64,000 nt of DNA. Origin: Thermococcus zilligii AN1. Lineage in GTDB: Archaea; Methanobacteriota_B; Thermococci; Thermococcales; Thermococcaceae. Shown here in pieces: positions 1 through 64,000 of this stretch. The notes beneath the pieces were generated by a model. That model saw nothing but the letters and a program-made list of their open reading frames with translations, was not told where the DNA came from and made no database searches. The stretch spans positions 868,001 to 932,000 of the forward strand of contig NZ_AJLF01000001.1 of NCBI RefSeq assembly GCF_000258515.1, in the 5' to 3' direction. Position 1 is the stretch's first letter. Every line of letters starts with the position of its first letter. The position numbers were made by a program, and so were the translations under genes.

Positions 1-1
1 C

Positions 2-172
2 GAAGTCGAGTTCCTCTGCGACCGCGTTGCCCTGATAAACCAGGGGAGGATAATCGAGAGCGGGACTCCGGCCGAGCTGAAGGAGAAATACCGTGCGGAG
101 AACCTCGAGGAGGTCTTTATGAAGGCCGTGGGCTTTGAAGCTAATGAGCCGGTGGGAGGGGAGGGGTCATGA
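2..172 (+). CDS. ABC transporter ATP-binding protein, C-terminal end (partial at window edge)
   Basis: Only the last 56 codons are inside the window. The reading frame starts with EVEFLCDRVALINQGRI, the usual segment after the H-loop of an ABC ATPase, followed by a short tail (SGTPAELKEKY) typical of the CcmA/NatA drug- and sodium-export ATPases. The stop overlaps the next start (ATGA at 169-172), so ATPase and permease are translationally coupled. The substrate cannot be told. The partner permease is broken about 350 bases downstream, so this ATPase may be an orphan. Confidence 0.8.
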   Translation, partial: EVEFLCDRVALINQGRIIESGTPAELKEKYRAENLEEVFMKAVGFEANEPVGGEGS

Positions 173-528
173 GCGACTTCTGGGTGCTGCTTAAAAAGGA
201 GCTGATGAACCTTCTGAGGGACAAAAAACTCCTCTTCGGGCTTGTAATAGTGCCCCTGATAATCTATCCCGCCATGGGAAAGATGATGCAGGTTGGCGTT
301 GAGAAGGCCCAGGGACAGACGCAGGTTGTCATCGTCAACTTCGACGAAGGGAGGTACGGGGAAGTGCTCATCAAGGCCCTTAACGCCACTCCCAACGTCA
401 CCGTGGCCCTTGTGGAAGCGCCCTCGCTTTATGATGCCTTAAAGCTGGCCAGGGAAGAAAAGCGGAACGTCCTCGTCGTGATCCCGGCCAACTTCAGCGA
501 GAGCATAGAGTCAAACAGAGTGGCGTAG
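169..528 (+). pseudogene. ABC-2 type (NatB-like) permease, truncated after about 115 codons
   Basis: The 119-residue product begins like a NatB/ABC-2 permease: a short cytoplasmic start (MSDFWVLLKKELMNLLRDKK), one membrane helix (residues 22-36, LFGLVIVPLIIYPAM), then the first part of an extracytoplasmic domain. Such permeases are normally near 380-400 residues with five or more further helices, all missing here. The frame ends at 528, just after the sequence switches to the opposite-strand MATE gene at about 520-527. It overlaps the preceding ATPase stop by four bases. I read it as a gene broken by rearrangement and not as a functional short protein. Confidence 0.75.
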
Positions 529-1361
529 GCTATGCTCTCTATCCTCAGGCCGATCTGGTGGGCGCTGAGGGCAACGTCTCCGAAGCGGGTGACTATGCTC
601 ATGTAGAGGAAGTTGTAGAAGCTGAAGAGGGCACGCTCCACGAAGGCGGGGACGCCTATCCTGAGTATCCTCCTGACCATTTCCGCTTCAAACCTCCAGC
701 TCGGCTTAAAGCGGAGAACGAGCCTTCCGCTGAGGAGGAGGTACGCCCCGGCCAGGAAGGAGAACGTTATTCCTATGCCAGAAGCCCAGGCCGCGCCGAC
801 GGGGCCCATTCTGGGGAAGCCGAGCTTCCCGTAGATGAGCAGGTAATCAAAGGCTGCGTTGATGACGTTCATCGCTACGTCAAGCTTCATCGGTGTTCTG
901 GTGTCCCCCGCACCCCTCAGAGCCGAAAACATTGCAAAACCCACGAATTGGACCGGGTAGAACAGGAAGGTAACCCTGAGGTATGAATATGCCAGGTTCA
1001 GCAGCTCGCCTTCGGCGCCCATTATCCTGAGCATGTCGTCGCCGAAGAACCAGCCGAAGAGGAAAACCGGGATGCCGAGGAGGAATGAGAGGTAGATGCT
1101 CTGCTCCAGGACGAGCTCCGCTCCCTCGACATCCTCCGCCCCAACGAACCTGGCAACGAGGGCAAGGGTTCCAATAGATACCACCATCATTATAGGAAAC
1201 ATGAACCAGCTGACCTGGCCGCCGAGGCCAACGGCGGCAACGGCCAGGGAGCTGACGTGGCCGACCATGAGAGTGTCCACTAAGTTGAGAAGCGTTTGAG
1301 AGATGTTCCCTATTATAGCTGGCCATGCCAGTGACCAGAGCTTCTGTCTTAGCTCGTCCAT
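429..1361 (-). pseudogene. MATE family efflux transporter, C-terminally truncated
   Basis: A MATE (NorM/DinF-like) drug or cation antiporter that opens MDELRQKLWSLAWPAIIGNI and keeps the diagnostic blocks (LRGAGDTRTPM; AHQIGLRIESIAY). Full MATE proteins have 12 helices and about 450 residues. Here homology stops after about 280 residues at ESIAY, and the last 30 or so residues are antisense reading of the truncated ABC permease. Start: ATG at 1361 behind GAGTGATC, preferred to the GTG nine bases upstream. A TATA-like CTTAAATATTAG lies at about 1411-1421. About the last four helices are lost, so transport is unlikely. Confidence 0.8.
499..539. repeat. 10-bp perfect inverted repeat at a rearrangement junction
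   Basis: GAGAGCATAG (499-508) is repeated as its exact reverse complement CTATGCTCTC (530-539), with 21 bases between. The left arm lies in the truncated ABC permease and the right arm in the truncated MATE gene on the other strand. The join between the two genes falls inside the spacer, near 520-527. This is the pattern expected from recombination or template switching between short inverted repeats, either in the genome or during library amplification. Confidence 0.7.
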
Positions 1362-1468
1362 GGCGATCACTCAACCTGTCAGACCACAATCTAAACGGTA
1401 AAAAAGCGGTCTAATATTTAAGGGTTTCTTTCCTTGAAAACAGGGAAAGAGAAGGAAACAAAAGGGGC

Positions 1469-1882
1469 TCACTCGCCGCCCCTGAGCTTCATGATCTTTA
1501 TCCTGCCGAGGGTTTCCCAGTACTCAACGGTCATGCCCTCTGCGAGCTGGCCCTTGATCTCGTCCTCGACCCCGGTTTCAATCGGGACGTCGAAGGTCTG
1601 GTATGTCTCCATGTCCATGAGCTGAACGGTGTCCGGGGTTATGGCGATTATCTGGCCGACCCTCTTGTCAATGATCGGAACCTCAACCTCGGCGCTGGTC
1701 GGCTTGATTATGCTCCTGACCTTCTTGTCAAAGACCCCAACGGCCTCGATCCTCGCCTTGGCGGAACCGTGCTTTCCAGGCGAGGAAACCGAGATGTCCG
1801 CTATCCTGCAGGGTTCCCCGTCGATAAGGATGTACCTCCCGGGCTTGAGCTTGCTGACCTGAACCTTTGTCTTGTCTCCCAT
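1469..1882 (-). CDS. eif5A: translation initiation factor 5A (aIF5A)
   Basis: A 137-residue archaeal IF5A that relieves ribosome stalling and aids peptide-bond formation. The N-terminal SH3-like domain carries the loop [10 protein letters not shown], in which K37 is the hypusine or deoxyhypusine site. The C-terminal OB domain follows from about residue 72 ([15 protein letters not shown]). Length is normal for the family. The ATG at 1882 has a strong ribosome site (GGAGGTATGAGAG). It is transcribed alone, convergent with nothing, and lies downstream of the MATE promoter on the same strand. Confidence 0.97.
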
Positions 1883-1947
1883 CTCTCATACCTCCTAAAG
1901 CGTTCTACACGAAATCAAGAGGGGCGTTTAAAAAATTTTTGAAAATG

Positions 1948-3420
1948 CTACCTGCCCCTGGCCGAGGTCAGGAGGTAACCGTTAAACAGGAGGGGAGCCA
2001 GGAGCAGGAGGCCCACGAGAAGACCCAGCCTCAGATAAGTTCCTCCCAGTTTGAGCAGATATGCCACCCCTAAAACGCCCAGGAGCAGGAAAACTGCAAT
2101 TCCGGGTATTACTGCCGTCCTGTTTACGGGAGCGATGCCCCTGAGTAGCGGGAAGGCTTCGAGCACAGCCATAAACGCCACGAAGCCAATTAAAGACGCC
2201 GTCAGCATTATCCTGACACCCTCGATTACCATGATGCCACCCAGAACTGCCATAGTCAAACCCACAAACAGTATTCCCTGAGTCCTCCTTGTCTGGAAGA
2301 CCTCTCCAGATATCTGGCCCCCGATCTCAACAAGAACCACCAAACTCGTAAAGCCCGCCAGGAAGAGAGAGCCCATGAGGAGAGCTATGACCAGCCCCCC
2401 ACCGGGGACCTCACTGTCCCTGATCACCGTGGGAATCAGGTAAAAAGTCTCCACCGCCGTTATCGGGTTCTGAAGACTGTCCTTTGAGTACACCTCTATC
2501 CTGTTGAAGTTGTTGAGGGTCTTATTAACTTCCCTGATCGCCATCTGAACTTCTGCGGCCTTTCCCATAGCTTCCTCGGGGGTATAATTGGGGTTTAGGA
2601 ATATCTCACCCAGTTCATTGTGAAGCTCATTGTACCGGGCCTGGGCGTTTTCGTGGCCCTGGTACGCAACCCCTATAGAGTAAACAGTGGTCATGGCAGC
2701 AGAAAAGCTCAGAAAGACCTGAAGGAGAACAACGAAAGCGAGGATTCTCTTAATGTTTATCCCCTCAGGGAGGAAGCTTCCCAGGACGTAGTAAACCCCG
2801 GCACCAAGGCCAAGGGCAAGAATAACCGCTAAGCCCATGAGAACGAGACCGTTTAAGTCCAGACCGGACGAAAGCGAAAACACAGACTGCCTGTAGAAAT
2901 TCAGGTAGTCAGCGGCTCTTGGGCTTGTGACAAAGCTGTAAACCTTACTTCTGAGGAGTAACGTGGCCAGGGGGGTGAAAACTACAAGGAGAACTGCCAT
3001 AGCCCCCAGGAACTCGACACTTCTCCCCCTTAGGATCGCGAGCAGGATAATTATCAAAACGATAACCCCCGCCATGATTGGAAGTAAAAGGTTATCAGAG
3101 AGATCGAATATCGGCAGGATAGCCCTGGCAGAGTAGTAAAGAACCACGCCTCCCGAAAGCATCAGGAACATCAGGAGTACGAGCGTTAGGGCAGGCAATT
3201 TTGAGACCTTGAACATGAACTCGTGGGCGAGATAGCGTGTAGTCCTAGTTGTGTTGATCTCCCCGTGGATAAGCAGCAACCCAAGACCGAGCACGATCAG
3301 GGAAACCAAAAACCCCTTAAGACCAAAGATTATGTAGTATTTCGGCATCAGCAGGAAGTTCCATATTCCGAGGATGTATCCCGTTATCAGCAGCGCCACC
3401 AGGGCTGACATCTTCCGCAT
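1948..3420 (-). CDS. polytopic membrane protein, possibly NSS/SNF-like transporter
   Basis: A 490-residue protein with about 11-12 hydrophobic segments. It starts MRKMSALVALLITGYILG at ATG 3420, behind GAGGTGAT. A much longer open frame exists upstream but would run antisense through the phosphoesterase gene, so I reject it. A soluble, coil-prone loop lies near residues 275-340. The segment SLFLAGFTSLVVLVEIGGQI resembles helix 8 of neurotransmitter:sodium symporters, and a long unwound-looking helix 1 is possible. A Na+-coupled transporter is therefore a reasonable but unproven guess. The promoter region is shared head-to-head with the phosphoesterase at 3530. Confidence 0.6.
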   Translation of the reverse strand: MRKMSALVALLITGYILGIWNFLLMPKYYIIFGLKGFLVSLIVLGLGLLLIHGEINTTRTTRYLAHEFMFKVSKLPALTLVLLMFLMLSGGVVLYYSARAILPIFDLSDNLLLPIMAGVIVLIIILLAILRGRSVEFLGAMAVLLVVFTPLATLLLRSKVYSFVTSPRAADYLNFYRQSVFSLSSGLDLNGLVLMGLAVILALGLGAGVYYVLGSFLPEGINIKRILAFVVLLQVFLSFSAAMTTVYSIGVAYQGHENAQARYNELHNELGEIFLNPNYTPEEAMGKAAEVQMAIREVNKTLNNFNRIEVYSKDSLQNPITAVETFYLIPTVIRDSEVPGGGLVIALLMGSLFLAGFTSLVVLVEIGGQISGEVFQTRRTQGILFVGLTMAVLGGIMVIEGVRIMLTASLIGFVAFMAVLEAFPLLRGIAPVNRTAVIPGIAVFLLLGVLGVAYLLKLGGTYLRLGLLVGLLLLAPLLFNGYLLTSARGR

Positions 3421-3529
3421 TCTAATCACCTCACTCGATTTGCATCGCGGTAGACAGGTTTGATTTAAAAATATAAAAACGTTATGGGCTTTTTGTGTTT
3501 GGGAACACAAACTCCCGGGGTGGGGCCGG

Positions 3530-4183
3530 ATGGAGATCATTGGGGTAAGTGATATCCACGGAAAAATCGAGAAGGTGAGGGCGCTGGCTGATGAAGTAAC
3601 GGGGAGGGAAAACACCCCCGACCTCATTATGGTCGCCGGGGACATAACGAACTTTGGAACAGGGAAAGAGGCCAGAAAAATTCTAGAACCGCTCCTGGAT
3701 CTTGGTATAACAGTTCTGGCTGTTTTTGGCAACTGTGATGGGAGGGATGTTCCGGAACTGCTGGATGAGCTCGGAATAGGGGCACACAACAGAAGGGTGG
3801 AGGTCGGGGGACTGGGCATCGTTGGAGTGGGCGGTTCCAACATAACTCCCTTCAACACGGTGTGGGAGCTCAGCGAGGGGGAAATAGAGAAAATCCTCGG
3901 GCAGAACTATAGGAGCGGAGACCTGATACTCAGCCACGTTCCGCCGTACAACACCAAAGTGGACAGAACTCATTCTAACCTGCACGTCGGTAGCAAAGCC
4001 CTCCGGAGGTTTATAGAGGACAGAAAGCCGCCCCTCGTGCTGACGGGGCACATTCACGAGGCAAGGGCGATAGACCAGATCGGAGAGACCCTGATAGTCA
4101 ACCCGGGGCCCCTCTTCAAGGGCTACTACGCTGAAATAAGGATAGAAAATGGAAAAGCCTCAGCCGAGCTGAAGAGGCTCTGA
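3530..4183 (+). CDS. calcineurin-like metallophosphoesterase
   Basis: A 217-residue metal-dependent phosphoesterase of the YfcE/Ser-Thr phosphatase superfamily. All five metal-binding blocks are present in order: D8-I-H10, G-D38, G-N68-C-D70, H136 (SHVPP) and G-H174-I-H176. The substrate is not predictable; relatives hydrolyse phosphodiesters or 2',3'-cyclic nucleotides. It is transcribed away from the membrane protein gene, with a 109-base divergent spacer, and ends eight bases before the convergent aldolase gene. Confidence 0.9.
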   Translation: MEIIGVSDIHGKIEKVRALADEVTGRENTPDLIMVAGDITNFGTGKEARKILEPLLDLGITVLAVFGNCDGRDVPELLDELGIGAHNRRVEVGGLGIVGVGGSNITPFNTVWELSEGEIEKILGQNYRSGDLILSHVPPYNTKVDRTHSNLHVGSKALRRFIEDRKPPLVLTGHIHEARAIDQIGETLIVNPGPLFKGYYAEIRIENGKASAELKRL

Positions 4184-4190
4184 CAAAGAG

Positions 4191-5036
4191 TCAAAGGAGC
4201 CCCTCTGCCTTTGCCGCCTCCTCCGGATCTTCGTTCCTGTGGACAACCCTGAGGAGGGCCCTTATCATGGGCTCGGGGTTCTCGCGCTGGAAGATGTTCC
4301 TTCCGACTACCGCTCCAGCCCCGCCTGCCTCTATGACCTCCCAGACGAGCTTGAGGAAGTCAACCGGGCTGTCGGTCTTCGCTCCACCGCTGAGGAGGAC
4401 GGGAACGCCAGCGGCGGCATCAACGACCTTCGCGAAGGTCTCCTTAGAGCCAGTCCAGTAGGTCTTTATCATATCCGCACCGGTTTCAACAGCTGCCCTC
4501 GCCCCGTACATCACAACGCGGTAGTCCTCTTTGCTGCCGTACTTCTCGTTTATGTAGGGCCCCCTCGGGTAGGCGAACTGGACAACGGGGAAGCCCAAAT
4601 CATGGGCGTAGCTCGCTATCTCGGCGAACTGGCGCATCATGACGTCTTCCTGAGGTGAGCCCCAGTAGACGGTAGCCGCTATCGCATCCGCGCCGAGCTT
4701 TATAGCATCTTCAACGAAGCCCAGCTGGCTCTGGAGGAGTTGCTCGTCCTTCGGCCTGAGCTCGGTCTTGCTCGTGAGCTTTATCATGAGCCCGGTATCC
4801 GGCTTGAGCTCGTCGACGGCAAGCCTCGCAACTCCTGGAAGCACCATAACGCCGTCTATGCCTGCCCTTACGACCTTCCTCACGATTATCCTCGGGTCAA
4901 CGTGCTCCCAGACGGGTTCGAAATCAGCCGGGCCGTGCTCAAAGCCGTGGTCCATCGCGAATATCAGGGCCCTTCCATCCCTGCGGAAGAACCTCTTCAG
5001 TCTCCTCCTGATGCCAACGCTCTGGTACGCGTCCAT
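4191..5036 (-). CDS. fba: class I fructose-1,6-bisphosphate aldolase, archaeal (DhnA) type
   Basis: An archaeal class I aldolase of about 281 residues (TIM barrel). It cleaves or forms fructose-1,6-bisphosphate in the modified Embden-Meyerhof and gluconeogenic routes. The Schiff-base lysine is in DMIKTYWTG (K191 from this start). [11 protein letters not shown] near residue 28 is the phosphate and early barrel motif. I take ATG 5036 as the start because GGTGAC precedes it and relatives begin MEAYQ; a GTG at 5045 is in frame. An AT-rich TTAAATATACC/CTTAAATTTT stretch just upstream supplies the TATA box. No palindromic Thermococcales glycolytic motif (TATCAC-N5-GTGATA) was seen. Confidence 0.95.
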
Positions 5037-5099
5037 ACTAGTCACCGTGGGTGGTATATTTAAGAAAATTTAAGGTTTTTCCTCACCGCGGAACTGTTC

Positions 5100-5262
5100 C
5101 CACCTGAACTCTTAATCCCCACTCCCTCAGCTGCCGGCGAACCCCCGATGAGGCTATCCTCAGCGTCTTCGAAAGGCCCTCTCGAGCGGGGGAGATGAGG
5201 ATGGTGGGCCCGTAACCTTCCGCCCTTGGCGAGGAGTAGCTGAATCCTCACGGCTTACGGCG
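5100..5262. other. GC-rich structured intergenic region, possible small RNA
   Basis: Between the aldolase promoter and the NYN gene lies about 165 bases of GC-rich non-coding sequence with nested complementarity. CCCCCG (5142-5147) pairs with CGGGGG (5187-5192), and TGAGG/CCTCA (5149-5153/5158-5162) forms a short hairpin inside. On the minus strand, CCGCC and GGCGG arms near 5265 and 5220 enclose a GAGGA/TCCTC stem. Such two-hairpin layouts occur in archaeal H/ACA guide RNAs, but I see no clear kink-turn pair or ACA box. Strand and function are open. Confidence 0.3.
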
Positions 5263-5269
5263 GGAGGGA

Positions 5270-5770
5270 TCAGTCTTCTTTCCCTTCCTCTTCCGGCTTT
5301 TGTTGGGGCTCCATCTTAATGACGTAATCAGCAGCATTTTGAAGTGCCACAGAAAAGCCGGGCTCGACCCCTATGACAACGGTCTCTTTGCCCCTTCTTT
5401 TTGCCTCAATTATTATCGGAAGGAAGTCGGCGTCACGGGAGGCCAGGGCAATAACGTCGACATCGGAGTTGTATACCATCTCCATTGCCTCTATGGCCAC
5501 TCTCACGTCGGTGTCCCCCGCCACTATGACCGGCTCAAGCCCCTGGTTTACCACTGCCTCTATCAGCCCCTGGGGGGCGTACTGGTTGAGGATAACCTTG
5601 GCTACTCTAACGTTCCCTATCCTCCTGAGGGCGCTGAGGATGTCCTCGAGCTTTATGTTGAACTCCTTTCTGAGTATGTTGGGGCCATCAATGATGAGGC
5701 CTACCAGCTTCGATGGGCTCTCTTCCCTCTCCTCCTTTTTGCGAAGCATTGAAAAGAACTTCTCCTTCAT
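5270..5770 (-). CDS. NYN (PIN-like) domain protein, intact acidic site
   Basis: A 166-residue NYN/DUF88 (LabA-like) protein of the PIN nuclease superfamily, probably an RNA-directed nuclease. The predicted metal ligands are present: D28 and N31 in IIDGPN, D86 and D88 in GDTDV, and D113 and D115 in SRDADF. The N-terminal 20 residues are charged and probably flexible, as is the E/K-rich tail after residue 155. Its ATG overlaps the stop of the upstream paralogue (ATGA, 5767-5770), so the two are co-translated. The natural target RNA is unknown. Confidence 0.85.
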   Translation of the reverse strand: MKEKFFSMLRKKEEREESPSKLVGLIIDGPNILRKEFNIKLEDILSALRRIGNVRVAKVILNQYAPQGLIEAVVNQGLEPVIVAGDTDVRVAIEAMEMVYNSDVDVIALASRDADFLPIIIEAKRRGKETVVIGVEPGFSVALQNAADYVIKMEPQQKPEEEGKED

Positions 5771-6270
5771 TCCTCCCCACCGCCGAGGATTATCACGTAG
5801 TCCGCGGCGTGCTTCAAAGCCGCTGAAAACCCGGGTTCAACGCCTATGACGACTGTTTCCTTGCCCTTCTCTTTGGCCTTGAGGATAACGGGAAGAAACT
5901 CGGCGTTCCTTGTTGCCAGCGCTATAACGTCTATGTGCGGGTTGTATATTTCCTTCATGGCTTCTACAGCCAGCTTCACCCCGGTCTCTCCCGGGACTAC
6001 CACGGGTTCAAACCCCTGGTTTGAGACCGCCTCTATGAGCCCCTGGGGGGCGTACTGGTTGAGGATAACCCTGGCTACTCTAATATCGCCTATCTCGCTG
6101 AGCACCTCGACGATGTCTTCGAGCTTAACTCCCAGCTCTTTCCTCAGTATGTTGGGGCCGTCTATCAGGAGGGCGATTTTCTTTCCCCTCGAGACCTTTC
6201 GCTTCATCTGTCCAATTATCTCCATCCCGCTCTTTGTCACTGAAACTATCTTTTCCCAACCGCTGGGCAT
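5767..6270 (-). CDS. NYN domain paralogue with substituted acidic residues
   Basis: About 167 residues and closely similar to the next gene over its whole NYN domain (shared blocks LNQYAPQGLIEAV and GKETVVIGVEPGFS). Only the first aspartate is kept (IDGPN). The positions matching D86, D88, D113 and D115 of the neighbour read E, G, N and E (GETGV; TRNAEF), so metal catalysis is probably lost. Start: ATG 6270 behind GGCGGTG; an in-frame TTG at 6312 would add 14 residues. The pair looks like a tandem duplication in which one copy became a regulatory or structural partner. Confidence 0.75.
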   Translation of the reverse strand: MPSGWEKIVSVTKSGMEIIGQMKRKVSRGKKIALLIDGPNILRKELGVKLEDIVEVLSEIGDIRVARVILNQYAPQGLIEAVSNQGFEPVVVPGETGVKLAVEAMKEIYNPHIDVIALATRNAEFLPVILKAKEKGKETVVIGVEPGFSAALKHAADYVIILGGGEE

Positions 6271-6331
6271 CGCCGGCACCGCCGTAATGTTCAAACCATC
6301 GGGAGTAGTCAATAGGGGTTAAAAAAATTGC

Positions 6332-8767
6332 TCAGCGCAGAAGTCTCTTGTAGTAGTACCAGAGGCCCCGGATTATGTCGCGCACCTCGATCATTGTGAA
6401 GGTCTCCGTCCTGTCTATGAGCTTCGCGGTTTCTTCCCAGCTGTGGGCCTGGAGAACGCGGTATATCAAGAGCTTTATCTGCCTCTCATCGAGGTAGGGC
6501 TTCATCCACCCGTCGAGGAAGTAGAGCTTGACTATCGGCTTGACGACGTCTATGACCGTGTCATAGGTCAAAACCTTGCCCGTGAAAGCGTCCAGCCTCT
6601 TCTTCTGTATCTCCGTGAGGTGGATCGGGTAATCCACGGCCTCGCCGAAGGGCGTCTCGAAGAGCCAGCGCGCGATTTCCGGCTCAAGCTCGCGGTGCGT
6701 ATCACTTAACCACTCGGTAAACCTGATCCTGAACTCGTCGTTGGCCTGCTTTATGAGCCCCTTCGCCCTCTCGCTTGTTGCCTTGAGGACTATTGCCGTA
6801 AACTCGCCGCTGACAGGGTTTCTCGTGGGGCTGAGGTGCACAGTGGCAAAGCCGTTCCTGACCCAGAAGCGGGCAAGCTCCTCGCTGGCACCGAAGCCTG
6901 AACCAATCCAGTCGAGGCCCTTCTCGCGGGCTTCTTTCTCGAGGAGCTCTAAAGCCTTGCTCCCAAGCCCCATGTCCATGGCATCGGGGTGCGTCGCTAT
7001 TCTAACTATGCGGTAGCCCTCAAGCCTTGCGAACTCTTTCAGGTAGTGGTGCTTGACCATCATATCCGGAATTATGTTTCCGCGCGGCTTGTAGCCAGCG
7101 GCCATCTTCTCTATGACGTCCTTTGGTATGTTCCCTTCCTTGGCGATCTGTATCGCGGTCACTATCTTGCCGTTCTTGAGCCTCAAAACCCTCGCTTCGT
7201 GATGGGGTGCATCCGCCAGAAGCGCCACGTCGCTCGGCCTGTTGCGGTAGTGGGCTAAGATGTAAATTCCAATGAAGTGCCTCAGGTCATCCCTGTCGTT
7301 CTCAAACCAGTCGTCGAGATCCGGTTCCTCAAGGTACACCTCCCCCTTCTTTATCAGCTCGTAGTCCTCCTCCGTGAGCTCGACGGGTTCAGCGTCTAAG
7401 AGGAGAACATCGAAGAGCCACTTCTCGATGGGGTCGTGGTCGGCGTAGCGGATCGGCTCGTCCATGTGGAGCTCCTTAAAGTTCCGTTTCTCTCCAGCTT
7501 TCTTGAGGAACTTGACGGAGAAACCCCTTCCAGCGCCCTCGTAGCCGTGTATTGTCGAGGAGTAAACCACGCGGGGCTTGTTGAGGTATTTGTGGAGTAT
7601 CGGCACGTGGATTCCCGCCGCTTCGTCGAGGATGTAGAGGTCTGCGCTCTTCTTGTAGCCCTCCGTGGGGGGATAGTAGCGCAGGCTGATTTTCCTCGCG
7701 TAGAGCCCCTTTATGAGGCCTTCCTCCTCAACAGCGCGGGGCTTGAAGCCGAGCTTTTCAAGGGCCCTCCTGGCGAAGCGGAAAAGGGACTGGACGTTTT
7801 CAGGCTCGGGGGCGGTTACAATTATGCGCGTGCGCTTTTTCAGGGCAAGGGCCAGACCAACCGCCGCTATTCCAACGGAAACGCTTTTGCCCCTCCCCCT
7901 GTCGGCGGTAACGACAAGCATGCCCTCTTTCTCAACGAGCTCTTCAAAGGCCCTGAGAACTTCGACCTGCCCCTCCGTGAGGGCCATCTCGTAGAGCTCC
8001 CTGGGAAAGAGAGCCTCCTCCGGGATTGGAACCCCCTTCCTGCCCTCTATCTTCGCCTGGCTCTTGCTCTTATTTGGCTTCTTCCTTATCTTCCCTTCCT
8101 CGGTTACGATGTAAATCCCCTCGTGCTCCGTGAACTTCCTTATGAGCCTCCTGTTGAAGCGCTTCTTCACGTCGTCTATCGTGTAGGGCGGGGTTACCAG
8201 GCTCTTGTGGAAGCCCGTCCACATGTCCTTCCACTTCTTGAAAGGGTGAGCGAGAATGAATATCAGCCCCCCGCCCCTGACCGTCTCGATGATCCTGCCG
8301 AGGTCGTTGGGGGAATAGTCGTAGCTCATGTCTAAGATCAGAAGGTCGTAAGTCCTCCCGAGTATCTCGCGGGTGTGCTTGAAGGTAACCGCCTGAACGT
8401 TAACCTCAGAACCCGCTAAGACGTCGAAGTGCTTTCTAAAGGCCTCATAACGCTTCCTCCCGAAGGTTTCCTCGCCGAGGGCATCGGTAGCGTAGAGAAC
8501 CTCGATTTTATTCTCGCTCTCATCCCTGAGGCGCTTCTTAACCAGCTCATCCAAAATCCCGCTCAGAACCCTCGCCGAAGCACCGGCGAGAATTCCGGCC
8601 AGTTCCGCCTTTCTCTCGGTGTCACCTTCAATGACTATCATTCTCCTGTGGAAGTTCTCAAGGGCCTGAGCGAGGGCAGTCTCGGTGAGCTTGAGCATAC
8701 CGTCATTAACCTTCTCGCCTTTGGCGTAGTCTCTCACGTCCTTATCGAAGCGGACCTTAACGGTCAT
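6332..8767 (-). CDS. tmcA: tRNA(Met) cytidine acetyltransferase TmcA
   Basis: An 811-residue RNA cytidine acetyltransferase that makes N4-acetylcytidine using acetyl-CoA and ATP. In Thermococcales this modification is abundant in tRNA and rRNA and supports growth at high temperature. Order of domains: an N-terminal DUF1726-like domain (about 1-200), an RNA helicase-like ATPase with Walker A GRGKS (291-295) and Walker B DEAA (381-384), a GNAT domain near residue 600 (RIATHPDAMDMGLGSKA), and a C-terminal tRNA-binding tail. Length matches the family. It is divergent from the peptidase gene at 8890. Confidence 0.96.
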   Translation of the reverse strand: MTVKVRFDKDVRDYAKGEKVNDGMLKLTETALAQALENFHRRMIVIEGDTERKAELAGILAGASARVLSGILDELVKKRLRDESENKIEVLYATDALGEETFGRKRYEAFRKHFDVLAGSEVNVQAVTFKHTREILGRTYDLLILDMSYDYSPNDLGRIIETVRGGGLIFILAHPFKKWKDMWTGFHKSLVTPPYTIDDVKKRFNRRLIRKFTEHEGIYIVTEEGKIRKKPNKSKSQAKIEGRKGVPIPEEALFPRELYEMALTEGQVEVLRAFEELVEKEGMLVVTADRGRGKSVSVGIAAVGLALALKKRTRIIVTAPEPENVQSLFRFARRALEKLGFKPRAVEEEGLIKGLYARKISLRYYPPTEGYKKSADLYILDEAAGIHVPILHKYLNKPRVVYSSTIHGYEGAGRGFSVKFLKKAGEKRNFKELHMDEPIRYADHDPIEKWLFDVLLLDAEPVELTEEDYELIKKGEVYLEEPDLDDWFENDRDDLRHFIGIYILAHYRNRPSDVALLADAPHHEARVLRLKNGKIVTAIQIAKEGNIPKDVIEKMAAGYKPRGNIIPDMMVKHHYLKEFARLEGYRIVRIATHPDAMDMGLGSKALELLEKEAREKGLDWIGSGFGASEELARFWVRNGFATVHLSPTRNPVSGEFTAIVLKATSERAKGLIKQANDEFRIRFTEWLSDTHRELEPEIARWLFETPFGEAVDYPIHLTEIQKKRLDAFTGKVLTYDTVIDVVKPIVKLYFLDGWMKPYLDERQIKLLIYRVLQAHSWEETAKLIDRTETFTMIEVRDIIRGLWYYYKRLLR

Positions 8768-8825
8768 AGCGACCCCCCAGGTAGAAGGTGAGAAAGGGAT
8801 TTAAAAAGGTTGGGCGGCAGTCATC

Positions 8826-8839
8826 TCGATAATTATCGA
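8826..8839. promoter_or_regulatory. 14-bp perfect palindrome upstream of peptidase promoter
   Basis: TCGATAATTATCGA is a perfect palindrome in the divergent spacer between tmcA and the S9 peptidase. It lies about ten bases upstream of the peptidase TATA box (CTTTTATAC, about 8849-8856). The position suits an activator or repressor site for one or both genes. The binding protein is unknown. Confidence 0.45.
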
Positions 8840-8889
8840 AACGCTAAGCTTTTATACGAAAAGAGCCAAAATTAGTCCGGTGGTTTTAA

Positions 8890-10785
8890 ATGGCCAAAGG
8901 GCTAACCGAGAAAGACCTCGGAAAGTTCAAGCTCGTCGGGAACATCGACGCCTTCAAAAGGAAGCTCGTTTTCCAGGTGACTGAGATAAGCATCGAGAAA
9001 GACGACTACTTCTCAAGGCTCTACCTCTACGATAAGAAAGTTGAGCCATTCACCTCTGGCAAAAAAGATAGCAACCCCCGCTTTTCACCGGACGGGAAGC
9101 TCGTGGCCTTCACCTCCAGGCGCGATAAGGAGGGCAAGGAGGCCGAGCTGTACGTTATCCCCACGGATGGGGGCGAGGCGAGGCTCTTAGCGAAGTTCAG
9201 GTACGGGATAAAAAACCTCCGCTTCACGGAGGACGGCAGGGGCGTAGCAGTGGTCACGCCGGTGGATATAGAGAAGAAGCCGAAGGATGATGTCCACGTC
9301 ATCAGGGAAATACCCTTCTGGTTCAACGGCCTCGGTTGGGTCTACGGCAGGAGGAACGTTGTCTACCTGGTGGACGTTGAAACCGGGAAGAAGAAGCGCC
9401 TGACGCCGAAGAACCTCGACGTCTCCCAAATCCGCTTCCACGACGGTAAGCTCTACTTCACAGCTCAAGAAGACCGCGAGAAAAAGCCGATGGTCAGCGA
9501 CCTCTACGTCCTTGAGGGGGGCAGGGCAAAGCGCCTGACCCCGGGGGAGTGGAGCGTGGGCGACTTCGTCCCGCTCGAAGATGGAACCTTCGTCCTCAGT
9601 GCCAACACGAGGGAGAGGGGGATCCCGACCAATACGCACATCTACCACTACAACCCTGAGACCGGTGAGCTCAGGAAGCTCACGAAAGACCTCGACCGCT
9701 CGGCATACAACTCCCTCAACAGCGACGTCAGGGGAAGCCAGAGGGCAGAGCTCGTCTTTAAGGACGGGTGGGTCTACTACGTCGCCACCGACGGCCCGAG
9801 GGCGAACCTGTTCCGGGTGAACCTTGAGGGAAAGATCGAGCGCGTTGTCAGCGGGGACAGGAGCGTCGAGAGCTTTGCCATAGGTGATTACGTGGCCTTC
9901 ACCGCCCAGGACGCGGTCACTCCAACGGAGCTTTACGTCCTGAGGGATGGAAAGGAAAAGCGCGTTACTGACTTCAACGGCTGGATTAAGGAATACACCC
10001 TCTCAAGGCCGGAGTACTTCAAAGTTAAGGCCAGCGATGGCGCTGAGATAGACGCGTGGATAATGAAACCCGTTGGCTTTGAGCCCGGCAGGAAGTATCC
10101 CGCTGTCCTTGAAATCCACGGGGGGCCAAAAACAGCCTACGGCCACTCCTTCATGCACGAGTTCCACGTTTTAACTTCCAAAGGTTTCGTCGTGGTCTTT
10201 TCCAACCCCAGGGGAAGCGACGGTTATGGAGAAGAGTTCGCCGACATAAGGGGACACTACGGGGAGAGGGATTATCAGGACCTAATGGAGGTCGTTGATG
10301 AGGCCCTAAAGCGCTTCGACTTTATCGACTCGGAAAGGATCGGAGTAACGGGCGGTTCCTACGGCGGCTTCATGACGAACTGGATAGTGGGCCACACGAA
10401 GCGCTTTAAGGCCGCGGTAACGCAGCGCTCCATCTCGAGCTGGGTGAGCTTTTTTGGCACCACAGACATAGGCTACTACTTTGCCCCCGACCAGATAGGA
10501 GGGGATCCGTGGAGCAACACCGGGGGCTACTGGGAGAAGAGCCCGCTGAAGTATGCCCCCAGCGTTGAAACGCCCCTGCTAATAATCCACTCAATGGAGG
10601 ACTACCGGTGCTGGCTTCCGGAGGCCCTCCAGTTCTTCACGGCCCTGAAGTACCTCGGCAAGACGGTGGAGCTTGCCCTCTTCCCGGGCGAGAACCACGA
10701 GCTCTCCCGCTCCGGCAAGCCGAAGCACCGCGTGAGAAGGCTTGAGCTTATCGCCGGGTGGATGGAGAGGTGGCTCAAGGGATGA
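8890..10785 (+). CDS. S9 family peptidase, acylaminoacyl-peptidase-like
   Basis: A 631-residue cytosolic prolyl-oligopeptidase-family enzyme. The N-terminal half is a beta-propeller gating domain; the C-terminal half is an alpha/beta hydrolase. The catalytic triad can be seen: S490 in GGSYGG, D571 in SMEDYR and H603 in GENHEL. It probably removes N-acylated or other short residues from small peptides as part of peptide catabolism, as described for the homologous enzymes of Pyrococcus and Aeropyrum. Start: ATG 8890 with GGTGGTTTTAA before it and a TATA box near 8853, giving a leader of about ten bases. Confidence 0.92.
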   Translation: MAKGLTEKDLGKFKLVGNIDAFKRKLVFQVTEISIEKDDYFSRLYLYDKKVEPFTSGKKDSNPRFSPDGKLVAFTSRRDKEGKEAELYVIPTDGGEARLLAKFRYGIKNLRFTEDGRGVAVVTPVDIEKKPKDDVHVIREIPFWFNGLGWVYGRRNVVYLVDVETGKKKRLTPKNLDVSQIRFHDGKLYFTAQEDREKKPMVSDLYVLEGGRAKRLTPGEWSVGDFVPLEDGTFVLSANTRERGIPTNTHIYHYNPETGELRKLTKDLDRSAYNSLNSDVRGSQRAELVFKDGWVYYVATDGPRANLFRVNLEGKIERVVSGDRSVESFAIGDYVAFTAQDAVTPTELYVLRDGKEKRVTDFNGWIKEYTLSRPEYFKVKASDGAEIDAWIMKPVGFEPGRKYPAVLEIHGGPKTAYGHSFMHEFHVLTSKGFVVVFSNPRGSDGYGEEFADIRGHYGERDYQDLMEVVDEALKRFDFIDSERIGVTGGSYGGFMTNWIVGHTKRFKAAVTQRSISSWVSFFGTTDIGYYFAPDQIGGDPWSNTGGYWEKSPLKYAPSVETPLLIIHSMEDYRCWLPEALQFFTALKYLGKTVELALFPGENHELSRSGKPKHRVRRLELIAGWMERWLKG

Positions 10786-10840
10786 TCCCTTTTCATAATC
10801 TTTAAATACATGAGCACACATAATTATGTGTGGTGATCCC

Positions 10841-11113
10841 ATGCCCAACATAACACTCTCCGTCCCGCCAGAGCTCTACAAGAAGATGAAAGAGCACCCG
10901 GAGATAAGGTGGAGCGAGGTGGCAAGAAGGGCCATAGTGGAGTACCTGGCAAAGGTTGAGGCGGAGGAGCTTAGTTCGGAAGAGCTGCTCTCCTTACTCG
11001 GTGAAGACTTCAGGAAGGAGCTTGAGAAGACGCCCCTCGAAGAATACGAGAAGGCACTCGAAAAGGTGAGGGATGAGGAATGGAAGAGGATCTCTACGAC
11101 ACTAACGTCCTGA
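10841..11113 (+). CDS. vapB: VapB-type antitoxin (ribbon-helix-helix)
   Basis: A 90-residue protein. The first 45 residues match a ribbon-helix-helix DNA-binding fold ([19 protein letters not shown], then [13 protein letters not shown]). The acidic helical tail ([20 protein letters not shown]) would wrap the toxin. ATG 10841 follows GGTGATCCC, so a longer in-frame start at 10826 is rejected. The TATA box (TTTAAATAC) is at about 10800. The 3' end overlaps the toxin gene by 34 bases, the usual arrangement in Thermococcus VapBC pairs. It probably represses its own operon. Confidence 0.85.
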
Positions 11114-11367
11114 TTGAAGCCCTCAAATCCGGGAAGAAGCTCAACGGCTACACGACGATTCTAAACATCGTCGAATTTCCAAGGGGCCTCGAGCTGGGGT
11201 TGACCGTGATAACCCCAACTTTAGAAGATTACCTGCTCGCAATCGAGATTTCCCAGGCAATGGTGAAAAAAGGAACCCCAGTTCCCGCTATTGATGCAGT
11301 TGTAGCGGCCATGGCCATCAACAGGAAGTTAAAGCTCGTGGCGAGAGACAAGCACTTCGGTGGATAA
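11080..11367 (+). CDS. vapC: VapC-type PIN toxin with a probable 3' frameshift
   Basis: A 95-residue PIN-domain endoribonuclease. The four acidic residues are present: D7 (YDTNV), E32 (NIVEF), D72 (AIDAVVA) and D90 (ARDKHF). The frame then ends abruptly as KHFGG at 11367. One frame over, directly after KHF, the sequence reads [14 protein letters not shown] and stops at 11405, which looks like the natural C-terminal helix of this family. A single missing base near 11358-11361 (GG-TGG in place of GAG-TGG) would explain it. Toxicity may be altered or lost. It pairs with the antitoxin gene just upstream. Confidence 0.8.
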
Positions 11368-11392
11368 AAGAAGAGTTTGAAGGGCTGGATCT

Positions 11393-11854
11393 TCACAGCG
11401 TGTAATCCAGCACCTTCTCAGCCTCTTCAATGTGCTCGGGATAGACGTTCCTGATCTCCGGGTGGAGGGCCTTGATGACCCTTCCGACGAGCACGAAGAG
11501 GGTTCCCGCTATGATCGGAAGCTCGTTTACGACCTCTTCCTCAAGCGGTATGTCGGCGGGTATCTTCTTGAGGACGAACTTTCTGATGGGCTCGATCTCA
11601 ACGCCCTCGTCCTCGATAATCGCCCTGAAGAGGTTCATGCTGTTTTTGAAGCCCTTAGTTACGGGTATGTGCCTGAGCTTTATCGTCCCGCTCCCCTCGG
11701 CAATGGCGTTCTCGTAGGCGACCTCAAAGAGGTCTGCGAGCTTCTTTTCGACTATTTCCATCATCTCCTCGGCCCTGGGTTTTATCACGGCGAGCTCACA
11801 GGTTCTCTCCAGTATCTTCTGGAGCTGCGGGTAGGGTATTATCATCTCTGCCAT
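11393..11854 (-). CDS. DUF1931 histone-fold-like protein
   Basis: A 153-residue protein matching the archaeal DUF1931 family, which contains two histone-fold-like helical units in one chain. Helical segments span about 10-60 and 75-150, with the conserved stretch [14 protein letters not shown] near the start. The role is not established. ATG 11854 is preceded by GGAGGTGGTGGCC, so the long in-frame extension up to 12031 is rejected; a TATA box (CTTTTATATACC) at 11899-11912 lies inside that extension. The stop overlaps the frameshifted vapC tail by 13 bases. Confidence 0.8.
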
Positions 11855-12064
11855 GGCCACCACCTCCGTGTTTTTGCCGGATATTTTTAGTAACTTCAGG
11901 TATATAAAAGTTTCGCTCAGAACAGAAACGATTGAAGTGCAAAAATCAGCGGGCCGAAGGGGAAAACCGCCATGGCACTCCCGCCCGTTGGCTTTAGGGC
12001 AATAATAGCCCCGAAAAGGGGAGGGGGCCAATCAAGGGTGAAGAGAAAACCAATAATGGGGAGG

Positions 12065-13489
12065 TTAACCTAAGAATCCCCTTATGCTGGCCGCCTCCAC
12101 CACAAGGCCCTCGTTGATCTCCCCCTTCAGGATCCTGCCCGTTATCTCCCCGTGCCTGTCGTCTCTCTCGTATTCTCTGGCCATTTTAACCAGGTACTCG
12201 AGGAACGGGAACCTCTCGGCCACCCGCGGATTGAAGTAACGGAAGGCAAATTCAAGGTCTCTGTACAGGCCGTGATAGTACTCTGAAAGGAACTCGAGCT
12301 CCTTTTCGCCCAGTGCGCTTAGGCCAAGGAGCTCTGGCGGAACCCCAATTGAGTAGAGCGCGGCCGTGAACTTTATCGCCCTTGGCAATGCGGAACCGTT
12401 CACTTCCCTCGAGTAGCCAAAGAGACCCACGTGAAGCTTTCTTCTCCTGCGGGATGGGACGTATCTGGCCACTTCCCTTATCATCGGCGCCAGGGCCAGC
12501 ATCTCCTTCTGATAGCGCTCTGTATAAGGTTCCGTTATTTCAAAGACCTCCTCCGGAACCTCTTCCGCTTTCCCACGGCTTTTTGATTTAACACGCTCTA
12601 TCGCTTTGATGACCTCCATTGTAGGCCGGTCATACTTGAAGGAGCTCTGGGCGGTGTAGGTCTGGACGCTGGGGTATTCTGCTAAAACTGCATCGACGTT
12701 CTCCGGTATGAAGTGCCCCCTGAACGGTGCCCCTCCCACGCCTATTATCGGGTAGATTTCAACGCTCTCTTCTTCCCCCACTTTTTGAAGCTCGTAGAGG
12801 GCCTTTTTATCGTAAAGGACGGCACTTATTAGGCCGTAGTTCATGGCGGGGTCACTCCTGGCTAAGAAAACGCGCTGGTATTCGAGCTCCTTGTCCGAGA
12901 GGTACTCCCTCACTATCCCGGCGGAGTTTAGCAGGGCCTCCTTCGTCTCAAAAAGCGGGATAACGTTTATCTCCTCCGGGAAAAAGCGCCCTATCCACTC
13001 GTAGAGCTTGACATCGTAAACCCTCTTGTACTGTTTCCACACGATGTAACGTTTATACAGATGGTAGACGCGGTTGAGTTCGGCCGAGGATGTGGTCATG
13101 GGCAATATTACTTCGAATATCGGGGCGACTTCCTCCCCATAGAAGAGCCTCGCGTAGTCAGCAGAGCGGGCTACAGCCTCAAGCGTCTCAAGGAGAAGCT
13201 TAGCCTCCGCCTTCTCAACGCTGGGGTTTGGGACACGGGGAGTAAGGCGAAAGTCCTCACCGAGGCGATTTTTTCTGAAGAAGTTTGGGTAACGCTCAAA
13301 GAGCTTCCTGACGACGAACTCATCTACCTCCTTCCCCTCAAAGTCCCACATCTGTTCCTCTGCCCCTAAAACGCTGAAGGCGTAGAAAACTTCGGTGATC
13401 TCGTCTTCGCCCCCCATATCCGGGGCGGTGGCGAAAAACGGGATAAACACGTTGTCCGGATGCTGGGTGCTCATTATCCTTGGTATCAT
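12065..13489 (-). CDS. ppcA: phosphoenolpyruvate carboxylase, archaeal type
   Basis: A 474-residue PEP carboxylase of the short archaeal class (bacterial and plant enzymes are near 900 residues). It makes oxaloacetate from PEP and bicarbonate as an anaplerotic step. The family N-terminus MIPRIMSTQHPDNV is intact, and ARSDPAMNYG and GGAPFRGHF belong to the active-site strands. Allosteric sites of the long enzymes are absent, as expected. Start ATG 13489 fits the conserved N-terminus. It is a single-gene unit facing the MobA-like gene. Confidence 0.95.
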   Translation of the reverse strand: MIPRIMSTQHPDNVFIPFFATAPDMGGEDEITEVFYAFSVLGAEEQMWDFEGKEVDEFVVRKLFERYPNFFRKNRLGEDFRLTPRVPNPSVEKAEAKLLLETLEAVARSADYARLFYGEEVAPIFEVILPMTTSSAELNRVYHLYKRYIVWKQYKRVYDVKLYEWIGRFFPEEINVIPLFETKEALLNSAGIVREYLSDKELEYQRVFLARSDPAMNYGLISAVLYDKKALYELQKVGEEESVEIYPIIGVGGAPFRGHFIPENVDAVLAEYPSVQTYTAQSSFKYDRPTMEVIKAIERVKSKSRGKAEEVPEEVFEITEPYTERYQKEMLALAPMIREVARYVPSRRRRKLHVGLFGYSREVNGSALPRAIKFTAALYSIGVPPELLGLSALGEKELEFLSEYYHGLYRDLEFAFRYFNPRVAERFPFLEYLVKMAREYERDDRHGEITGRILKGEINEGLVVEAASIRGFLG

Positions 13490-13605
13490 TTAGCCCGACC
13501 TCAATTCACGTTGCTGACTAAATTTAAACTTTTTGGGAGTAAACTTGAACGAATGACAAGAGGGTGGGAAAAGGTTTTTTAAGTCCCCCGAGTTTACCCG
13601 GGCCC

Positions 13606-14190
13606 ATGAAGGCGTACATCCTTGCTTTCCCCGAAAAGAGGTGGGAGAACTACACGATTCCAGTAAATGATGAGCCGGTGGTAAAGCTCACCGAGAGGAG
13701 ACTGCTGATGAGCAAGAGGATTGACGGGGTTCTCACCATCGTCAGAAATGACAAACTCAAGACCTACTCGCTCCACGTCTCCAACCCCGTCCCCGTCTCA
13801 GCTAAGAGCAAGATGGAGGCCCTCCTCAAGGCCCTTCCCGATGGGCCCTTCTTCCTGGTTGAAGGCAACATGCCTTTACTTATGCACTTCCTCGTTAACT
13901 ACCTGATCGGGGTCTATTACGAAAACGAGCCCGAGGCCGTAATCCCGGTCTGGAGGGACGGGAGTGCGGAGGTCTTTCATGCAGTCTACGAGCCCGATGC
14001 CCTCGAGAACGCGGTGGGCTCGGCAACTGCAGAGGGCTACACCAGCCTTTCGAGGGTGGTGGAGTTCCTCGACTACGAGCCGGTATCGATCGAAGAACTT
14101 GCCGGGAGAAACCCAAAAGTAACGCTGAGCTTTGTCAGGGTTAAAAACTCGCTGGATGTGGCCTTTGTCGAAACAAACATGAAAGAATAA
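13606..14190 (+). CDS. MobA-like nucleotidyltransferase-fold protein
   Basis: A 194-residue protein that resembles archaeal molybdopterin-guanine dinucleotide synthase-like proteins. The first strand is MKAYILAFPEKRW, VEGNMPLL replaces the metal-binding VDMP block, and IPVWRDGSAEVFHAVYEP matches the acceptor region. The glycine-rich LAGGxSxRxG nucleotide loop is not conserved, so GTP transfer is uncertain. The TATA box (GTTTTTTAAG, about 13575) sits about 27 bases before ATG 13606, and no ribosome site is present, so the mRNA is probably leaderless. Tungsten cofactor metabolism is a plausible setting. Confidence 0.6.
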   Translation: MKAYILAFPEKRWENYTIPVNDEPVVKLTERRLLMSKRIDGVLTIVRNDKLKTYSLHVSNPVPVSAKSKMEALLKALPDGPFFLVEGNMPLLMHFLVNYLIGVYYENEPEAVIPVWRDGSAEVFHAVYEPDALENAVGSATAEGYTSLSRVVEFLDYEPVSIEELAGRNPKVTLSFVRVKNSLDVAFVETNMKE

Positions 14191-14193
14191 AAG

Positions 14194-14832
14194 CTACTCG
14201 AGCCACATTTCAAGTCTCTGCTTGCCTTTACCCAGGCTGGAGCGCTTGAGCTTTTTGATGTGGCCTATCTCCTTTATATCCCTCACGTGGGTTCCACCGC
14301 AGGGGATCACCTCGAAGTCCCTTATCTGAGTGTAGCGTGTCTCTCCCTCCCACCAGACTTTCATCTCGCCGCCCTCGTCAACGTAGCGGTTGAAGAGCTC
14401 GATTATTTTCTCATTGTACTGGTTGAGGTTTTCCTGATACTCAATGTCGTACCTGCCCTTTTCCGGGCTCATCCCACTGCCGTGGAGTTCCCATTTTCCG
14501 GGTAGGATTTCGTTGAGAACGTGCTCCAGCAGGTGCATCGCGCTGTGTATCCTCATCAGCCTGTACCTTCTCTCCCAGTCGATCTTCAGCTCGACCTCGT
14601 CGCCTGCCCTGAACTTCTCCGGCTTAGCAACGACGTGCCAGACGTTTCCGCTGTCGTCCTTGTAGACCTCTAAAACTTCAACTCCGTTTATCCACCCCGT
14701 ATCGTGGGGCTGGCCACCCCCGGTGGGGTAGAATACCGTCTGATCCAGGAGAAGGGCGTTGTCCTTCACCTCCAAAACCCTTGCCCGGGCCTCCTTCATG
14801 TAGGGATCCTCGTAGTAGAGCTTGCGGGTCAT
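14194..14832 (-). CDS. alaX: AlaX-type alanyl-tRNA editing protein
   Basis: A 212-residue free-standing editing domain that hydrolyses mischarged Ser-tRNA(Ala) (and possibly Gly-tRNA(Ala)). Zinc ligands are H96 and H100 (HSAMH) and C178 and H182 (CGGTH). The glycine-rich GGGQPHD loop is at 38-44. Length fits the AlaX-M class. It is convergent with the MobA-like gene, with only three bases between the stops. The start ATG 14832 is preceded by GGTGGTGGC. Confidence 0.93.
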   Translation of the reverse strand: MTRKLYYEDPYMKEARARVLEVKDNALLLDQTVFYPTGGGQPHDTGWINGVEVLEVYKDDSGNVWHVVAKPEKFRAGDEVELKIDWERRYRLMRIHSAMHLLEHVLNEILPGKWELHGSGMSPEKGRYDIEYQENLNQYNEKIIELFNRYVDEGGEMKVWWEGETRYTQIRDFEVIPCGGTHVRDIKEIGHIKKLKRSSLGKGKQRLEMWLE

Positions 14833-14901
14833 GCCACCACCGGCTAAGTTGTCGGTAGACTGCTTAAAGCTCTATCGAAAAGGGAAAAGAAGCGGGAGTA
14901 T

Positions 14902-15060
14902 TCACTTCCTCTCGTAGAGGCCGACCACTTCGCCCCAGGCCAGGACATGGCCCTCCATGGCCTTCTCCAAATCTTTTCTGGAGGAGCCGGGCTTGAGATG
15001 AAGCTCTGTGTCAAGGGCATAGACCCTGAAGTGGTAGTGGTGGACACCATTGGATATCGA
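14902..15060 (-). pseudogene. PEBP (YbhB/YbcL) family remnant, 5'-truncated
   Basis: The minus strand encodes about 50 residues that match the C-terminal third of YbhB/YbcL phosphatidylethanolamine-binding-like proteins: NGVHHYHFRVYALDTELHLK, then a KAMEGHVLAWGEVVGLYERK-type ending and a stop at 14902-14904. The ligand-loop half of the protein is missing. Upstream is only the end of the neighbouring secreted-protein gene, whose stop lies at 15078. No start codon with a ribosome site precedes the fragment. It is a decayed gene whose front two thirds have been deleted. Confidence 0.65.
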
Positions 15061-15077
15061 AAAGGAAGAGATAAAAC

Positions 15078-16547
15078 TCAGCGCCTCTTCCAGAATGCTA
15101 CGGCCCCCACTATGAGCAGGGCCGCGAGGGCAGTTGCCATGATTTTCTGGGTGCTGCTCATTCCGCTCCCGGTTCTCCCAGCTGTCAGAGTGTATCTGAC
15201 GGTGGCACTGGTGTAGTTGGCCAGGAGCTCCTTCACGTCCTCCGGCTGGGCCCCGTAGCGTATGTAAACGTTGGAGGTTATCCTGAGGATGTTGCCGCTC
15301 CTGACGACGGTCATTGTAAAGCGGTTGCCCTTTACCTCGCGGCTCACGCTGGAGGGTATCTCCAGAAAATCGCCTCCCTCCGGGAGGTTGAGCGTCAGGT
15401 AAAGGGTGTTGTTCACCTCGTACTCGACCCTGGAGGTCAGGCTGTCGGCCATTCCGAGGGTGGGGTCGAAGGTGTAGATATAGGAGCCGTTCTCGTACTT
15501 GATGAAGTTTCTCAGGGTGTATTCGGCGTCGATGACTAGGGGCGCGGTGGTCTCGTTGAGTCCGAGAATGGTGACCTTGCCACTGTCCACTATAGCACCA
15601 TAGTAACTGAGGGCCAGAGAGTAGGTCCTCCGTATGTACTCCGTCACGTTCTCGACGCCGTATAAGGCTATCTCCGTTTTCCTGGCTATAACGTCCCTGA
15701 GGGGCTCAACGTACTCGTCCCTCATGTGGAGCCTCACGGTGCCGTTGGAGTATATGTTCAGGGTGATGTACTCGTTGGTTACACTCCTCTCATAGTGTTC
15801 GACTCCCTCGTAGGGGGTCCCATAGCGGATGTAGTAGTCCGCGTAGTCCCCGAAGAGTGCCCTGTAGCCGTCAAGGGTCAGCCAGGGCTCCAGGTGTATG
15901 TTGGAACGCACGACGACGGTGTTCCCCTCCACACTCGACCCGACAACGAAGCGGCTCTGATTGTACTGCTTGACGGTGGACTTTGGATAACTGAGCAGTG
16001 TGGCGTTAGGGGGAAGGACGACAATGAAGGTGTTGTTTGACTCTATACCAAAGGGGAAGCCCGTGTCGGGAACCATCATGGTGGCGTATCCCGCCGTTGG
16101 ATCCACCCAGACCTCCCAGTAATGATCGTAGGAGTAGTACCTGGCGTAGTCCAGGGCTATCGCGTTGAAAACCAGGGTTATGTTGTTGCCCTCTTCTATG
16201 CCGTATGACTTCACGCTCCCGTTCACCAGTTTGACACCTGCCCGGGTGAAGCCCTGGATGTACCAGCCCAGCTGCTCCTGCTCGAACTTCTTTATGGCTT
16301 CCTCGAGTGTCATGTTGCCGTTCTTAGTCTCTTCGAGTATGCTCTCCCTCTGCTTGTCAATAAATTCCTTCGGGCCAAGCAGGACGCTGGTCATGGTTAT
16401 GTTGGCGCTGCCATTGGGCATAAGGACTATCCTGAGGGTGAAGTCCTGCTTGTACACCTGAACCTCGTCCCCGGCCGAGACGAAGCCCGGCCCAACGAGG
16501 GACGTGAGGAGAACCGCGGCGATGACGACCGTAAGGACTTTTCTCAT
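15078..16547 (-). CDS. secreted, membrane-anchored surface protein of unknown function
   Basis: A 489-residue protein. An N-terminal signal peptide (residues 1-25, VLTVVIAAVLLTSLVG, cleavage near VSAG) is followed by a long extracytoplasmic region rich in Asn-X-Ser/Thr sequons. One C-terminal helix (MATALAALLIVGAVAFW) and a KRR stop-transfer end anchor it. The ectodomain seems to hold two similar beta-rich halves. No enzyme motif is recognised. ATG 16547 follows GGAGGTAGTGCGTA. Similar orphan surface proteins are common in Thermococcales. Confidence 0.7.
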   Translation of the reverse strand: MRKVLTVVIAAVLLTSLVGPGFVSAGDEVQVYKQDFTLRIVLMPNGSANITMTSVLLGPKEFIDKQRESILEETKNGNMTLEEAIKKFEQEQLGWYIQGFTRAGVKLVNGSVKSYGIEEGNNITLVFNAIALDYARYYSYDHYWEVWVDPTAGYATMMVPDTGFPFGIESNNTFIVVLPPNATLLSYPKSTVKQYNQSRFVVGSSVEGNTVVVRSNIHLEPWLTLDGYRALFGDYADYYIRYGTPYEGVEHYERSVTNEYITLNIYSNGTVRLHMRDEYVEPLRDVIARKTEIALYGVENVTEYIRRTYSLALSYYGAIVDSGKVTILGLNETTAPLVIDAEYTLRNFIKYENGSYIYTFDPTLGMADSLTSRVEYEVNNTLYLTLNLPEGGDFLEIPSSVSREVKGNRFTMTVVRSGNILRITSNVYIRYGAQPEDVKELLANYTSATVRYTLTAGRTGSGMSSTQKIMATALAALLIVGAVAFWKRR

Positions 16548-16615
16548 TACGCACTACCTCCTTCTATTACCGGGAAATTGGCGCCACTTCGAGGTATTTA
16601 ACTTTATCTCCCCGG

Positions 16616-17311
16616 TCAAAGGGGTCTTACCGAGACGTCCCCGTAGAGGATCCTTCTGAGTTCCCCACCGACTTCGAGGAGCAGAGAGCCATCGTCAAGC
16701 ACATCCAGAGCGCGTCCGATGATCGTTTTATCGTCCTCCGTGACCCTGACGGCTTTCCCAAGGATAAAAGTCCTCTGGCGGAGTTTTTCCACGAGGAGCT
16801 CGGGCCTCTCCTTATAGACCCCGTACCATCCCCCCAGATGGAAGAGGAGCCTATCAAGAACCGAATCCAGGGGGAGCTCCATTCCAGTGTGGTAGATCAT
16901 GGAAGTGGCCTCCCTCTCGAGTCCCTCCGGCACGGGGTTGTTCACGTTGAGGCCAATCCCCATCACCACGAACTTCTCTGCCTTTCCCTCAGTTAGAACC
17001 CCCGCTATCTTCTTTCCCTCGACCCAGACGTCGTTGGGCCACTTAATCCAGCCCTTTATCCCGAAATCGGCAAGGGTATCAACCACTGCCAGAGCTCCGA
17101 CGAAGACGAGCCTCGGGTCTGTCCTCTCTGGCTTCAGGATGACGCTCATCCAGAGCCCTCCCTCAGGGGAGGCCCAGGAACGGCCCTTTCGGCCCTTTCC
17201 AGCGGTCTGGCGCTTCGCTATTACAACGGTTCCCTCAGGGGACTCTTCGGCGATACTCTTTGCGTAGTCGTTGGTGGAATCAACTTCGTCGAGATGAATA
17301 ATTTTCCACAT
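16616..17311 (-). CDS. birA: biotin--protein ligase (BirA/BPL)
   Basis: A 231-residue monofunctional biotin ligase. It activates biotin with ATP and attaches it to the carrier subunit of biotin-dependent carboxylases. The domain has the substrate motif DSTNDYAK (11-18) and the flexible GKGRKGRSW loop (38-46) that binds biotinyl-AMP, followed by KWPNDVW and KIAGVLTE. It lacks the N-terminal DNA-binding domain of bacterial BirA, as usual in Pyrococcus and Thermococcus. ATG 17311 is preceded by GGTGACGGTG; a GTG at 17320 is the alternative. Confidence 0.94.
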   Translation of the reverse strand: MWKIIHLDEVDSTNDYAKSIAEESPEGTVVIAKRQTAGKGRKGRSWASPEGGLWMSVILKPERTDPRLVFVGALAVVDTLADFGIKGWIKWPNDVWVEGKKIAGVLTEGKAEKFVVMGIGLNVNNPVPEGLEREATSMIYHTGMELPLDSVLDRLLFHLGGWYGVYKERPELLVEKLRQRTFILGKAVRVTEDDKTIIGRALDVLDDGSLLLEVGGELRRILYGDVSVRPL

Positions 17312-17490
17312 CACCGTCACCCTTTGATATATCCAAGAAGGGGTTTAAACTGATTCCGCTGAACTAACATGGGTGCTGACCTCTTCTCAGCTACAAGCGG
17401 CGAGGCTTTCGGGGGACAAAGGTCTCCGCACTGTTAGTCAGGGAGTGTTTCCCGTCAGAACTCACAAAAAGGAGAAGGAAAAGAAACGGG

Positions 17491-18087
17491 TCATGCCTTG
17501 TGGTAATAGATGAGATACGTCCATGGGCTGTCGTAAACTTCCTGGGGGGCGACTGCGTAGCCGTAAGTCCAGCTCCACCCCGGGTTTGTGTCGAGGTTGA
17601 TGAGCCCGTTGCTCGCCCACATGTACGCGGCCCAAACAAGCTCACTGCAGTAGTAAGCACTGTCAAAAACCTGCGGCTTCGCGAGGTAGTTGTAGTTGTA
17701 TGGTTTGCCAAGCATGCTGTAAGCGAAGTACACAGCGTAGTATTTGGTTGTTGAATCGGTATTCACGCGCTTGATTGCAATTTCCGGGTCCCTGCTGAGG
17801 AAATTTCTTAGTGTAATGAGGGAAACACCATTTTTGGGAGTCGCTTCGATGACTATCCAGTCACCGACCGAGTAGTCATACCAGGCAATTATACCGACAT
17901 GTGTCCAGTGTCCCGGCATTATTGAGAGGTCCGGGCTGTAGCCGAAAACCAGGTCTCCCTGCTGAACATTCGTCGGGTACGGGTGGTAGTAGGTTCCGCC
18001 ACCTTTGCTGAGGCTGGACGCACTCACAGCCGGGACTGCGGCGCCGAAAAGGAGGAAGATCAAAGCTATCATCCCAAGCCTCTTCAT
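17491..18087 (-). CDS. secreted YiiX/permuted NlpC-P60 (papain-like) protein
   Basis: A 198-residue exported protein. The signal peptide spans residues 1-23 (GMIALIFLLFGAAVPAVSA). The mature part has a circularly permuted NlpC/P60 layout: H63 in WTHVGI first, E81 in IEATP, and the likely nucleophile C147 in AYYCSELVWAAY last. Relatives (YiiX/YebB, DUF830) are thiol hydrolases acting on amide or ester bonds; the archaeal substrate is unknown. ATG 18087 is chosen over longer frames because the signal peptide starts there. The gene stands alone. Confidence 0.75.
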   Translation of the reverse strand: MKRLGMIALIFLLFGAAVPAVSASSLSKGGGTYYHPYPTNVQQGDLVFGYSPDLSIMPGHWTHVGIIAWYDYSVGDWIVIEATPKNGVSLITLRNFLSRDPEIAIKRVNTDSTTKYYAVYFAYSMLGKPYNYNYLAKPQVFDSAYYCSELVWAAYMWASNGLINLDTNPGWSWTYGYAVAPQEVYDSPWTYLIYYHKA

Positions 18088-18222
18088 GTCACAACTCCCC
18101 GCATATGGCGTTTGATGTATAAAAAGATTCACGACCTAATAAACTTTGCCCTAACAACATCCTGTTCTTTCAGAACCTTTGGGGAAACCGCGGAGAAGAA
18201 TAGGAAAAAGGGTTACCTTTCC

Positions 18223-18627
18223 TCAGAGGCTTTCGAGGTACCTGGCGTAGGATTCAGCATCCATAAGCTCCTTTAGTTCTTCCTCGAGGTTGCTGGGTTT
18301 AATCTTGGCAATCCAGTTCCCGTAGGGGTCCTCGTTGAGAAGCTCCGGGGAATCCTCAAGCTCCCCGTTGACCTCAATGACTTCACCGCTGACGGGGGCG
18401 TAGACCTCGGAAACAGCTTTAACGCTCTCGAGTTCGCAGAGGACGTCGCCCCTGCTTATCTCTTTCCCGACCTCCGGAAGCTCCACGTAAGCCAGATCGC
18501 CGAGTTCCTTCTGGGCGTAGTCGCTTATTCCAACGAGGACAGTCCCGTCTTCAAGAACCTGAGCCCACTCGTGGTCCTTGGTGTAATAAAGGCCCTCCTT
18601 TACCCTGTATTCACCAACCTCAATCAT
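18223..18627 (-). CDS. gcvH: glycine cleavage system H protein
   Basis: A 134-residue lipoyl carrier. The lipoyl lysine is K70 in ESVKAVSEVYAPVSGEV, within the usual beta-barrel fold. It shuttles the aminomethyl group between the P, T and L proteins of glycine cleavage. None of those partners is in this window. ATG 18627 is preceded by GGTGATGCTC; the in-frame GTG at 18636 belongs to that ribosome site. Confidence 0.95.
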   Translation of the reverse strand: MIEVGEYRVKEGLYYTKDHEWAQVLEDGTVLVGISDYAQKELGDLAYVELPEVGKEISRGDVLCELESVKAVSEVYAPVSGEVIEVNGELEDSPELLNEDPYGNWIAKIKPSNLEEELKELMDAESYARYLESL

Positions 18628-18660
18628 GAGCATCACCGGAATCCCTTTGTTTTCGGCAAT

Positions 18661-19512
18661 TTAAACTTTTCCCTGTTTTTGACTGTCTTTTTCATGGAGA
18701 AGGCCGTTTTCAAAGAGGTAGTTCTGAATATCCAGCACATCAAGCGGCGAAAGCTCGTAAACTCTCTTCTCGGCGTGGGGAACTTTTTGAATTATCTCCC
18801 TGTTCCTGAGGAATGTCTCTTTGTCCAGGCCGATCATGTGTCGTGAGTCCTTCAGCGCGGCGTACACCTTCTTCCTTCTGTGCTGAAAAAGGGCCCTGGT
18901 CAGGTTTTCATCGAGTTCCACCCGCTCCGACCTGGGCTTTGGCTCGAGAACCACGACTGCGGAGTCCACCTCCGGTTTTGGCCAGAAGGCACCCCTGCCG
19001 ATTCTCTCGACCAGTTCCGCCCTGGCCTTTGCGCTGACCATGAGGGAAAGCCGGGAATAGTTTCTGGTTCCGGGCCTGGCGACCATCCTTTCGGCGAACT
19101 CAAGCTGATAAATCAGTACTGCCCTCTCAAACTCGTAGTTCAGGAGTTTGAACGTAACCGGCGAGGATATCTGGTAGGGTAAATTCGAGACCATCTTGTT
19201 AAATTCTGGCCACTCCACCTCCATTGCGTCCCCTTCAATGATCTCAACGTTGTTCCAGGAGTATTCCCTGCGGAGTATCTCAACTATCCTGGGGTCTTTC
19301 TCGATTGCAAAGACCTTGCCGGCGCGCCTGCTGAGTTCGTCGGTAAGAACCCCCAACCCGGGCCCGATTTCCAGGACGGTGTCACTCCCCGAGAGCTCCG
19401 CCCTGGCCACGTTTCTCTCGATTATATCCGGGACTATCAAAAAATTCTGCCCCAGGTCACGGTTTGGCCTCAGGTTGTATTTGGAAATTAGAGAAAAGAT
19501 ACGCTCCCTCAT
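18661..19512 (-). CDS. ksgA: 16S rRNA adenine dimethyltransferase KsgA/Dim1
   Basis: A 283-residue SAM-dependent enzyme that makes the two adjacent N6-dimethyladenosines in the 3'-terminal helix of 16S rRNA during small-subunit maturation. Motif I (LEIGPGLG, residues 47-54) and the catalytic NLPY block (near 114) are present, with the family's C-terminal helical domain. Its ATG overlaps the DUF655 stop by four bases (ATGA), so the two are coupled. Confidence 0.95.
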   Translation of the reverse strand: MRERIFSLISKYNLRPNRDLGQNFLIVPDIIERNVARAELSGSDTVLEIGPGLGVLTDELSRRAGKVFAIEKDPRIVEILRREYSWNNVEIIEGDAMEVEWPEFNKMVSNLPYQISSPVTFKLLNYEFERAVLIYQLEFAERMVARPGTRNYSRLSLMVSAKARAELVERIGRGAFWPKPEVDSAVVVLEPKPRSERVELDENLTRALFQHRRKKVYAALKDSRHMIGLDKETFLRNREIIQKVPHAEKRVYELSPLDVLDIQNYLFENGLLHEKDSQKQGKV

Positions 19513-20129
19513 TCTCTGAATAACCTCCTCGGGCCGACGAAAAGATAGTACTTATCCTTCCCCTGGAGCTCGTCCACAATCCTCTTTGATATCATCTCGC
19601 ATGGGTCGTGGAGGCCTTTTATCCTGTGCTTCAGGTCTTCAAAGCTCTTGAAGGGCTCTTTTTGTCTCTCCTCTATAATCTCCCACATGAGCTTCTTCCC
19701 TATTCCGGGCAGGAGTTCAAGGCTGTGGAGTCTGTTCGTTATTGGAGGGGCAATGTTGAAGAACTTGACAAACCTGTCCTCGTTCTTCTTCACTATCTCC
19801 TTAACAACATAGGGGAGCTCAGCCCTGGCAGTGGGGGTAAGATCGTCGTAGGATATCTTTTTGTTTATCATGAGTATCCTGTCCCGCTCTCCCTTTCCAA
19901 TGAAGACCCTTTCGTAGAGCATGAGGTCGTCCTTAGGAGTTACCTCAAGCAGTGTGAAAGCATTTTCCCCTATGACTTGAGCGACAGGTTTTCCGCTTCT
20001 CCTCCCCGTGTTTAAGTCAGTATACCCTTCGGGAAGGTAATCGAGGACGTAGGCGTACTCTTCATACTCCTTCGCATACTCTTTTTTGTGGATACTCTCA
20101 CTGTAGGAATGCCTCCTGTAGGTGTCCAT
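19509..20129 (-). CDS. DUF655 nucleic-acid-binding protein
   Basis: A 206-residue DUF655 protein. The N-terminal half (residues 20-90) is an S1/OB-like beta domain (YVLDYLPEGY). The C-terminal half carries helix-hairpin-helix motifs (LELLPGIGKKLMWEII), suggesting RNA or DNA binding. The gene lies directly upstream of and overlaps ksgA, pointing to a role in rRNA maturation. Start ATG 20129 follows GGGGGAGAGAAG, and a TATA box (ACTATAAAAACC) near 20168 gives this pair its own promoter within the larger cluster. Confidence 0.85.
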   Translation of the reverse strand: MDTYRRHSYSESIHKKEYAKEYEEYAYVLDYLPEGYTDLNTGRRSGKPVAQVIGENAFTLLEVTPKDDLMLYERVFIGKGERDRILMINKKISYDDLTPTARAELPYVVKEIVKKNEDRFVKFFNIAPPITNRLHSLELLPGIGKKLMWEIIEERQKEPFKSFEDLKHRIKGLHDPCEMISKRIVDELQGKDKYYLFVGPRRLFRE

Positions 20130-20196
20130 CTTCTCTCCCCCAAGAAGTAGTGACTCCCAGGGTTTTTATAGTTTGTTAGGGAAAAAGAGAAAAGGG

Positions 20197-20565
20197 CTAT
20201 TCAACCGGCCTGTACTCATCCACCAGTTTTACTATCTTCTCGGCCTCCTCCGGGGTGGGCATGTACTCTTCCTTGGCGAATATCACGCGTACGTCGAAGT
20301 AGTCCTCTGGTAGCAGATCGACTATCTTTGACGCAAGCCTCTCGTCGATCCAGTCAAAGAGGCCCATCAGCTTCCCCTTGAGCTCCCTGGCCCGCTCCGG
20401 AGCGAGCTTTGCAAAGCGCTCTGCATGTTCGAGACCGATTCTGGACTCGTAGGGCATGGACTCCCCGGATCCCTTCTCCATTCCCTCGGCGTGTCTCTTT
20501 TCCAGTATTTCCCTGGCTTCCGCGAGCGTTATATAGTGCTCCTCCAGTTTTTTCCTGCCTATCAT
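20197..20565 (-). CDS. rpo4: DNA-directed RNA polymerase subunit Rpo4 (RpoF)
   Basis: A 122-residue RNA polymerase stalk subunit, the archaeal counterpart of eukaryotic Rpb4, which forms the Rpo4/Rpo7 stalk. Helical throughout: KKLEEHYITLAEAREIL at the start and the HRDC-like end PEDYFDVRVIFAKEEYMPTPEEAEKI, both family hallmarks (given here in part). It starts three bases after the L21e stop (ATG 20565, GATGAGGA before it), so the two are one operon. Confidence 0.94.
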   Translation of the reverse strand: MIGRKKLEEHYITLAEAREILEKRHAEGMEKGSGESMPYESRIGLEHAERFAKLAPERARELKGKLMGLFDWIDERLASKIVDLLPEDYFDVRVIFAKEEYMPTPEEAEKIVKLVDEYRPVE

Positions 20566-20568
20566 TCC

Positions 20569-20865
20569 TCATCCCTTCTGGGGCCTGAGGTGGACCGGGT
20601 GAATAAAGAAGGTCTTGACCTTCTCGCCGTCGGTTATCTGGACGGCATAGGCGTCTCCACGCTTTCCGACGACGGTCCCGGTCCTACCGTGGAATCTCGG
20701 GTCGGGCATACCCTTGTGGTAGCTCGGCTCTATGACGATGTGAACCTTCTGCCCGACCTCAAACTCCTGGAGGAATCTGGTGAGCGGGGGAAGGCCCTTC
20801 CTCCGGGGGTGCTTACTGAGCTTCTCCCTCGTCTTCCTCCTAAAGCTGTGTGCCTTCTGAACCAT
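20569..20865 (-). CDS. rpl21e: 50S ribosomal protein L21e
   Basis: A 98-residue large-subunit protein with the typical basic start [17 protein letters not shown] and an SH3-like core ([20 protein letters not shown]). ATG 20865 has a strong ribosome site (GAGGTGGTTGAT); the in-frame extension to 20892 is rejected. First gene of the L21e-Rpo4 operon. Its promoter lies about 130 bases upstream, leaving an unusually long structured leader. Confidence 0.96.
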
Positions 20866-20975
20866 ATCAACCACCTCGCAGGGGTTTAACACACATTTAG
20901 AGCTCGAAACTGGTCGAGAATCCCGGGCAATCTCTTTTCGCCCAGTTTACCAGCTAACCCTGCCCGGGATCACTA
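20866..20975 (-). promoter_or_regulatory. structured 5' leader of the L21e-Rpo4 mRNA
   Basis: A TATA box (TTTATAAAC, 20992-21000 on the minus strand) would start transcription near 20972. The RNA then begins almost at once with a perfect 10-bp stem: its arms are ATCCCGGGCA and TGCCCGGGAT (20961-20970 and 20920-20929), closing a loop of 31 bases. A second small hairpin (CTCGA/TCGAG) lies just downstream. Leaders near 100 bases are rare in this window, where most are 10-25. It could be a control element or a processed small RNA. Confidence 0.45.
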
Positions 20976-21028
20976 AGTCCCTCGGGTGTAGCGTTTATAA
21001 ATTTTTCACCGGGGCCGCCAGGAGAAAA

Positions 21029-22189
21029 TTAATCGTCCAGGATATTGAGCACGTCAAGTCTCTCACACCAGGCCGATTTCCCGAGCAGATCGCTCACGCT
21101 GGGCTTCGTTCTGCCTTTATCCCCTGAGATCAGCTCCTTGATGTAAAGGCCACCATCGGTTACGAGGTAAAGTTCGAAGTGTGTATCGTCAATCCACCTG
21201 GATTGAGCTTCGTAAACTTTTTTCACCCTTACTTTGTCAGTTCTAACCTTCCTAACACGCCATGGCGTCCTCTGGTGAATCTCCAGGTTCCTGAGCTTTC
21301 TGGCGACTTCCACAGCCTCCTCAGGGGTCACCCCGTCCTTCACGAAAACCAGGGCAAGGTATTCCTTCCTGTGGTTCTTGGTGAGAACCTCCTCGGCCTC
21401 GTTTGCCGAGACGAAGCTGAGGTCTAAAACCTCCACTTTGCCGCTGGCGTTTATTTCCTCCGCTATTTTGTTCAGGTCGACCTTTCTCCTCTTAGGCCTT
21501 TTGACTTCAACTACGAAAGGCCTGCCGTTGCCGAGGGTTCTGACGTCAACGTCCTCCCTTCCTGCCCCTTTAAAGATGCACTCCCCATCGAAAGCCCTTG
21601 CTACCACGCGGCAGATTATCGAGGCAATGCTGTCCTTGAATTCCGGAAGGGGTGTCTGGGGAATACCCCGGACGAGCTTTCTGTAGCGGCCGTAGAGGTA
21701 GATGGGGTTTATCTGGACTTCGATTTCTCCCAGGTATGGCTCAACTATGAAGAGAACATCGGGGTTTCTTGAGGTATCTTTGCCCGTTTCAACGCCAAAG
21801 GCCTTTCCCAGTTCGCGGTTGAATTCGCGGTTTAGGGGTTCCCCGGTTTCTATCCCGAACTCCTCCCAAAGGGCCTCCTCTTTTCTCCTTACCTCCTCCG
21901 GGAAACGGGAGCCTACAAGAAAGGTATCGAACTCTATCCCTTCGGAGGCTTTCTTCATTTTTTCAACGAGCTCGGGGATTCTCTCAAAGACGTTGCCGCA
22001 GAGCCCGCATTCCTCCGGTTCGCCGATGAGAGACAATCCTTCTCTGGAACGCTCCATGTTGAGAACGAACCTTATAGCTCTTCCCCTTTCCCCGTTGGTT
22101 CCCTTTCCGAGCTTTGCAAAGAGCCTTCCAAGGCAGTGGTTGCACAGTTCATGCTTCTCCAAGACCTCGCTGGCCTTTTCAATTATCAT
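21029..22189 (-). CDS. pus10: tRNA pseudouridine synthase Pus10
   Basis: A 386-residue archaeal Pus10 that makes pseudouridine at tRNA positions 54 and 55. The N-terminal domain binds zinc through C16/C19 (CNHC) and C61/C64 (CGLC), then comes a THUMP-type region. The catalytic domain holds GREDVDVRTLGNGRPF with the active aspartate at about 213-215. ATG 22189 follows GGGTGAGACC. It is divergent from the zinc-ribbon regulator with a 44-base spacer containing one AT-rich element (GGTTTTTATCC, 22203-22213) that must serve one or both directions. Confidence 0.93.
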   Translation of the reverse strand: MIIEKASEVLEKHELCNHCLGRLFAKLGKGTNGERGRAIRFVLNMERSREGLSLIGEPEECGLCGNVFERIPELVEKMKKASEGIEFDTFLVGSRFPEEVRRKEEALWEEFGIETGEPLNREFNRELGKAFGVETGKDTSRNPDVLFIVEPYLGEIEVQINPIYLYGRYRKLVRGIPQTPLPEFKDSIASIICRVVARAFDGECIFKGAGREDVDVRTLGNGRPFVVEVKRPKRRKVDLNKIAEEINASGKVEVLDLSFVSANEAEEVLTKNHRKEYLALVFVKDGVTPEEAVEVARKLRNLEIHQRTPWRVRKVRTDKVRVKKVYEAQSRWIDDTHFELYLVTDGGLYIKELISGDKGRTKPSVSDLLGKSAWCERLDVLNILDD

Positions 22190-22233
22190 GGTCTCACCCT
22201 AAGGTTTTTATCCTTCCGCTTGAGCTCTCTCCG

Positions 22234-22527
22234 ATGGCGACTCGGAGACAGCGCATAATAAGTCTTTTGGAGGAGAGGGACTATTCCCCCAGCGAGCTTG
22301 CAAGGCTACTCGATCTCAGGGAAAAGGGGGCAAGTAAGGCAGTCCTCGAGGACCTGAAGGCAATTCAGAGGATACTCAAGAGGGAAGGAAAGGTTCTCCT
22401 GATAAAGCCCGCGGAGTGCAGAAGCTGTGGCTTCGTGTTCAAGCCCGAGATAAGGATACCCACCAAGTGCCCCAGGTGCAAGTCCGAGTGGATAGAAGAG
22501 CCGAGGTTTAAGATAGAGAAAAACTGA
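22234..22527 (+). CDS. predicted transcriptional regulator, HTH plus zinc ribbon
   Basis: A 97-residue protein. An N-terminal winged-helix-like unit (RQRIISLLEERDYSPSELAR) is followed by a zinc ribbon with two CxxC knuckles (CRSCGF and CPRCKS). This matches the small archaeal HTH/zinc-ribbon regulator family. The ATG at 22234 lies about 27 bases after the TATA-like element, so the mRNA is probably leaderless. The target is unknown; divergence from pus10 may mean shared control. Confidence 0.75.
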   Translation: MATRRQRIISLLEERDYSPSELARLLDLREKGASKAVLEDLKAIQRILKREGKVLLIKPAECRSCGFVFKPEIRIPTKCPRCKSEWIEEPRFKIEKN

Positions 22528-22737
22528 CTCCTCTCATAACCGCTCGGAGGCTGGCCTGCTCCACGACTACCTGGAAGTTGTCTCGGAGCACCTCTATGGG
22601 CGATACTCCCATGCGGACAGCGTTTAGCGGGGCTCTTGAAGGCGCTCGTTGACCCGTCGTTCCTTGATAAGATTAAAAAGGAAGGAACGCCCACCACGTG
22701 ATTCCTGTAGGTATTGGAGGCGTGCTTTAAGTAAAGC
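22528..22737. other. convergent spacer with decayed coding-like sequence
   Basis: About 210 bases between the zinc-ribbon regulator and nfnL. The plus strand reads without interruption as HDYLEVVSEHLYGRYSHADSV before a stop at about 22627. A second plus frame then gives LVDPSFLDKIKKEGTPTT. Codon choice looks like that of real genes, but stops and a frame change break it. The minus strand also has an open stretch starting MGVSPIEVLRDNFQVVVEQA. I cannot identify a family. Confidence 0.3.
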
Positions 22738-25055
<2,318 letters not shown>

Positions 25056-25098
25056 GATGAACACCTCCGTACATGAGCCCAAAGCTGGACATCTAAAG

Positions 25099-25143
25099 GT
25101 TCACAACAAAGAGTACTTATAAACCTGTTGTCAACCAAAGGTT
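25099..25143 (-). promoter_or_regulatory. nfnSL promoter with two SurR-type sites
   Basis: The TATA box (minus strand GTTTATAAGT, about 25116-25125) is flanked by two copies of GTT-N3-AAC. One is GTTGTCAAC at 25127-25135, upstream of TATA, which continues as CAAAG-GTT to give the full extended form GTT-N3-AAC-N5-GTT (25127-25143). The other is GTTCACAAC at 25099-25107, over the expected transcription start. This is the published binding pattern of the redox-sensing regulator SurR of Thermococcales. Confidence 0.7.
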
Positions 25144-25222
25144 GAATAGCCAGAAGCATCCTCGGAGGCTGGAGGAAAGGATTAAAAAACGTTCGGGATG
25201 AGAGCTAAAGGGGGAAGACACG

Positions 25223-25420
25223 ATGAAGAAGGTTTACGTCGCCTCGGTTGTCCTGACGGCACTCTCACTGTTCTGGCCAGTCCTTTATGGCAATATCGCC
25301 ATCCTGAGGAGAATTCCGGGCAATCCAACACTCCAGGCGGTTGCGGGGGTGCTGGTCTTTGGGAGCCTGGCGTACTTCACTTACGAAGAAGATGAGGGGA
25401 AAGAGTTCACAGCTTCCTGA
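25223..25420 (+). CDS. small two-helix membrane protein
   Basis: A 65-residue protein with two predicted helices (YVASVVLTALSLFWPVLYG and LQAVAGVLVFGSLAYF) and an acidic tail. The ATG at 25223 follows GGGGGAAGACACG at a good distance, and a TTAAAA promoter-like stretch is near 25180. The last 14 bases overlap the convergent trmI end. No family is recognised, but codon use matches neighbouring genes. Confidence 0.6.
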   Translation: MKKVYVASVVLTALSLFWPVLYGNIAILRRIPGNPTLQAVAGVLVFGSLAYFTYEEDEGKEFTAS

Positions 25421-26165
25421 GGAAGGTTATATACCCCGTGTGGGCCAGCATTGTGGTTTTCGGCCTCATGCAATCCTTCTTTACCTCCTGTTCCCTGACG
25501 AGAACTTCGACAACCCTGGGTTTCATGAAGTGCTCCCTGTACCCCTGAAACGCCTGGAAGAAGCGGTGGACCTGGTTGGCGCAGGGGGTGTAGGCCACGA
25601 AGTATCCCCCCGGACGGAGAACCTTAACCGCGTGGGGCAGAACGTTTTCAGGCTGAGGTAAGTCGAGCACGATGTGGTCGGCCCTCTCCTCGTCTATGCC
25701 CTCGTAGATGTCCTTGAGCTTTATCGTTACCCTATCCGAGAAGCCGGCCAGCTCGATGTTTTTTCTGGCTATCTCCGCATGATCCTCCCTGATTTCGTAA
25801 CTGATTACCCTTCCGCCCGGCCCTACTATGTTAGCCAGGAAAATCGTGAGCGCGCCGCTTCCGGCCCCGGCCTCTATGACCGTGTCGCCGGGGGAGATGC
25901 CGGCATAAGCCATTATTATTCCAGCGTCCTTCGGGTGGATGATCTGGGGCCCGCGCCTCATCTTCGCCACTATATCATTGATGTCGGGCTTTAGTATCCT
26001 GAACTTCTCCCCCCTGTGGCTCTCTATGGTGTCGCCGTAGTCCTTCTCAAGGAGCTCCCCTAAATTGAGGATTCCCAGATCAGTGTGAAATTCCCTGTTT
26101 GATACCGTGACCAGGTACCTCTTCCCCCTCGGATCTACGAGAAGAACCTTTTCTCCTTCCCTCAC
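25407..26165 (-). CDS. trmI: tRNA (adenine-N1)-methyltransferase TrmI (positions 57/58)
   Basis: A 252-residue archaeal TrmI. It methylates N1 of A57 and A58 in the tRNA T-loop, a thermostabilising change. An N-terminal beta domain precedes the Rossmann methyltransferase, with motif I EAGAGSGALT and a conserved DLPQPENVLPH active-site block. The start is GTG 26165 behind GGAGGTAGGGGAA. That ribosome site and the first 86 bases of the gene lie inside the 3' end of the DUF257 gene. Confidence 0.92.
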   Translation of the reverse strand: MREGEKVLLVDPRGKRYLVTVSNREFHTDLGILNLGELLEKDYGDTIESHRGEKFRILKPDINDIVAKMRRGPQIIHPKDAGIIMAYAGISPGDTVIEAGAGSGALTIFLANIVGPGGRVISYEIREDHAEIARKNIELAGFSDRVTIKLKDIYEGIDEERADHIVLDLPQPENVLPHAVKVLRPGGYFVAYTPCANQVHRFFQAFQGYREHFMKPRVVEVLVREQEVKKDCMRPKTTMLAHTGYITFLRKL

Positions 26166-26784
26166 TTCCCCTACCTCCTTTCAGGACTTTCAAGGTCTCA
26201 CCGTCGAGCAGAAGAACGTGTGTTGAGAGTTCTTCCAGAACGGCCACCACCTCCCTCTCGACGGATGAGATATTCAAGAAGGTTATCATGGCCCAGTCTT
26301 CAACAGGAATGGCGACAGTTGCGTGGAGGAAGTCTTTAACACCCTCTTTGCCACGGAACAGCAGGAACTCCGAGAGGCCGAAGGTCACCATAAACCTGGG
26401 CTTTTCGGGGAGGTTTAGGGCCTTTCTTATAGCCCAGTACTGAACCTTTAGGAACTCGTCACTGTCCTCGGGGATTTTGTCTTCTCCCACTACGTTCCCG
26501 TAGCCCGGGTTTCCGGGCCCGAGCTTGAAGACGTAAATTTTTCCTTTCGCCTTTATCAGGGGGCGATACTCAGAAGGGCTCGCCTCCCTGAGGTAGTTTC
26601 TGAACAGGACTCCCCCTATTCCGTACATGTCCACAACCATCAGTGGGCCATCTGAAATAAGCTCGGGGATGACCTTTCCCCAGACCAGATTTTCGATTCT
26701 GGCCAGAGGGTTATACTCGATTAGAACGCGATCGCCCGGCTGAAGGAGTGAGAGTAGGACTTTGATGTTGTTTTCCTTCTGCAT
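26080..26784 (-). CDS. DUF257 family protein (RecA/KaiC-like fold)
   Basis: A 234-residue protein of the Thermococcales-rich DUF257 family, thought to have a degenerate RecA/KaiC-like core (LLQPGDRVLIEYNP; LMVVDMYGIGGVL). No intact Walker A motif is seen, so ATPase activity is doubtful. ATG 26784 follows GGTGGGAGC. Homology seems to end at GETLKVLKGG. The last 25 or so residues (basic and Ser/Gly-rich) are read out of frame through the start of trmI, an 86-base overlap. A lost stop or a late frameshift is likely. Confidence 0.7.
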   Translation of the reverse strand: MQKENNIKVLLSLLQPGDRVLIEYNPLARIENLVWGKVIPELISDGPLMVVDMYGIGGVLFRNYLREASPSEYRPLIKAKGKIYVFKLGPGNPGYGNVVGEDKIPEDSDEFLKVQYWAIRKALNLPEKPRFMVTFGLSEFLLFRGKEGVKDFLHATVAIPVEDWAMITFLNISSVEREVVAVLEELSTHVLLLDGETLKVLKGGRGSEGRRKGSSRRSEGEEVPGHGIKQGISH

Positions 26785-26839
26785 GCTCCCACCACAAGGG
26801 TTTTTAAAGTCCGCAGATTTAAAAGCTTTGGGTGGAAGA

Positions 26840-27172
26840 ATGCCGAGGTTCGTGGTATGGCCCAGTGAACTGGACGGCAGACTTTCGAGGAAGTACGGAA
26901 GGCTGGTTCCAAAGACTATGGCGGTGGATTCACCCTCATTCTCTGAACTTGAGGATGCTTTGCCGGCCCTTGGGGTGAAAATTATAGAAAAAGACCACAC
27001 CAAGCTCAACCCCCGGCTTTCGGGACTTGATGAAGAGCTAAGGACGAGGGGCTTCTTCGTGGTTGAATCACCACACGGGAAAGCTAAAACACTTAAAATG
27101 GTCGCCCAAAAGATACGCGAACTAAGAAAGCGCTCGGAAGATAGAAGGGAGCCCAAGAGAAGAAAGCGCTGA
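26840..27172 (+). CDS. srp19: signal recognition particle 19 kDa protein (SRP19)
   Basis: A 110-residue RNA-binding protein that binds the SRP RNA and helps SRP54 dock, for membrane targeting of nascent proteins. Family hallmarks are FVVWPSELDGRLSRKYGR near the start, KLNPRLSG in the middle and the basic end of the domain (SPHGKAKTLKMVAQKIRE). ATG 26840 follows GGGTGGAAGA; a longer in-frame start at 26762 is rejected. Divergent from the DUF257 gene, convergent with the Lrp-like gene whose stop adjoins directly. Confidence 0.95.
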   Translation: MPRFVVWPSELDGRLSRKYGRLVPKTMAVDSPSFSELEDALPALGVKIIEKDHTKLNPRLSGLDEELRTRGFFVVESPHGKAKTLKMVAQKIRELRKRSEDRREPKRRKR

Positions 27173-27406
27173 TCACTTCTCTTCCATTTCAACCACTATT
27201 GCCGTTGTGGTGTCAATGACACCATCTATGTTGTGGATGTCATGGAGTATCTTCTTTGTCAGCTCGCCGAGGTCGTTGGCCTCTATGTAAACTATTGCAT
27301 CGTAGGGTCCGGTAACTGCATCAGCCCTGAGTACTCCTGGTATCCGCCTCAAGGCCGTTATAACGCTTTCAACCTCTACAGTCAACAGCACGTAGGCCCT
27401 AACCAT
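27173..27406 (-). CDS. Lrp/AsnC ligand-binding (RAM) domain protein
   Basis: A 77-residue stand-alone RAM/AsnC C-terminal domain without the DNA-binding half. It carries the beta-alpha-beta-beta-alpha-beta pattern: AYVLLTVE, the ITALRRIPGVLRADAVTGPYD loop that binds amino acids, then DLGELTKKILHDIHNIDGV. Such proteins oligomerise and may sense amino acids or modify full-length Lrp regulators. ATG 27406 follows GGGGTGATTCCC. The stop abuts the SRP19 stop. Confidence 0.88.
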   Translation of the reverse strand: MVRAYVLLTVEVESVITALRRIPGVLRADAVTGPYDAIVYIEANDLGELTKKILHDIHNIDGVIDTTTAIVVEMEEK

Positions 27407-27526
27407 GGGAATCACCCCGCAGTTTTACGTTTATATTTACGCGGGCTTTAATTTAAGCTTTTCGCAACTCCTGGATGAGGGCAAAATATCGGCGGCCTGA
27501 CAGAGCCCCCGAATCTTCCAGTGGGA

Positions 27527-27679
27527 TCACCAGGAACTGGGAAAAGCCTGTATCTCCTCGCCTCTCCTTATCAGCGCGGCGCTATGCTCCACCCTCTCGA
27601 GCCTCCCGAAGAAGTACGCATCAAGCCCGTATTTTCCCCTCCGCGTTTCGAAGATAACATAAGGAACCTCGACCCTCAT
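27527..27679 (-). CDS. short uncharacterised protein
   Basis: About 50 residues starting MRVEVPYVIFETRRGKYG, with strand-like pieces and a basic middle. Codon use (AGG, GAG, ATA, GTC) is like that of neighbouring genes. A TATA box (GTTTTATATGCC) lies near 27712 on the minus strand, about 30 bases before the ATG at 27679; an alternative ATG at 27685 adds two residues. It is head-to-head with hel308. No family recognised. The remaining spacer, 27407-27526, holds nothing I can identify. Confidence 0.5.
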   Translation of the reverse strand: MRVEVPYVIFETRRGKYGLDAYFFGRLERVEHSAALIRRGEEIQAFPSSW

Positions 27680-27748
27680 CCCCATCCCCGGAGAATAGGG
27701 GGATAGGCATATAAAACCGCTACCCTTAATGGGTGGGACGTGAGGGGC

Positions 27749-29929
27749 ATGAAGGTCGATGAGCTTCCGGTCGACGAGCGCATAAAGAAAATCATCCACG
27801 ATAGGGGCATAGAGGAGCTCTACCCTCCCCAGGCAGAAGCGCTGAAGAGCGGTGTTTTAGAGGGTAAAAACCTCGTCCTGGCCATCCCCACGGCGAGCGG
27901 AAAAACGCTGGTGAGCGAGATCATCATGGTGAACAAGCTTCTGAAAGAAGGGGGTAAGGCAGTCTACCTTGTCCCGCTCAAGGCCCTTGCCGAGGAGAAA
28001 TACCGCGAGTTCAGGGAGTGGGAGAGCCTGGGGGTAAGGGTGGCAGTTACCACCGGGGACTACGACTCAACGGACGAGTGGCTTGGAAAATACGACATAA
28101 TCGTTGCCACCGCTGAGAAGTTTGACTCCCTCCTGAGGCACTCCCCGAGGTGGATTAAGGAGGTTAAGCTCGTCGTTGCGGATGAAGTCCACCTCATAGG
28201 TTCCTACGACAGGGGGGCAACCCTGGAGATGATACTCAGCCACATGCTCGGCAGGGCCCAGATCCTCGCCCTGAGCGCGACAATAGGAAACGCTGAAGAA
28301 CTCGCCGAGTGGCTCGATGCTGAACTCATAGTGAGCGACTGGCGGCCGGTTGAGCTGAGGAAAGGGGTTTTCCACCTCGGGACGCTCTTCTGGGAGGACG
28401 GGAAAATAGACCGCTATCCAGAGAACTGGGAGAGCCTGGCAGTCGATGCGGTAAAGAGGGGCAAGCAGGCTTTGGTTTTTGTCAGCACGAGGCAATCAGC
28501 GGAGAAAGAAGCCGTTTCGCTCTCATCGAAAATCTCCAGGCTGCTCACCAAACCGGAGGCGAGGGAACTCGAACAGCTTACCTCCCAAATAGAGGACAAC
28601 CCGACAACGGAAAAGCTGAAGATGGCACTGAAAGGCGGCGTCGCCTTCCACCACGCGGGGCTGGGCAGGGCCGAGAGAACCCTGATAGAGGACGCCTTCA
28701 GGGAAGGCCTCATCAAGGTGATAACTGCGACGCCGACGCTCTCGGCGGGAATGAACCTCCCCGCTTTCCGCGTTATAATCCGCGATACCAGGAGGTACAC
28801 GGACTTTGGGTGGACTGACATTCCAGTCCTGGAGATCCAGCAGATGATGGGAAGGGCCGGAAGGCCGAAGTACGACAAGGTCGGCGAGGCAATCATAGTG
28901 GCCAGAACCGAAGACCCGAAGGGGCTCCTCGGGAAGTACATCCATGGGAAGCCCGAGAAGCTTTTCTCCATGCTCGCCAACGAGCAGGCCTTCAGGGGCC
29001 AGGTTCTCGCTCTAATAACCAACTTCGGGGTCTCAAACTTCCGCGAGCTCATAGGGTTCCTCGAGAGGACGTTCTACGCCCACCAGCGGAAGGACACCGC
29101 TTCGCTCGAATACAAGGCCAAGGACATAGTCTACTTCCTCATCGAGAACGAGTTCATCGACGTTGACCTCGAAAACAACTTCATCCCCCTCCCCCTGGGA
29201 AAAAGGACTTCCCAGCTCTACATAGACCCGCTGACAGCTAAAAAGTTCAAAGACGCGTTCCCAGCGCTCGAAAAGAACCCAAATCCCTTCGGAATCTTTC
29301 AGCTCATGGCATCAACCCCCGACATGGCCACATTAAACGCCAGCAGACGTGAGATGGAGGATTACCTCGACCTCGCCTATGAACTTGAGGGGAACCTCTA
29401 CATTAGCATCCCCGACTACGAGGACCCGCGCTTCCAGGGTTTCCTAGGCCAGGTGAAGACCGCCAAAGTCCTCCTCGACTGGATAAACGAGGTTCCCGAG
29501 GTCAGGATATACGAGACCTACAACATAGACCCCGGCGACCTGTACAGGATTTTGGAGTTAGCCGACTGGCTCATGTACTCCCTGGTGGAGCTTTACAGAC
29601 TCTTCGAGCCGAAGGAGGACGTCCTGAATTATCTGAGGAGCCTTCACCTCCGCCTGAGGCACGGCGTCCGCGAAGAGCTCCTTGAGCTTGTTACTCTCCC
29701 CAACATCGGAAGGAAGAGGGCCAGGGCTCTCTACAACGCAGGCTTCAGGACGAGGGAGGACATAATGCGCGCTAAAGTGAAGGACCTGCTCGAGGTTGAA
29801 GGCATAGGGATCAAGATCGTGGAGGGCCTGTTCAAGCACCTCGGCGTCGAGATGCCCGGAGAAGTCAGAGAAGCCGAGAAAAAAGATGGGCGCAAAAAGG
29901 GGGGAACCCTCGACGAGTTCCTTAAGTAG
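27749..29929 (+). CDS. hel308: Hel308/Ski2-type DNA helicase
   Basis: A 726-residue superfamily 2 helicase that unwinds lagging-strand templates at stalled replication forks. Motifs in order: Q-motif (YPPQAEALKSG), I (PTASGKT), II (DEVH), III (LSATIGN), and VI (QMMGRAGRPK), followed by a winged helix, a ratchet domain, and C-terminal helix-hairpin-helix units (LPNIGRKRARALYNAGF; VEGIGIKIVEGLF). Start ATG 27749 is preceded by GTGAGGGGC; relatives begin MKVDELPVDERI as here. Confidence 0.95.
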   Translation: MKVDELPVDERIKKIIHDRGIEELYPPQAEALKSGVLEGKNLVLAIPTASGKTLVSEIIMVNKLLKEGGKAVYLVPLKALAEEKYREFREWESLGVRVAVTTGDYDSTDEWLGKYDIIVATAEKFDSLLRHSPRWIKEVKLVVADEVHLIGSYDRGATLEMILSHMLGRAQILALSATIGNAEELAEWLDAELIVSDWRPVELRKGVFHLGTLFWEDGKIDRYPENWESLAVDAVKRGKQALVFVSTRQSAEKEAVSLSSKISRLLTKPEARELEQLTSQIEDNPTTEKLKMALKGGVAFHHAGLGRAERTLIEDAFREGLIKVITATPTLSAGMNLPAFRVIIRDTRRYTDFGWTDIPVLEIQQMMGRAGRPKYDKVGEAIIVARTEDPKGLLGKYIHGKPEKLFSMLANEQAFRGQVLALITNFGVSNFRELIGFLERTFYAHQRKDTASLEYKAKDIVYFLIENEFIDVDLENNFIPLPLGKRTSQLYIDPLTAKKFKDAFPALEKNPNPFGIFQLMASTPDMATLNASRREMEDYLDLAYELEGNLYISIPDYEDPRFQGFLGQVKTAKVLLDWINEVPEVRIYETYNIDPGDLYRILELADWLMYSLVELYRLFEPKEDVLNYLRSLHLRLRHGVREELLELVTLPNIGRKRARALYNAGFRTREDIMRAKVKDLLEVEGIGIKIVEGLFKHLGVEMPGEVREAEKKDGRKKGGTLDEFLK

Positions 29930-29973
29930 GGGCTAACTTTTTAAATCCCCCCATTTTACTCGGGCGTGGGCAC

Positions 29974-30543
29974 ATGATTATCCTCGTGACCGGAATGCCA
30001 GGTTCTGGAAAGAGCAAAATCGTAGAGGAGTTCGAGAGAAGGGGCTTTCCCAGCGTTTCTATGGGCGACATCGTGAGGGAAGAGACCGTAAAGAGGGGCC
30101 TTGAGCTAACCAAAGATAACGTGGCCAGGGTGAGCATAAGACTGAGACAGGAGCTCGGCCAGAACGCCATCGCAAAGTTGGCGGTGGAGAAAGTCAGGGA
30201 ACTGCTGAAGGGGAGCAACGTCGTCGTCATAGACGGAGTAAGGTCCCTCGACGAGGTCGGAACCTTCAGGAGCGCCTTTCCGGAGGAGAGGATAATCATT
30301 ATCGCCGTGCACACGCCGCCGAGACAGCGCTTCGAGAGGCTGAGGGGCAGGGGAAGAGAAGACGACCCCAAAACCTGGGAGGACTTCGAGGAGAGGGACT
30401 GGAAGGAGCTCAAGTTCGGAATTGGTGGAGTCATAGCCATGGCCGACTACATGATAGTCAACGACGGCCCGCAGAAGGATTACGAGAAAAAAGTGAGGGA
30501 AACCGTCGAGCTCATCCTAACATCGAATCCAGGAGGAGCATGA
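29974..30543 (+). CDS. UPF0200 P-loop nucleotide kinase-like protein
   Basis: A 189-residue P-loop protein. Walker A is GMPGSGKS (7-14), then SMGDIVREE and a lid-like segment RLRGRGREDDPKTW. It resembles dephospho-CoA and adenylate kinases, but archaeal dephospho-CoA kinase is known to be a different protein in Thermococcus, so the substrate is unknown. The TATA box is CTTTTTAAATCCC near 29940 and ATG 29974 follows GGGCGTGGGCAC. Its 3' end overlaps the convergent ZIP gene by 32 bases. Confidence 0.75.
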   Translation: MIILVTGMPGSGKSKIVEEFERRGFPSVSMGDIVREETVKRGLELTKDNVARVSIRLRQELGQNAIAKLAVEKVRELLKGSNVVVIDGVRSLDEVGTFRSAFPEERIIIIAVHTPPRQRFERLRGRGREDDPKTWEDFEERDWKELKFGIGGVIAMADYMIVNDGPQKDYEKKVRETVELILTSNPGGA

Positions 30544-31321
30544 CGTAGAAGCCGGCGAAGAAGCCGAGCGTTACGGGGGTTTCGCTCTTCTCCCTTCCGT
30601 ATATCTCCGGTATCATCTCCTTTACTGTAACGTAGAGCATGGCCCCACCCGCCATTCCGAGGCCGTAGGGCAGGAGCCAGCCGAAGAGCGTGAAGAAGTA
30701 TGCCCCGACGAGAACCATCACCATCTCAGCGAAACCGCTCAGGACGCCCATGGCTATCGGCTGGAGGCGCTTCTTCTGGATGGCCGCTAAAGGGAGAGAA
30801 ACGACCGTTCCCTCCGGGAAGTCCTGTATACCAATCGCTATCGTCGTGACGAGGCCGACCTCCAGGCTGTAGACGAGGGAAGTCCCAACGGCCAGCCCCT
30901 CCGGCAGGTTGTGGATTATGACCGCTATCACTAAAAGCCAGACCTTTCTGAGGCGCTCCTTCATCGACTTCGGCCCCTCGTAGCCCCTGACGAAGTGCTC
31001 GTGGGGGAGGAAGCGGTCGATGGCGTATATCAAGAGAACGCCGATCGCTATTCCAACCCCGGCGGGAGAGAAGGAACCGGCCTCCTCTATCGCCGGAAGG
31101 ATGAGCGAGGTGAATGAAGCGACTATCATAACTCCGGCGGCGAAGCTCAGCGAGAAGTCAACGCCCTCCTCCGGGAGGCTTCTGGCAAAGATTGCAACCA
31201 AAGCGCCGAGGGAAGTCATCAGGGCGACGAATAAGCCGGCGTAGAAGGCCACCCACATTGTGCTGCCGTTTGAAAGGCTGAGTATCCAGTTAGAGAGGTT
31301 CGCGATGAAGTTCTCTAACAC
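30512..31321 (-). CDS. ZIP family metal transporter
   Basis: A 269-residue, eight-helix ZIP (ZupT-like) transporter that imports Zn(II) and perhaps Fe or Mn. Signature metal-pore motifs are [10 protein letters not shown] in helix 4 and [12 protein letters not shown] in helix 5; here the second lacks the usual first histidine-type ligand and has Q-D. The start is GTG 31321 behind GGTGGCCTAACA. A 13-bp palindrome overlaps the start and may mediate metal control. Confidence 0.9.
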
Positions 31322-31327
31322 TGTTAG
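31315..31327. promoter_or_regulatory. 13-bp palindrome over the ZIP gene start
   Basis: CTAACA-C-TGTTAG is a perfect 6-1-6 inverted repeat overlapping the GTG start of the ZIP transporter. It lies just downstream of the expected transcription start (TATA TTATAAACC at about 31350-31358). A repressor bound here would block initiation. No known archaeal metal-regulator consensus is claimed. Confidence 0.3.
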
Positions 31328-31392
31328 GCCACCCTAATTGCCTGGGCGGTTGGGTTTATAAGGTTTTTTCCCACCTCAGTCCGGTGGTGGGG

Positions 31393-33645
<2,253 letters not shown>

Positions 33646-33701
33646 TAAAAATGATAAAAATCTTTAAGTGGGTCAACGCCCAATGATGAAAGGTGATGCT
33701 T

Positions 33702-34787
33702 ATGATAACCTCCCTTACAATCGAGAATTTTAGAGGAATACCCAAATTAAAGCTCACCAACTTAGGCCAGATTAATGTGGTTGTGGGTAGGAACAATGCA
33801 GGAAAATCAAGCGTGATTGAAGCCCTTGCCGTCAGCATTGCGGGAGTAAACGGGGAGAATGATCTACTACAGGAGGTACTGACCAAGATATTGACCTGGA
33901 GAGGATGGTTTGGGAAGAATTCTATAACTTCTCTGTTTCACCATGACCAGCTTGTAGCAGATATTAACTTTGTTGCGGGCAACACGCTCTTTTCATTTGA
34001 GATTAGAAAACATGGGAACATAATGGATCTCCTGGGTGGGGAATTCAAACTTGATGAAGATACTCTGAGACGGATTGGATTAGGAAAGTTTGCTGTAATC
34101 CCCATAACTGTGAAGGCTGGCCCTTTAAAAAAGACATACCTCGTTCTAATTAATGCGGAATTCTCAGAAGATGGTGAGTTGCTAACAATATTTTCAACCA
34201 GTGATAACGTTTATCCCATTGAGATGCCCCTAAGATTCTTGACTCCGTTTGACATAACATCCCATGGATTTATCGAAAAAGTGCATTCTTGGGCATTTAA
34301 AGAGAAAAGACTCGAAAGCGCGTTCTCACTAATTAAGGAAGGTTATCCTGAGTTTCAAAACCTTAGCCCCTTGCCCGAAAACAATACATCGGTTATGTAT
34401 GTAGATGTTCAGTGGGCGGAAAAGGCTGTGCCTTACTATACCATGGGGGATGGCTTCAAGACGTTAGCAGCTATGGCACTTACAGTTTCTTCCTTGAAAA
34501 ATGGTTATCTCCTCATAGATTCAGCAGAGGCTTTTCACCATCCTAAGTCCCTGAGGGTTGTTGCCAAAACTCTACTTAAGGGAGCAAAGGAGAACAACGT
34601 TCAGGTATTTCTAACGACCCACAGTCTCGAGTTGATAGACATTCTCTTGGAAGAGGGCCTTAAGGAAAACATTGATGGAAGGATTATTTACATGAAACGG
34701 GAAGGAGGGAAAGTTGAGGCTCCAATGGAAACCTTTGAAGAGTCACAGGAACTTCGGGAAACCCTTGGATTAGACTTGAGGGGATGA
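33702..34787 (+). CDS. OLD/AAA_15-type ATPase, candidate defence protein
   Basis: A 361-residue SMC/ABC-like ATPase. Start LTIENFRGI, Walker A GRNNAGKSS (29-37), a signature-like YYTMGDGFK (246-254), Walker B LLIDSAEAFHHP (271-281) and H-loop TTHS (305-308). The general-base glutamate that normally follows the Walker B aspartate is S274, although E276 (the second acidic position of DEPE-type motifs) is kept. ATG 33702 follows AAAGGTGATGCTT. It is paired with a TOPRIM-like gene four bases downstream, as in two-gene anti-phage ATPase/TOPRIM systems. Confidence 0.8.
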   Translation: MITSLTIENFRGIPKLKLTNLGQINVVVGRNNAGKSSVIEALAVSIAGVNGENDLLQEVLTKILTWRGWFGKNSITSLFHHDQLVADINFVAGNTLFSFEIRKHGNIMDLLGGEFKLDEDTLRRIGLGKFAVIPITVKAGPLKKTYLVLINAEFSEDGELLTIFSTSDNVYPIEMPLRFLTPFDITSHGFIEKVHSWAFKEKRLESAFSLIKEGYPEFQNLSPLPENNTSVMYVDVQWAEKAVPYYTMGDGFKTLAAMALTVSSLKNGYLLIDSAEAFHHPKSLRVVAKTLLKGAKENNVQVFLTTHSLELIDILLEEGLKENIDGRIIYMKREGGKVEAPMETFEESQELRETLGLDLRG

Positions 34788-34790
34788 AAT

Positions 34791-35507
34791 ATGGAACTGA
34801 GGATTTTGCTGTTGGAAGGCAAGACGGACGTTAATTTCTTTCTCCCTCTGGTAGAGCACTATGGATTCAGAGAGAATGGAGAGGCTTGCAAAACCCTGCC
34901 CTTTCCGAGAGATAGTGATCTATCAAGACCAATCTGCTTAACTAAAGGAGAAACTCTCTTAATTGTATTGCACGCAGGTGGCAAAGACAAAATCAAAAAG
35001 GCCCTTAAGGTAATTTTCAAGGCCCTAAATAGATTCGATGAACAGCCCACAATCATTGGAGTGGCTAGAGACATTGATACCGAGAAGGATATCCTAAACT
35101 GGGCCAAGAGCACTTTAGGGATGTTCGAGCCAGAGGTAGAAGATGGCTATCTTGTGGTAAAGGGGATAAAAGTCGTCCCATTTGGAATTGGGGAGGTCCT
35201 CATTGATGATAAAAACATTGAAACAAAAAAAGAACTTGAGCTTCTAATGGCCTTTCTCGCCAAGAAAGAGAGTACCATCTCAAAGCTTGGGGGCTCAATA
35301 CACAAGCTCAGTGAAGATCTGAGAAAAAAGCTCACGCCAAAAGACATTGTGCATCTATTGGCAATCGCTAAAAATTACACAGGGGACTCTCTGTCAGGAT
35401 TATATAGAAACTTCATCGAGGAACTGATCAGAGAAAACCCTGAAGTTGTAGAAGAATTTCTGGATGAATCCGGTTTGAAAATGTTTCTCGATGTCCTTGC
35501 TGGGTGA
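34791..35507 (+). CDS. TOPRIM-like (DUF3226-type) protein, candidate effector
   Basis: A 238-residue protein. A TOPRIM-like core begins [17 protein letters not shown] (E9, K11, D13), continues with a glycine loop HAGGKDKI (61-67), then [11 protein letters not shown], with D94 and D96 as the DxD pair. The C-terminal half is helical. DUF3226 and DUF4435 proteins of this kind occur beside AAA ATPases; in PARIS the TOPRIM partner is a nuclease released on phage sensing. The gene starts four bases after the ATPase stop. Nuclease activity is an inference. Confidence 0.75.
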
Positions 35508-35511
35508 GAAG

Positions 35512-36546
35512 ATGCTTGAAGTTCAAAATATCTCAAAGGACTATAAGGAGTTCCACCTGAGGGACATAACTTTCTCGGTCAAGCGCGGGGAGTACTTCGT
35601 GCTCCTCGGCCCCAGCGGGGCAGGAAAGACGGTACTTCTGGAGGTCATAGCCGGTATACTGGAACCCGACTCGGGCAGGGTTATACTCAATGAGAAAGAC
35701 GTAACAAAACTGCCGCCGGAGAAGAGGGGCCTGTCCTATGTCCCGCAGGATTATGCGCTCTTTCCCAACATGAGCGTCTTCGATAACATCGCCTTTGGAT
35801 TAAAGCTCAGAGGAGTTCCCAAAGATGAGAGGGAAAGGAAAGTGAGGGAGCTGGCCGGGGTTCTGGGAATTGATCACTTACTCCACAGAAACCCCCGAAC
35901 CCTGAGCGGTGGAGAAAAGCAGAGGGTGGCCATAGCCCGGGCTCTGGCAGTTGAGCCTCCCCTCATCCTTCTGGACGAGCCCTTCGCCAACCTCGACGTC
36001 CAGACAAAGGGAAACCTCATCAGGGAAATGAAACGCTGGAAGCGGGAGCTGAATTTTACAGCCATACAGGTCACGCATTCCTTTGAGGAGGCAGTAAGCC
36101 TTGGAGACCGGGTCGGTGTAATGCTCAACGGAAGGCTCGTCCAGGTCGGCTCGGTAGGGGAGGTCTTTTCAAAGCCCGCCAGTGAAGAAGTTGCCCGGTT
36201 CCTCGGCTTTGAGAACATAATCGAAGGCGTTGCCGATGGGAAGGTTTTAGTGGCCGACGGAATTAGAATAGAGCTCCCAACGGCGGTGAGGGGGAGAATC
36301 CGCGTGGGTCTCCGTCCGGAGGATATAATAATCTCTCTCAAGCCAATCCAGAGCTCCGCGAGGAACGAGCTGAGAGCAACGGTTGAGCTGGTCGAGGAGC
36401 TGGGCCCCATAGCGAGGATCTACCTCAGGGCCGGTGAGCTCAGGTTGAGGGCCTACCTCACCCGCTCTTCCCTGGTCGAAATGGGCATCTGCGAGGGAAA
36501 AGAAGTATGGGCGAGTTTCAAGGCAACTGCCCTTCACGTGTTCTGA
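35512..36546 (+). CDS. wtpC: tungstate/molybdate ABC transporter, ATP-binding protein
   Basis: A 344-residue ATPase. Walker A GPSGAGKT, signature [15 protein letters not shown] and Walker [13 protein letters not shown] are intact, and the C-terminal TOBE-type domain (from about 235) may sense oxyanion as in ModC. ATG 35512 lies four bases after the TOPRIM gene stop. It is now preceded by GGGTGAG from the inserted block, so its transcription and translation probably depend on the insertion's own promoter or on read-through from wtpAB. Confidence 0.93.
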
Positions 36547-36611
36547 CCTCGGTTGCACGGCGCAAAATGAGAAAGTGCCAAACATGAAAAGCCCGGGAAA
36601 GGTTCTCCTGG

Positions 36612-37802
36612 TCAGTAAAGAACCACCTCGACCTCCTCCCCCTCAAGATAGCCCTCGCTGTCCTCCGGGATGAGGATGTAGCCGTTGCTCTCGACGAGCG
36701 AGCTTATTATGCCGCTACCCCTTTTCTTTACTGGTTGGGCCTTTCCATCCCCGTACCAGACTTTAACGAACTCCGCCCTCCCAAGCTGGCTGGGCGTTCT
36801 CTCGGTAAGCCTTGCCCTCACCCTGACCTCGTAGTTTCTGGCACCTGCAAGCTTTGCCAGGGCATGCTTTACGTAGAGGTGGAACTGGGCGAAAACTGCC
36901 GCAGGATAGCCGCTCATTACAAAGACCCTCTCGCCGTAGCCTATGGGCCTTCCCGGCTTTATGGTCGTTCCGTGGAAGAGTAGCTTAACGAAGCGGTGGG
37001 CGAAGTCCATGTCCCCGAAAGCGGAACCCCCCGTCACGAGAACGAGGTCGTTTTCCTCCCGGGCCCTCCTTATTGCCTCGCCTATGAGCTTTTCCTCGTC
37101 AGGAATAACGCCATAGAACACTGGTTCGCCAAAATATTGCTTTACAAGCCCCCGGAGCATTATTGAGTTGCTCTCAAGGATTTTTCCGCGGTTCAGGGCT
37201 TCTTCGTTGAAGTCCTCAATGAGCTCGCTTCCAGTGACGATTATCCCAACGCGGGGCTTTCTCTTCACTTTCACCGACTTAAAGCCAAGGCTCTTCAGGA
37301 TCGCCAGGTCCTGAGGCCTCAGGATCTGCCCCTTCTTCAGAACGACCTGGCCCCTCCGGACGTCCTCCCCTTTCATTGCCACGTTCTGGCCGGGGGCGAC
37401 GGGCCTGAGAACCTTTATGATGCCCCCCTCCCTTTCGGCCATCTCCTGCATTAAGACCGCGTTTGCACCCTCCGGGATCTTCACTCCGGTGAGGAGCTTC
37501 ACCGCTGTTCCTGGCTCAACTCTGGCTTTGCTCTCTCCCCCGGCAGGCACCTCGTCCACAATCCTGAGCTCCACCGGGCTGTATTCCCTGGCCTGGAACG
37601 TGTCCTCTGCCCTCACCGCGTACCCATCGACCGCGGCCCTGTCGAATGGGGGACTGTCGATGGGAGAGGCAACATCCCCAGCAACAACCCTTCCCAGGGC
37701 CTCATCCAGGGGGACTTCTTCAGCATCAGGTATTTCCTTTATGTCCTCAAGCATCATCCTGAGTGCTTCTCTGTACGGTGTGAGGCGCTTGAATTCCCCC
37801 AT
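36612..37802 (-). CDS. moeA: molybdopterin molybdotransferase MoeA
   Basis: A 396-residue MoeA that inserts molybdate or tungstate into adenylated molybdopterin. Blocks include PPFDRAAVDGYAVRAED, the MoCF domain VGIIVTGSEL and TGGSAFGDMDF, and a small C-terminal domain IV. It lies one base after moaB (ATG 37802 behind the moaB stop region) and next to the wtp locus, giving a metal uptake-to-cofactor neighbourhood. Confidence 0.94.
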   Translation of the reverse strand: MGEFKRLTPYREALRMMLEDIKEIPDAEEVPLDEALGRVVAGDVASPIDSPPFDRAAVDGYAVRAEDTFQAREYSPVELRIVDEVPAGGESKARVEPGTAVKLLTGVKIPEGANAVLMQEMAEREGGIIKVLRPVAPGQNVAMKGEDVRRGQVVLKKGQILRPQDLAILKSLGFKSVKVKRKPRVGIIVTGSELIEDFNEEALNRGKILESNSIMLRGLVKQYFGEPVFYGVIPDEEKLIGEAIRRAREENDLVLVTGGSAFGDMDFAHRFVKLLFHGTTIKPGRPIGYGERVFVMSGYPAAVFAQFHLYVKHALAKLAGARNYEVRVRARLTERTPSQLGRAEFVKVWYGDGKAQPVKKRGSGIISSLVESNGYILIPEDSEGYLEGEEVEVVLY

Positions 37803-37803
37803 C

Positions 37804-38316
37804 TCACTCCCTCCCGTGCTTCAGAACGTGGCCGGCCTCGTTGAGGATGATCTTTATCCCCGTCTTGGCCGCTCCGAGGCTTCCAGGCAGGCAGAACACC
37901 GCCATTACTCTCCCGGAGCTCTTTATTATCCCGGCGGTTGCCCTCGTCATCACGGCCGCCGTGCCTATTTCCCCGTAGCTGGCCAGCCGGAAGATCTCCC
38001 CAAAGGAGAGCTCCTTATCAAAGAGCGGCCTGACGCTCTCCATAGTTATGTCCCTGCTGGTTATCCCCGTGCCTCCTGAGGTTACCACTACGTCAGCTCC
38101 AGCGCGGAAGGCATCCACGAGGGCTCCTATTATCTCCATTTTCTCATCCGGGACGATTTCGTAGAGCACCTTCTCATGGCCGGCCTTCTCGAGCTCTTCA
38201 ACCAGAAACTTTCCGCTTGCGTCCTCCTTTTCCCCTCTGCTGGCGGTATCGCTGATGGTTACGACTGCAAACCTGAACTTTTTGGGGGCATTTTCCTTGT
38301 GCTCCTCGACGCCCAT
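37804..38316 (-). CDS. moaB: molybdenum cofactor biosynthesis protein MoaB/MogA
   Basis: A 170-residue molybdopterin adenylyltransferase. The substrate loop TSGGTGITSRD is intact, as are the opening VVTISDTASRGE and the CLPGSLGAAKTG segment. It adenylates molybdopterin before metal insertion by MoeA, the gene downstream on this strand. ATG 38316 follows GGGTGATTGGG; an in-frame extension to 38373 is rejected. Confidence 0.93.
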   Translation of the reverse strand: MGVEEHKENAPKKFRFAVVTISDTASRGEKEDASGKFLVEELEKAGHEKVLYEIVPDEKMEIIGALVDAFRAGADVVVTSGGTGITSRDITMESVRPLFDKELSFGEIFRLASYGEIGTAAVMTRATAGIIKSSGRVMAVFCLPGSLGAAKTGIKIILNEAGHVLKHGRE

Positions 38317-38437
38317 CCCAATCACCCTTTGAGTTTTCATCCTTTGCCTAATAACCTTTCCCCAGTTAAGCATTTGTGTTTAACGAAAGAGCAGAACGGT
38401 TTTAAGACCAGGATCGAAGGTTTAGAGGGTGATGGAA

Positions 38438-38653
38438 ATGTACATGGCCGAGTTCAAGCTCAGGTACGGGGAGATGAAATGGTACGTGAGGAGGATTATA
38501 GAGGCTTCAAGCCTTGAGGAGGCCGAGGAAAAAGCCAGACGCTATGCCGCTGGCATGAACAAGGGGGAGGTCATCTGGGAGCTGAGCTACGTGATCGAAG
38601 CCGGGAGACCCCTCATCATCGGGGACGAAGAGCTGAAAAAGATAGGGGCCTGA
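38438..38653 (+). CDS. small conserved-looking protein, about 71 residues
   Basis: Starts MYMAEFKLRYGEMKWYVRRI with ATG 38438 behind GAGGGTGATGGAA. Composition suggests a small alpha/beta protein: a strand, an acidic helix (SLEEAEEKARRYAAG), then strands (GEVIWELSYVIEAG). No family is named with confidence. A TATA-like CGGTTTTAAGAC lies near 38400. It is convergent with the asparaginase, three bases from its stop. Confidence 0.65.
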   Translation: MYMAEFKLRYGEMKWYVRRIIEASSLEEAEEKARRYAAGMNKGEVIWELSYVIEAGRPLIIGDEELKKIGA

Positions 38654-38656
38654 TCT

Positions 38657-39649
38657 TCAGGATTCTTTCTTTCCTATTTCGTCCGAGACGTTCGTGAGGA
38701 TTATCTCCCTGACTTCATCAACGTTCTTTGTGTGTCCGAGGGCCCACATGAGCTTCACGAGCGTTGCCTCCTTCGTCATGTCTCCAGCGGGAATAACCCC
38801 GGCCTCTAAAGCCCGCCTTCCAACCTCGTACTTCATCAGGTCAACGCCGCCGTGGAGTGCCTGGGTCGTCATGACGACCGGCTTCTCGCGGGCCACCTCC
38901 GATACCGCGGAGAGCAGATCCCTCCCCCTGTAGGGGATCCCTCCTGCTCCGTAGCCCTCCAGGATTATCCCGTGGGCTTTATTCGCTACCGCGAGAAAAA
39001 CTTCCGGAGATAGGCCCGGGGTGAGGCGAAGGTAGGCGACGTCGGGGTCAATCTTCGGATCGAACCCGGGTTCTCCCTTGGATAGCCTCGGCCTGTGCCC
39101 GATTACAAGCTCCTCCCCTTTAACGTAGGCCACATCGGGGTAGTTTATGCTCTGGAAGGCGTTTGGGCCGGTGGAATGAACCTTCGAAACCCTTGTCCCA
39201 AGCATGATTTTGCCCATAAAGGCAACGTAGACTCCCGGGAACCCCTTCTTCGCAAAGGTGAGGGCCGTTTTTAGGTTCCTCGGCGCGTCGCTTCCCTGTT
39301 CAGTTATCGGGAGCATGGAGCCGGTAAGAACCACTGGAACCGGGGGGTTCCTTATCATGAAGCTCAAAGCCGAGGAAGTATAAGCGAGAGTGTCTGTCCC
39401 GTGGGTGATTATTATACCGTCGTACTCACCGAAGGCCCCGAAGACGGCCTTACCTATCGTTTCCCAGTCTTCAGGTTGAAGGAGCGTGCTGTCCAGGTTG
39501 AGGATGTCCCTGCTCTCTATCTCAAAGCCGTCGTGTCTTTCAATACCAGCCAAATCCAGAACCTCCTCGACGCTGAGTGCCGCTTTGTAGCCGTCTTCTG
39601 TCTTCGCGCTCGCTATCGTGCCCCCCGTTCCGAGTATGAGAATTTTCAA
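38657..39649 (-). CDS. ansA: L-asparaginase (type I)
   Basis: A 330-residue asparaginase that converts asparagine to aspartate and ammonia. Nucleophile threonine in LGTGGTIAS (T11) and the second catalytic block ITHGTDTLAYT are present, then LTGSMLPI and GGVDLMKYEVG. The start appears to be TTG at 39649, behind GGGTGGGGGTT, since MKILILGTGG is where homologues begin. The in-frame stretch upstream to 39733 has no ribosome site. Confidence 0.93.
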   Translation of the reverse strand: MKILILGTGGTIASAKTEDGYKAALSVEEVLDLAGIERHDGFEIESRDILNLDSTLLQPEDWETIGKAVFGAFGEYDGIIITHGTDTLAYTSSALSFMIRNPPVPVVLTGSMLPITEQGSDAPRNLKTALTFAKKGFPGVYVAFMGKIMLGTRVSKVHSTGPNAFQSINYPDVAYVKGEELVIGHRPRLSKGEPGFDPKIDPDVAYLRLTPGLSPEVFLAVANKAHGIILEGYGAGGIPYRGRDLLSAVSEVAREKPVVMTTQALHGGVDLMKYEVGRRALEAGVIPAGDMTKEATLVKLMWALGHTKNVDEVREIILTNVSDEIGKKES

Positions 39650-39736
39650 AACCCCCACCCTGCGGAAATAGCCGGGGGCCTTTTTAGTCTTTTCGACGAA
39701 AAAATTGGAAAAGAGGGAAGAATTTTTGAACAAACG

Positions 39737-40921
39737 TCAGTTTTTGTCCCTGATCAAGAACATCATGACAAAAGCGAGAAGGTTCATCAATGCCGCGTAG
39801 AGGAAGGAGTAAGTCAGGGAGTAGCCCTGCCAGAGCCAGCCCGCTATCACGGAGGCCGGGAAGACGAAGATACCGAAGACCGTGTGGTAGGCCCCGATAA
39901 CAGTGCCCTTCTCGAAGTCCTCTGCGAGGTCAGCCATGTAAGCCCCCGGAACGGTGTCCCCAATCGCTATGGAGACACCATAAAGGAGGAACGCTAAGAC
40001 AAGGGTTCCAGGTCCCCGGGCGTAGGCAAAAGCCAGCGATGCTAACGCAGAAATCAGAAAGCCGACTGTGATGAGCCTCTTCTTGCCCACCCTGTCCGAG
40101 TAGACCCCCACCGGGTAGGCAGAGAGGGCATACATGAGGTTGAAGAGCGCGTAGAAGGCCATCTCGCCTTCGAGGGAGTAGCCAAGCTCCCCGGCCTTCC
40201 AGAGGGTGAAGGCGTAGCTGTACCTCCCGAGGGCGCCCACAGCTATCACCAGGAGGAACAGGCGCAGGTTCCGGCTTTTCAGCGCCGAGACCCCGGTTAT
40301 CTTTTTTCTGACCTCATGTCCCCCCTCTTTGAGGAGGAAGAGGATGAGGAAGAGTGAGAGGAGACCCGGAACGGCAGCAGCTAAGAAGAGGTAGCGGTAG
40401 GCCCTCTCGATTTCAACCCCGCGCATGAGGTAGAGCAGCCCTATGCCGGCCAGGGGACCGGCCACTGCCCCCAGGGTGTCCATCATCCTGTGGAAGCCGA
40501 AGGACTTCCCGGTCTTTCCCTCCTCGGAAGACTCCGCTATGAGGGCATCCCTGGGGGCCGTTCTGATCCCCTTCCCCACGCGGTCGAGAACCCTCAAGCT
40601 TAGGAAGTCCCACCAGTACCTTGTAAACGCCAGGGCACCCTTTGCGAAGGTCGAGAGGGCGTAGCCGGCAAATATGAAGACCTTTCTCTTCCTGAACCGG
40701 TCGCTGATGTAGCCAAAGGCTACCTTGAACAGTGAGCTGAGGCTCTCTATGGCACCCATCAGGGTTCCGCCCAGGAGCTCACCGGTTCTCAGAACATCGG
40801 TCAGGTACTTCGGGATCACCGGGTTTATCATCTCGCTGCTCATGTCGTTGAGGAAGCTTACCAGGCCGAGAACGAAGACGTTCCAGCTGATTCCGAGGAT
40901 TTTCTTATCTTTCTGGCCCAT
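39737..40921 (-). CDS. MFS transporter
   Basis: A 394-residue major facilitator with 12 predicted helices. The loop between helices 2 and 3 carries GYISDRFRKRK, and the matching second-half loop is GVYSDRVGKKR. The block DRVGKGIRTAPRDALI is typical of a drug-exporter-like archaeal and bacterial MFS subgroup. The substrate is unknown. ATG 40921 follows GGGAGGAGTGAAA; a GTG at 40927 is too close to that site. Confidence 0.88.
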   Translation of the reverse strand: MGQKDKKILGISWNVFVLGLVSFLNDMSSEMINPVIPKYLTDVLRTGELLGGTLMGAIESLSSLFKVAFGYISDRFRKRKVFIFAGYALSTFAKGALAFTRYWWDFLSLRVLDRVGKGIRTAPRDALIAESSEEGKTGKSFGFHRMMDTLGAVAGPLAGIGLLYLMRGVEIERAYRYLFLAAAVPGLLSLFLILFLLKEGGHEVRKKITGVSALKSRNLRLFLLVIAVGALGRYSYAFTLWKAGELGYSLEGEMAFYALFNLMYALSAYPVGVYSDRVGKKRLITVGFLISALASLAFAYARGPGTLVLAFLLYGVSIAIGDTVPGAYMADLAEDFEKGTVIGAYHTVFGIFVFPASVIAGWLWQGYSLTYSFLYAALMNLLAFVMMFLIRDKN

Positions 40922-41079
40922 TTTCACTCCTCCCGTTGCGACCCTTTAACCATCTCCCCAGTAGAAGGATGTATTGACGGGCTCAGAGGGTGTTCACGTC
41001 ATCATCCGTGAGCAATCAGCTTGCTTGCTAATCCTCATCGCCCATCCTATTTTCCGGCCTGGTTTTTAAAGATAGCCTT

Positions 41080-41400
41080 AAATGCTAAGAAGGGGAAAAC
41101 ATCGGGACGGGCGTCACTGTTCTTCTTCCCCGGCAAAAACCTCACCAGGGGCTTTTTGCTTCAACTTTCGTCATGATTTACGCGGTTGCGGTCCCCCCAG
41201 GCTCTTGCCCGTTGCCTTCAACGGTCTCTGCCCGAAAGAGGGCGTTGATTATGGCTTCCCCTGTAGCTTCAGCGGTGGCTCTGAAGAGCCCGCTGAGGGA
41301 TGACTCTTGACGATGAGCCAATCCCACTCTCGAACTCGAAAGCGCTCATTCCGGTTCTGTCCCAACTGAACTTTTCTCATTGAGCAGCGTTCTATTCTGA
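41080..41400 (-). other. decayed coding remnant in a gene-poor stretch
   Basis: The 632 bases between the MFS and radical SAM genes contain no intact gene. On the minus strand, two overlapping frames read as protein-like tails. One ends GNGQEPGGTATA and then stops at about 41176. The other contains SHPSAGSSEPPLKLQGKP, then a stop, then QRPLKATGKSLGG. The Pro/Gly-rich style recalls the C-terminal tails of archaeal IS605-type TnpB proteins. A CCCCGG...CC-A-GGGG hairpin at about 41131-41154 lies just beyond. I see no TnpB catalytic core or intact ends. Confidence 0.3.
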
Positions 41401-41498
41401 AAAAGCCCGGGATGATTGAACGTGCGCAGGTCGTTCATTTTTTACTCTGGTTTTTAGTGTTAACCTGGAATGTTTTTAGTTTTATCAACCAACTTCTG

Positions 41499-41532
41499 GA
41501 AAATCCGAAAAGCATATATATGCAGGATTTTC
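41499..41532. promoter_or_regulatory. nested inverted repeats over the radical SAM promoter
   Basis: GAAAATCC (41499-41506) and its reverse complement GGATTTTC (41525-41532) flank a 12-bp palindrome GCATATATATGC (41512-41523). The inner palindrome is almost certainly the TATA box, being about 26 bases before the likely start of transcription and about 36 before ATG 41554. Anything binding this symmetric element would block TBP, so a repressor site is likely. Confidence 0.5.
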
Positions 41533-41553
41533 TTCATACCTATGGTGATAAAC

Positions 41554-43164
41554 ATGGCCCGCATCGTCCTGACGACGGATGAAACCCTGACGAGCACGTA
41601 CCGGGACGTGCCGTTGCTCGATTTTCTGGGCTGTGCTCCCTACGATAAACTGCCAAAGTGGATCTTTCGCTTCTTCGACGCCCAGCTACCGGATGAGGAC
41701 GGCCTCCTAAGCCAGGCCCCCTATGGGTTAAGGAAAGTCGAAGCGGCACTGCTGAGGGACGGGTTCAGCAGGGATGAAGTAGTGGTCGCCCACCCGCGGG
41801 CGGTGGAGCGGTTCATTGACGAGAAAACCACGATAGTTGCCCTTTACGAGATGGACCCCCTCGGCCTCGGGCCGGTCAGCATGATGTTCACGAATGGTTC
41901 CCAGTGGAGGAACTACACGAGCGTCAAGTTCAGGGAGCTGGTAGAGAAAATAAACCGGATTCGGGGGTCGAAGGGGCTGAAGTTCAGGCTCGTCGTTGGC
42001 GGGCCCGGCGCATGGCAACTCGAATTCAGAAAGGAAGAGCGGGAGAAACTCAGAATAGACCACGTTGTGATGGGTGAGATAGACCACGTAGCGGGCGAAG
42101 TCTTCAGGGACATAGAGAGCGGAAGTGCCGACGAGACAATCCTAGTAAGGAGCTGGCCGAAAGTAGAGCAGATACCGGCGATAGTCGCCCCGTCCTACAA
42201 GGGGCTTGTCGAGGTAATGAGGGGCTGCGGCAGGGGGTGCCGCTTCTGCGAGCCCAACTTAAGGGTGGCCCGGCATATACCCATCGAGAAGATCGAAGAG
42301 GAGATAAGGCTCAACGTGAACGCCGGGATAGACCATGCCTGGTTGCACAGCGAGGACGTATTCCTCTACCAGGTGGAGGACAGGAAGAACTTCTATCCAA
42401 ACGCAGAGGCCGTTGTGGAGCTCTTTGAGGTCGCGAGGAAGTACACTAAGAACGTGAACCCGACCCACGGCGCGGTGGCAGGGGCCCTGGCGGCCCCGGG
42501 TATGATAGAGCGGATCTCCGAGATAGTAGACGCCGGGCCGGATCACTGGGTGGGCATACAGGTGGGCTTCGAGACGGCCTCGCCCGAGCTGATGGGCAGG
42601 TACATGAACAACAAGATGAAGCCCTTCTCCCCCGAGGAGTGGCCCTGGGTTCTGCTCAACGGGACTTATATCTTCAACAAGAACTACTGGTTCCCGGCTT
42701 ACACCACGATCCTCGGCCTCCCGGGTGATAGCGATGAACACGAGATAATGACGGCCCGCCTCATAGTCACGATGGAGAAGGAACTTGAGGAAAAGCTCGG
42801 CAACAGGGCGCACTTCACGGTCACACCCCTAGCTTTCGTGCCCATGGGCCTCCTTAAGGATCAGGAGTTCTACAAAATCGACGACATGATCACCTACGGC
42901 CAGTTCCTCCACCTTTACTACGCCTGGAAGCACATGATGCGGGAAGTTACGAGGGGACTGCCGGCGGTGATGAAGAACAACCCGTTCCTGATACCCTTTT
43001 ACCCCCTGGCCAGAATGGGGACAAGGATTGTCTTAAGGCAGATCAAGAAGTGGGGCAAAAGCAAGGGCTACGAGGTCAAGAATCTGGAGCCGCTGGAAGG
43101 CCTGAGGATCGAGGTTGAGGAGCAGGGGTGGTATTCAAAGCCCACCCTGGCGGAGGCCTATTGA
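41554..43164 (+). CDS. radical SAM protein with N-terminal B12-binding-like domain
   Basis: A 536-residue protein. The N-terminal 200 residues fit a cobalamin-binding-like Rossmann domain (RLVVGGPGAWQLE; VVMGEIDHVAGEVF). The radical SAM core has the cluster motif C225-x3-C229-x2-C232 (CGRGCRFCEP) and later strands such as GIQVGFETASPELMGRYM. The reaction is unknown; B12-type radical SAM enzymes often methylate inert carbon atoms. ATG 41554 follows GGTGATAAAC. The promoter is covered by nested inverted repeats. Confidence 0.85.
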   Translation: MARIVLTTDETLTSTYRDVPLLDFLGCAPYDKLPKWIFRFFDAQLPDEDGLLSQAPYGLRKVEAALLRDGFSRDEVVVAHPRAVERFIDEKTTIVALYEMDPLGLGPVSMMFTNGSQWRNYTSVKFRELVEKINRIRGSKGLKFRLVVGGPGAWQLEFRKEEREKLRIDHVVMGEIDHVAGEVFRDIESGSADETILVRSWPKVEQIPAIVAPSYKGLVEVMRGCGRGCRFCEPNLRVARHIPIEKIEEEIRLNVNAGIDHAWLHSEDVFLYQVEDRKNFYPNAEAVVELFEVARKYTKNVNPTHGAVAGALAAPGMIERISEIVDAGPDHWVGIQVGFETASPELMGRYMNNKMKPFSPEEWPWVLLNGTYIFNKNYWFPAYTTILGLPGDSDEHEIMTARLIVTMEKELEEKLGNRAHFTVTPLAFVPMGLLKDQEFYKIDDMITYGQFLHLYYAWKHMMREVTRGLPAVMKNNPFLIPFYPLARMGTRIVLRQIKKWGKSKGYEVKNLEPLEGLRIEVEEQGWYSKPTLAEAY

Positions 43165-44006
43165 ACCTCGATTTCCTCGTATTTCTTCTTCATCAGGAGT
43201 GCATCGCCCTCTATGTTGGGGCTCTCGCTTATGACGACGCCCCTGACCCTGAACTCCCTGAGGACTCTCAGCAGGTCTTCCCATTTCATGTCGCTCTCCT
43301 GCAGGTTGAGGTGCCTTTTTTCGCCCCTGTCGGTGTACTCTATGCCAGAAACGTGAATGTGCATGCTGTCCAAGGCCTCCCTTCCGAGCCTGTCCTCCAT
43401 GAGGGCCAGCATCCCGCGCCACTCCTCAATTGAGTTACACTTGCCTTTGTTCCTCGCGTGGGCATGGGCAAAGTCTATCGTCGGGAGAACCATCTCAAGC
43501 TCTTCGCTGAGCCTGACTATCTCCTCTAAATCGCCGAACTGTGTCGGTTTCCCCGTCAGCTCGGGCCTTATCCACACCTTGACCCCTTTGTCCATCAGCT
43601 CTTTTTCGATGTCCCTGAGGGCCTCCAAGATTCTCTGGTAGACGCTCTCCTTTGGCTGCTTGAGGTAGTACCCCGCGTGGAAGACAACGCTCCAGCCGCC
43701 CGCTTCATGGAGCAGCTCGGCGCTCTGGATTATCCTGTCCTTGCTCGTCTCGACCTTTGCCTTCTCTGCCGCGCTGAGGTTGATGTAGTAGGGAGCGTGA
43801 GCGGTAAGGAGGACGTCGTTCTTTTTGGCGACGTACTTCACCTTCTTTGCGAGCTCGGGGCTAAGGTTCACCCCTCTGACGAACTCGAGCTCCAGGGCAT
43901 CCAAACCGAGGTTCCTCACGTGGGTTATGCCGTCTATGGTCGAGCGCTTCGGCGTTGAGAGCGGAATCCCGGCCGTTCCGAAGCGCAGCCTGTCAACCTT
44001 GAACAT
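43158..44006 (-). CDS. endonuclease IV-like TIM-barrel protein
   Basis: A 282-residue AP-endonuclease-2/endonuclease IV-type barrel. Metal-binding blocks can be followed: TAHAPYYINL, VVFHAGYYL, RPELTG, TIDFAHAHARN, HIHVSGIEY and SESPNIEGDAL. Endonuclease IV cuts 5' to abasic sites, but some barrels of this family act on sugars, so the DNA-repair role is probable and not certain. ATG 44006 follows GGGTGGTGGGC. Its stop overlaps the radical SAM stop region by seven bases. Confidence 0.85.
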   Translation of the reverse strand: MFKVDRLRFGTAGIPLSTPKRSTIDGITHVRNLGLDALELEFVRGVNLSPELAKKVKYVAKKNDVLLTAHAPYYINLSAAEKAKVETSKDRIIQSAELLHEAGGWSVVFHAGYYLKQPKESVYQRILEALRDIEKELMDKGVKVWIRPELTGKPTQFGDLEEIVRLSEELEMVLPTIDFAHAHARNKGKCNSIEEWRGMLALMEDRLGREALDSMHIHVSGIEYTDRGEKRHLNLQESDMKWEDLLRVLREFRVRGVVISESPNIEGDALLMKKKYEEIEVQ

Positions 44007-44023
44007 GCCCACCACCCACTTAC

Positions 44024-45085
44024 CTACCGCTCGATCTTTTCACCAAAAACCTCCTCAAGAACCCGGAGTTCCCTTTCCAGTTCATCCTCGACCGAGGAAA
44101 GACGGTTGCGGAGTTTCCGGAGCTCATACTCGATCTTTTTGATTTCCTCTTCGGTTGCCTTGAGTGATTCCTCCCTGGCAACCACGGATTTCCTGGCCGA
44201 TTCAAGCCGGGAGCCGATGAGAGCGATCTGTTTTTCGATTTCCGCCATCTCCTGAACCTTGCCCGGGAGGTTCTGAAGCAGCCAGTCCGCGGCTTTCCTG
44301 GCTTCCTTATCGAGGGAAGGGTAAACCTTCCTGACCAGTCCCATGAACTCCTCCGGCCTCTGGAGGACATAGGAGGTGTCCTCTATGAACGGGACAGCCT
44401 CCGGAATGCGCATCCTCTTCAGGGGTTTCTGGAGCTTTGAGGCCTTTGAGCGCGCCTCCGTCTGCAGGGTTCTCAGCCTCACCTCAAGGGCGTTCTTTTC
44501 CTTAACCAGTCCATCCAGCTCAGGAGATTCGGAGGATTTTCCACTTTCAAGCTCTTTCTTCAGCAGGGAGAGCTCGCCGAGTCTCTGCTCCATACCGGAG
44601 ATCTCCTTCCGGACCTTCTCCATTTCCGCGATAAGCCTGGCAACGTCAAGATCCGGAAGCCGTTTCTCCCGGACTTTCATGGAATACTCCCCATAGATTT
44701 CCCCGAGCTCCTTTAAGAGGCCGTTAACGCGGTAGATATCCTTCTCGAAGAGGACTATGAGGTACCTTCCGTGCCCAACGTGGAGTCTGGAGATCTCCCC
44801 TAACTTCAGTTCAAGCTCTTCCATGGATGTAATGCCGCCGAGGATTCTCCTGAGGGTTGACACGTAGGCGTCCCTCTCCCGCAGGGCCACCCTGAGCAGG
44901 TGGGGGTCAACATCCTTTGGCGGCTCTTTTTTCTCAAGCCCATCCAGGACGCGCAGGATCCCCTCGATTATCCCGCGCACCCGGTCGAGGTATTCACCTC
45001 TCAACCTCCCAAGCTCGGCTTCACGTTGCTTCCTGAGCAACTCGTAACTCCTGATCGCCTGCTCCAGTTTCAATCTCACCACCAC
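44024..45085 (-). CDS. long coiled-coil protein of unknown function
   Basis: A 353-residue, highly charged protein. Coiled-coil stretches cover about residues 5-60, 140-215 and 270-350, with a more globular middle (residues 85-135 and 225-265, PSLDKEARKAADWLLQNLP). No ATPase or DNA-binding motif is seen. The start is uncertain: three GTG codons in a row at 45085-45077 and a TTG just after, all inside the 3' end of the DUF373 gene. The overlap of about 65 bases suggests translational coupling and a shared role. Confidence 0.7.
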   Translation of the reverse strand: MVVRLKLEQAIRSYELLRKQREAELGRLRGEYLDRVRGIIEGILRVLDGLEKKEPPKDVDPHLLRVALRERDAYVSTLRRILGGITSMEELELKLGEISRLHVGHGRYLIVLFEKDIYRVNGLLKELGEIYGEYSMKVREKRLPDLDVARLIAEMEKVRKEISGMEQRLGELSLLKKELESGKSSESPELDGLVKEKNALEVRLRTLQTEARSKASKLQKPLKRMRIPEAVPFIEDTSYVLQRPEEFMGLVRKVYPSLDKEARKAADWLLQNLPGKVQEMAEIEKQIALIGSRLESARKSVVAREESLKATEEEIKKIEYELRKLRNRLSSVEDELERELRVLEEVFGEKIER

Positions 45086-46184
45086 TCGCCCAGTGTATGA
45101 AATACCTCCTGATAAACGTTGAGGCTATCACGCTGAAGATAACGTCCACAACCGCCGCCGAGATCTCGAGGATAGTTGCGGGGGAGTGGAAGTTTATTAT
45201 GGATAGAGCGTAGCGGCCCGTAACGTCCACAATTATCCAGAACGCCGGTAGGATAAGAATTCCCGCTACACTGTACCATATGTGGGGGTTTTTTCTCAGG
45301 TACGCCTGCACGATGCGGCCCGCGAGGATCACGGCTATACCTATGATGATGGTGGTGTTTATGGAGTGAACGTAGAGTATCAGCTTGATTAGACCCGGAG
45401 GAGGCACTTCACCGAGCAGCCGCTGGGCATAGGTGTCGATGTTAACGTAGGCGTTTATCATGCCCGCAATGATTATGAGCAGGCCTGAAACGCCGAATAT
45501 CACCTGGACGAACTCATTGACAAGGGCCCTGAAGAACTGGATCCTGAATCCCTTGGTAAAGGCATAGCCGCCTATGAAGAGGAGGATGACGCCAGCGACG
45601 ACGTTTGAGATTATGTCCATGCTCTGGGGATATCTGACCGAGAGGAGCCTTCCCACGCCGTAGAGGAGGAATATCAGGCCGGGAATTCCAAAGAAAACCC
45701 TGGCTGCCTCGGGATCGCTCAGGATCTCCTTAAGATAGCGGTAGATAATGTAATAGGTGGTCTCGATCGTCTCGTTCTGCTTGACAACGACCCTCCTGGA
45801 GCTCACAATCGGCAGCCGGGAAGACAAAATCGGGAACACCTGTTCGTCCTCGGCCCCGTCGGTCACCGGTATGAGACCTTCCGCTGGAAATTTCCCCAGA
45901 ACCTCCTCAAGCTGCCTGGCAAGCTCCAGATCGCTCTTAATACCAACGTCCGGATGGCCGGTTATCAGGGCAACCTCGACGTCTTCAAATTCACCGCTCT
46001 TCTTGAGCTCATCGTAGAGCTTGACGGCGGCATAAACGACGTTGGCATCGCTATCCTCGGGATCGGCAAGGCTCAGCTTCAGGGCGGCATCTATACATTT
46101 ACCCTTGCCAATAACCGGCCCCTTAACACCGGCCTTCTTCCCGAAGTCATCATCCCTATCGATGGCCAGCACAAGAACCTTCAT
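45021..46184 (-). CDS. DUF373 family membrane protein
   Basis: A 387-residue protein. The N-terminal 130 residues are soluble (VLVLAIDRDDDFGKKAGV; ALITGHPDVGIKSDLELARQ) and DUF373-specific. About seven hydrophobic helices follow. ATG 46184 comes two bases after the upstream stop. DUF373 proteins are widespread in archaea with no assigned role; the nucleotide-like Asp-rich start is conserved. Operon with the thiamine-binding-like gene upstream and the coiled-coil gene downstream. Confidence 0.85.
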   Translation of the reverse strand: MKVLVLAIDRDDDFGKKAGVKGPVIGKGKCIDAALKLSLADPEDSDANVVYAAVKLYDELKKSGEFEDVEVALITGHPDVGIKSDLELARQLEEVLGKFPAEGLIPVTDGAEDEQVFPILSSRLPIVSSRRVVVKQNETIETTYYIIYRYLKEILSDPEAARVFFGIPGLIFLLYGVGRLLSVRYPQSMDIISNVVAGVILLFIGGYAFTKGFRIQFFRALVNEFVQVIFGVSGLLIIIAGMINAYVNIDTYAQRLLGEVPPPGLIKLILYVHSINTTIIIGIAVILAGRIVQAYLRKNPHIWYSVAGILILPAFWIIVDVTGRYALSIINFHSPATILEISAAVVDVIFSVIASTFIRRYFIHWASGGEIETGAGDQELRVAQEAT

Positions 46185-46186
46185 CA

Positions 46187-46498
46187 CTATCCCCCGTGAA
46201 CCTTCTCCATCACCGACCTAACTTTGTCCTCCATCCTGACGGGCCTGTCCCTCCTGTCGTCGATCCGTACAGTTGTTGATACCCTCTGTGCCCCCAGCTT
46301 GAACATCAGCTCGTGCGCCTCTTTTATTATCTCGAACGCCTCCTCGACCGTTGGAACCTCAATTATCGTTGACATGGGTGTCAGCTGATATTTAATCCCC
46401 TTGGTACCTAAAAACTTTACTATCTCCGCTACGTAGCGGCTGAGGCTCTTTTCGCCAAGGGGAACCACGACGAACTCAACGATGACCACCTTCGACAC
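46187..46498 (-). CDS. thiamine-binding-like protein (DUF77/MTH1187 family)
   Basis: A 103-residue ferredoxin-like-fold protein of the YkoF-like thiamine-binding group: VIVEFVVVPLGEKSLSRYVAEI at the start (given in part) and QLTPMSTIIEVPTVEEAFEII in the middle. Members form tetramers and bind thiamine-type ligands. The start is a GTG at 46498 with only a weak ribosome site. It heads an operon with DUF373. Confidence 0.85.
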   Translation of the reverse strand: MSKVVIVEFVVVPLGEKSLSRYVAEIVKFLGTKGIKYQLTPMSTIIEVPTVEEAFEIIKEAHELMFKLGAQRVSTTVRIDDRRDRPVRMEDKVRSVMEKVHGG

Positions 46499-46585
46499 CC
46501 GACTTAACTACTTTCGGCGCATTTTAAACCTTGTGGTAAGTTAACCTAATAAGCTGGCCGGACAAAATTCAGCCGGGTGGTGCAG

Positions 46586-47203
46586 GTGTACAGGATAAAG
46601 GATGAATGGGGTGAGTTTTTGGTAAAGCTCGCGAGGAAGGCAGTGGAGGAGCACGTAAGGCACGGGAAGACTATAAAGCCCCCCAGGGACACACCGCCCG
46701 AGCTGTGGGAGAAGATGGGCGTCTTCGTCACGCTTAACAGGCAGGGCGTCCCGCCCCAGATGGCCCTTCGTGGTTGCATAGGTTTTCCCTTACCTATTTA
46801 CCCGCTGGTTGAGGCTACGATAAAAGCGGCCATCTACGCGGCAGTTGACGACCCGCGCTTTCCTCCAGTGAGGGAAAGCGAGCTGGATGACATTGTCGTC
46901 GAGGTGAGTGTTCTAACGCCCCCGGAGCCAGTCGAAGGCCCGCCCGAGGAGAGGCCAAAGAAGATAAAGGTCGGCAGGGACGGATTACTCATCGAGAAGG
47001 GCATCTACTCGGGTTTACTGCTCCCCCAGGTGCCCATTGAATGGGGCTGGGACGAGGAGGAGTTTTTAGCTCAAACCTGCTGGAAAGCGGGCTTACCGCC
47101 CGACTGCTGGCTCGATGAAGATACAAGGGTCTACCGCTTTACCGCAGAGATATTCGAGGAAGAATACCCGAGGGGGCCGGTGAAGAGGAAGCCGCTGGTT
47201 TAA
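46586..47203 (+). CDS. AMMECR1 domain protein
   Basis: A roughly 205-residue AMMECR1 family protein (the archaeal PH0010 type). The family hexapeptide LRGCIGF is present, with SELDDIVVEVSVLTPPEP and LLLPQVPIEWGWDEEEFL. The cysteine in the hexapeptide and the exposed cleft suggest an enzyme, but the reaction is unknown; links with MEMO1 and radical SAM genes are noted in other genomes. I take GTG 46586 because homologues begin YRIKDEWGEF; a GTG at 46577 is also in frame. Confidence 0.9.
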   Translation: MYRIKDEWGEFLVKLARKAVEEHVRHGKTIKPPRDTPPELWEKMGVFVTLNRQGVPPQMALRGCIGFPLPIYPLVEATIKAAIYAAVDDPRFPPVRESELDDIVVEVSVLTPPEPVEGPPEERPKKIKVGRDGLLIEKGIYSGLLLPQVPIEWGWDEEEFLAQTCWKAGLPPDCWLDEDTRVYRFTAEIFEEEYPRGPVKRKPLV

Positions 47204-47226
47204 AAAATAAAGTCCGGGATGGGAAC

Positions 47227-47922
47227 TCAAATTCCAGGGTCTCCCCGGGCTTCCACAACCCGTCCGTACCTGAGCCTGTAGGTAACGTCCGCAACGCGGA
47301 TTAGCTCGGGGTCGTGGGTTGAGACGACGATGGTTTTTCCTTTCTCTCTAAGGCCCTCCAGGACTTCCAGGACTTTTTTCGATGATTCCTCGTCCAGATA
47401 AGCCGTGGGCTCGTCCAGGATGACAACGGAAGGATCCTTTGAGAGGGACATGACTATAGAGGCCCTCCTCAGTTCGCCGCCGCTGACCTCCGATGGCCTC
47501 TTTGACAGGAGTTTTTTGATACCGAGCTGTTCAGCCAGCGAATAGGCCAGTCCCATGTGCCTTTCGTCCAGCTTGCCCGAGGAATTCAGGACGAGCTCCA
47601 CGTTCTCCCGGAGGGTGAGCTGGGAGACGAAGAGAGGGTGCTGGAAGGAAATTCCGATCTCCCGCCTGAGGGCCAGTAGCTCTTTCCTGGGCATTTTGTA
47701 GGGGTCTTTTCCGTTGTAGTTCACCCTGCCTTCAGTCGGCTGGAGGAGCGTCCCAACCACCTTCAGCAGGGTCGTCTTTCCGGAACCGCTCGGGCCGAAC
47801 ACGACCGTTATTTTTCCCGGAATAAAGGAGCCGTTAAAATCCATCAGTGCAGGGGTCTGGCTTTCCCCGGCTCCATACCTGACAGTGAGGTTTTCACAGA
47901 CAATATTCCATCCCTCGGACAA
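47227..47922 (-). CDS. ABC transporter ATP-binding protein (MacB/LolD-like)
   Basis: A 231-residue ATPase with Walker A GPSGSGKT, signature VSGGELRRASI and Walker B VVILDEPTAYLD, then H-loop VVSTHD. The length and EPTAYLD variant fit the LolD/MacB/FtsE export-type group. The likely start is TTG 47922, behind GGGAGGTGTGAAA, three bases after the permease stop. It powers the large membrane protein encoded just upstream. Confidence 0.88.
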   Translation of the reverse strand: MSEGWNIVCENLTVRYGAGESQTPALMDFNGSFIPGKITVVFGPSGSGKTTLLKVVGTLLQPTEGRVNYNGKDPYKMPRKELLALRREIGISFQHPLFVSQLTLRENVELVLNSSGKLDERHMGLAYSLAEQLGIKKLLSKRPSEVSGGELRRASIVMSLSKDPSVVILDEPTAYLDEESSKKVLEVLEGLREKGKTIVVSTHDPELIRVADVTYRLRYGRVVEARGDPGI

Positions 47923-47925
47923 ATT

Positions 47926-50373
47926 TCACACCTCCCTTGCCTTCCAGAGTAAAAGGCTAAAGTAAAGGACGAGACCGGCTAAAAGGCCCAGCAGGGGCGC
48001 GAGGCCAATTAACACTAAATTTCCGCTCACGAACCCCATCGACGCGAAGGAGTGACCGTCCAGGAGCATTGAAAGTGGAGCATAGGCCAGGGCCAGCACG
48101 GGTAGAAGGACTGGAACCAGGGACAACAGCGGCTCCTCTCCGTTGGTTCTCATGAGTTCTGCCAGCCCGGACACCTTTTCCCTGTCCCTGAGCCCTGCCA
48201 CTATGCCCGTAATTGCCATCAGGAGTCCAGACAATATAAAGGGAATTACACTCCTCGGGTCTTCAAACTGGGATCTGACATGGGCGGACACGTCTCCCAG
48301 GAACCATGGATTTCCGAAGGCATCCGGGTACTTTGGGGCTATCGTCCCGTTGATCGTCTTAATGATTCCTTCGGTCTCCTCTGAGCTTCCACGGAGCAGG
48401 AGGTAAGCTGGCCGGGGCTCAAGGCCGTATTTCTTTGCAACTTCACACGAAGTCAGCAGGGCTTCAATCTCGAAGGGTAATACCTCAACGGTTTCGTAGG
48501 GAGCGGAAACCTCGTGGGGGTTCTCGTCATCGTCCATAACGGTAAAGGTTAGAACGTCCCCTGAGGTTCTCACGAGCCCTTCATTTTTGAGGTTCTCAAG
48601 ATAGTGCCGTGGAACCACTATCTCTTTTGAGGACAGCTTTGAGTACAGCACTCCAGCAGTTATGCTGATTTCGCTGGTCTTTCTCAGAAACTCGAGGAAG
48701 TCCCGGTCATAGCAGAAAAGCGCGCCAGTTGAATATGTCATCCCCACTGTGTTTGGGGTGACATCGCCCGCCCTCCAGAGTGTTGCATAGGCCACGTTCT
48801 TTTCAGTGACAGCCTCAAGTGTTAGGTTGTAGGCTTTGGACAGACTGTCGGAGTCATAGAATCCAATCGCTCCCGTCGCACCACCAATGTAGTCAGTTAC
48901 GGAGGTAAGTGAGACCAGGGGGGCTGAAAACAGCAGGGAGGTGTAAAGGAAGAGCACTCCAATGGAGGTTACCCCCGGGAAAAGAAGCCTTGCAAGAGCC
49001 CTGTGCTGGGGCTTTCCTGCTCCAAACACGAGGAAAGCGAGCGAGAGTGCTCCAATTGAAATCAGAACTCCCGGAAGGTACCTAAAGGCCACTAAAGAAA
49101 TCAACACGGAAGCGTCAGAACTTCCGAGGGAGGAGAGATGCCCTATGATACCCGAGGTGTAAAGCCTCAGCTGGAAGTTGTAATGGAGAAAAACTCCGAG
49201 AATGCCAAGAACGACCAGCAGGGATGCCGCGAAGGCGTATCCTTTCCCGAGCTCTCTACCGGCAACGAAGTTTCTCAGGACGTAAACGAGCAGGAGGATT
49301 ACAGCCGAAAGGAGAGATGCCCTTTTGTCAAGGAGAAGAGCGGTCAGCGCGAGGGCGAAAAGAACCGTTCCCACGGTTATTAAATCCAGAACTATCCCCC
49401 TCCCGCCGTTGGTCGAGATTACGCGCCTCATCCTTTCCTCGTCTTCCTTTTCCCTCCCCATTATTATGAGCAGGGCAGGCAAGACCGGGAGAAGCAGGGC
49501 AACGTACCCCCACAGGTAGTTCCAGAGGCCCCCACCATCGGAAGACTCCAGGGCAAAAACCCACCGGGGAGTTACAACCCTCATAACGAGGGATAAGTTG
49601 TAGTTGGCCGCTTCCCTGGATAAGGCCCGGTGGATTTCCTCTACACCCTGGCCCCCGTCGGTTATAACTATCACCCCCTGGTTACCTATGGATAGTTCCC
49701 CGAGGTCGACTCCATAGGGCTCGAGGAGTCTTCTCGCGAAATCTGGGGAGGCCATACAGGCGTTGTGACCGGACTTTTCCCACCCCTTCAGGATAGCCCT
49801 GAGAACCCTGCTCCTTTCATCGCTTCCCTGGAGCACCTTAACGGGGCCCACCTTTATGGTAGCAACGCCCTCCCCGTCAGCTTGAGAATTACTGGCAAAG
49901 TGTGTGTAGTAATACCTTATCTCAGCCCTTTCGGTTTTATCCTTGGCCTTCTCGTCCGAAACGTAGCAGTCGGCCCCCTCTTCCCCTTCAAGGAGGGGCA
50001 CTAAGATTATCCAGGGGGAACTCCCGTCCGAAACGTAAAGCGGGAGGTAGACTTCTCTAACATTTATTCCCGCGTTAGCGAACATGGCCCGGGTGCCGTC
50101 TACGGAAAAACCGCTCCCCCGTTTCGCGGGACGGGGAGGTTCTGCTCCAGTTAGAGATTCCCCATTCTTCAGATAGGCGATTACTGGCCCATTGTAATCT
50201 TTTGGAACAAACCGGAATGAAAAGTATTCCCCCGAGAACTCGCCGAGCCTCATTTCGGTCGCCTGGTTTATAAGGGCGCTTGCCATTGCTGGCATTACCG
50301 CGACGAGGAAAACGAGAAGGAGAAAGGAGAGAAAGACCTTGGAATAGTGCTTTGCCACGGGGATGATCCTCAT
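47926..50373 (-). CDS. very large ABC permease-like membrane protein
   Basis: An 815-residue protein with a MacB/FtsX-like layout. One N-terminal helix (17-32) is followed by a periplasm-facing domain of about 260 residues. A block of about nine helices (residues 285-500) comes next, then a second outside domain (about 500-690), and three or four final helices. No family is recognised by name. ATG 50373 follows GGAGGTGTTAGG. With the ATPase it probably works in lipid, lipoprotein or surface-protein handling, or in mechanotransmission, and not in simple import, since no binding protein is nearby. Confidence 0.7.
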   Translation of the reverse strand: MRIIPVAKHYSKVFLSFLLLVFLVAVMPAMASALINQATEMRLGEFSGEYFSFRFVPKDYNGPVIAYLKNGESLTGAEPPRPAKRGSGFSVDGTRAMFANAGINVREVYLPLYVSDGSSPWIILVPLLEGEEGADCYVSDEKAKDKTERAEIRYYYTHFASNSQADGEGVATIKVGPVKVLQGSDERSRVLRAILKGWEKSGHNACMASPDFARRLLEPYGVDLGELSIGNQGVIVITDGGQGVEEIHRALSREAANYNLSLVMRVVTPRWVFALESSDGGGLWNYLWGYVALLLPVLPALLIIMGREKEDEERMRRVISTNGGRGIVLDLITVGTVLFALALTALLLDKRASLLSAVILLLVYVLRNFVAGRELGKGYAFAASLLVVLGILGVFLHYNFQLRLYTSGIIGHLSSLGSSDASVLISLVAFRYLPGVLISIGALSLAFLVFGAGKPQHRALARLLFPGVTSIGVLFLYTSLLFSAPLVSLTSVTDYIGGATGAIGFYDSDSLSKAYNLTLEAVTEKNVAYATLWRAGDVTPNTVGMTYSTGALFCYDRDFLEFLRKTSEISITAGVLYSKLSSKEIVVPRHYLENLKNEGLVRTSGDVLTFTVMDDDENPHEVSAPYETVEVLPFEIEALLTSCEVAKKYGLEPRPAYLLLRGSSEETEGIIKTINGTIAPKYPDAFGNPWFLGDVSAHVRSQFEDPRSVIPFILSGLLMAITGIVAGLRDREKVSGLAELMRTNGEEPLLSLVPVLLPVLALAYAPLSMLLDGHSFASMGFVSGNLVLIGLAPLLGLLAGLVLYFSLLLWKAREV

Positions 50374-50555
50374 CCTAACACCTCCAGGAGTGTTTAAACC
50401 TCCTTAAACGTTCACAGGTGAAGTTGTTACTCCATGACCATCGAACTGCCGAGGCACTGTAAAGTTTATCCTTTAAAAGGCTTATTCTGCATCGTGTAGC
50501 ATGATTACACTCAGACACAATAAGCCCGAACAGGAGAAAATAGCACGCCACGGGT

Positions 50556-51911
50556 TCAGTGCCTTCCCATCTTCGCTATGAAAAAGCTGTTGCAGTCGTG
50601 CCTGTGGGTCCAGGCACGGAAGACCTTGTCCCCAACCTCGAGGAATCCCCTGTCGCCCCAGCTGAAATCGTGGGGAACAAGCCCCAGACCGACCCTATCG
50701 GTGGCAAAGAGCACGTTCTCCTCGTTTTCGTCGATTCTGATTGAACAGGTGGAGTAAGTCATCTCGCCGCCGTCGCGGAGGTTCTCGTAGGCATTCCTCA
50801 GCATGTTCCTCTGAACGCTGATTATTCTCCCGATCTTCTCCTCGTTGAAGTGCCACTTAACCTCGGGGAACTGGCGGTAGGTTCCGGAGCTTGAGCAGGG
50901 CGCGTCGAGGATTATTTTGTCGAACCCCTCTTTATCCCTGAAGCTCTGGCCGTCGGCATGGACCAGTCTGACGTTCTCAATCCCCAAAAGCTTCATCTTC
51001 TCCTTCATCCTCATCAGCCTGTCGTAGGAGTAGTCGACCGCCACTATCTCGCCCCTGTTCTCCATCAGCGCCGCCGCGTGGAACGTCTTTGAACCCGGGG
51101 CGGCGGCTAAATCGAGAACCCTCTCGCCGGGTTCTGGAGCCAAAACGTGGGCAACGTAGGCACTTGCCAAATCCTGAATCACGAACTTCCCCTGTTTGTA
51201 CCAGTCGAGCCTGGTAACCGGGGTTTCGTATTCAAGAACCTTCAAAACGTCGGGAACAGGAGTTAAGGCAGTTCTAACGCCGTTTTCCTCAAGATACTCC
51301 CTCAGCGAGTCAACGTCCGTCTTCAGCGTGTTGGCCCTGACGTAGTAGCGCTGGGGTTTGTTGTTGCTGAGGAGAAGCCTCACAGCCTCTTCGTAGCCGA
51401 AAAGCTCTATTACATACTCCACGTACCAGCGCGGGTGGGAGAAGCGGACGCTCAGCCACTCTATCCTGTCCTTCTCCTTGAGCCTCTCCAGGGCTTTCTC
51501 CACATCGAACTTTTCTATCGAGTGCATAAGCGCGTTCACAAATTTGGCGCGGGAGAAATCGAACTTTTCTTTAACCACGCGGATTATCGAGTCGGTGGCT
51601 ATCGCTGGAGAAACCTTCCGGAAGTGTATCTCAAAGGTCCCTATGCGAAGGAGGTTCGCCAGGTAAGGGTCGAGGTCTTCAACGGTTGAGCCCTTCAGAA
51701 CCGAGTTGATTATGAAGTCTATCTTCGCCCGCCACTTCTCAATCTCGAAGACGTACGCATGCGCCAGACCCCTCGCCTTCTCGCGGTCTTTTCCGGTGAC
51801 CCGCCTGAAGACCCTCTCAAGCGCGTGCTTGGAAGACATCTCGTGCTCCTTGACGAGCATCAGCGCGTCCGCCACCACTTCCTGAAAGCTCACGCGGTAA
51901 AACAGCTCCAT
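50556..51911 (-). CDS. RNA m5C methyltransferase (NOL1/NOP2/Sun family)
   Basis: A 451-residue SAM enzyme forming 5-methylcytosine in tRNA or rRNA. An N-terminal NusB-like RNA-binding domain (about 1-150) precedes the methyltransferase domain: LDLAAAPGSKTFH (motif I), DAPCSSSG (first cysteine) and TYSTCSIRIDENE (catalytic cysteine). ATG 51911 lies about 25 bases after a TATA box (TTTTTAAACC), with no ribosome site, so the mRNA is probably leaderless. Which RNA it modifies cannot be told. Confidence 0.92.
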   Translation of the reverse strand: MELFYRVSFQEVVADALMLVKEHEMSSKHALERVFRRVTGKDREKARGLAHAYVFEIEKWRAKIDFIINSVLKGSTVEDLDPYLANLLRIGTFEIHFRKVSPAIATDSIIRVVKEKFDFSRAKFVNALMHSIEKFDVEKALERLKEKDRIEWLSVRFSHPRWYVEYVIELFGYEEAVRLLLSNNKPQRYYVRANTLKTDVDSLREYLEENGVRTALTPVPDVLKVLEYETPVTRLDWYKQGKFVIQDLASAYVAHVLAPEPGERVLDLAAAPGSKTFHAAALMENRGEIVAVDYSYDRLMRMKEKMKLLGIENVRLVHADGQSFRDKEGFDKIILDAPCSSSGTYRQFPEVKWHFNEEKIGRIISVQRNMLRNAYENLRDGGEMTYSTCSIRIDENEENVLFATDRVGLGLVPHDFSWGDRGFLEVGDKVFRAWTHRHDCNSFFIAKMGRH

Positions 51912-51992
51912 GGGCAGGACTTTGATGGGAGGTTTAAAAATGTGGTGGTGAGGTTTATTAGGCCCTTTGCCTAATATGCACCGGTGAGGGGC

Positions 51993-52265
51993 ATGGAAGA
52001 GGTCAACAGGCTGGTTTTCAACTTTCCCCTCTTCAAAGATTACGAGGAAAAGGAGCGGTTCTTCAAAGTGATAGGCCTGCTCGTAAGTCACCAGATAACC
52101 CTGGAGAAGGCCGCAGAGCTCCTGGACATGAAACTCGAAGAGCTGTCATTTCTCCTTGACAAGCTGGGCGTTGAATATTCACTCCTCGACGAAGAGGAGG
52201 CCGGGCTTGAGCTTTCCAAGCTGAAGGAGATCAAGGAGGAGTTGAAACGTGAGGGTCGTCTTTAA
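51993..52265 (+). CDS. UPF0175-like antitoxin-type protein
   Basis: A 90-residue helical protein. The segment GLLVSHQITLEKAAELLDMK followed by LSFLLDKLGVEY matches the helix-turn-helix region of UPF0175 proteins, which accompany DUF3368 PIN proteins. ATG 51993 is preceded by GGTGAGGGGC and a TATA-like GGTTTATTAGG near 51955. It overlaps the next gene by 17 bases, a typical antitoxin-first order. Confidence 0.75.
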   Translation: MEEVNRLVFNFPLFKDYEEKERFFKVIGLLVSHQITLEKAAELLDMKLEELSFLLDKLGVEYSLLDEEEAGLELSKLKEIKEELKREGRL

Positions 52266-52725
52266 CTCCTCCCCCGTCATAGTTCTGGCAAAGCTCGGAT
52301 ACCTAAAGCATGCGGTTAGACTCTTCGGCGAGGGTTTTGTTCCTGAAGCGGTTGTTGAAGAGATTAACACCAAAGAAGACAAAGTTAGCTCGGTTCTCTC
52401 CGGATTGCTGGAGTCCGGGGAGGTTAGGATAGTTTCTCCTTCCAGAAAGGCCCTGCCCGGCTATTCAGGGCTTCACAGTGGAGAACTGGAGACAATAGCA
52501 CTCGCCAAGGAACTCGGGGCGCTTGTCATACTGGACGATTTAAAGGCCCGCAAAGCGGCGAGATTGGAGGGGCTCAGTGTCATTGGGACGGTGGCAGTTC
52601 TCAGGCTCCTTAAGGATGCCGGTCTTTTGAAGGAAGCTGAGGACGAGCTGTTTAATGCCCTGCGCTCGCTCGGGTTTAGGATACGCCCAGAATTGTTTTA
52701 CAAGATCATGGGTGGTGAGTTATGA
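52249..52725 (+). CDS. DUF3368 PIN-domain protein, toxin-like
   Basis: A 158-residue PIN-like protein of the DUF3368 family. As is usual in the family, the first acidic residue of PIN nucleases is Asn ([13 protein letters not shown]); later acidic positions are kept (E in EAVVEEI, E in [10 protein letters not shown] in [12 protein letters not shown]). Starts at GTG 52249, 17 bases inside the upstream gene. Its stop overlaps the DNA polymerase start (ATGA, 52722-52725), an unexpected coupling of a toxin-antitoxin-like pair with polB. Confidence 0.8.
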
Positions 52726-55700
52726 TCCTCGATGCTGACTACATCACCGAAGACGGAAAGCCCGTCATAAGGGTCTTCAAGAAGGAGAAGGGCGAGTTTA
52801 AGATAGACTACGACAGGGACTTCGAGCCCTACATCTACGCCCTCCTGAAAGACGATTCCGCCATTGGGGACATCAAGAAGATCACCGCCGAGAGGCACGG
52901 CACCACCGTTAGAGTTACCCGGGCGGAGAGGGTGAAGAAGAAGTTCCTCGGCAGGCCGGTGGAGGTCTGGAAGCTCTACTTCACCCACCCCCAGGACGTT
53001 CCCGCGATCAGGGACAAGATCAGGGAGCATCCGGCGGTTGTTGACATCTACGAGTACGACATACCCTTTGCGAAGCGCTACCTCATAGACAGGGGCTTAA
53101 TCCCTATGGAGGGGGACGAGGAGCTCAGGATGCTCGCCTTCGACATCGAGACGCTCTACCATGAGGGGGAGGAGTTTGGCGAGGGGCCTATCCTGATGAT
53201 AAGCTACGCCGACGAGGAGGGGGCGCGCGTTATCACCTGGAAGAATATCGACCTCCCCTACGTGGAGAGCGTTTCCACCGAGAAAGAGATGATAAAGCGC
53301 TTCCTCAAGGTAATCCAGGAGAAGGATCCCGATGTGCTCATAACCTACAACGGCGACAACTTCGACTTTGCTTACCTCAAGAAGCGCTCAGAAATGCTCG
53401 GCGTCAAGTTTATCCTCGGAAGGGACGGGAGCGAGCCAAAAATTCAGCGCATGGGCGACCGCTTTGCAGTGGAGGTGAAGGGGAGAATACACTTCGACCT
53501 CTACCCGGTTATAAGGAGGACGATTAACCTCCCCACCTACACCCTCGAGACAGTCTACGAGGCGGTTTTTGGGCAACCAAAGGAGAAGGTCTACGCGGAA
53601 GAGATAGCGCGGGCCTGGGAGAGCGGGGAAGGCTTGGAAAGGGTGGCCCGCTATTCCATGGAGGACGCAAAGGCAACTTACGAACTCGGAAAAGAGTTCT
53701 TCCCGATGGAGGCCCAGCTCTCGCGCCTCGTGGGCCAGAGCCTCTGGGATGTATCGCGCTCGAGCACAGGAAACTTAGTTGAGTGGTTTCTCCTGAGGAA
53801 GGCCTACGAGAGGAACGAGCTCGCGCCAAACAAGCCGGACGAGAGGGAGCTGGCAAGGAGAACGGAGAGCTACGCGGGTGGATACGTCAAAGAGCCCGAA
53901 AGGGGGCTGTGGGAGAACATAGTCTACCTCGATTACAAATCTCTCTACCCCTCGATAATCATCACCCACAACGTCTCCCCCGATACCCTCAACAGGGAGG
54001 GCTGTAGGGAGTACGACGTGGCACCTCAGGTGAGACACCGCTTTTGTAAAGACTTCCCCGGCTTTATCCCGAGCCTCCTCGGAGACCTTTTGGAGGAGAG
54101 GCAGAAGGTAAAGAGGAAAATGAAGGCCACTGTGGACCCGATAGAGAGGAAGCTCCTCGATTACAGGCAACGGGCCATCAAGATCCTGGCCAACAGTATT
54201 CTGCCGGATGAGTGGATCCCGCTACTCATTAATGGAAGGCTGAAACTGGTCAGAATCGGCGACTTTGTGGATAATGCTATGAAAGAACTGAAGCCCATGA
54301 AAAGGGATGAAACGGAAGTCCTTGAAGTTTCTGGAATAGGTGCGATTTCCTTCAACAGGAAAACCAAGAGATCCGAGATCATGCCCGTCAGGGCCCTCCT
54401 GCGGCACCGCTACAGTGGAAAAGTGTACGAGGTAAAGCTGTCCTCGGGGAGGAAGATCAAAGTCACCGCGGGACACAGCCTCTTCACTTTCAGGGACGGA
54501 GAACTCGTGGAGATTAAGGGGGAGGAAATAAAACCCGGCGATTTCATAGCGGTTCCAGGAAGAATTAACCTCCCAGAAAGGCAGGAGAGGATAAACCTCG
54601 TGGAGGTTCTCCTCGGCCTTCCTGAGGAGGAAACCGCCGACATCATGCTGACGATCCCGGTTAAAGGACGTAAGAACTTCTTTAAAGGCATGCTGAGAAC
54701 CCTTCGCTGGATTTTCGGGGAAGAGAAAAGGCCCGGGACGGCCCGTAGATACCTTGAACACCTCCAAACGCTCGGCTACGTCAGGCCCGGGAAAATCGGC
54801 TACGAAATAGTTAACGAGGAAGCCCTGAGGGACTACAGAATGCTTTACGAGACCCTAACCGGAAAAGTGAAGTACAACGGCAATAAGAGGGAATACCTTG
54901 TGCACTTCAATGACATAAGGGGTATAATACGACTCATGCCGGAGAAAGAGCTTGGGGAATGGAAAGTTGGGGCTCTCAACGGCTTCAGGATGGAGACTTC
55001 AATTGAAGTCAACGAGGACTTTGCAAAGCTCCTCGGCTATTACGTCAGCGAGGGCTATGCAGGAAAGCGGAGAAACCAGAAAAACGGGTGGAGTTATTCG
55101 GTTAAGCTTTACAACAACGACCAAAACGTCCTTGACGACATGGAAACGCTCGCCTCGAAGTTCTTTGGAAGGGTGAGACGCGGGAAGAATTACGTTGAGA
55201 TCCCGGGGAAAATGGCCTACGTGCTCTTTGAGAGCCTTTGCGGTACTCTGGCCGAGAACAAACGGGTTCCTGAGATTATATTCACCTCCCCCGCGAGCGT
55301 GCGCCGGGCCTTCCTTGAGGGCTGCTTTATAGGGGCCGGCGACCTTCACCCGGGCAAAGGGGTTAGACTTTCCACGAAGAGCGAGGAACTGGTAAACGGT
55401 CTGGTCATCCTACTCAACTCCCTCGGAGTTTCCGCCCTCAGGATATGGTTAGACAGCGGGGTTTACAGGGTTCTCGTCAACGAAGAGCTTCCGTTTTTAG
55501 ACAACGGCAAGAAAAAGAACCCCTACGTAACTTCAAAGGAAATACCGGAAGAGGCCTTTGGAAAACGGTTCCAGAGGAACATGAGTCCAGAAAATCCCCT
55601 GGAGAAGGTTGAATTGGGCGAGCCTGGTGCGGAAAAGGTCAAGGGGGTCGTCTGGCTCCTTGAGGGGGATATAGTGCTTGAGGGGGTTGAGGAAGTTGCA

Positions 55701-57125
55701 GTTGATGATTACGAGGGCTACGTCTACGACCTGAGCGTTGAGGAGAACGAGAACTTCCTGGCAGGATTTGGAATGCTGTACGCCCACAACAGTTATTACG
55801 GCTACTACGGCTACGCAAATGCCCGCTGGTACTGCAGGGAGTGCGCCGAGAGCGTTACCGCCTGGGGCAGGCAGTACATTGAAACCACGATGAGGGAAAT
55901 AGAGGAGAAATTTGGCTTTAAAGTGCTTTACGCGGATAGTGTCACCGGGGACACCGAGGTAATCATCAGAAGGAACGGCAGGATCGAGTTCGTTCCAATC
56001 GAGAGACTCTTTGAGCACGTTGATTACCGGGTTGGTGAGAAAGAATACTGCGTTCTCAGCGGGGTTGAGGCACTGACACTCGACAACAGGGGCAGGCTCG
56101 TTTGGAAGAAGGTTCCGTACGTCATGAGGCATAAAACGGACAAGAGAATTTACCGCGTCTGGGTGACCAACAGCCGGTACCTGGACGTTACGGAGGATCA
56201 CTCGCTAATAGGTTATCTGGACGGAAAATACCTGGAGATAAGACCCGCTGATATCCCCAAAGATCCCGACATAAAGCTAATAACCCTCGCATCCCCCGGG
56301 TTGCAGGAAGTCACGCTCAAAACTCCGTCAAGGCTTGAAGAGATAACCTATGACGGCTACGTCTATGACATTGAAGTTGAAGGGACCCACAGGTTCTTTG
56401 CCAACGGAATACTCGTTCACAACACCGACGGTTTCTTTGCCACGATCCCCGGAGCGGACGCCGAAACGGTCAAAAAGAAGGCTAAAGAATTCCTGAACTA
56501 CATCAACCCCAGACTGCCCGGCCTGCTCGAGCTGGAGTACGAGGGATTCTACAGGCGCGGCTTCTTCGTGACGAAGAAGAAGTACGCGGTTATAGACGAG
56601 GAGGACAAGATAACGACGCGCGGGCTGGAAATAGTAAGGCGCGACTGGAGCGAGATAGCGAAGGAGACGCAGGCGAGGGTTCTTGAGGCGATACTAAAGC
56701 ACGGTGACGTCGAAGAGGCCGTGAGGATTGTCAAGGAGGTGACGGAGAAACTGAGCAGGCACGAGGTTCCGCCGGAGAAGCTCGTCATCTACGAGCAGAT
56801 AACCCGCGACCTGAGGAGCTACAGGGCCACCGGGCCGCACGTGGCCGTTGCAAAACGCCTCGCCGCGAGGGGGATAAAAATCCGGCCCGGGACGGTCATA
56901 AGCTACATAGTGCTCAAAGGCCCGGGAAGGGTTGGGGACAGGGCGATACCCTTCGACGAGTTCGACCCTGCAAAGCACCGCTATGATGCGGAATACTACA
57001 TCGAGAACCAGGTTCTTCCAGCGGTGGAGAGGATTCTGAGGGCCTTTGGTTACCGCAAAGAGGACTTGAGGTATCAGAAGACGAAGCAGGCCGGACTGGG
57101 GGCGTGGCTAAAACCGAAGACGTGA
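52722..57125 (+). CDS. polB: family-B DNA polymerase precursor with two inteins
   Basis: A 1,467-residue precursor that splices to a 773-residue replicative or repair polymerase, the normal Thermococcus length. Exonuclease motifs: [14 protein letters not shown], and [12 protein letters not shown]. Polymerase motif A is YKSLYPSII. Motif B is split at [12 protein letters not shown] by intein 1, and motif C at YAD/TDGFF by intein 2. The motif A site used by a third intein in some relatives is empty. ATG 52722 follows GGGTGGTGAG and overlaps the DUF3368 stop. It converges on EF-2 with 59 bases between. Confidence 0.97.
54195..55790 (+). other. PolB intein 1 (532 residues, LAGLIDADG endonuclease, likely inactive)
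   Basis: Intein residues 492-1023 of the precursor. It begins with Ser1 (SILPDEW), has block [11 protein letters not shown], and ends [14 protein letters not shown]...LYAHN, followed by Ser+1, so splicing should work. The homing endonuclease has block [10 protein letters not shown] (770-778), but block E reads [11 protein letters not shown] where related inteins have GDGD: the catalytic Asp is Ala872 (GCC for GAC at 55335-55337). DNA cleavage is therefore probably lost while self-splicing is kept. Confidence 0.92.
55938..56423 (+). other. PolB intein 2, a 162-residue mini-intein
   Basis: Precursor residues 1073-1234, inserted in motif C between YAD and TDGFF. It starts [10 protein letters not shown] (Ser1), has block [11 protein letters not shown], and ends [17 protein letters not shown] and NGILVHN, with Thr+1. 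At this site relatives usually carry inteins of about 390 residues or more with a LAGLIDADG endonuclease. Here the endonuclease is absent and a short linker (about 40 residues after block B) joins the two splicing halves. Confidence 0.92.
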
Positions 57126-57184
57126 CAAAGACAAATCCGCTGGAGTTTTCCTGTTGTTTAAATTTTGAAGAAAAGAGAAGGAAA

Positions 57185-59383
57185 TCACTGCTGCGGGCAG
57201 ACGTCCTTCTCAGCCGGTGGGTTCGGGTCGAGGCCCTTCCTCTGGCGTATCTGCCTGATGATGTTCACCGCGAGCTCACCGGGAACGCGCTTGAAGCCGG
57301 CGTGCTCCGTGCTCCAGAGGGCCTTACCGCTGGTGGCACCCCTGAGGGCACCGGCGAACCCGAACATCTCCGCAACAGGGGCCTCGCCGATGATGATCAT
57401 GACCTCGCCCTCCTGCTTCATGTCGATGAGCTGGCCGCGCCTCTGGTTGAGCTCCCTGCTGACGGCGCCCATGTACTCGTAGGGTATGTTGATGATGACC
57501 TTCTGGTACGGCTCGTAGAGGACAGGTCCGGCCTTCATCATGGCGCAGTGGATGGCGCCCCTTATAGCCGGGTAGATCTGGGCCGGGCCGCGGTGGACGT
57601 TGTCCTCGTGGATCTTGGCGTCGTGCAGGCGGACGATGACCTTCATGACCGGCTCCTTGGCGAGCGGCCCCTCGTCCATGGCCATGTGGAAGCCGTCAAC
57701 AAGCAGATCCATGACCTCGTTGAGGTACTGGATACCCTTGGTGTTGTCGAAGAACATGTTGCCGTTGTAGACGTCAACAATGCCCTTGGCCATTTCGTAG
57801 TCCATGCCGAGCTCAGCCAGCTTCTTGGCGACCTCCTTCGGATCCTTCGGCCTTCCCTCCGGGATGATACCCTCCTTGATTGCCTGGTAGATCTCGTCAG
57901 GCATTGGCTCGACGGTGATGTAGAACCTGTTGTGCTTGTTCGGGGACTTTCCTTCGACGATCGGGCTCTGCTTGGTGACGCTCTCGCGGTAGACGACTAT
58001 CGGCGGGGAGACTTCTACGTCGAGCTTCCACTCGTTCTTAACGCGGTAGAGCTTGACCTCGAGGTGGAGCTCACCCATACCGCTGAGGAGGTGCTGGCCG
58101 GTCTCCTCATCGATCTTGACGTGGAGCGTTGGGTCCTCCTTGGCGAGCTGTCTGAGGGCTTCAACGAGCCTCGGAAGGTCCTTAACGTTTTTGGCCTCGA
58201 TGGCAACGGTAACAACGGGCTCGCTGACGTAGCGGAGGGCCTCAAAGGGCTCGATCTGCTCGGTCGAGACGGTCTCGCCAGCTACGGCGTCGCGGAGACC
58301 TGTTACCGCGACGATGTTCCCGGCGGGAATGGCCTCCATGTTGATCCTCTCCGGGCCCATGTAGATACCGACCTGCTGGATTCTGGCCTTCCTCTTGCTG
58401 TTGATGAGATAAACCTCCTGACCTGTCTTCACGGTACCGCTCCATACCCTACCGGTTGCAACTTCTCCAGCGTGCTTGTCGAGGATGATCTTGGTAACCA
58501 CCATGCTCATCGGGCCCTTGGGATCGCACCTGAGCATGGCCTGGCCAACGTCACTGTTTATGTCCCCCTTCCAGAGGTGCGGAATCCTGTACTTCTGGGC
58601 CTGGAGCGGGTTCGGGAGGTGCCTGACGACCACGTCGAGAACCACCACGTGGAGCGGGGCCTTCTTTTTGAGGGTCTTCATGTCGCCGGCGTTGGTGAGG
58701 TCGATGACTTCTTTGAAGGAAACGCCGGTCTTCTTCATGTAGGGGACGCTTAGAGCCCAGTTGTAGTAGGCTGAACCAAAGGCCACACTACCGTCGTTAA
58801 CGTTGACGAGCCACTCGTTCTTGAACTCTTCCGGAGCATACTTCTTGATGAGCCTGTTAACATCGGTAATTATCTTGCTAAAGCGCTCCTGCATCTGCTG
58901 CGGGTTGAGCTTGAGCTCCCTGATGAGACGGTCAACCTTGTTGATGAAGAGGACGGGCTTCACGTACTCCCTCAGCGCCTGCCTGAGAACCGTCTCGGTC
59001 TGGGGCATTACCCCTTCAACTGCGTCAACAACGATAATCGCACCGTCTATTGCACGCATGGCCCTCGTAACGTCACCACCGAAGTCTACGTGGCCAGGGG
59101 TGTCGATCAGGTTGATGAGGTAGTCGTTGCCCTCGTAGTTGTGAACCATCGAGACGTTGGCCGCGTTGATGGTAATACCCCTCGCCTGCTCCTGCTCGTC
59201 GAAATCAAGCACGAGCTGTTTTCCGGCGAGTTCTTCGCTGATCATGCCAGCTCCAGCGAGCAGGTTGTCGCTCAGCGTCGTCTTACCGTGGTCAATGTGA
59301 GCGGCGATACCCATGTTCCTGATCCTTTCGGGTTGCATCATCAACTCCTTGATCTTCGCAATCATCTCTTCCCTTTTTCCCAT
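57185..59383 (-). CDS. fusA: translation elongation factor 2 (aEF-2)
   Basis: A 732-residue translocation GTPase. G1 is [10 protein letters not shown]3 DTPGH, and G4 NKVD. Domain IV carries [18 protein letters not shown], where a histidine in this loop is converted to diphthamide. Length is normal. ATG 59383 is preceded by GGGATGGTGGTGTAA. A long open frame on the plus strand across this gene is an artefact of its GC-rich codons. Confidence 0.97.
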
Positions 59384-59563
59384 TTACACCACCATCCCCT
59401 GATGAGCCTGTCGGCTTAACTTAAAAGGTGCGGTTATAAAGCTTTTCCTGATGAAAGCTCGGGGCGGTTGAGAAGGGCAACACCACTTAAAGGCTCTGGA
59501 TGAGACCTATACCCGGCGAAGAAAATGAAACGCGGTGCGCGGAGTTGAGACCACAGAGAAAAC

Positions 59564-60637
59564 CTACAAAAGCTTTTTCAGCGCGCGTTCGACGTTCTCC
59601 TTAACGTCCTTCCTCGCGTAAACACACCATCTCCAGTACACGTTTTTGAGCTCAACCAGCGACTTAACGAGGGGCGAAACCTCGCTGAGCCTGTTCAGCT
59701 CCCCACCAACCAGCACAAAGGCGTTCCTCTCCTCGTATTTTGGCTTTGGTGGGTAATCAACGAGGGCAAGATGGGCGAACTCCTCTTCCAGGGCCCGCCT
59801 GATATGTTCCACCGTCTCAGGGGAAAGCTCACTGTTTGAGCAGAAAACCCTCTTGTACAGCTTTCTGTTGTCTATAGCTCTGACGAGTTCCCTAACCTCG
59901 GGCCTTTCGCTGTTCCTCAGCCTCGAAATGAGGTCTACCTCGTCCATGAGGCGTATATCCTCAAGGCTTATGCCCTCGAGCTCCACGGCCTTTCGGAGCA
60001 TGGCCTCGGCTATCTTTGCTGTGTGGTGGAAGTAAACCGTCGGGTACATCATCGCCCTCGCCAGCAGGAGGTTCTGAGCCGCCATGATCCCCTTCTCTCC
60101 AACGACGAGCATGCCCTCCCTAAAGATCAGGTTCCTAACGAGCCTCTCAAGGTCAACGACGCCGTAGGCCGCTCCCGTGTAGTATGCGTCCCTTACGAGG
60201 TAGTCCATCCTGTCCGAGTCGATGTCGCCGCTGACGACGGGATGCTTGAGGAACTTGATGAGTTTTGAGGCCGAGTAGTTCTCCTCGATGGCTTCCCTGA
60301 TCTCACCGTGCTTTATCAGCCAGACGGTGTTTTCCTCGTGCCTCGGAAACAGGCCCTCGAGAGTGTGCGAGAAGGGGTAGTGGCCGATGTCGTGAAGCAG
60401 GGCCGCGTAGACGGCTTCCTCTTCGATCTCCGGGTTATAGCGCCTTATCTCCCTGGCCAGGTGGAAGGTCCCAAGCGAGTGCTCGAAGCGGGTGTGTCGG
60501 GCTGAGGGATAAGCGAGGAAGGCAAAGCCGAGCTGGGTTATCCTCCTTAGCCTCTGAAACTCCGGGGTGTCCACGAGCTTTATTGCGAATTCATTGAGCT
60601 CTATGTAGCCATGAATCGGATCGTGGACGAGCTTCAT
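59564..60637 (-). CDS. HD-domain phosphohydrolase (SAMHD1/dGTPase-like)
   Basis: A 357-residue HD protein. The start HDPIHGYIEL, then RRITQLG, RHTRFEHSLGTFHLA and the metal-binding LLHDIGHYPFSHTLE define the dNTP triphosphohydrolase-like family; SGDIDSDRMDYLVRDAYYTG completes the site. It probably hydrolyses nucleotides, which could affect dNTP pools or defence. ATG 60637 is chosen because a TATA box (AAGTTTATTAACC) lies about 30 bases upstream, inside the longer frame that starts at 60676. Confidence 0.9.
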   Translation of the reverse strand: MKLVHDPIHGYIELNEFAIKLVDTPEFQRLRRITQLGFAFLAYPSARHTRFEHSLGTFHLAREIRRYNPEIEEEAVYAALLHDIGHYPFSHTLEGLFPRHEENTVWLIKHGEIREAIEENYSASKLIKFLKHPVVSGDIDSDRMDYLVRDAYYTGAAYGVVDLERLVRNLIFREGMLVVGEKGIMAAQNLLLARAMMYPTVYFHHTAKIAEAMLRKAVELEGISLEDIRLMDEVDLISRLRNSERPEVRELVRAIDNRKLYKRVFCSNSELSPETVEHIRRALEEEFAHLALVDYPPKPKYEERNAFVLVGGELNRLSEVSPLVKSLVELKNVYWRWCVYARKDVKENVERALKKLL

Positions 60638-60846
60638 ACTTCTTCGAGGCTCTGAAAGGTTAATAAACTTATCCATGTCGTAAACACCGTGCCCGCAGGT
60701 TTAGTTGTTATTCCCTCCCGGCCAGGGGAGAAGAAGGCCAAAAACCGGATAGCTCCACGTTGATGCCCTCGAAGTGCCCTTTAATCTTCCCCCCACGGTG
60801 GATATGACTCCAAAAAATTTAAAAATGGTTGTCCAGTGTAAAACTC

Positions 60847-61581
60847 TCAGGAGGTTTTAACCTCCGCCCCCTGCCCGGGTGGGCTGTTATTGTCTGCCTT
60901 CTTCCTCCGGGGCTTAAAGAGCCTCTCAACTTCCTCCTGCACTTCTTCGGCCTTTCCGCTCAGGACGAGCTTTCCGTTGCCTATGACCACAACCCAGTCC
61001 ACTATCGGGATCAGCGGTTCCCAGATGTGGCTGATTATCGCAAAATTGGTTTTCCCCTTCATCCCCTCGAGTACCTCAATGACCTTCTCCATGCTGTCAA
61101 AGTCTATGTTCGCCAGTGGTTCATCGAGGAAAATCAGCTCAGGCTTTCCTACGAATGCCTGCGCGAGACTCAACCTCTTGAGCATCCCCGAGGAGTACCC
61201 GTTTATCCTCTTGTCCAGGAAGGACTTTGCATCGAAGAGCTCCGCAACCCTCTCGACTTCGTCTTCGCCAAAACCTTTGCTCTCTGCGAAGAAGTTCAGC
61301 CATTCCCTGCCGGTGACGAACTGCGGGAATGCCGGGGGGTCATACGCCACCCCGAGCTTCGACTTGAGCCTCCCGTTGTTCCAGGGCGCCTCTCCCAACA
61401 CCAGTATTTCGCCGCCCGTGGGCCTGTAGACTCCGGTCGCGAGCTTTAGGAAAGTGCTCTTTCCACCGCCGTTGGGGCCGAGGATGAGCGTTATTCCCTC
61501 TGGAATGCTCACGGTAACGCCGTCGAGGGCTCTTATACTGCCGAAGATTTTCTTCAGATCCCTCGCTTCTATAACGTTCAT
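60847..61581 (-). CDS. ABC transporter ATP-binding protein (ABC-2 export cluster)
   Basis: A 244-residue ATPase with Walker A GPNGGGKS, signature YSSGMLKRLSLAQA and Walker B LIFLDEPLANID. The C-terminal 30 residues are basic then Pro/Gly-rich, beyond the usual fold. ATG 61581 overlaps the stop of the small membrane protein gene upstream (ATGA). CcmA/NatA-type, so an exporter with the ABC-2 permease at 62036-62815. Confidence 0.9.
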   Translation of the reverse strand: MNVIEARDLKKIFGSIRALDGVTVSIPEGITLILGPNGGGKSTFLKLATGVYRPTGGEILVLGEAPWNNGRLKSKLGVAYDPPAFPQFVTGREWLNFFAESKGFGEDEVERVAELFDAKSFLDKRINGYSSGMLKRLSLAQAFVGKPELIFLDEPLANIDFDSMEKVIEVLEGMKGKTNFAIISHIWEPLIPIVDWVVVIGNGKLVLSGKAEEVQEEVERLFKPRRKKADNNSPPGQGAEVKTS

Positions 61582-62039
61582 CGCACCCACCTCCAGACAA
61601 TGAAGGCGAGCAGGAGGGCAAAGACGGAACCGCTTAAATAGACCGCGTTCTGCACCTCCTTAGTCGGATAGTTCTTGAGGAAGCGGAAGGAACAGGTCGC
61701 CTTCACCTCGGTGCCGTTGTTGATTATCAGGTAATCCCCCTCGTGGGGCAGAACCAGCTGGTACTTTGCGTGGCCGTGGACGGGATGCCTGTCTATCAGT
61801 TTTCCGGTGAGGATGTCGTAGACCTCTACACTTCCATTGCCGTAGCAGGAAGCTTCAACCAGCGAGCTGGTTGGTGTATATGCGGATACCTGGACCAAAT
61901 TGGTCAGGTTTTCCCCGCGGCTCATTGTGAGAAAGACCGGCCCCACCGAGCCGGTTTTGTTTTCGTAACTGTGATAGACCCAGAGGGAGCCAATTGAGAG
62001 CATCAGCATGGCTGTGAGGAGAGCCGCCCAGAACCTCAC
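61578..62039 (-). CDS. membrane-anchored accessory protein of the ABC-2 cluster
   Basis: A 153-residue protein with a helix at each end (FWAALLTAMLMLSIGSLWVY and VYLSGSVFALLLAFIVW) and an outside beta-rich domain of about 95 residues between. GTG 62039 is followed by VRFWAALL and shares bases with the permease stop (GTGA). No family recognised. Coupled tightly to both the permease and ATPase genes, so it is likely a subunit or substrate-handling partner of the transporter. Confidence 0.7.
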   Translation of the reverse strand: MRFWAALLTAMLMLSIGSLWVYHSYENKTGSVGPVFLTMSRGENLTNLVQVSAYTPTSSLVEASCYGNGSVEVYDILTGKLIDRHPVHGHAKYQLVLPHEGDYLIINNGTEVKATCSFRFLKNYPTKEVQNAVYLSGSVFALLLAFIVWRWVR

Positions 62040-62815
62040 ACCACATCCCTCCTCCTTATGAGGATCCACGAGAGGACAAAGAGCACCAGCGGGACGAGAA
62101 TGCCCCAGCCAAGATACTGGGACGTGAAGGGGGTGAAGTTAGAGCTAGGGCTCCGGCGGAGAGCATACATGAAGAGCTGTGGGGGTATGTCCGGATTTTC
62201 GAGGATTTTTGGAGCGTAGATAAGGGCGAAGCCCGCCATGAAGGCGAGGAACGCGTTAGGGGAGGCCAGGGAAACCAGGGTGGCGACCGATGTCATGTAG
62301 AGTACAAGAAAGACGACGATGATTAGCATGTTACCCAGGAATGAGGAGGTTATTTCTGGCAGGTAGCCTGCTATGCTGGCGTGAGTGGTCAGGGCAACGT
62401 AGGCGAAGGGGATGAGTATCATGGCGAACCCATAGACGAGGAAGGAGAGAAGTTTGGCACCAAAGATCTCGTCGTTGGAGTAGGGGAGAGAATAAACGGA
62501 TTTAGCTATTCCGCTGTCCCTGTCGTAGCGGAAGGTGAGTGCACCAAGGAGCAGGATGAGAAAGCTCATCAGCGTCCAGACGTCATCGAGACTCAGACTG
62601 CGATAAATGACCATTCCAACCCCATCAGACCTCGAGGTTCCAAAGAGAGAGAGCAAGAGCTCGGTATGTACACCCGATCCACCGCCCGATATACTCATAA
62701 TCCACATCATGGACTGCTTCATCGACATCCCGATCAGGAACACTCCTACGAACAGCAGGATGGCCTTTATCAGGTCGTTCATCTCCCACTTGAAGAGGGT
62801 GTAGAGCCTACCCAC
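62036..62815 (-). CDS. ABC-2 type permease
   Basis: A 259-residue permease with six helices. It has the family's cytoplasmic loop after helix 2 (FRYDRDSGIAKSVYSLPYSNDEIFGAKLL, quoted only in part here as DRDSGIAKSVYSLP). Start GTG 62815 lies behind GGAGGTGATGAT. Works with the ATPase at 60847. A role in exporting a lipid, peptide or surface component is likely, but no substrate can be named. Confidence 0.85.
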   Translation of the reverse strand: MGRLYTLFKWEMNDLIKAILLFVGVFLIGMSMKQSMMWIMSISGGGSGVHTELLLSLFGTSRSDGVGMVIYRSLSLDDVWTLMSFLILLLGALTFRYDRDSGIAKSVYSLPYSNDEIFGAKLLSFLVYGFAMILIPFAYVALTTHASIAGYLPEITSSFLGNMLIIVVFLVLYMTSVATLVSLASPNAFLAFMAGFALIYAPKILENPDIPPQLFMYALRRSPSSNFTPFTSQYLGWGILVPLVLFVLSWILIRRRDVV

Positions 62816-62854
62816 ATCATCACCTCCTTTTAGTCGGATGGGAAAGCAGGAGCA

Positions 62855-63973
62855 TCAACTGGAACATTTTCCGCGGTTTCTCATGCCTCCAGCATTCAAA
62901 ACGATGACAAGACCAACAAGTATGAGGGAACCGTAGAAAACGTACTCCGCCGGAGTTTTTGGTTTTGAAAACGGCACCGTTTCAGCACCCCTGAACTCGG
63001 CGTTGGTATCGTAGAGCTGTAGAACCGGGAAGTACTGGTAGCTCTTTTTCACTGTATTATCGTAGAGACCCTTTTGATCGCTGAAGTGGGCAAAAATAAC
63101 GCCCATGGGCCTTAAGTCTGCTGGAAACAGCCAAAAGTCGCCGGCGATGGTTATCCCCGTGGAGGGGTCGTAAACGAAGCCGCCCCCCCGAAATGGGTTA
63201 GGGGCTACAAATGGGCAGTACTCCTTCTCTGTGTCATTCACGATGCAGACCTTTATGGGGGTGGGGTGCTTTGAGTAGAGGTCCACGTAGCCCAGCGGGG
63301 GACCAAAAGTCCCGTAGTGAGTCTTCATCTGCTCGTCCTTTCCCGAAATCCCTTCAAAGTACTGCGGTGGAAAGATGGGACTCAGGTTTAGGTATGGCGT
63401 ATCGTTGGACAAGTTCTCAGTCGGGTCATACCACAGGAAAGTGTGTCCGTACACTTTCCCATCGTCCCCGATTACCATCCCGTCGCTCTTCCTAATCCAG
63501 TACCGTCCGCTTATCGTTAAGTTCCGCAGAATGACTTTGTAGTAGTCGTAGTCTTCGAAACCTTCAACTCCAGAGTGGCCCCGTGAAAACCGGATTACCC
63601 ATGAACTGTCCCAGAAAACCGGAAGGTCAAGGCCTTTCTTGATCATGGCAGTGCACGTGACGTTATAGGTGATAACTCGAGAGGCCATTCTTAGGTGGGT
63701 TCCGTTGTCGGCCAGCACCTTGAACTCAACAAAAGACGTGTTCTTGGCGTGTATCTGGTACGTGACTCCATTGTACTCGTAGAAGAGCATCATCGTGTAG
63801 ATAGGATCCAGATAGGTTCCAATGGATTTCTCGTACTCCAGGTAGGGTTCATACCTTACTGCCGCATAGCGGACGTACACTCCGGGTTTGACCCAGTACG
63901 GTGCCGCAACGACGTGGACACTCTGGTACAGGAGAAACATCAGCAGGATCAGCACAGCCGTGTATTTCTTCAT
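62855..63973 (-). CDS. surface protein with signal peptide and C-terminal anchor
   Basis: A 372-residue exported protein. The signal peptide spans about 1-23 (YTAVLILLMFLLYQSVHVVAA), the ectodomain carries several N-glycosylation sequons (NTS, NGT, NVT, NLT, NDT) and two Cys near residue 245, and a final helix (YVFYGSLILVGLVIVLNAGG) anchors it. ATG 63973 follows GGGGGTGAACTAAACA. It is the first gene of the ABC-2 cluster, 39 bases from the permease start, so it may be the transporter's extracellular partner. No family recognised. Confidence 0.7.
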   Translation of the reverse strand: MKKYTAVLILLMFLLYQSVHVVAAPYWVKPGVYVRYAAVRYEPYLEYEKSIGTYLDPIYTMMLFYEYNGVTYQIHAKNTSFVEFKVLADNGTHLRMASRVITYNVTCTAMIKKGLDLPVFWDSSWVIRFSRGHSGVEGFEDYDYYKVILRNLTISGRYWIRKSDGMVIGDDGKVYGHTFLWYDPTENLSNDTPYLNLSPIFPPQYFEGISGKDEQMKTHYGTFGPPLGYVDLYSKHPTPIKVCIVNDTEKEYCPFVAPNPFRGGGFVYDPSTGITIAGDFWLFPADLRPMGVIFAHFSDQKGLYDNTVKKSYQYFPVLQLYDTNAEFRGAETVPFSKPKTPAEYVFYGSLILVGLVIVLNAGGMRNRGKCSS

Positions 63974-64000
63974 TGTTTAGTTCACCCCCTAATAAAAGAA

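Follow-up and report, generated by a model that had tools for sequence, protein, structure and literature searches.

The NYN proteins closest to those described here are the NYN domain of MARF1, VPA0982 (2qip) and a CRISPR-associated NYN RNase of B. fragilis, each either part of a larger protein or an enzyme on its own, and each with an intact acidic site. Superposition places D358, D426 and D452 of MARF1 on D14, D92 and D115 of VPA0982 and on D13, D118 and D143 of the B. fragilis protein (PMC11346440). Mutation of MARF1 D426 and D427 is reported to reduce activity strongly (PMC6294520), and the D13A variant of the B. fragilis protein to abolish it (PMC11346440). The MARF1 NYN domain is reported to be monomeric in solution (PMC6294520), so dimerization is no rule of the family. 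The available portions of the MARF1 and B. fragilis accounts describe no paired dead copy (PMC6294520, PMC11346440). The archaeal members are modeled in NCBIfam as TIGR00288, a hypothetical equivalog that still carries this status despite its presence in many archaeal families, and the enzymes of archaeal RNA decay are incompletely known; the term TIGR00288 was not found in the literature covered, most subscription journals falling outside its scope. The ring of the archaeal exosome combines an active RNase PH subunit, Rrp41, with an inactive paralogue, Rrp42, which would be a precedent for a dead paralogue that helps an active subunit within an RNase complex, although fold and chemistry differ and the complex considered below is a putative one. 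Inactive nucleases have also evolved repeatedly among the Dis3/RNase II proteins and persist as RNA-binding proteins, although the branch concerned is fungal and the exonucleases to which it belongs have a different fold (PMC8097288).

The window, a 64,000-nucleotide stretch of the Thermococcus zilligii AN1 genome, contains two adjoining genes for NYN proteins, which we call copy A (upstream) and copy B (downstream) and whose features are collected in Table 1. Copy A is 167 residues long when read from the likely start, the ATG at 6270; a TTG at 6312 is also possible and would add 14 residues (181 aa), and a Met shortly 5′ of a WE[K/R] motif is common to the 20 A copies listed. Both proteins score above the curated cut-off of TIGR00288 (211.1 bits for A and 210.3 for B vs 178.45) and cover nearly the whole model, and both match Pfam NYN (PF01936; 81.7 and 86.3 vs 24.2). 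Because the NCBIfam model gives the two copies one name, the dead copy is invisible in annotation. A search of the window's genome with TIGR00288 returned no match beyond A and B, and a PADLOC search for defense systems gave two weak matches for copy B and no match for copy A. The initial annotation had called the genes clear duplicates coupled through an ATGA overlap; the overlap is present, and the duplicate relationship is borne out by a mean A-to-B identity within one genome of 69.4% (range 63-76%) and by the single tandem duplication in the tree described below.

Table 1. Positions of the gene pair, its neighbor and the residues discussed (numbered within the window)
Feature	Position	Strand	Remarks
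tmcA, tRNA/RNA cytidine acetyltransferase	6332..8767	minus	TmcA_N, NAT10_TcmA_helicase, GNAT_acetyltr_2; directly upstream of A
Copy A, NYN protein, acidic site dismantled	5767..6270	minus	ORF; TIGR00288 and NYN matches
Copy A residues 1-28, N-terminal segment common with single-copy relatives, lost in B	6187..6270	minus	
Copy A E95-T-G97, replaces D-x-D	5980..5988	minus	
Copy A K106 (alignment position 98)	5953..5955	minus	
Copy A N122-A-E124, replaces D-A-D	5899..5907	minus	
ATGA, stop of A and start of B	5767..5770	minus	4-base overlap
Copy B, NYN protein, acidic site intact, 166 aa	5270..5770	minus	ORF; TIGR00288 and NYN matches
Copy B D86-T-D88, acidic pair intact	5507..5515	minus	
Copy B D113-A-D115, acidic pair intact	5426..5434	minus	
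Copy B E122 (alignment position 123)	5405..5407	minus	
Copy B R125 (alignment position 126)	5396..5398	minus	

The acidic site of copy B consists of D28, D86, D88, D113 and D115, and the equivalent residues of copy A are D37, E95, G97, N122 and E124 (167-aa numbering). The five acids that had been assigned to the downstream copy, and the E, G, N and E assigned to four of these positions upstream, are thus exact. The description of the upstream site as dismantled holds for the D-to-G and D-to-N changes, which remove the acid, and not for the two D-to-E changes, which keep it. When VPA0982 is aligned to the family, its core aspartates map onto D28, D88 and D113 of copy B, given a presumed three-residue offset from the entry numbering. 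Judged by the core aspartates of an active NYN protein (MARF1 D358, D426 and D452), copy B has all three (D28, D88 and D113, each D in 89/89 genomes), as do the three studied proteins, whose fold it is predicted to share, and we infer that it is an RNase. Copy A retains D37 and has G97 and N122 at the other two positions in 89/89 genomes. Because Gly and Asn here replace metal ligands that are conserved in the studied NYN nucleases, copy A is very probably no nuclease.

The predicted structures suggest that loss of the site in copy A has left the fold intact. The copy A model (pLDDT 89.5, pTM 0.84) and the copy B model (pLDDT 88.6, pTM 0.82) contain the core elements in the same order, and the A model matches VPA0982 (2qip; Z 18.5, rmsd 2.3 Å over 136 residues) and MARF1 (5yaa, Z 18.5, 2.6 Å over 136; 6fdl, Z 18.3, 2.5 Å over 136), with all subsequent structural matches at Z 9.0 and below. 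As modeled, copy A is a complete NYN fold and no remnant. Residues 1-28 of A are predicted to form a β-hairpin at low confidence (pLDDT 65-73), and residues 1-20 of B have a pLDDT of about 50.

The arrangement is conserved across the family Thermococcaceae. The protein family was found in 89 of the 94 genomes searched, and pairs were gathered from all 89 (29 from the loci of the first search, the window's genome and 59 collected afterwards). In each of these genomes, a single A and a single B adjoin on the same strand. The acidic site reads D-D-D-D-D in all 89 B copies and D-E-G-N-E in 88 A copies, with T-E-G-N-E in the remaining one (G030, locus L104); the four substitutions are identical in 89/89 A copies and missing from B in 89/89. 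Strict co-occurrence and conserved inactivation, as expected of an active/inactive paralogue heteromer, were therefore found in every genome with the family. Mean identity among 88 genomes is 86.7% for A and 89.3% for B. The median dN/dS is 0.034 for A and for B, with dS close to saturation (median 1.17 and 1.20; 344 estimates for A and 576 for B, from pairs that reach 85% identity in A and also in B, at dS of 0.1-1.5, among 88 genomes with G030 left out). Copies A and B are under equal, strong purifying selection. The initial annotation had read copy A as a pseudo-enzyme, conserved beside an active twin, and had proposed checking the substitutions across all Thermococcales, since changes confined to this genome and drifting would have pointed to a pseudogene. 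The 89/89 conservation and the dN/dS of ∼0.034 in both copies support the former description well and reject the latter. That copy A is a decaying pseudogene is extremely improbable: a one-base frameshift occurs in one of the 89 A genes (G030), set against retention in all 89 genomes under a constraint equal to that on B. The same four catalytic changes, fixed family-wide beside an intact twin, make the pair a clean natural experiment.

The G030 frameshift lies right after the IDGPN motif and is also the source of the odd first letter T; it may be a sequencing error or a recent loss. A stop in copy A of G024 was considered as a second interruption and rejected, being an ordinary stop at the C-terminal end. 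Among the five Thermococcaceae genomes without the family, completeness is 73-82% in four and 96% in the fifth, G076, where A and B may be absent together.

The invariance of the A site, in which two of the changes keep an acid and none appears to be drifting, would also be expected if copy A were still an enzyme, one that uses metal differently or acts on another substrate through a site remodeled to D-E-G-N-E. We regard this as quite unlikely. Two of the three core ligands, those equivalent to MARF1 D426 and D452, are Gly and Asn in copy A, and the studied NYN proteins are reported to lose much or all of their activity when such acids are mutated (PMC6294520, PMC11346440). The A-specific acid at alignment column 99, moreover, lies at a helix end away from the strand ends that bear the site, as judged from the topology.

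The tree (83 rows) groups the A copies (support 100/99), the B copies (99/98), A with B (92/77, the weakest of the four nodes) and places outside these groups (96/89) the single-copy relatives, which belong to the same class, a topology that points to one tandem duplication on the Thermococcaceae stem. The acidic site is intact in 15/15 single-copy relatives from four sister families; 16 intact rows had been collected, and 15 remained once L001 was dropped. This contaminant had appeared, with L108, as a possible extra copy in G091, a MAG filed as Thermococcus; it lies on an Archaeoglobus-like contig, matches named Archaeoglobus records at up to 98%, is probable contamination and was not counted. 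The N-terminal segment of copy A resembles that of the single-copy relatives: a profile of their 15 N-termini gives a median of 10.2 bits for A (88 rows) and of -0.4 bits for B (89 rows), the 99th percentiles for shuffled sequences being 5.2 and 4.5 bits, and part of the A rows fall within the range of shuffled sequences (minimum -0.3). The losses are thus complementary, copy A having kept the ancestral N-terminal segment and copy B the catalytic site.

Elsewhere in the archaea, relatives were sampled from across the domain, and 150 of these 200 genomes have a family match. Outside the Thermococcaceae pairs, 122 of 133 rows (some genomes occur twice) read D-D-D-D-D, a signature that copy A lacks even though TIGR00288 treats A and B alike. 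The other 11 rows are degenerate or partial and were set apart. Among them are D-D-H-H-R (3 rows, lineages f14 and f63), D-E-D-N-E (2 rows, f14), D-H-D-N-N (1 row, f63) and two partial matches. Lineages f14 and f63 (L210, L211, L213, L216-L218) have two non-adjacent degenerate copies and no intact family member in 3/3 genomes. Lineage f37 (L214, L215, L264-L266) has an intact copy and a non-adjacent second copy reading D-D-D-N-D in 5/5 genomes, its D-to-N change falling at the position equivalent to N122 of copy A. In lineage f19 (L212, L256-L259), the sole family copy reads D-K-E-S-A in 5/5 genomes. The degenerate sites of these lineages indicate that the site was lost several times in the family, and the lone copy of f19 indicates that a dead NYN protein can exist without an active counterpart from its own family, which speaks against a simple rule that the dead copy regulates its twin.

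Such cases bring into play the possibility that A and B are independent of each other, B being an ordinary NYN RNase and A a stand-alone RNA-binding protein derived from a dead nuclease, an origin also proposed for pseudonucleases of the RNase II type, with the operon as their only link. Degenerate copies evidently persist alone (f19), beside a second degenerate copy with none intact (f14 and f63) or elsewhere in the genome from the intact copy (f37). Copy A also has an N-terminal segment of its own, and adjacency and equal constraint fit two separate proteins of one operon as well. Against independence, A and B are unseparated in 89/89 genomes, with reading frames that mostly overlap (a start codon allowing the 4-base overlap is present in 52/89), and complementary losses together with the reciprocal charge reversals described next are unexpected for unrelated functions. 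On balance, we consider independence rather unlikely.

Eleven alignment columns cleanly separate A from B. Position 98 is K/R in A (89/89) and E in B (89/89), with E/D in 15/15 single-copy relatives and 120/122 other intact archaeal rows. Position 123 is E in B (89/89) and K in A (89/89), in the single-copy relatives (15/15) and in the other intact rows (122/122). Position 126 is R in B in 84/89 genomes (G/S in 5) and E in A (89/89) and in 115/122 of the other rows. Charges conserved archaea-wide are thus reversed in A at position 98 and in B at position 123, so that both positions are positive in A and both negative in B, and opposite across A and B. Two successive helices of the fold carry positions 98 and 123/126 near their C-termini. 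The 98/123 pattern is just what a salt bridge spanning the interface of a former homodimer would produce, and pairing within each chain (A98 with E126, B98 with R126) would fit the charges nearly as well.

The complementary loss of N-terminus and site, taken with the reciprocal charge reversals, favors a working pair. The reading that we prefer, by a little over an even chance, is that A and B are a nuclease and a pseudonuclease that work as one unit, probably a heteromer. From co-occurrence, adjacency, mostly overlapping genes, complementary losses and charge reversals, all of them indirect signs, we infer that A and B bind each other. The ancestor would have been an archaeal NYN endoribonuclease, presumably a homo-oligomer, whose gene was duplicated in tandem on the Thermococcaceae stem. 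Copy B retained the catalytic site with its metal ligands but not the N-terminal segment; copy A retained that segment and the fold, and of the three core aspartates that bind metal only one is left in it. An A-B heteromer, co-translated, would be the most likely working form, in which B would cut RNA and A would serve as a non-catalytic subunit that binds RNA or a partner. The initial annotation had likewise suggested a heteromer, with one subunit regulating the other or positioning RNA for it; RNA binding by A is plausible, A may bind or position the RNA, and a regulatory role would be a more speculative one. If real, the heteromer would offer a small and testable example of a duplication splitting an enzyme into catalytic and targeting subunits, and both Thermococcus kodakarensis and Pyrococcus furiosus are open to genetic work. 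In the literature covered we found no account of a paired dead and active NYN protein in Thermococcales; subscription journals were mostly outside this scope, and absence is unproven.

A more specific version of the preferred working pair takes in the charge pattern and the neighboring gene, and we offer it tentatively, as improbable in its full form. Copies A and B would be an obligate heterodimer derived by splitting a homodimeric RNase into catalytic and targeting subunits, held by a reversed salt bridge and acting in the RNA pathway of TmcA. Bridges between K/R98 of A and E123 of B, and between E98 of B and K123 of A, would disfavor the homodimers, and the pair might act at high temperature on acetylated RNA, for example in its turnover or processing; these two elements share the doubtful standing of the whole. 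The tmcA gene lies within 700 bp upstream of the pair on the same strand in 67/89 genomes, some loci having short upstream DNA. By genus code the counts are 58/58 in the window's genus, 1/2 in g2, 7/7 in g5 and 1/1 in g6, with 0/9 in g3 and 0/12 in g4, two codes in which the copies still adjoin. Adjacency of A and B is accordingly kept in six genus codes, two of them without tmcA beside the pair. No tmcA was seen near single-copy or other archaeal loci of the family, within the short loci available. Right after the tmcA stop of the window comes a run of seven T (positions 6321-6327, read on the minus strand), a possible archaeal terminator; since, in sense orientation, it stands between tmcA and A, separate transcripts are possible.
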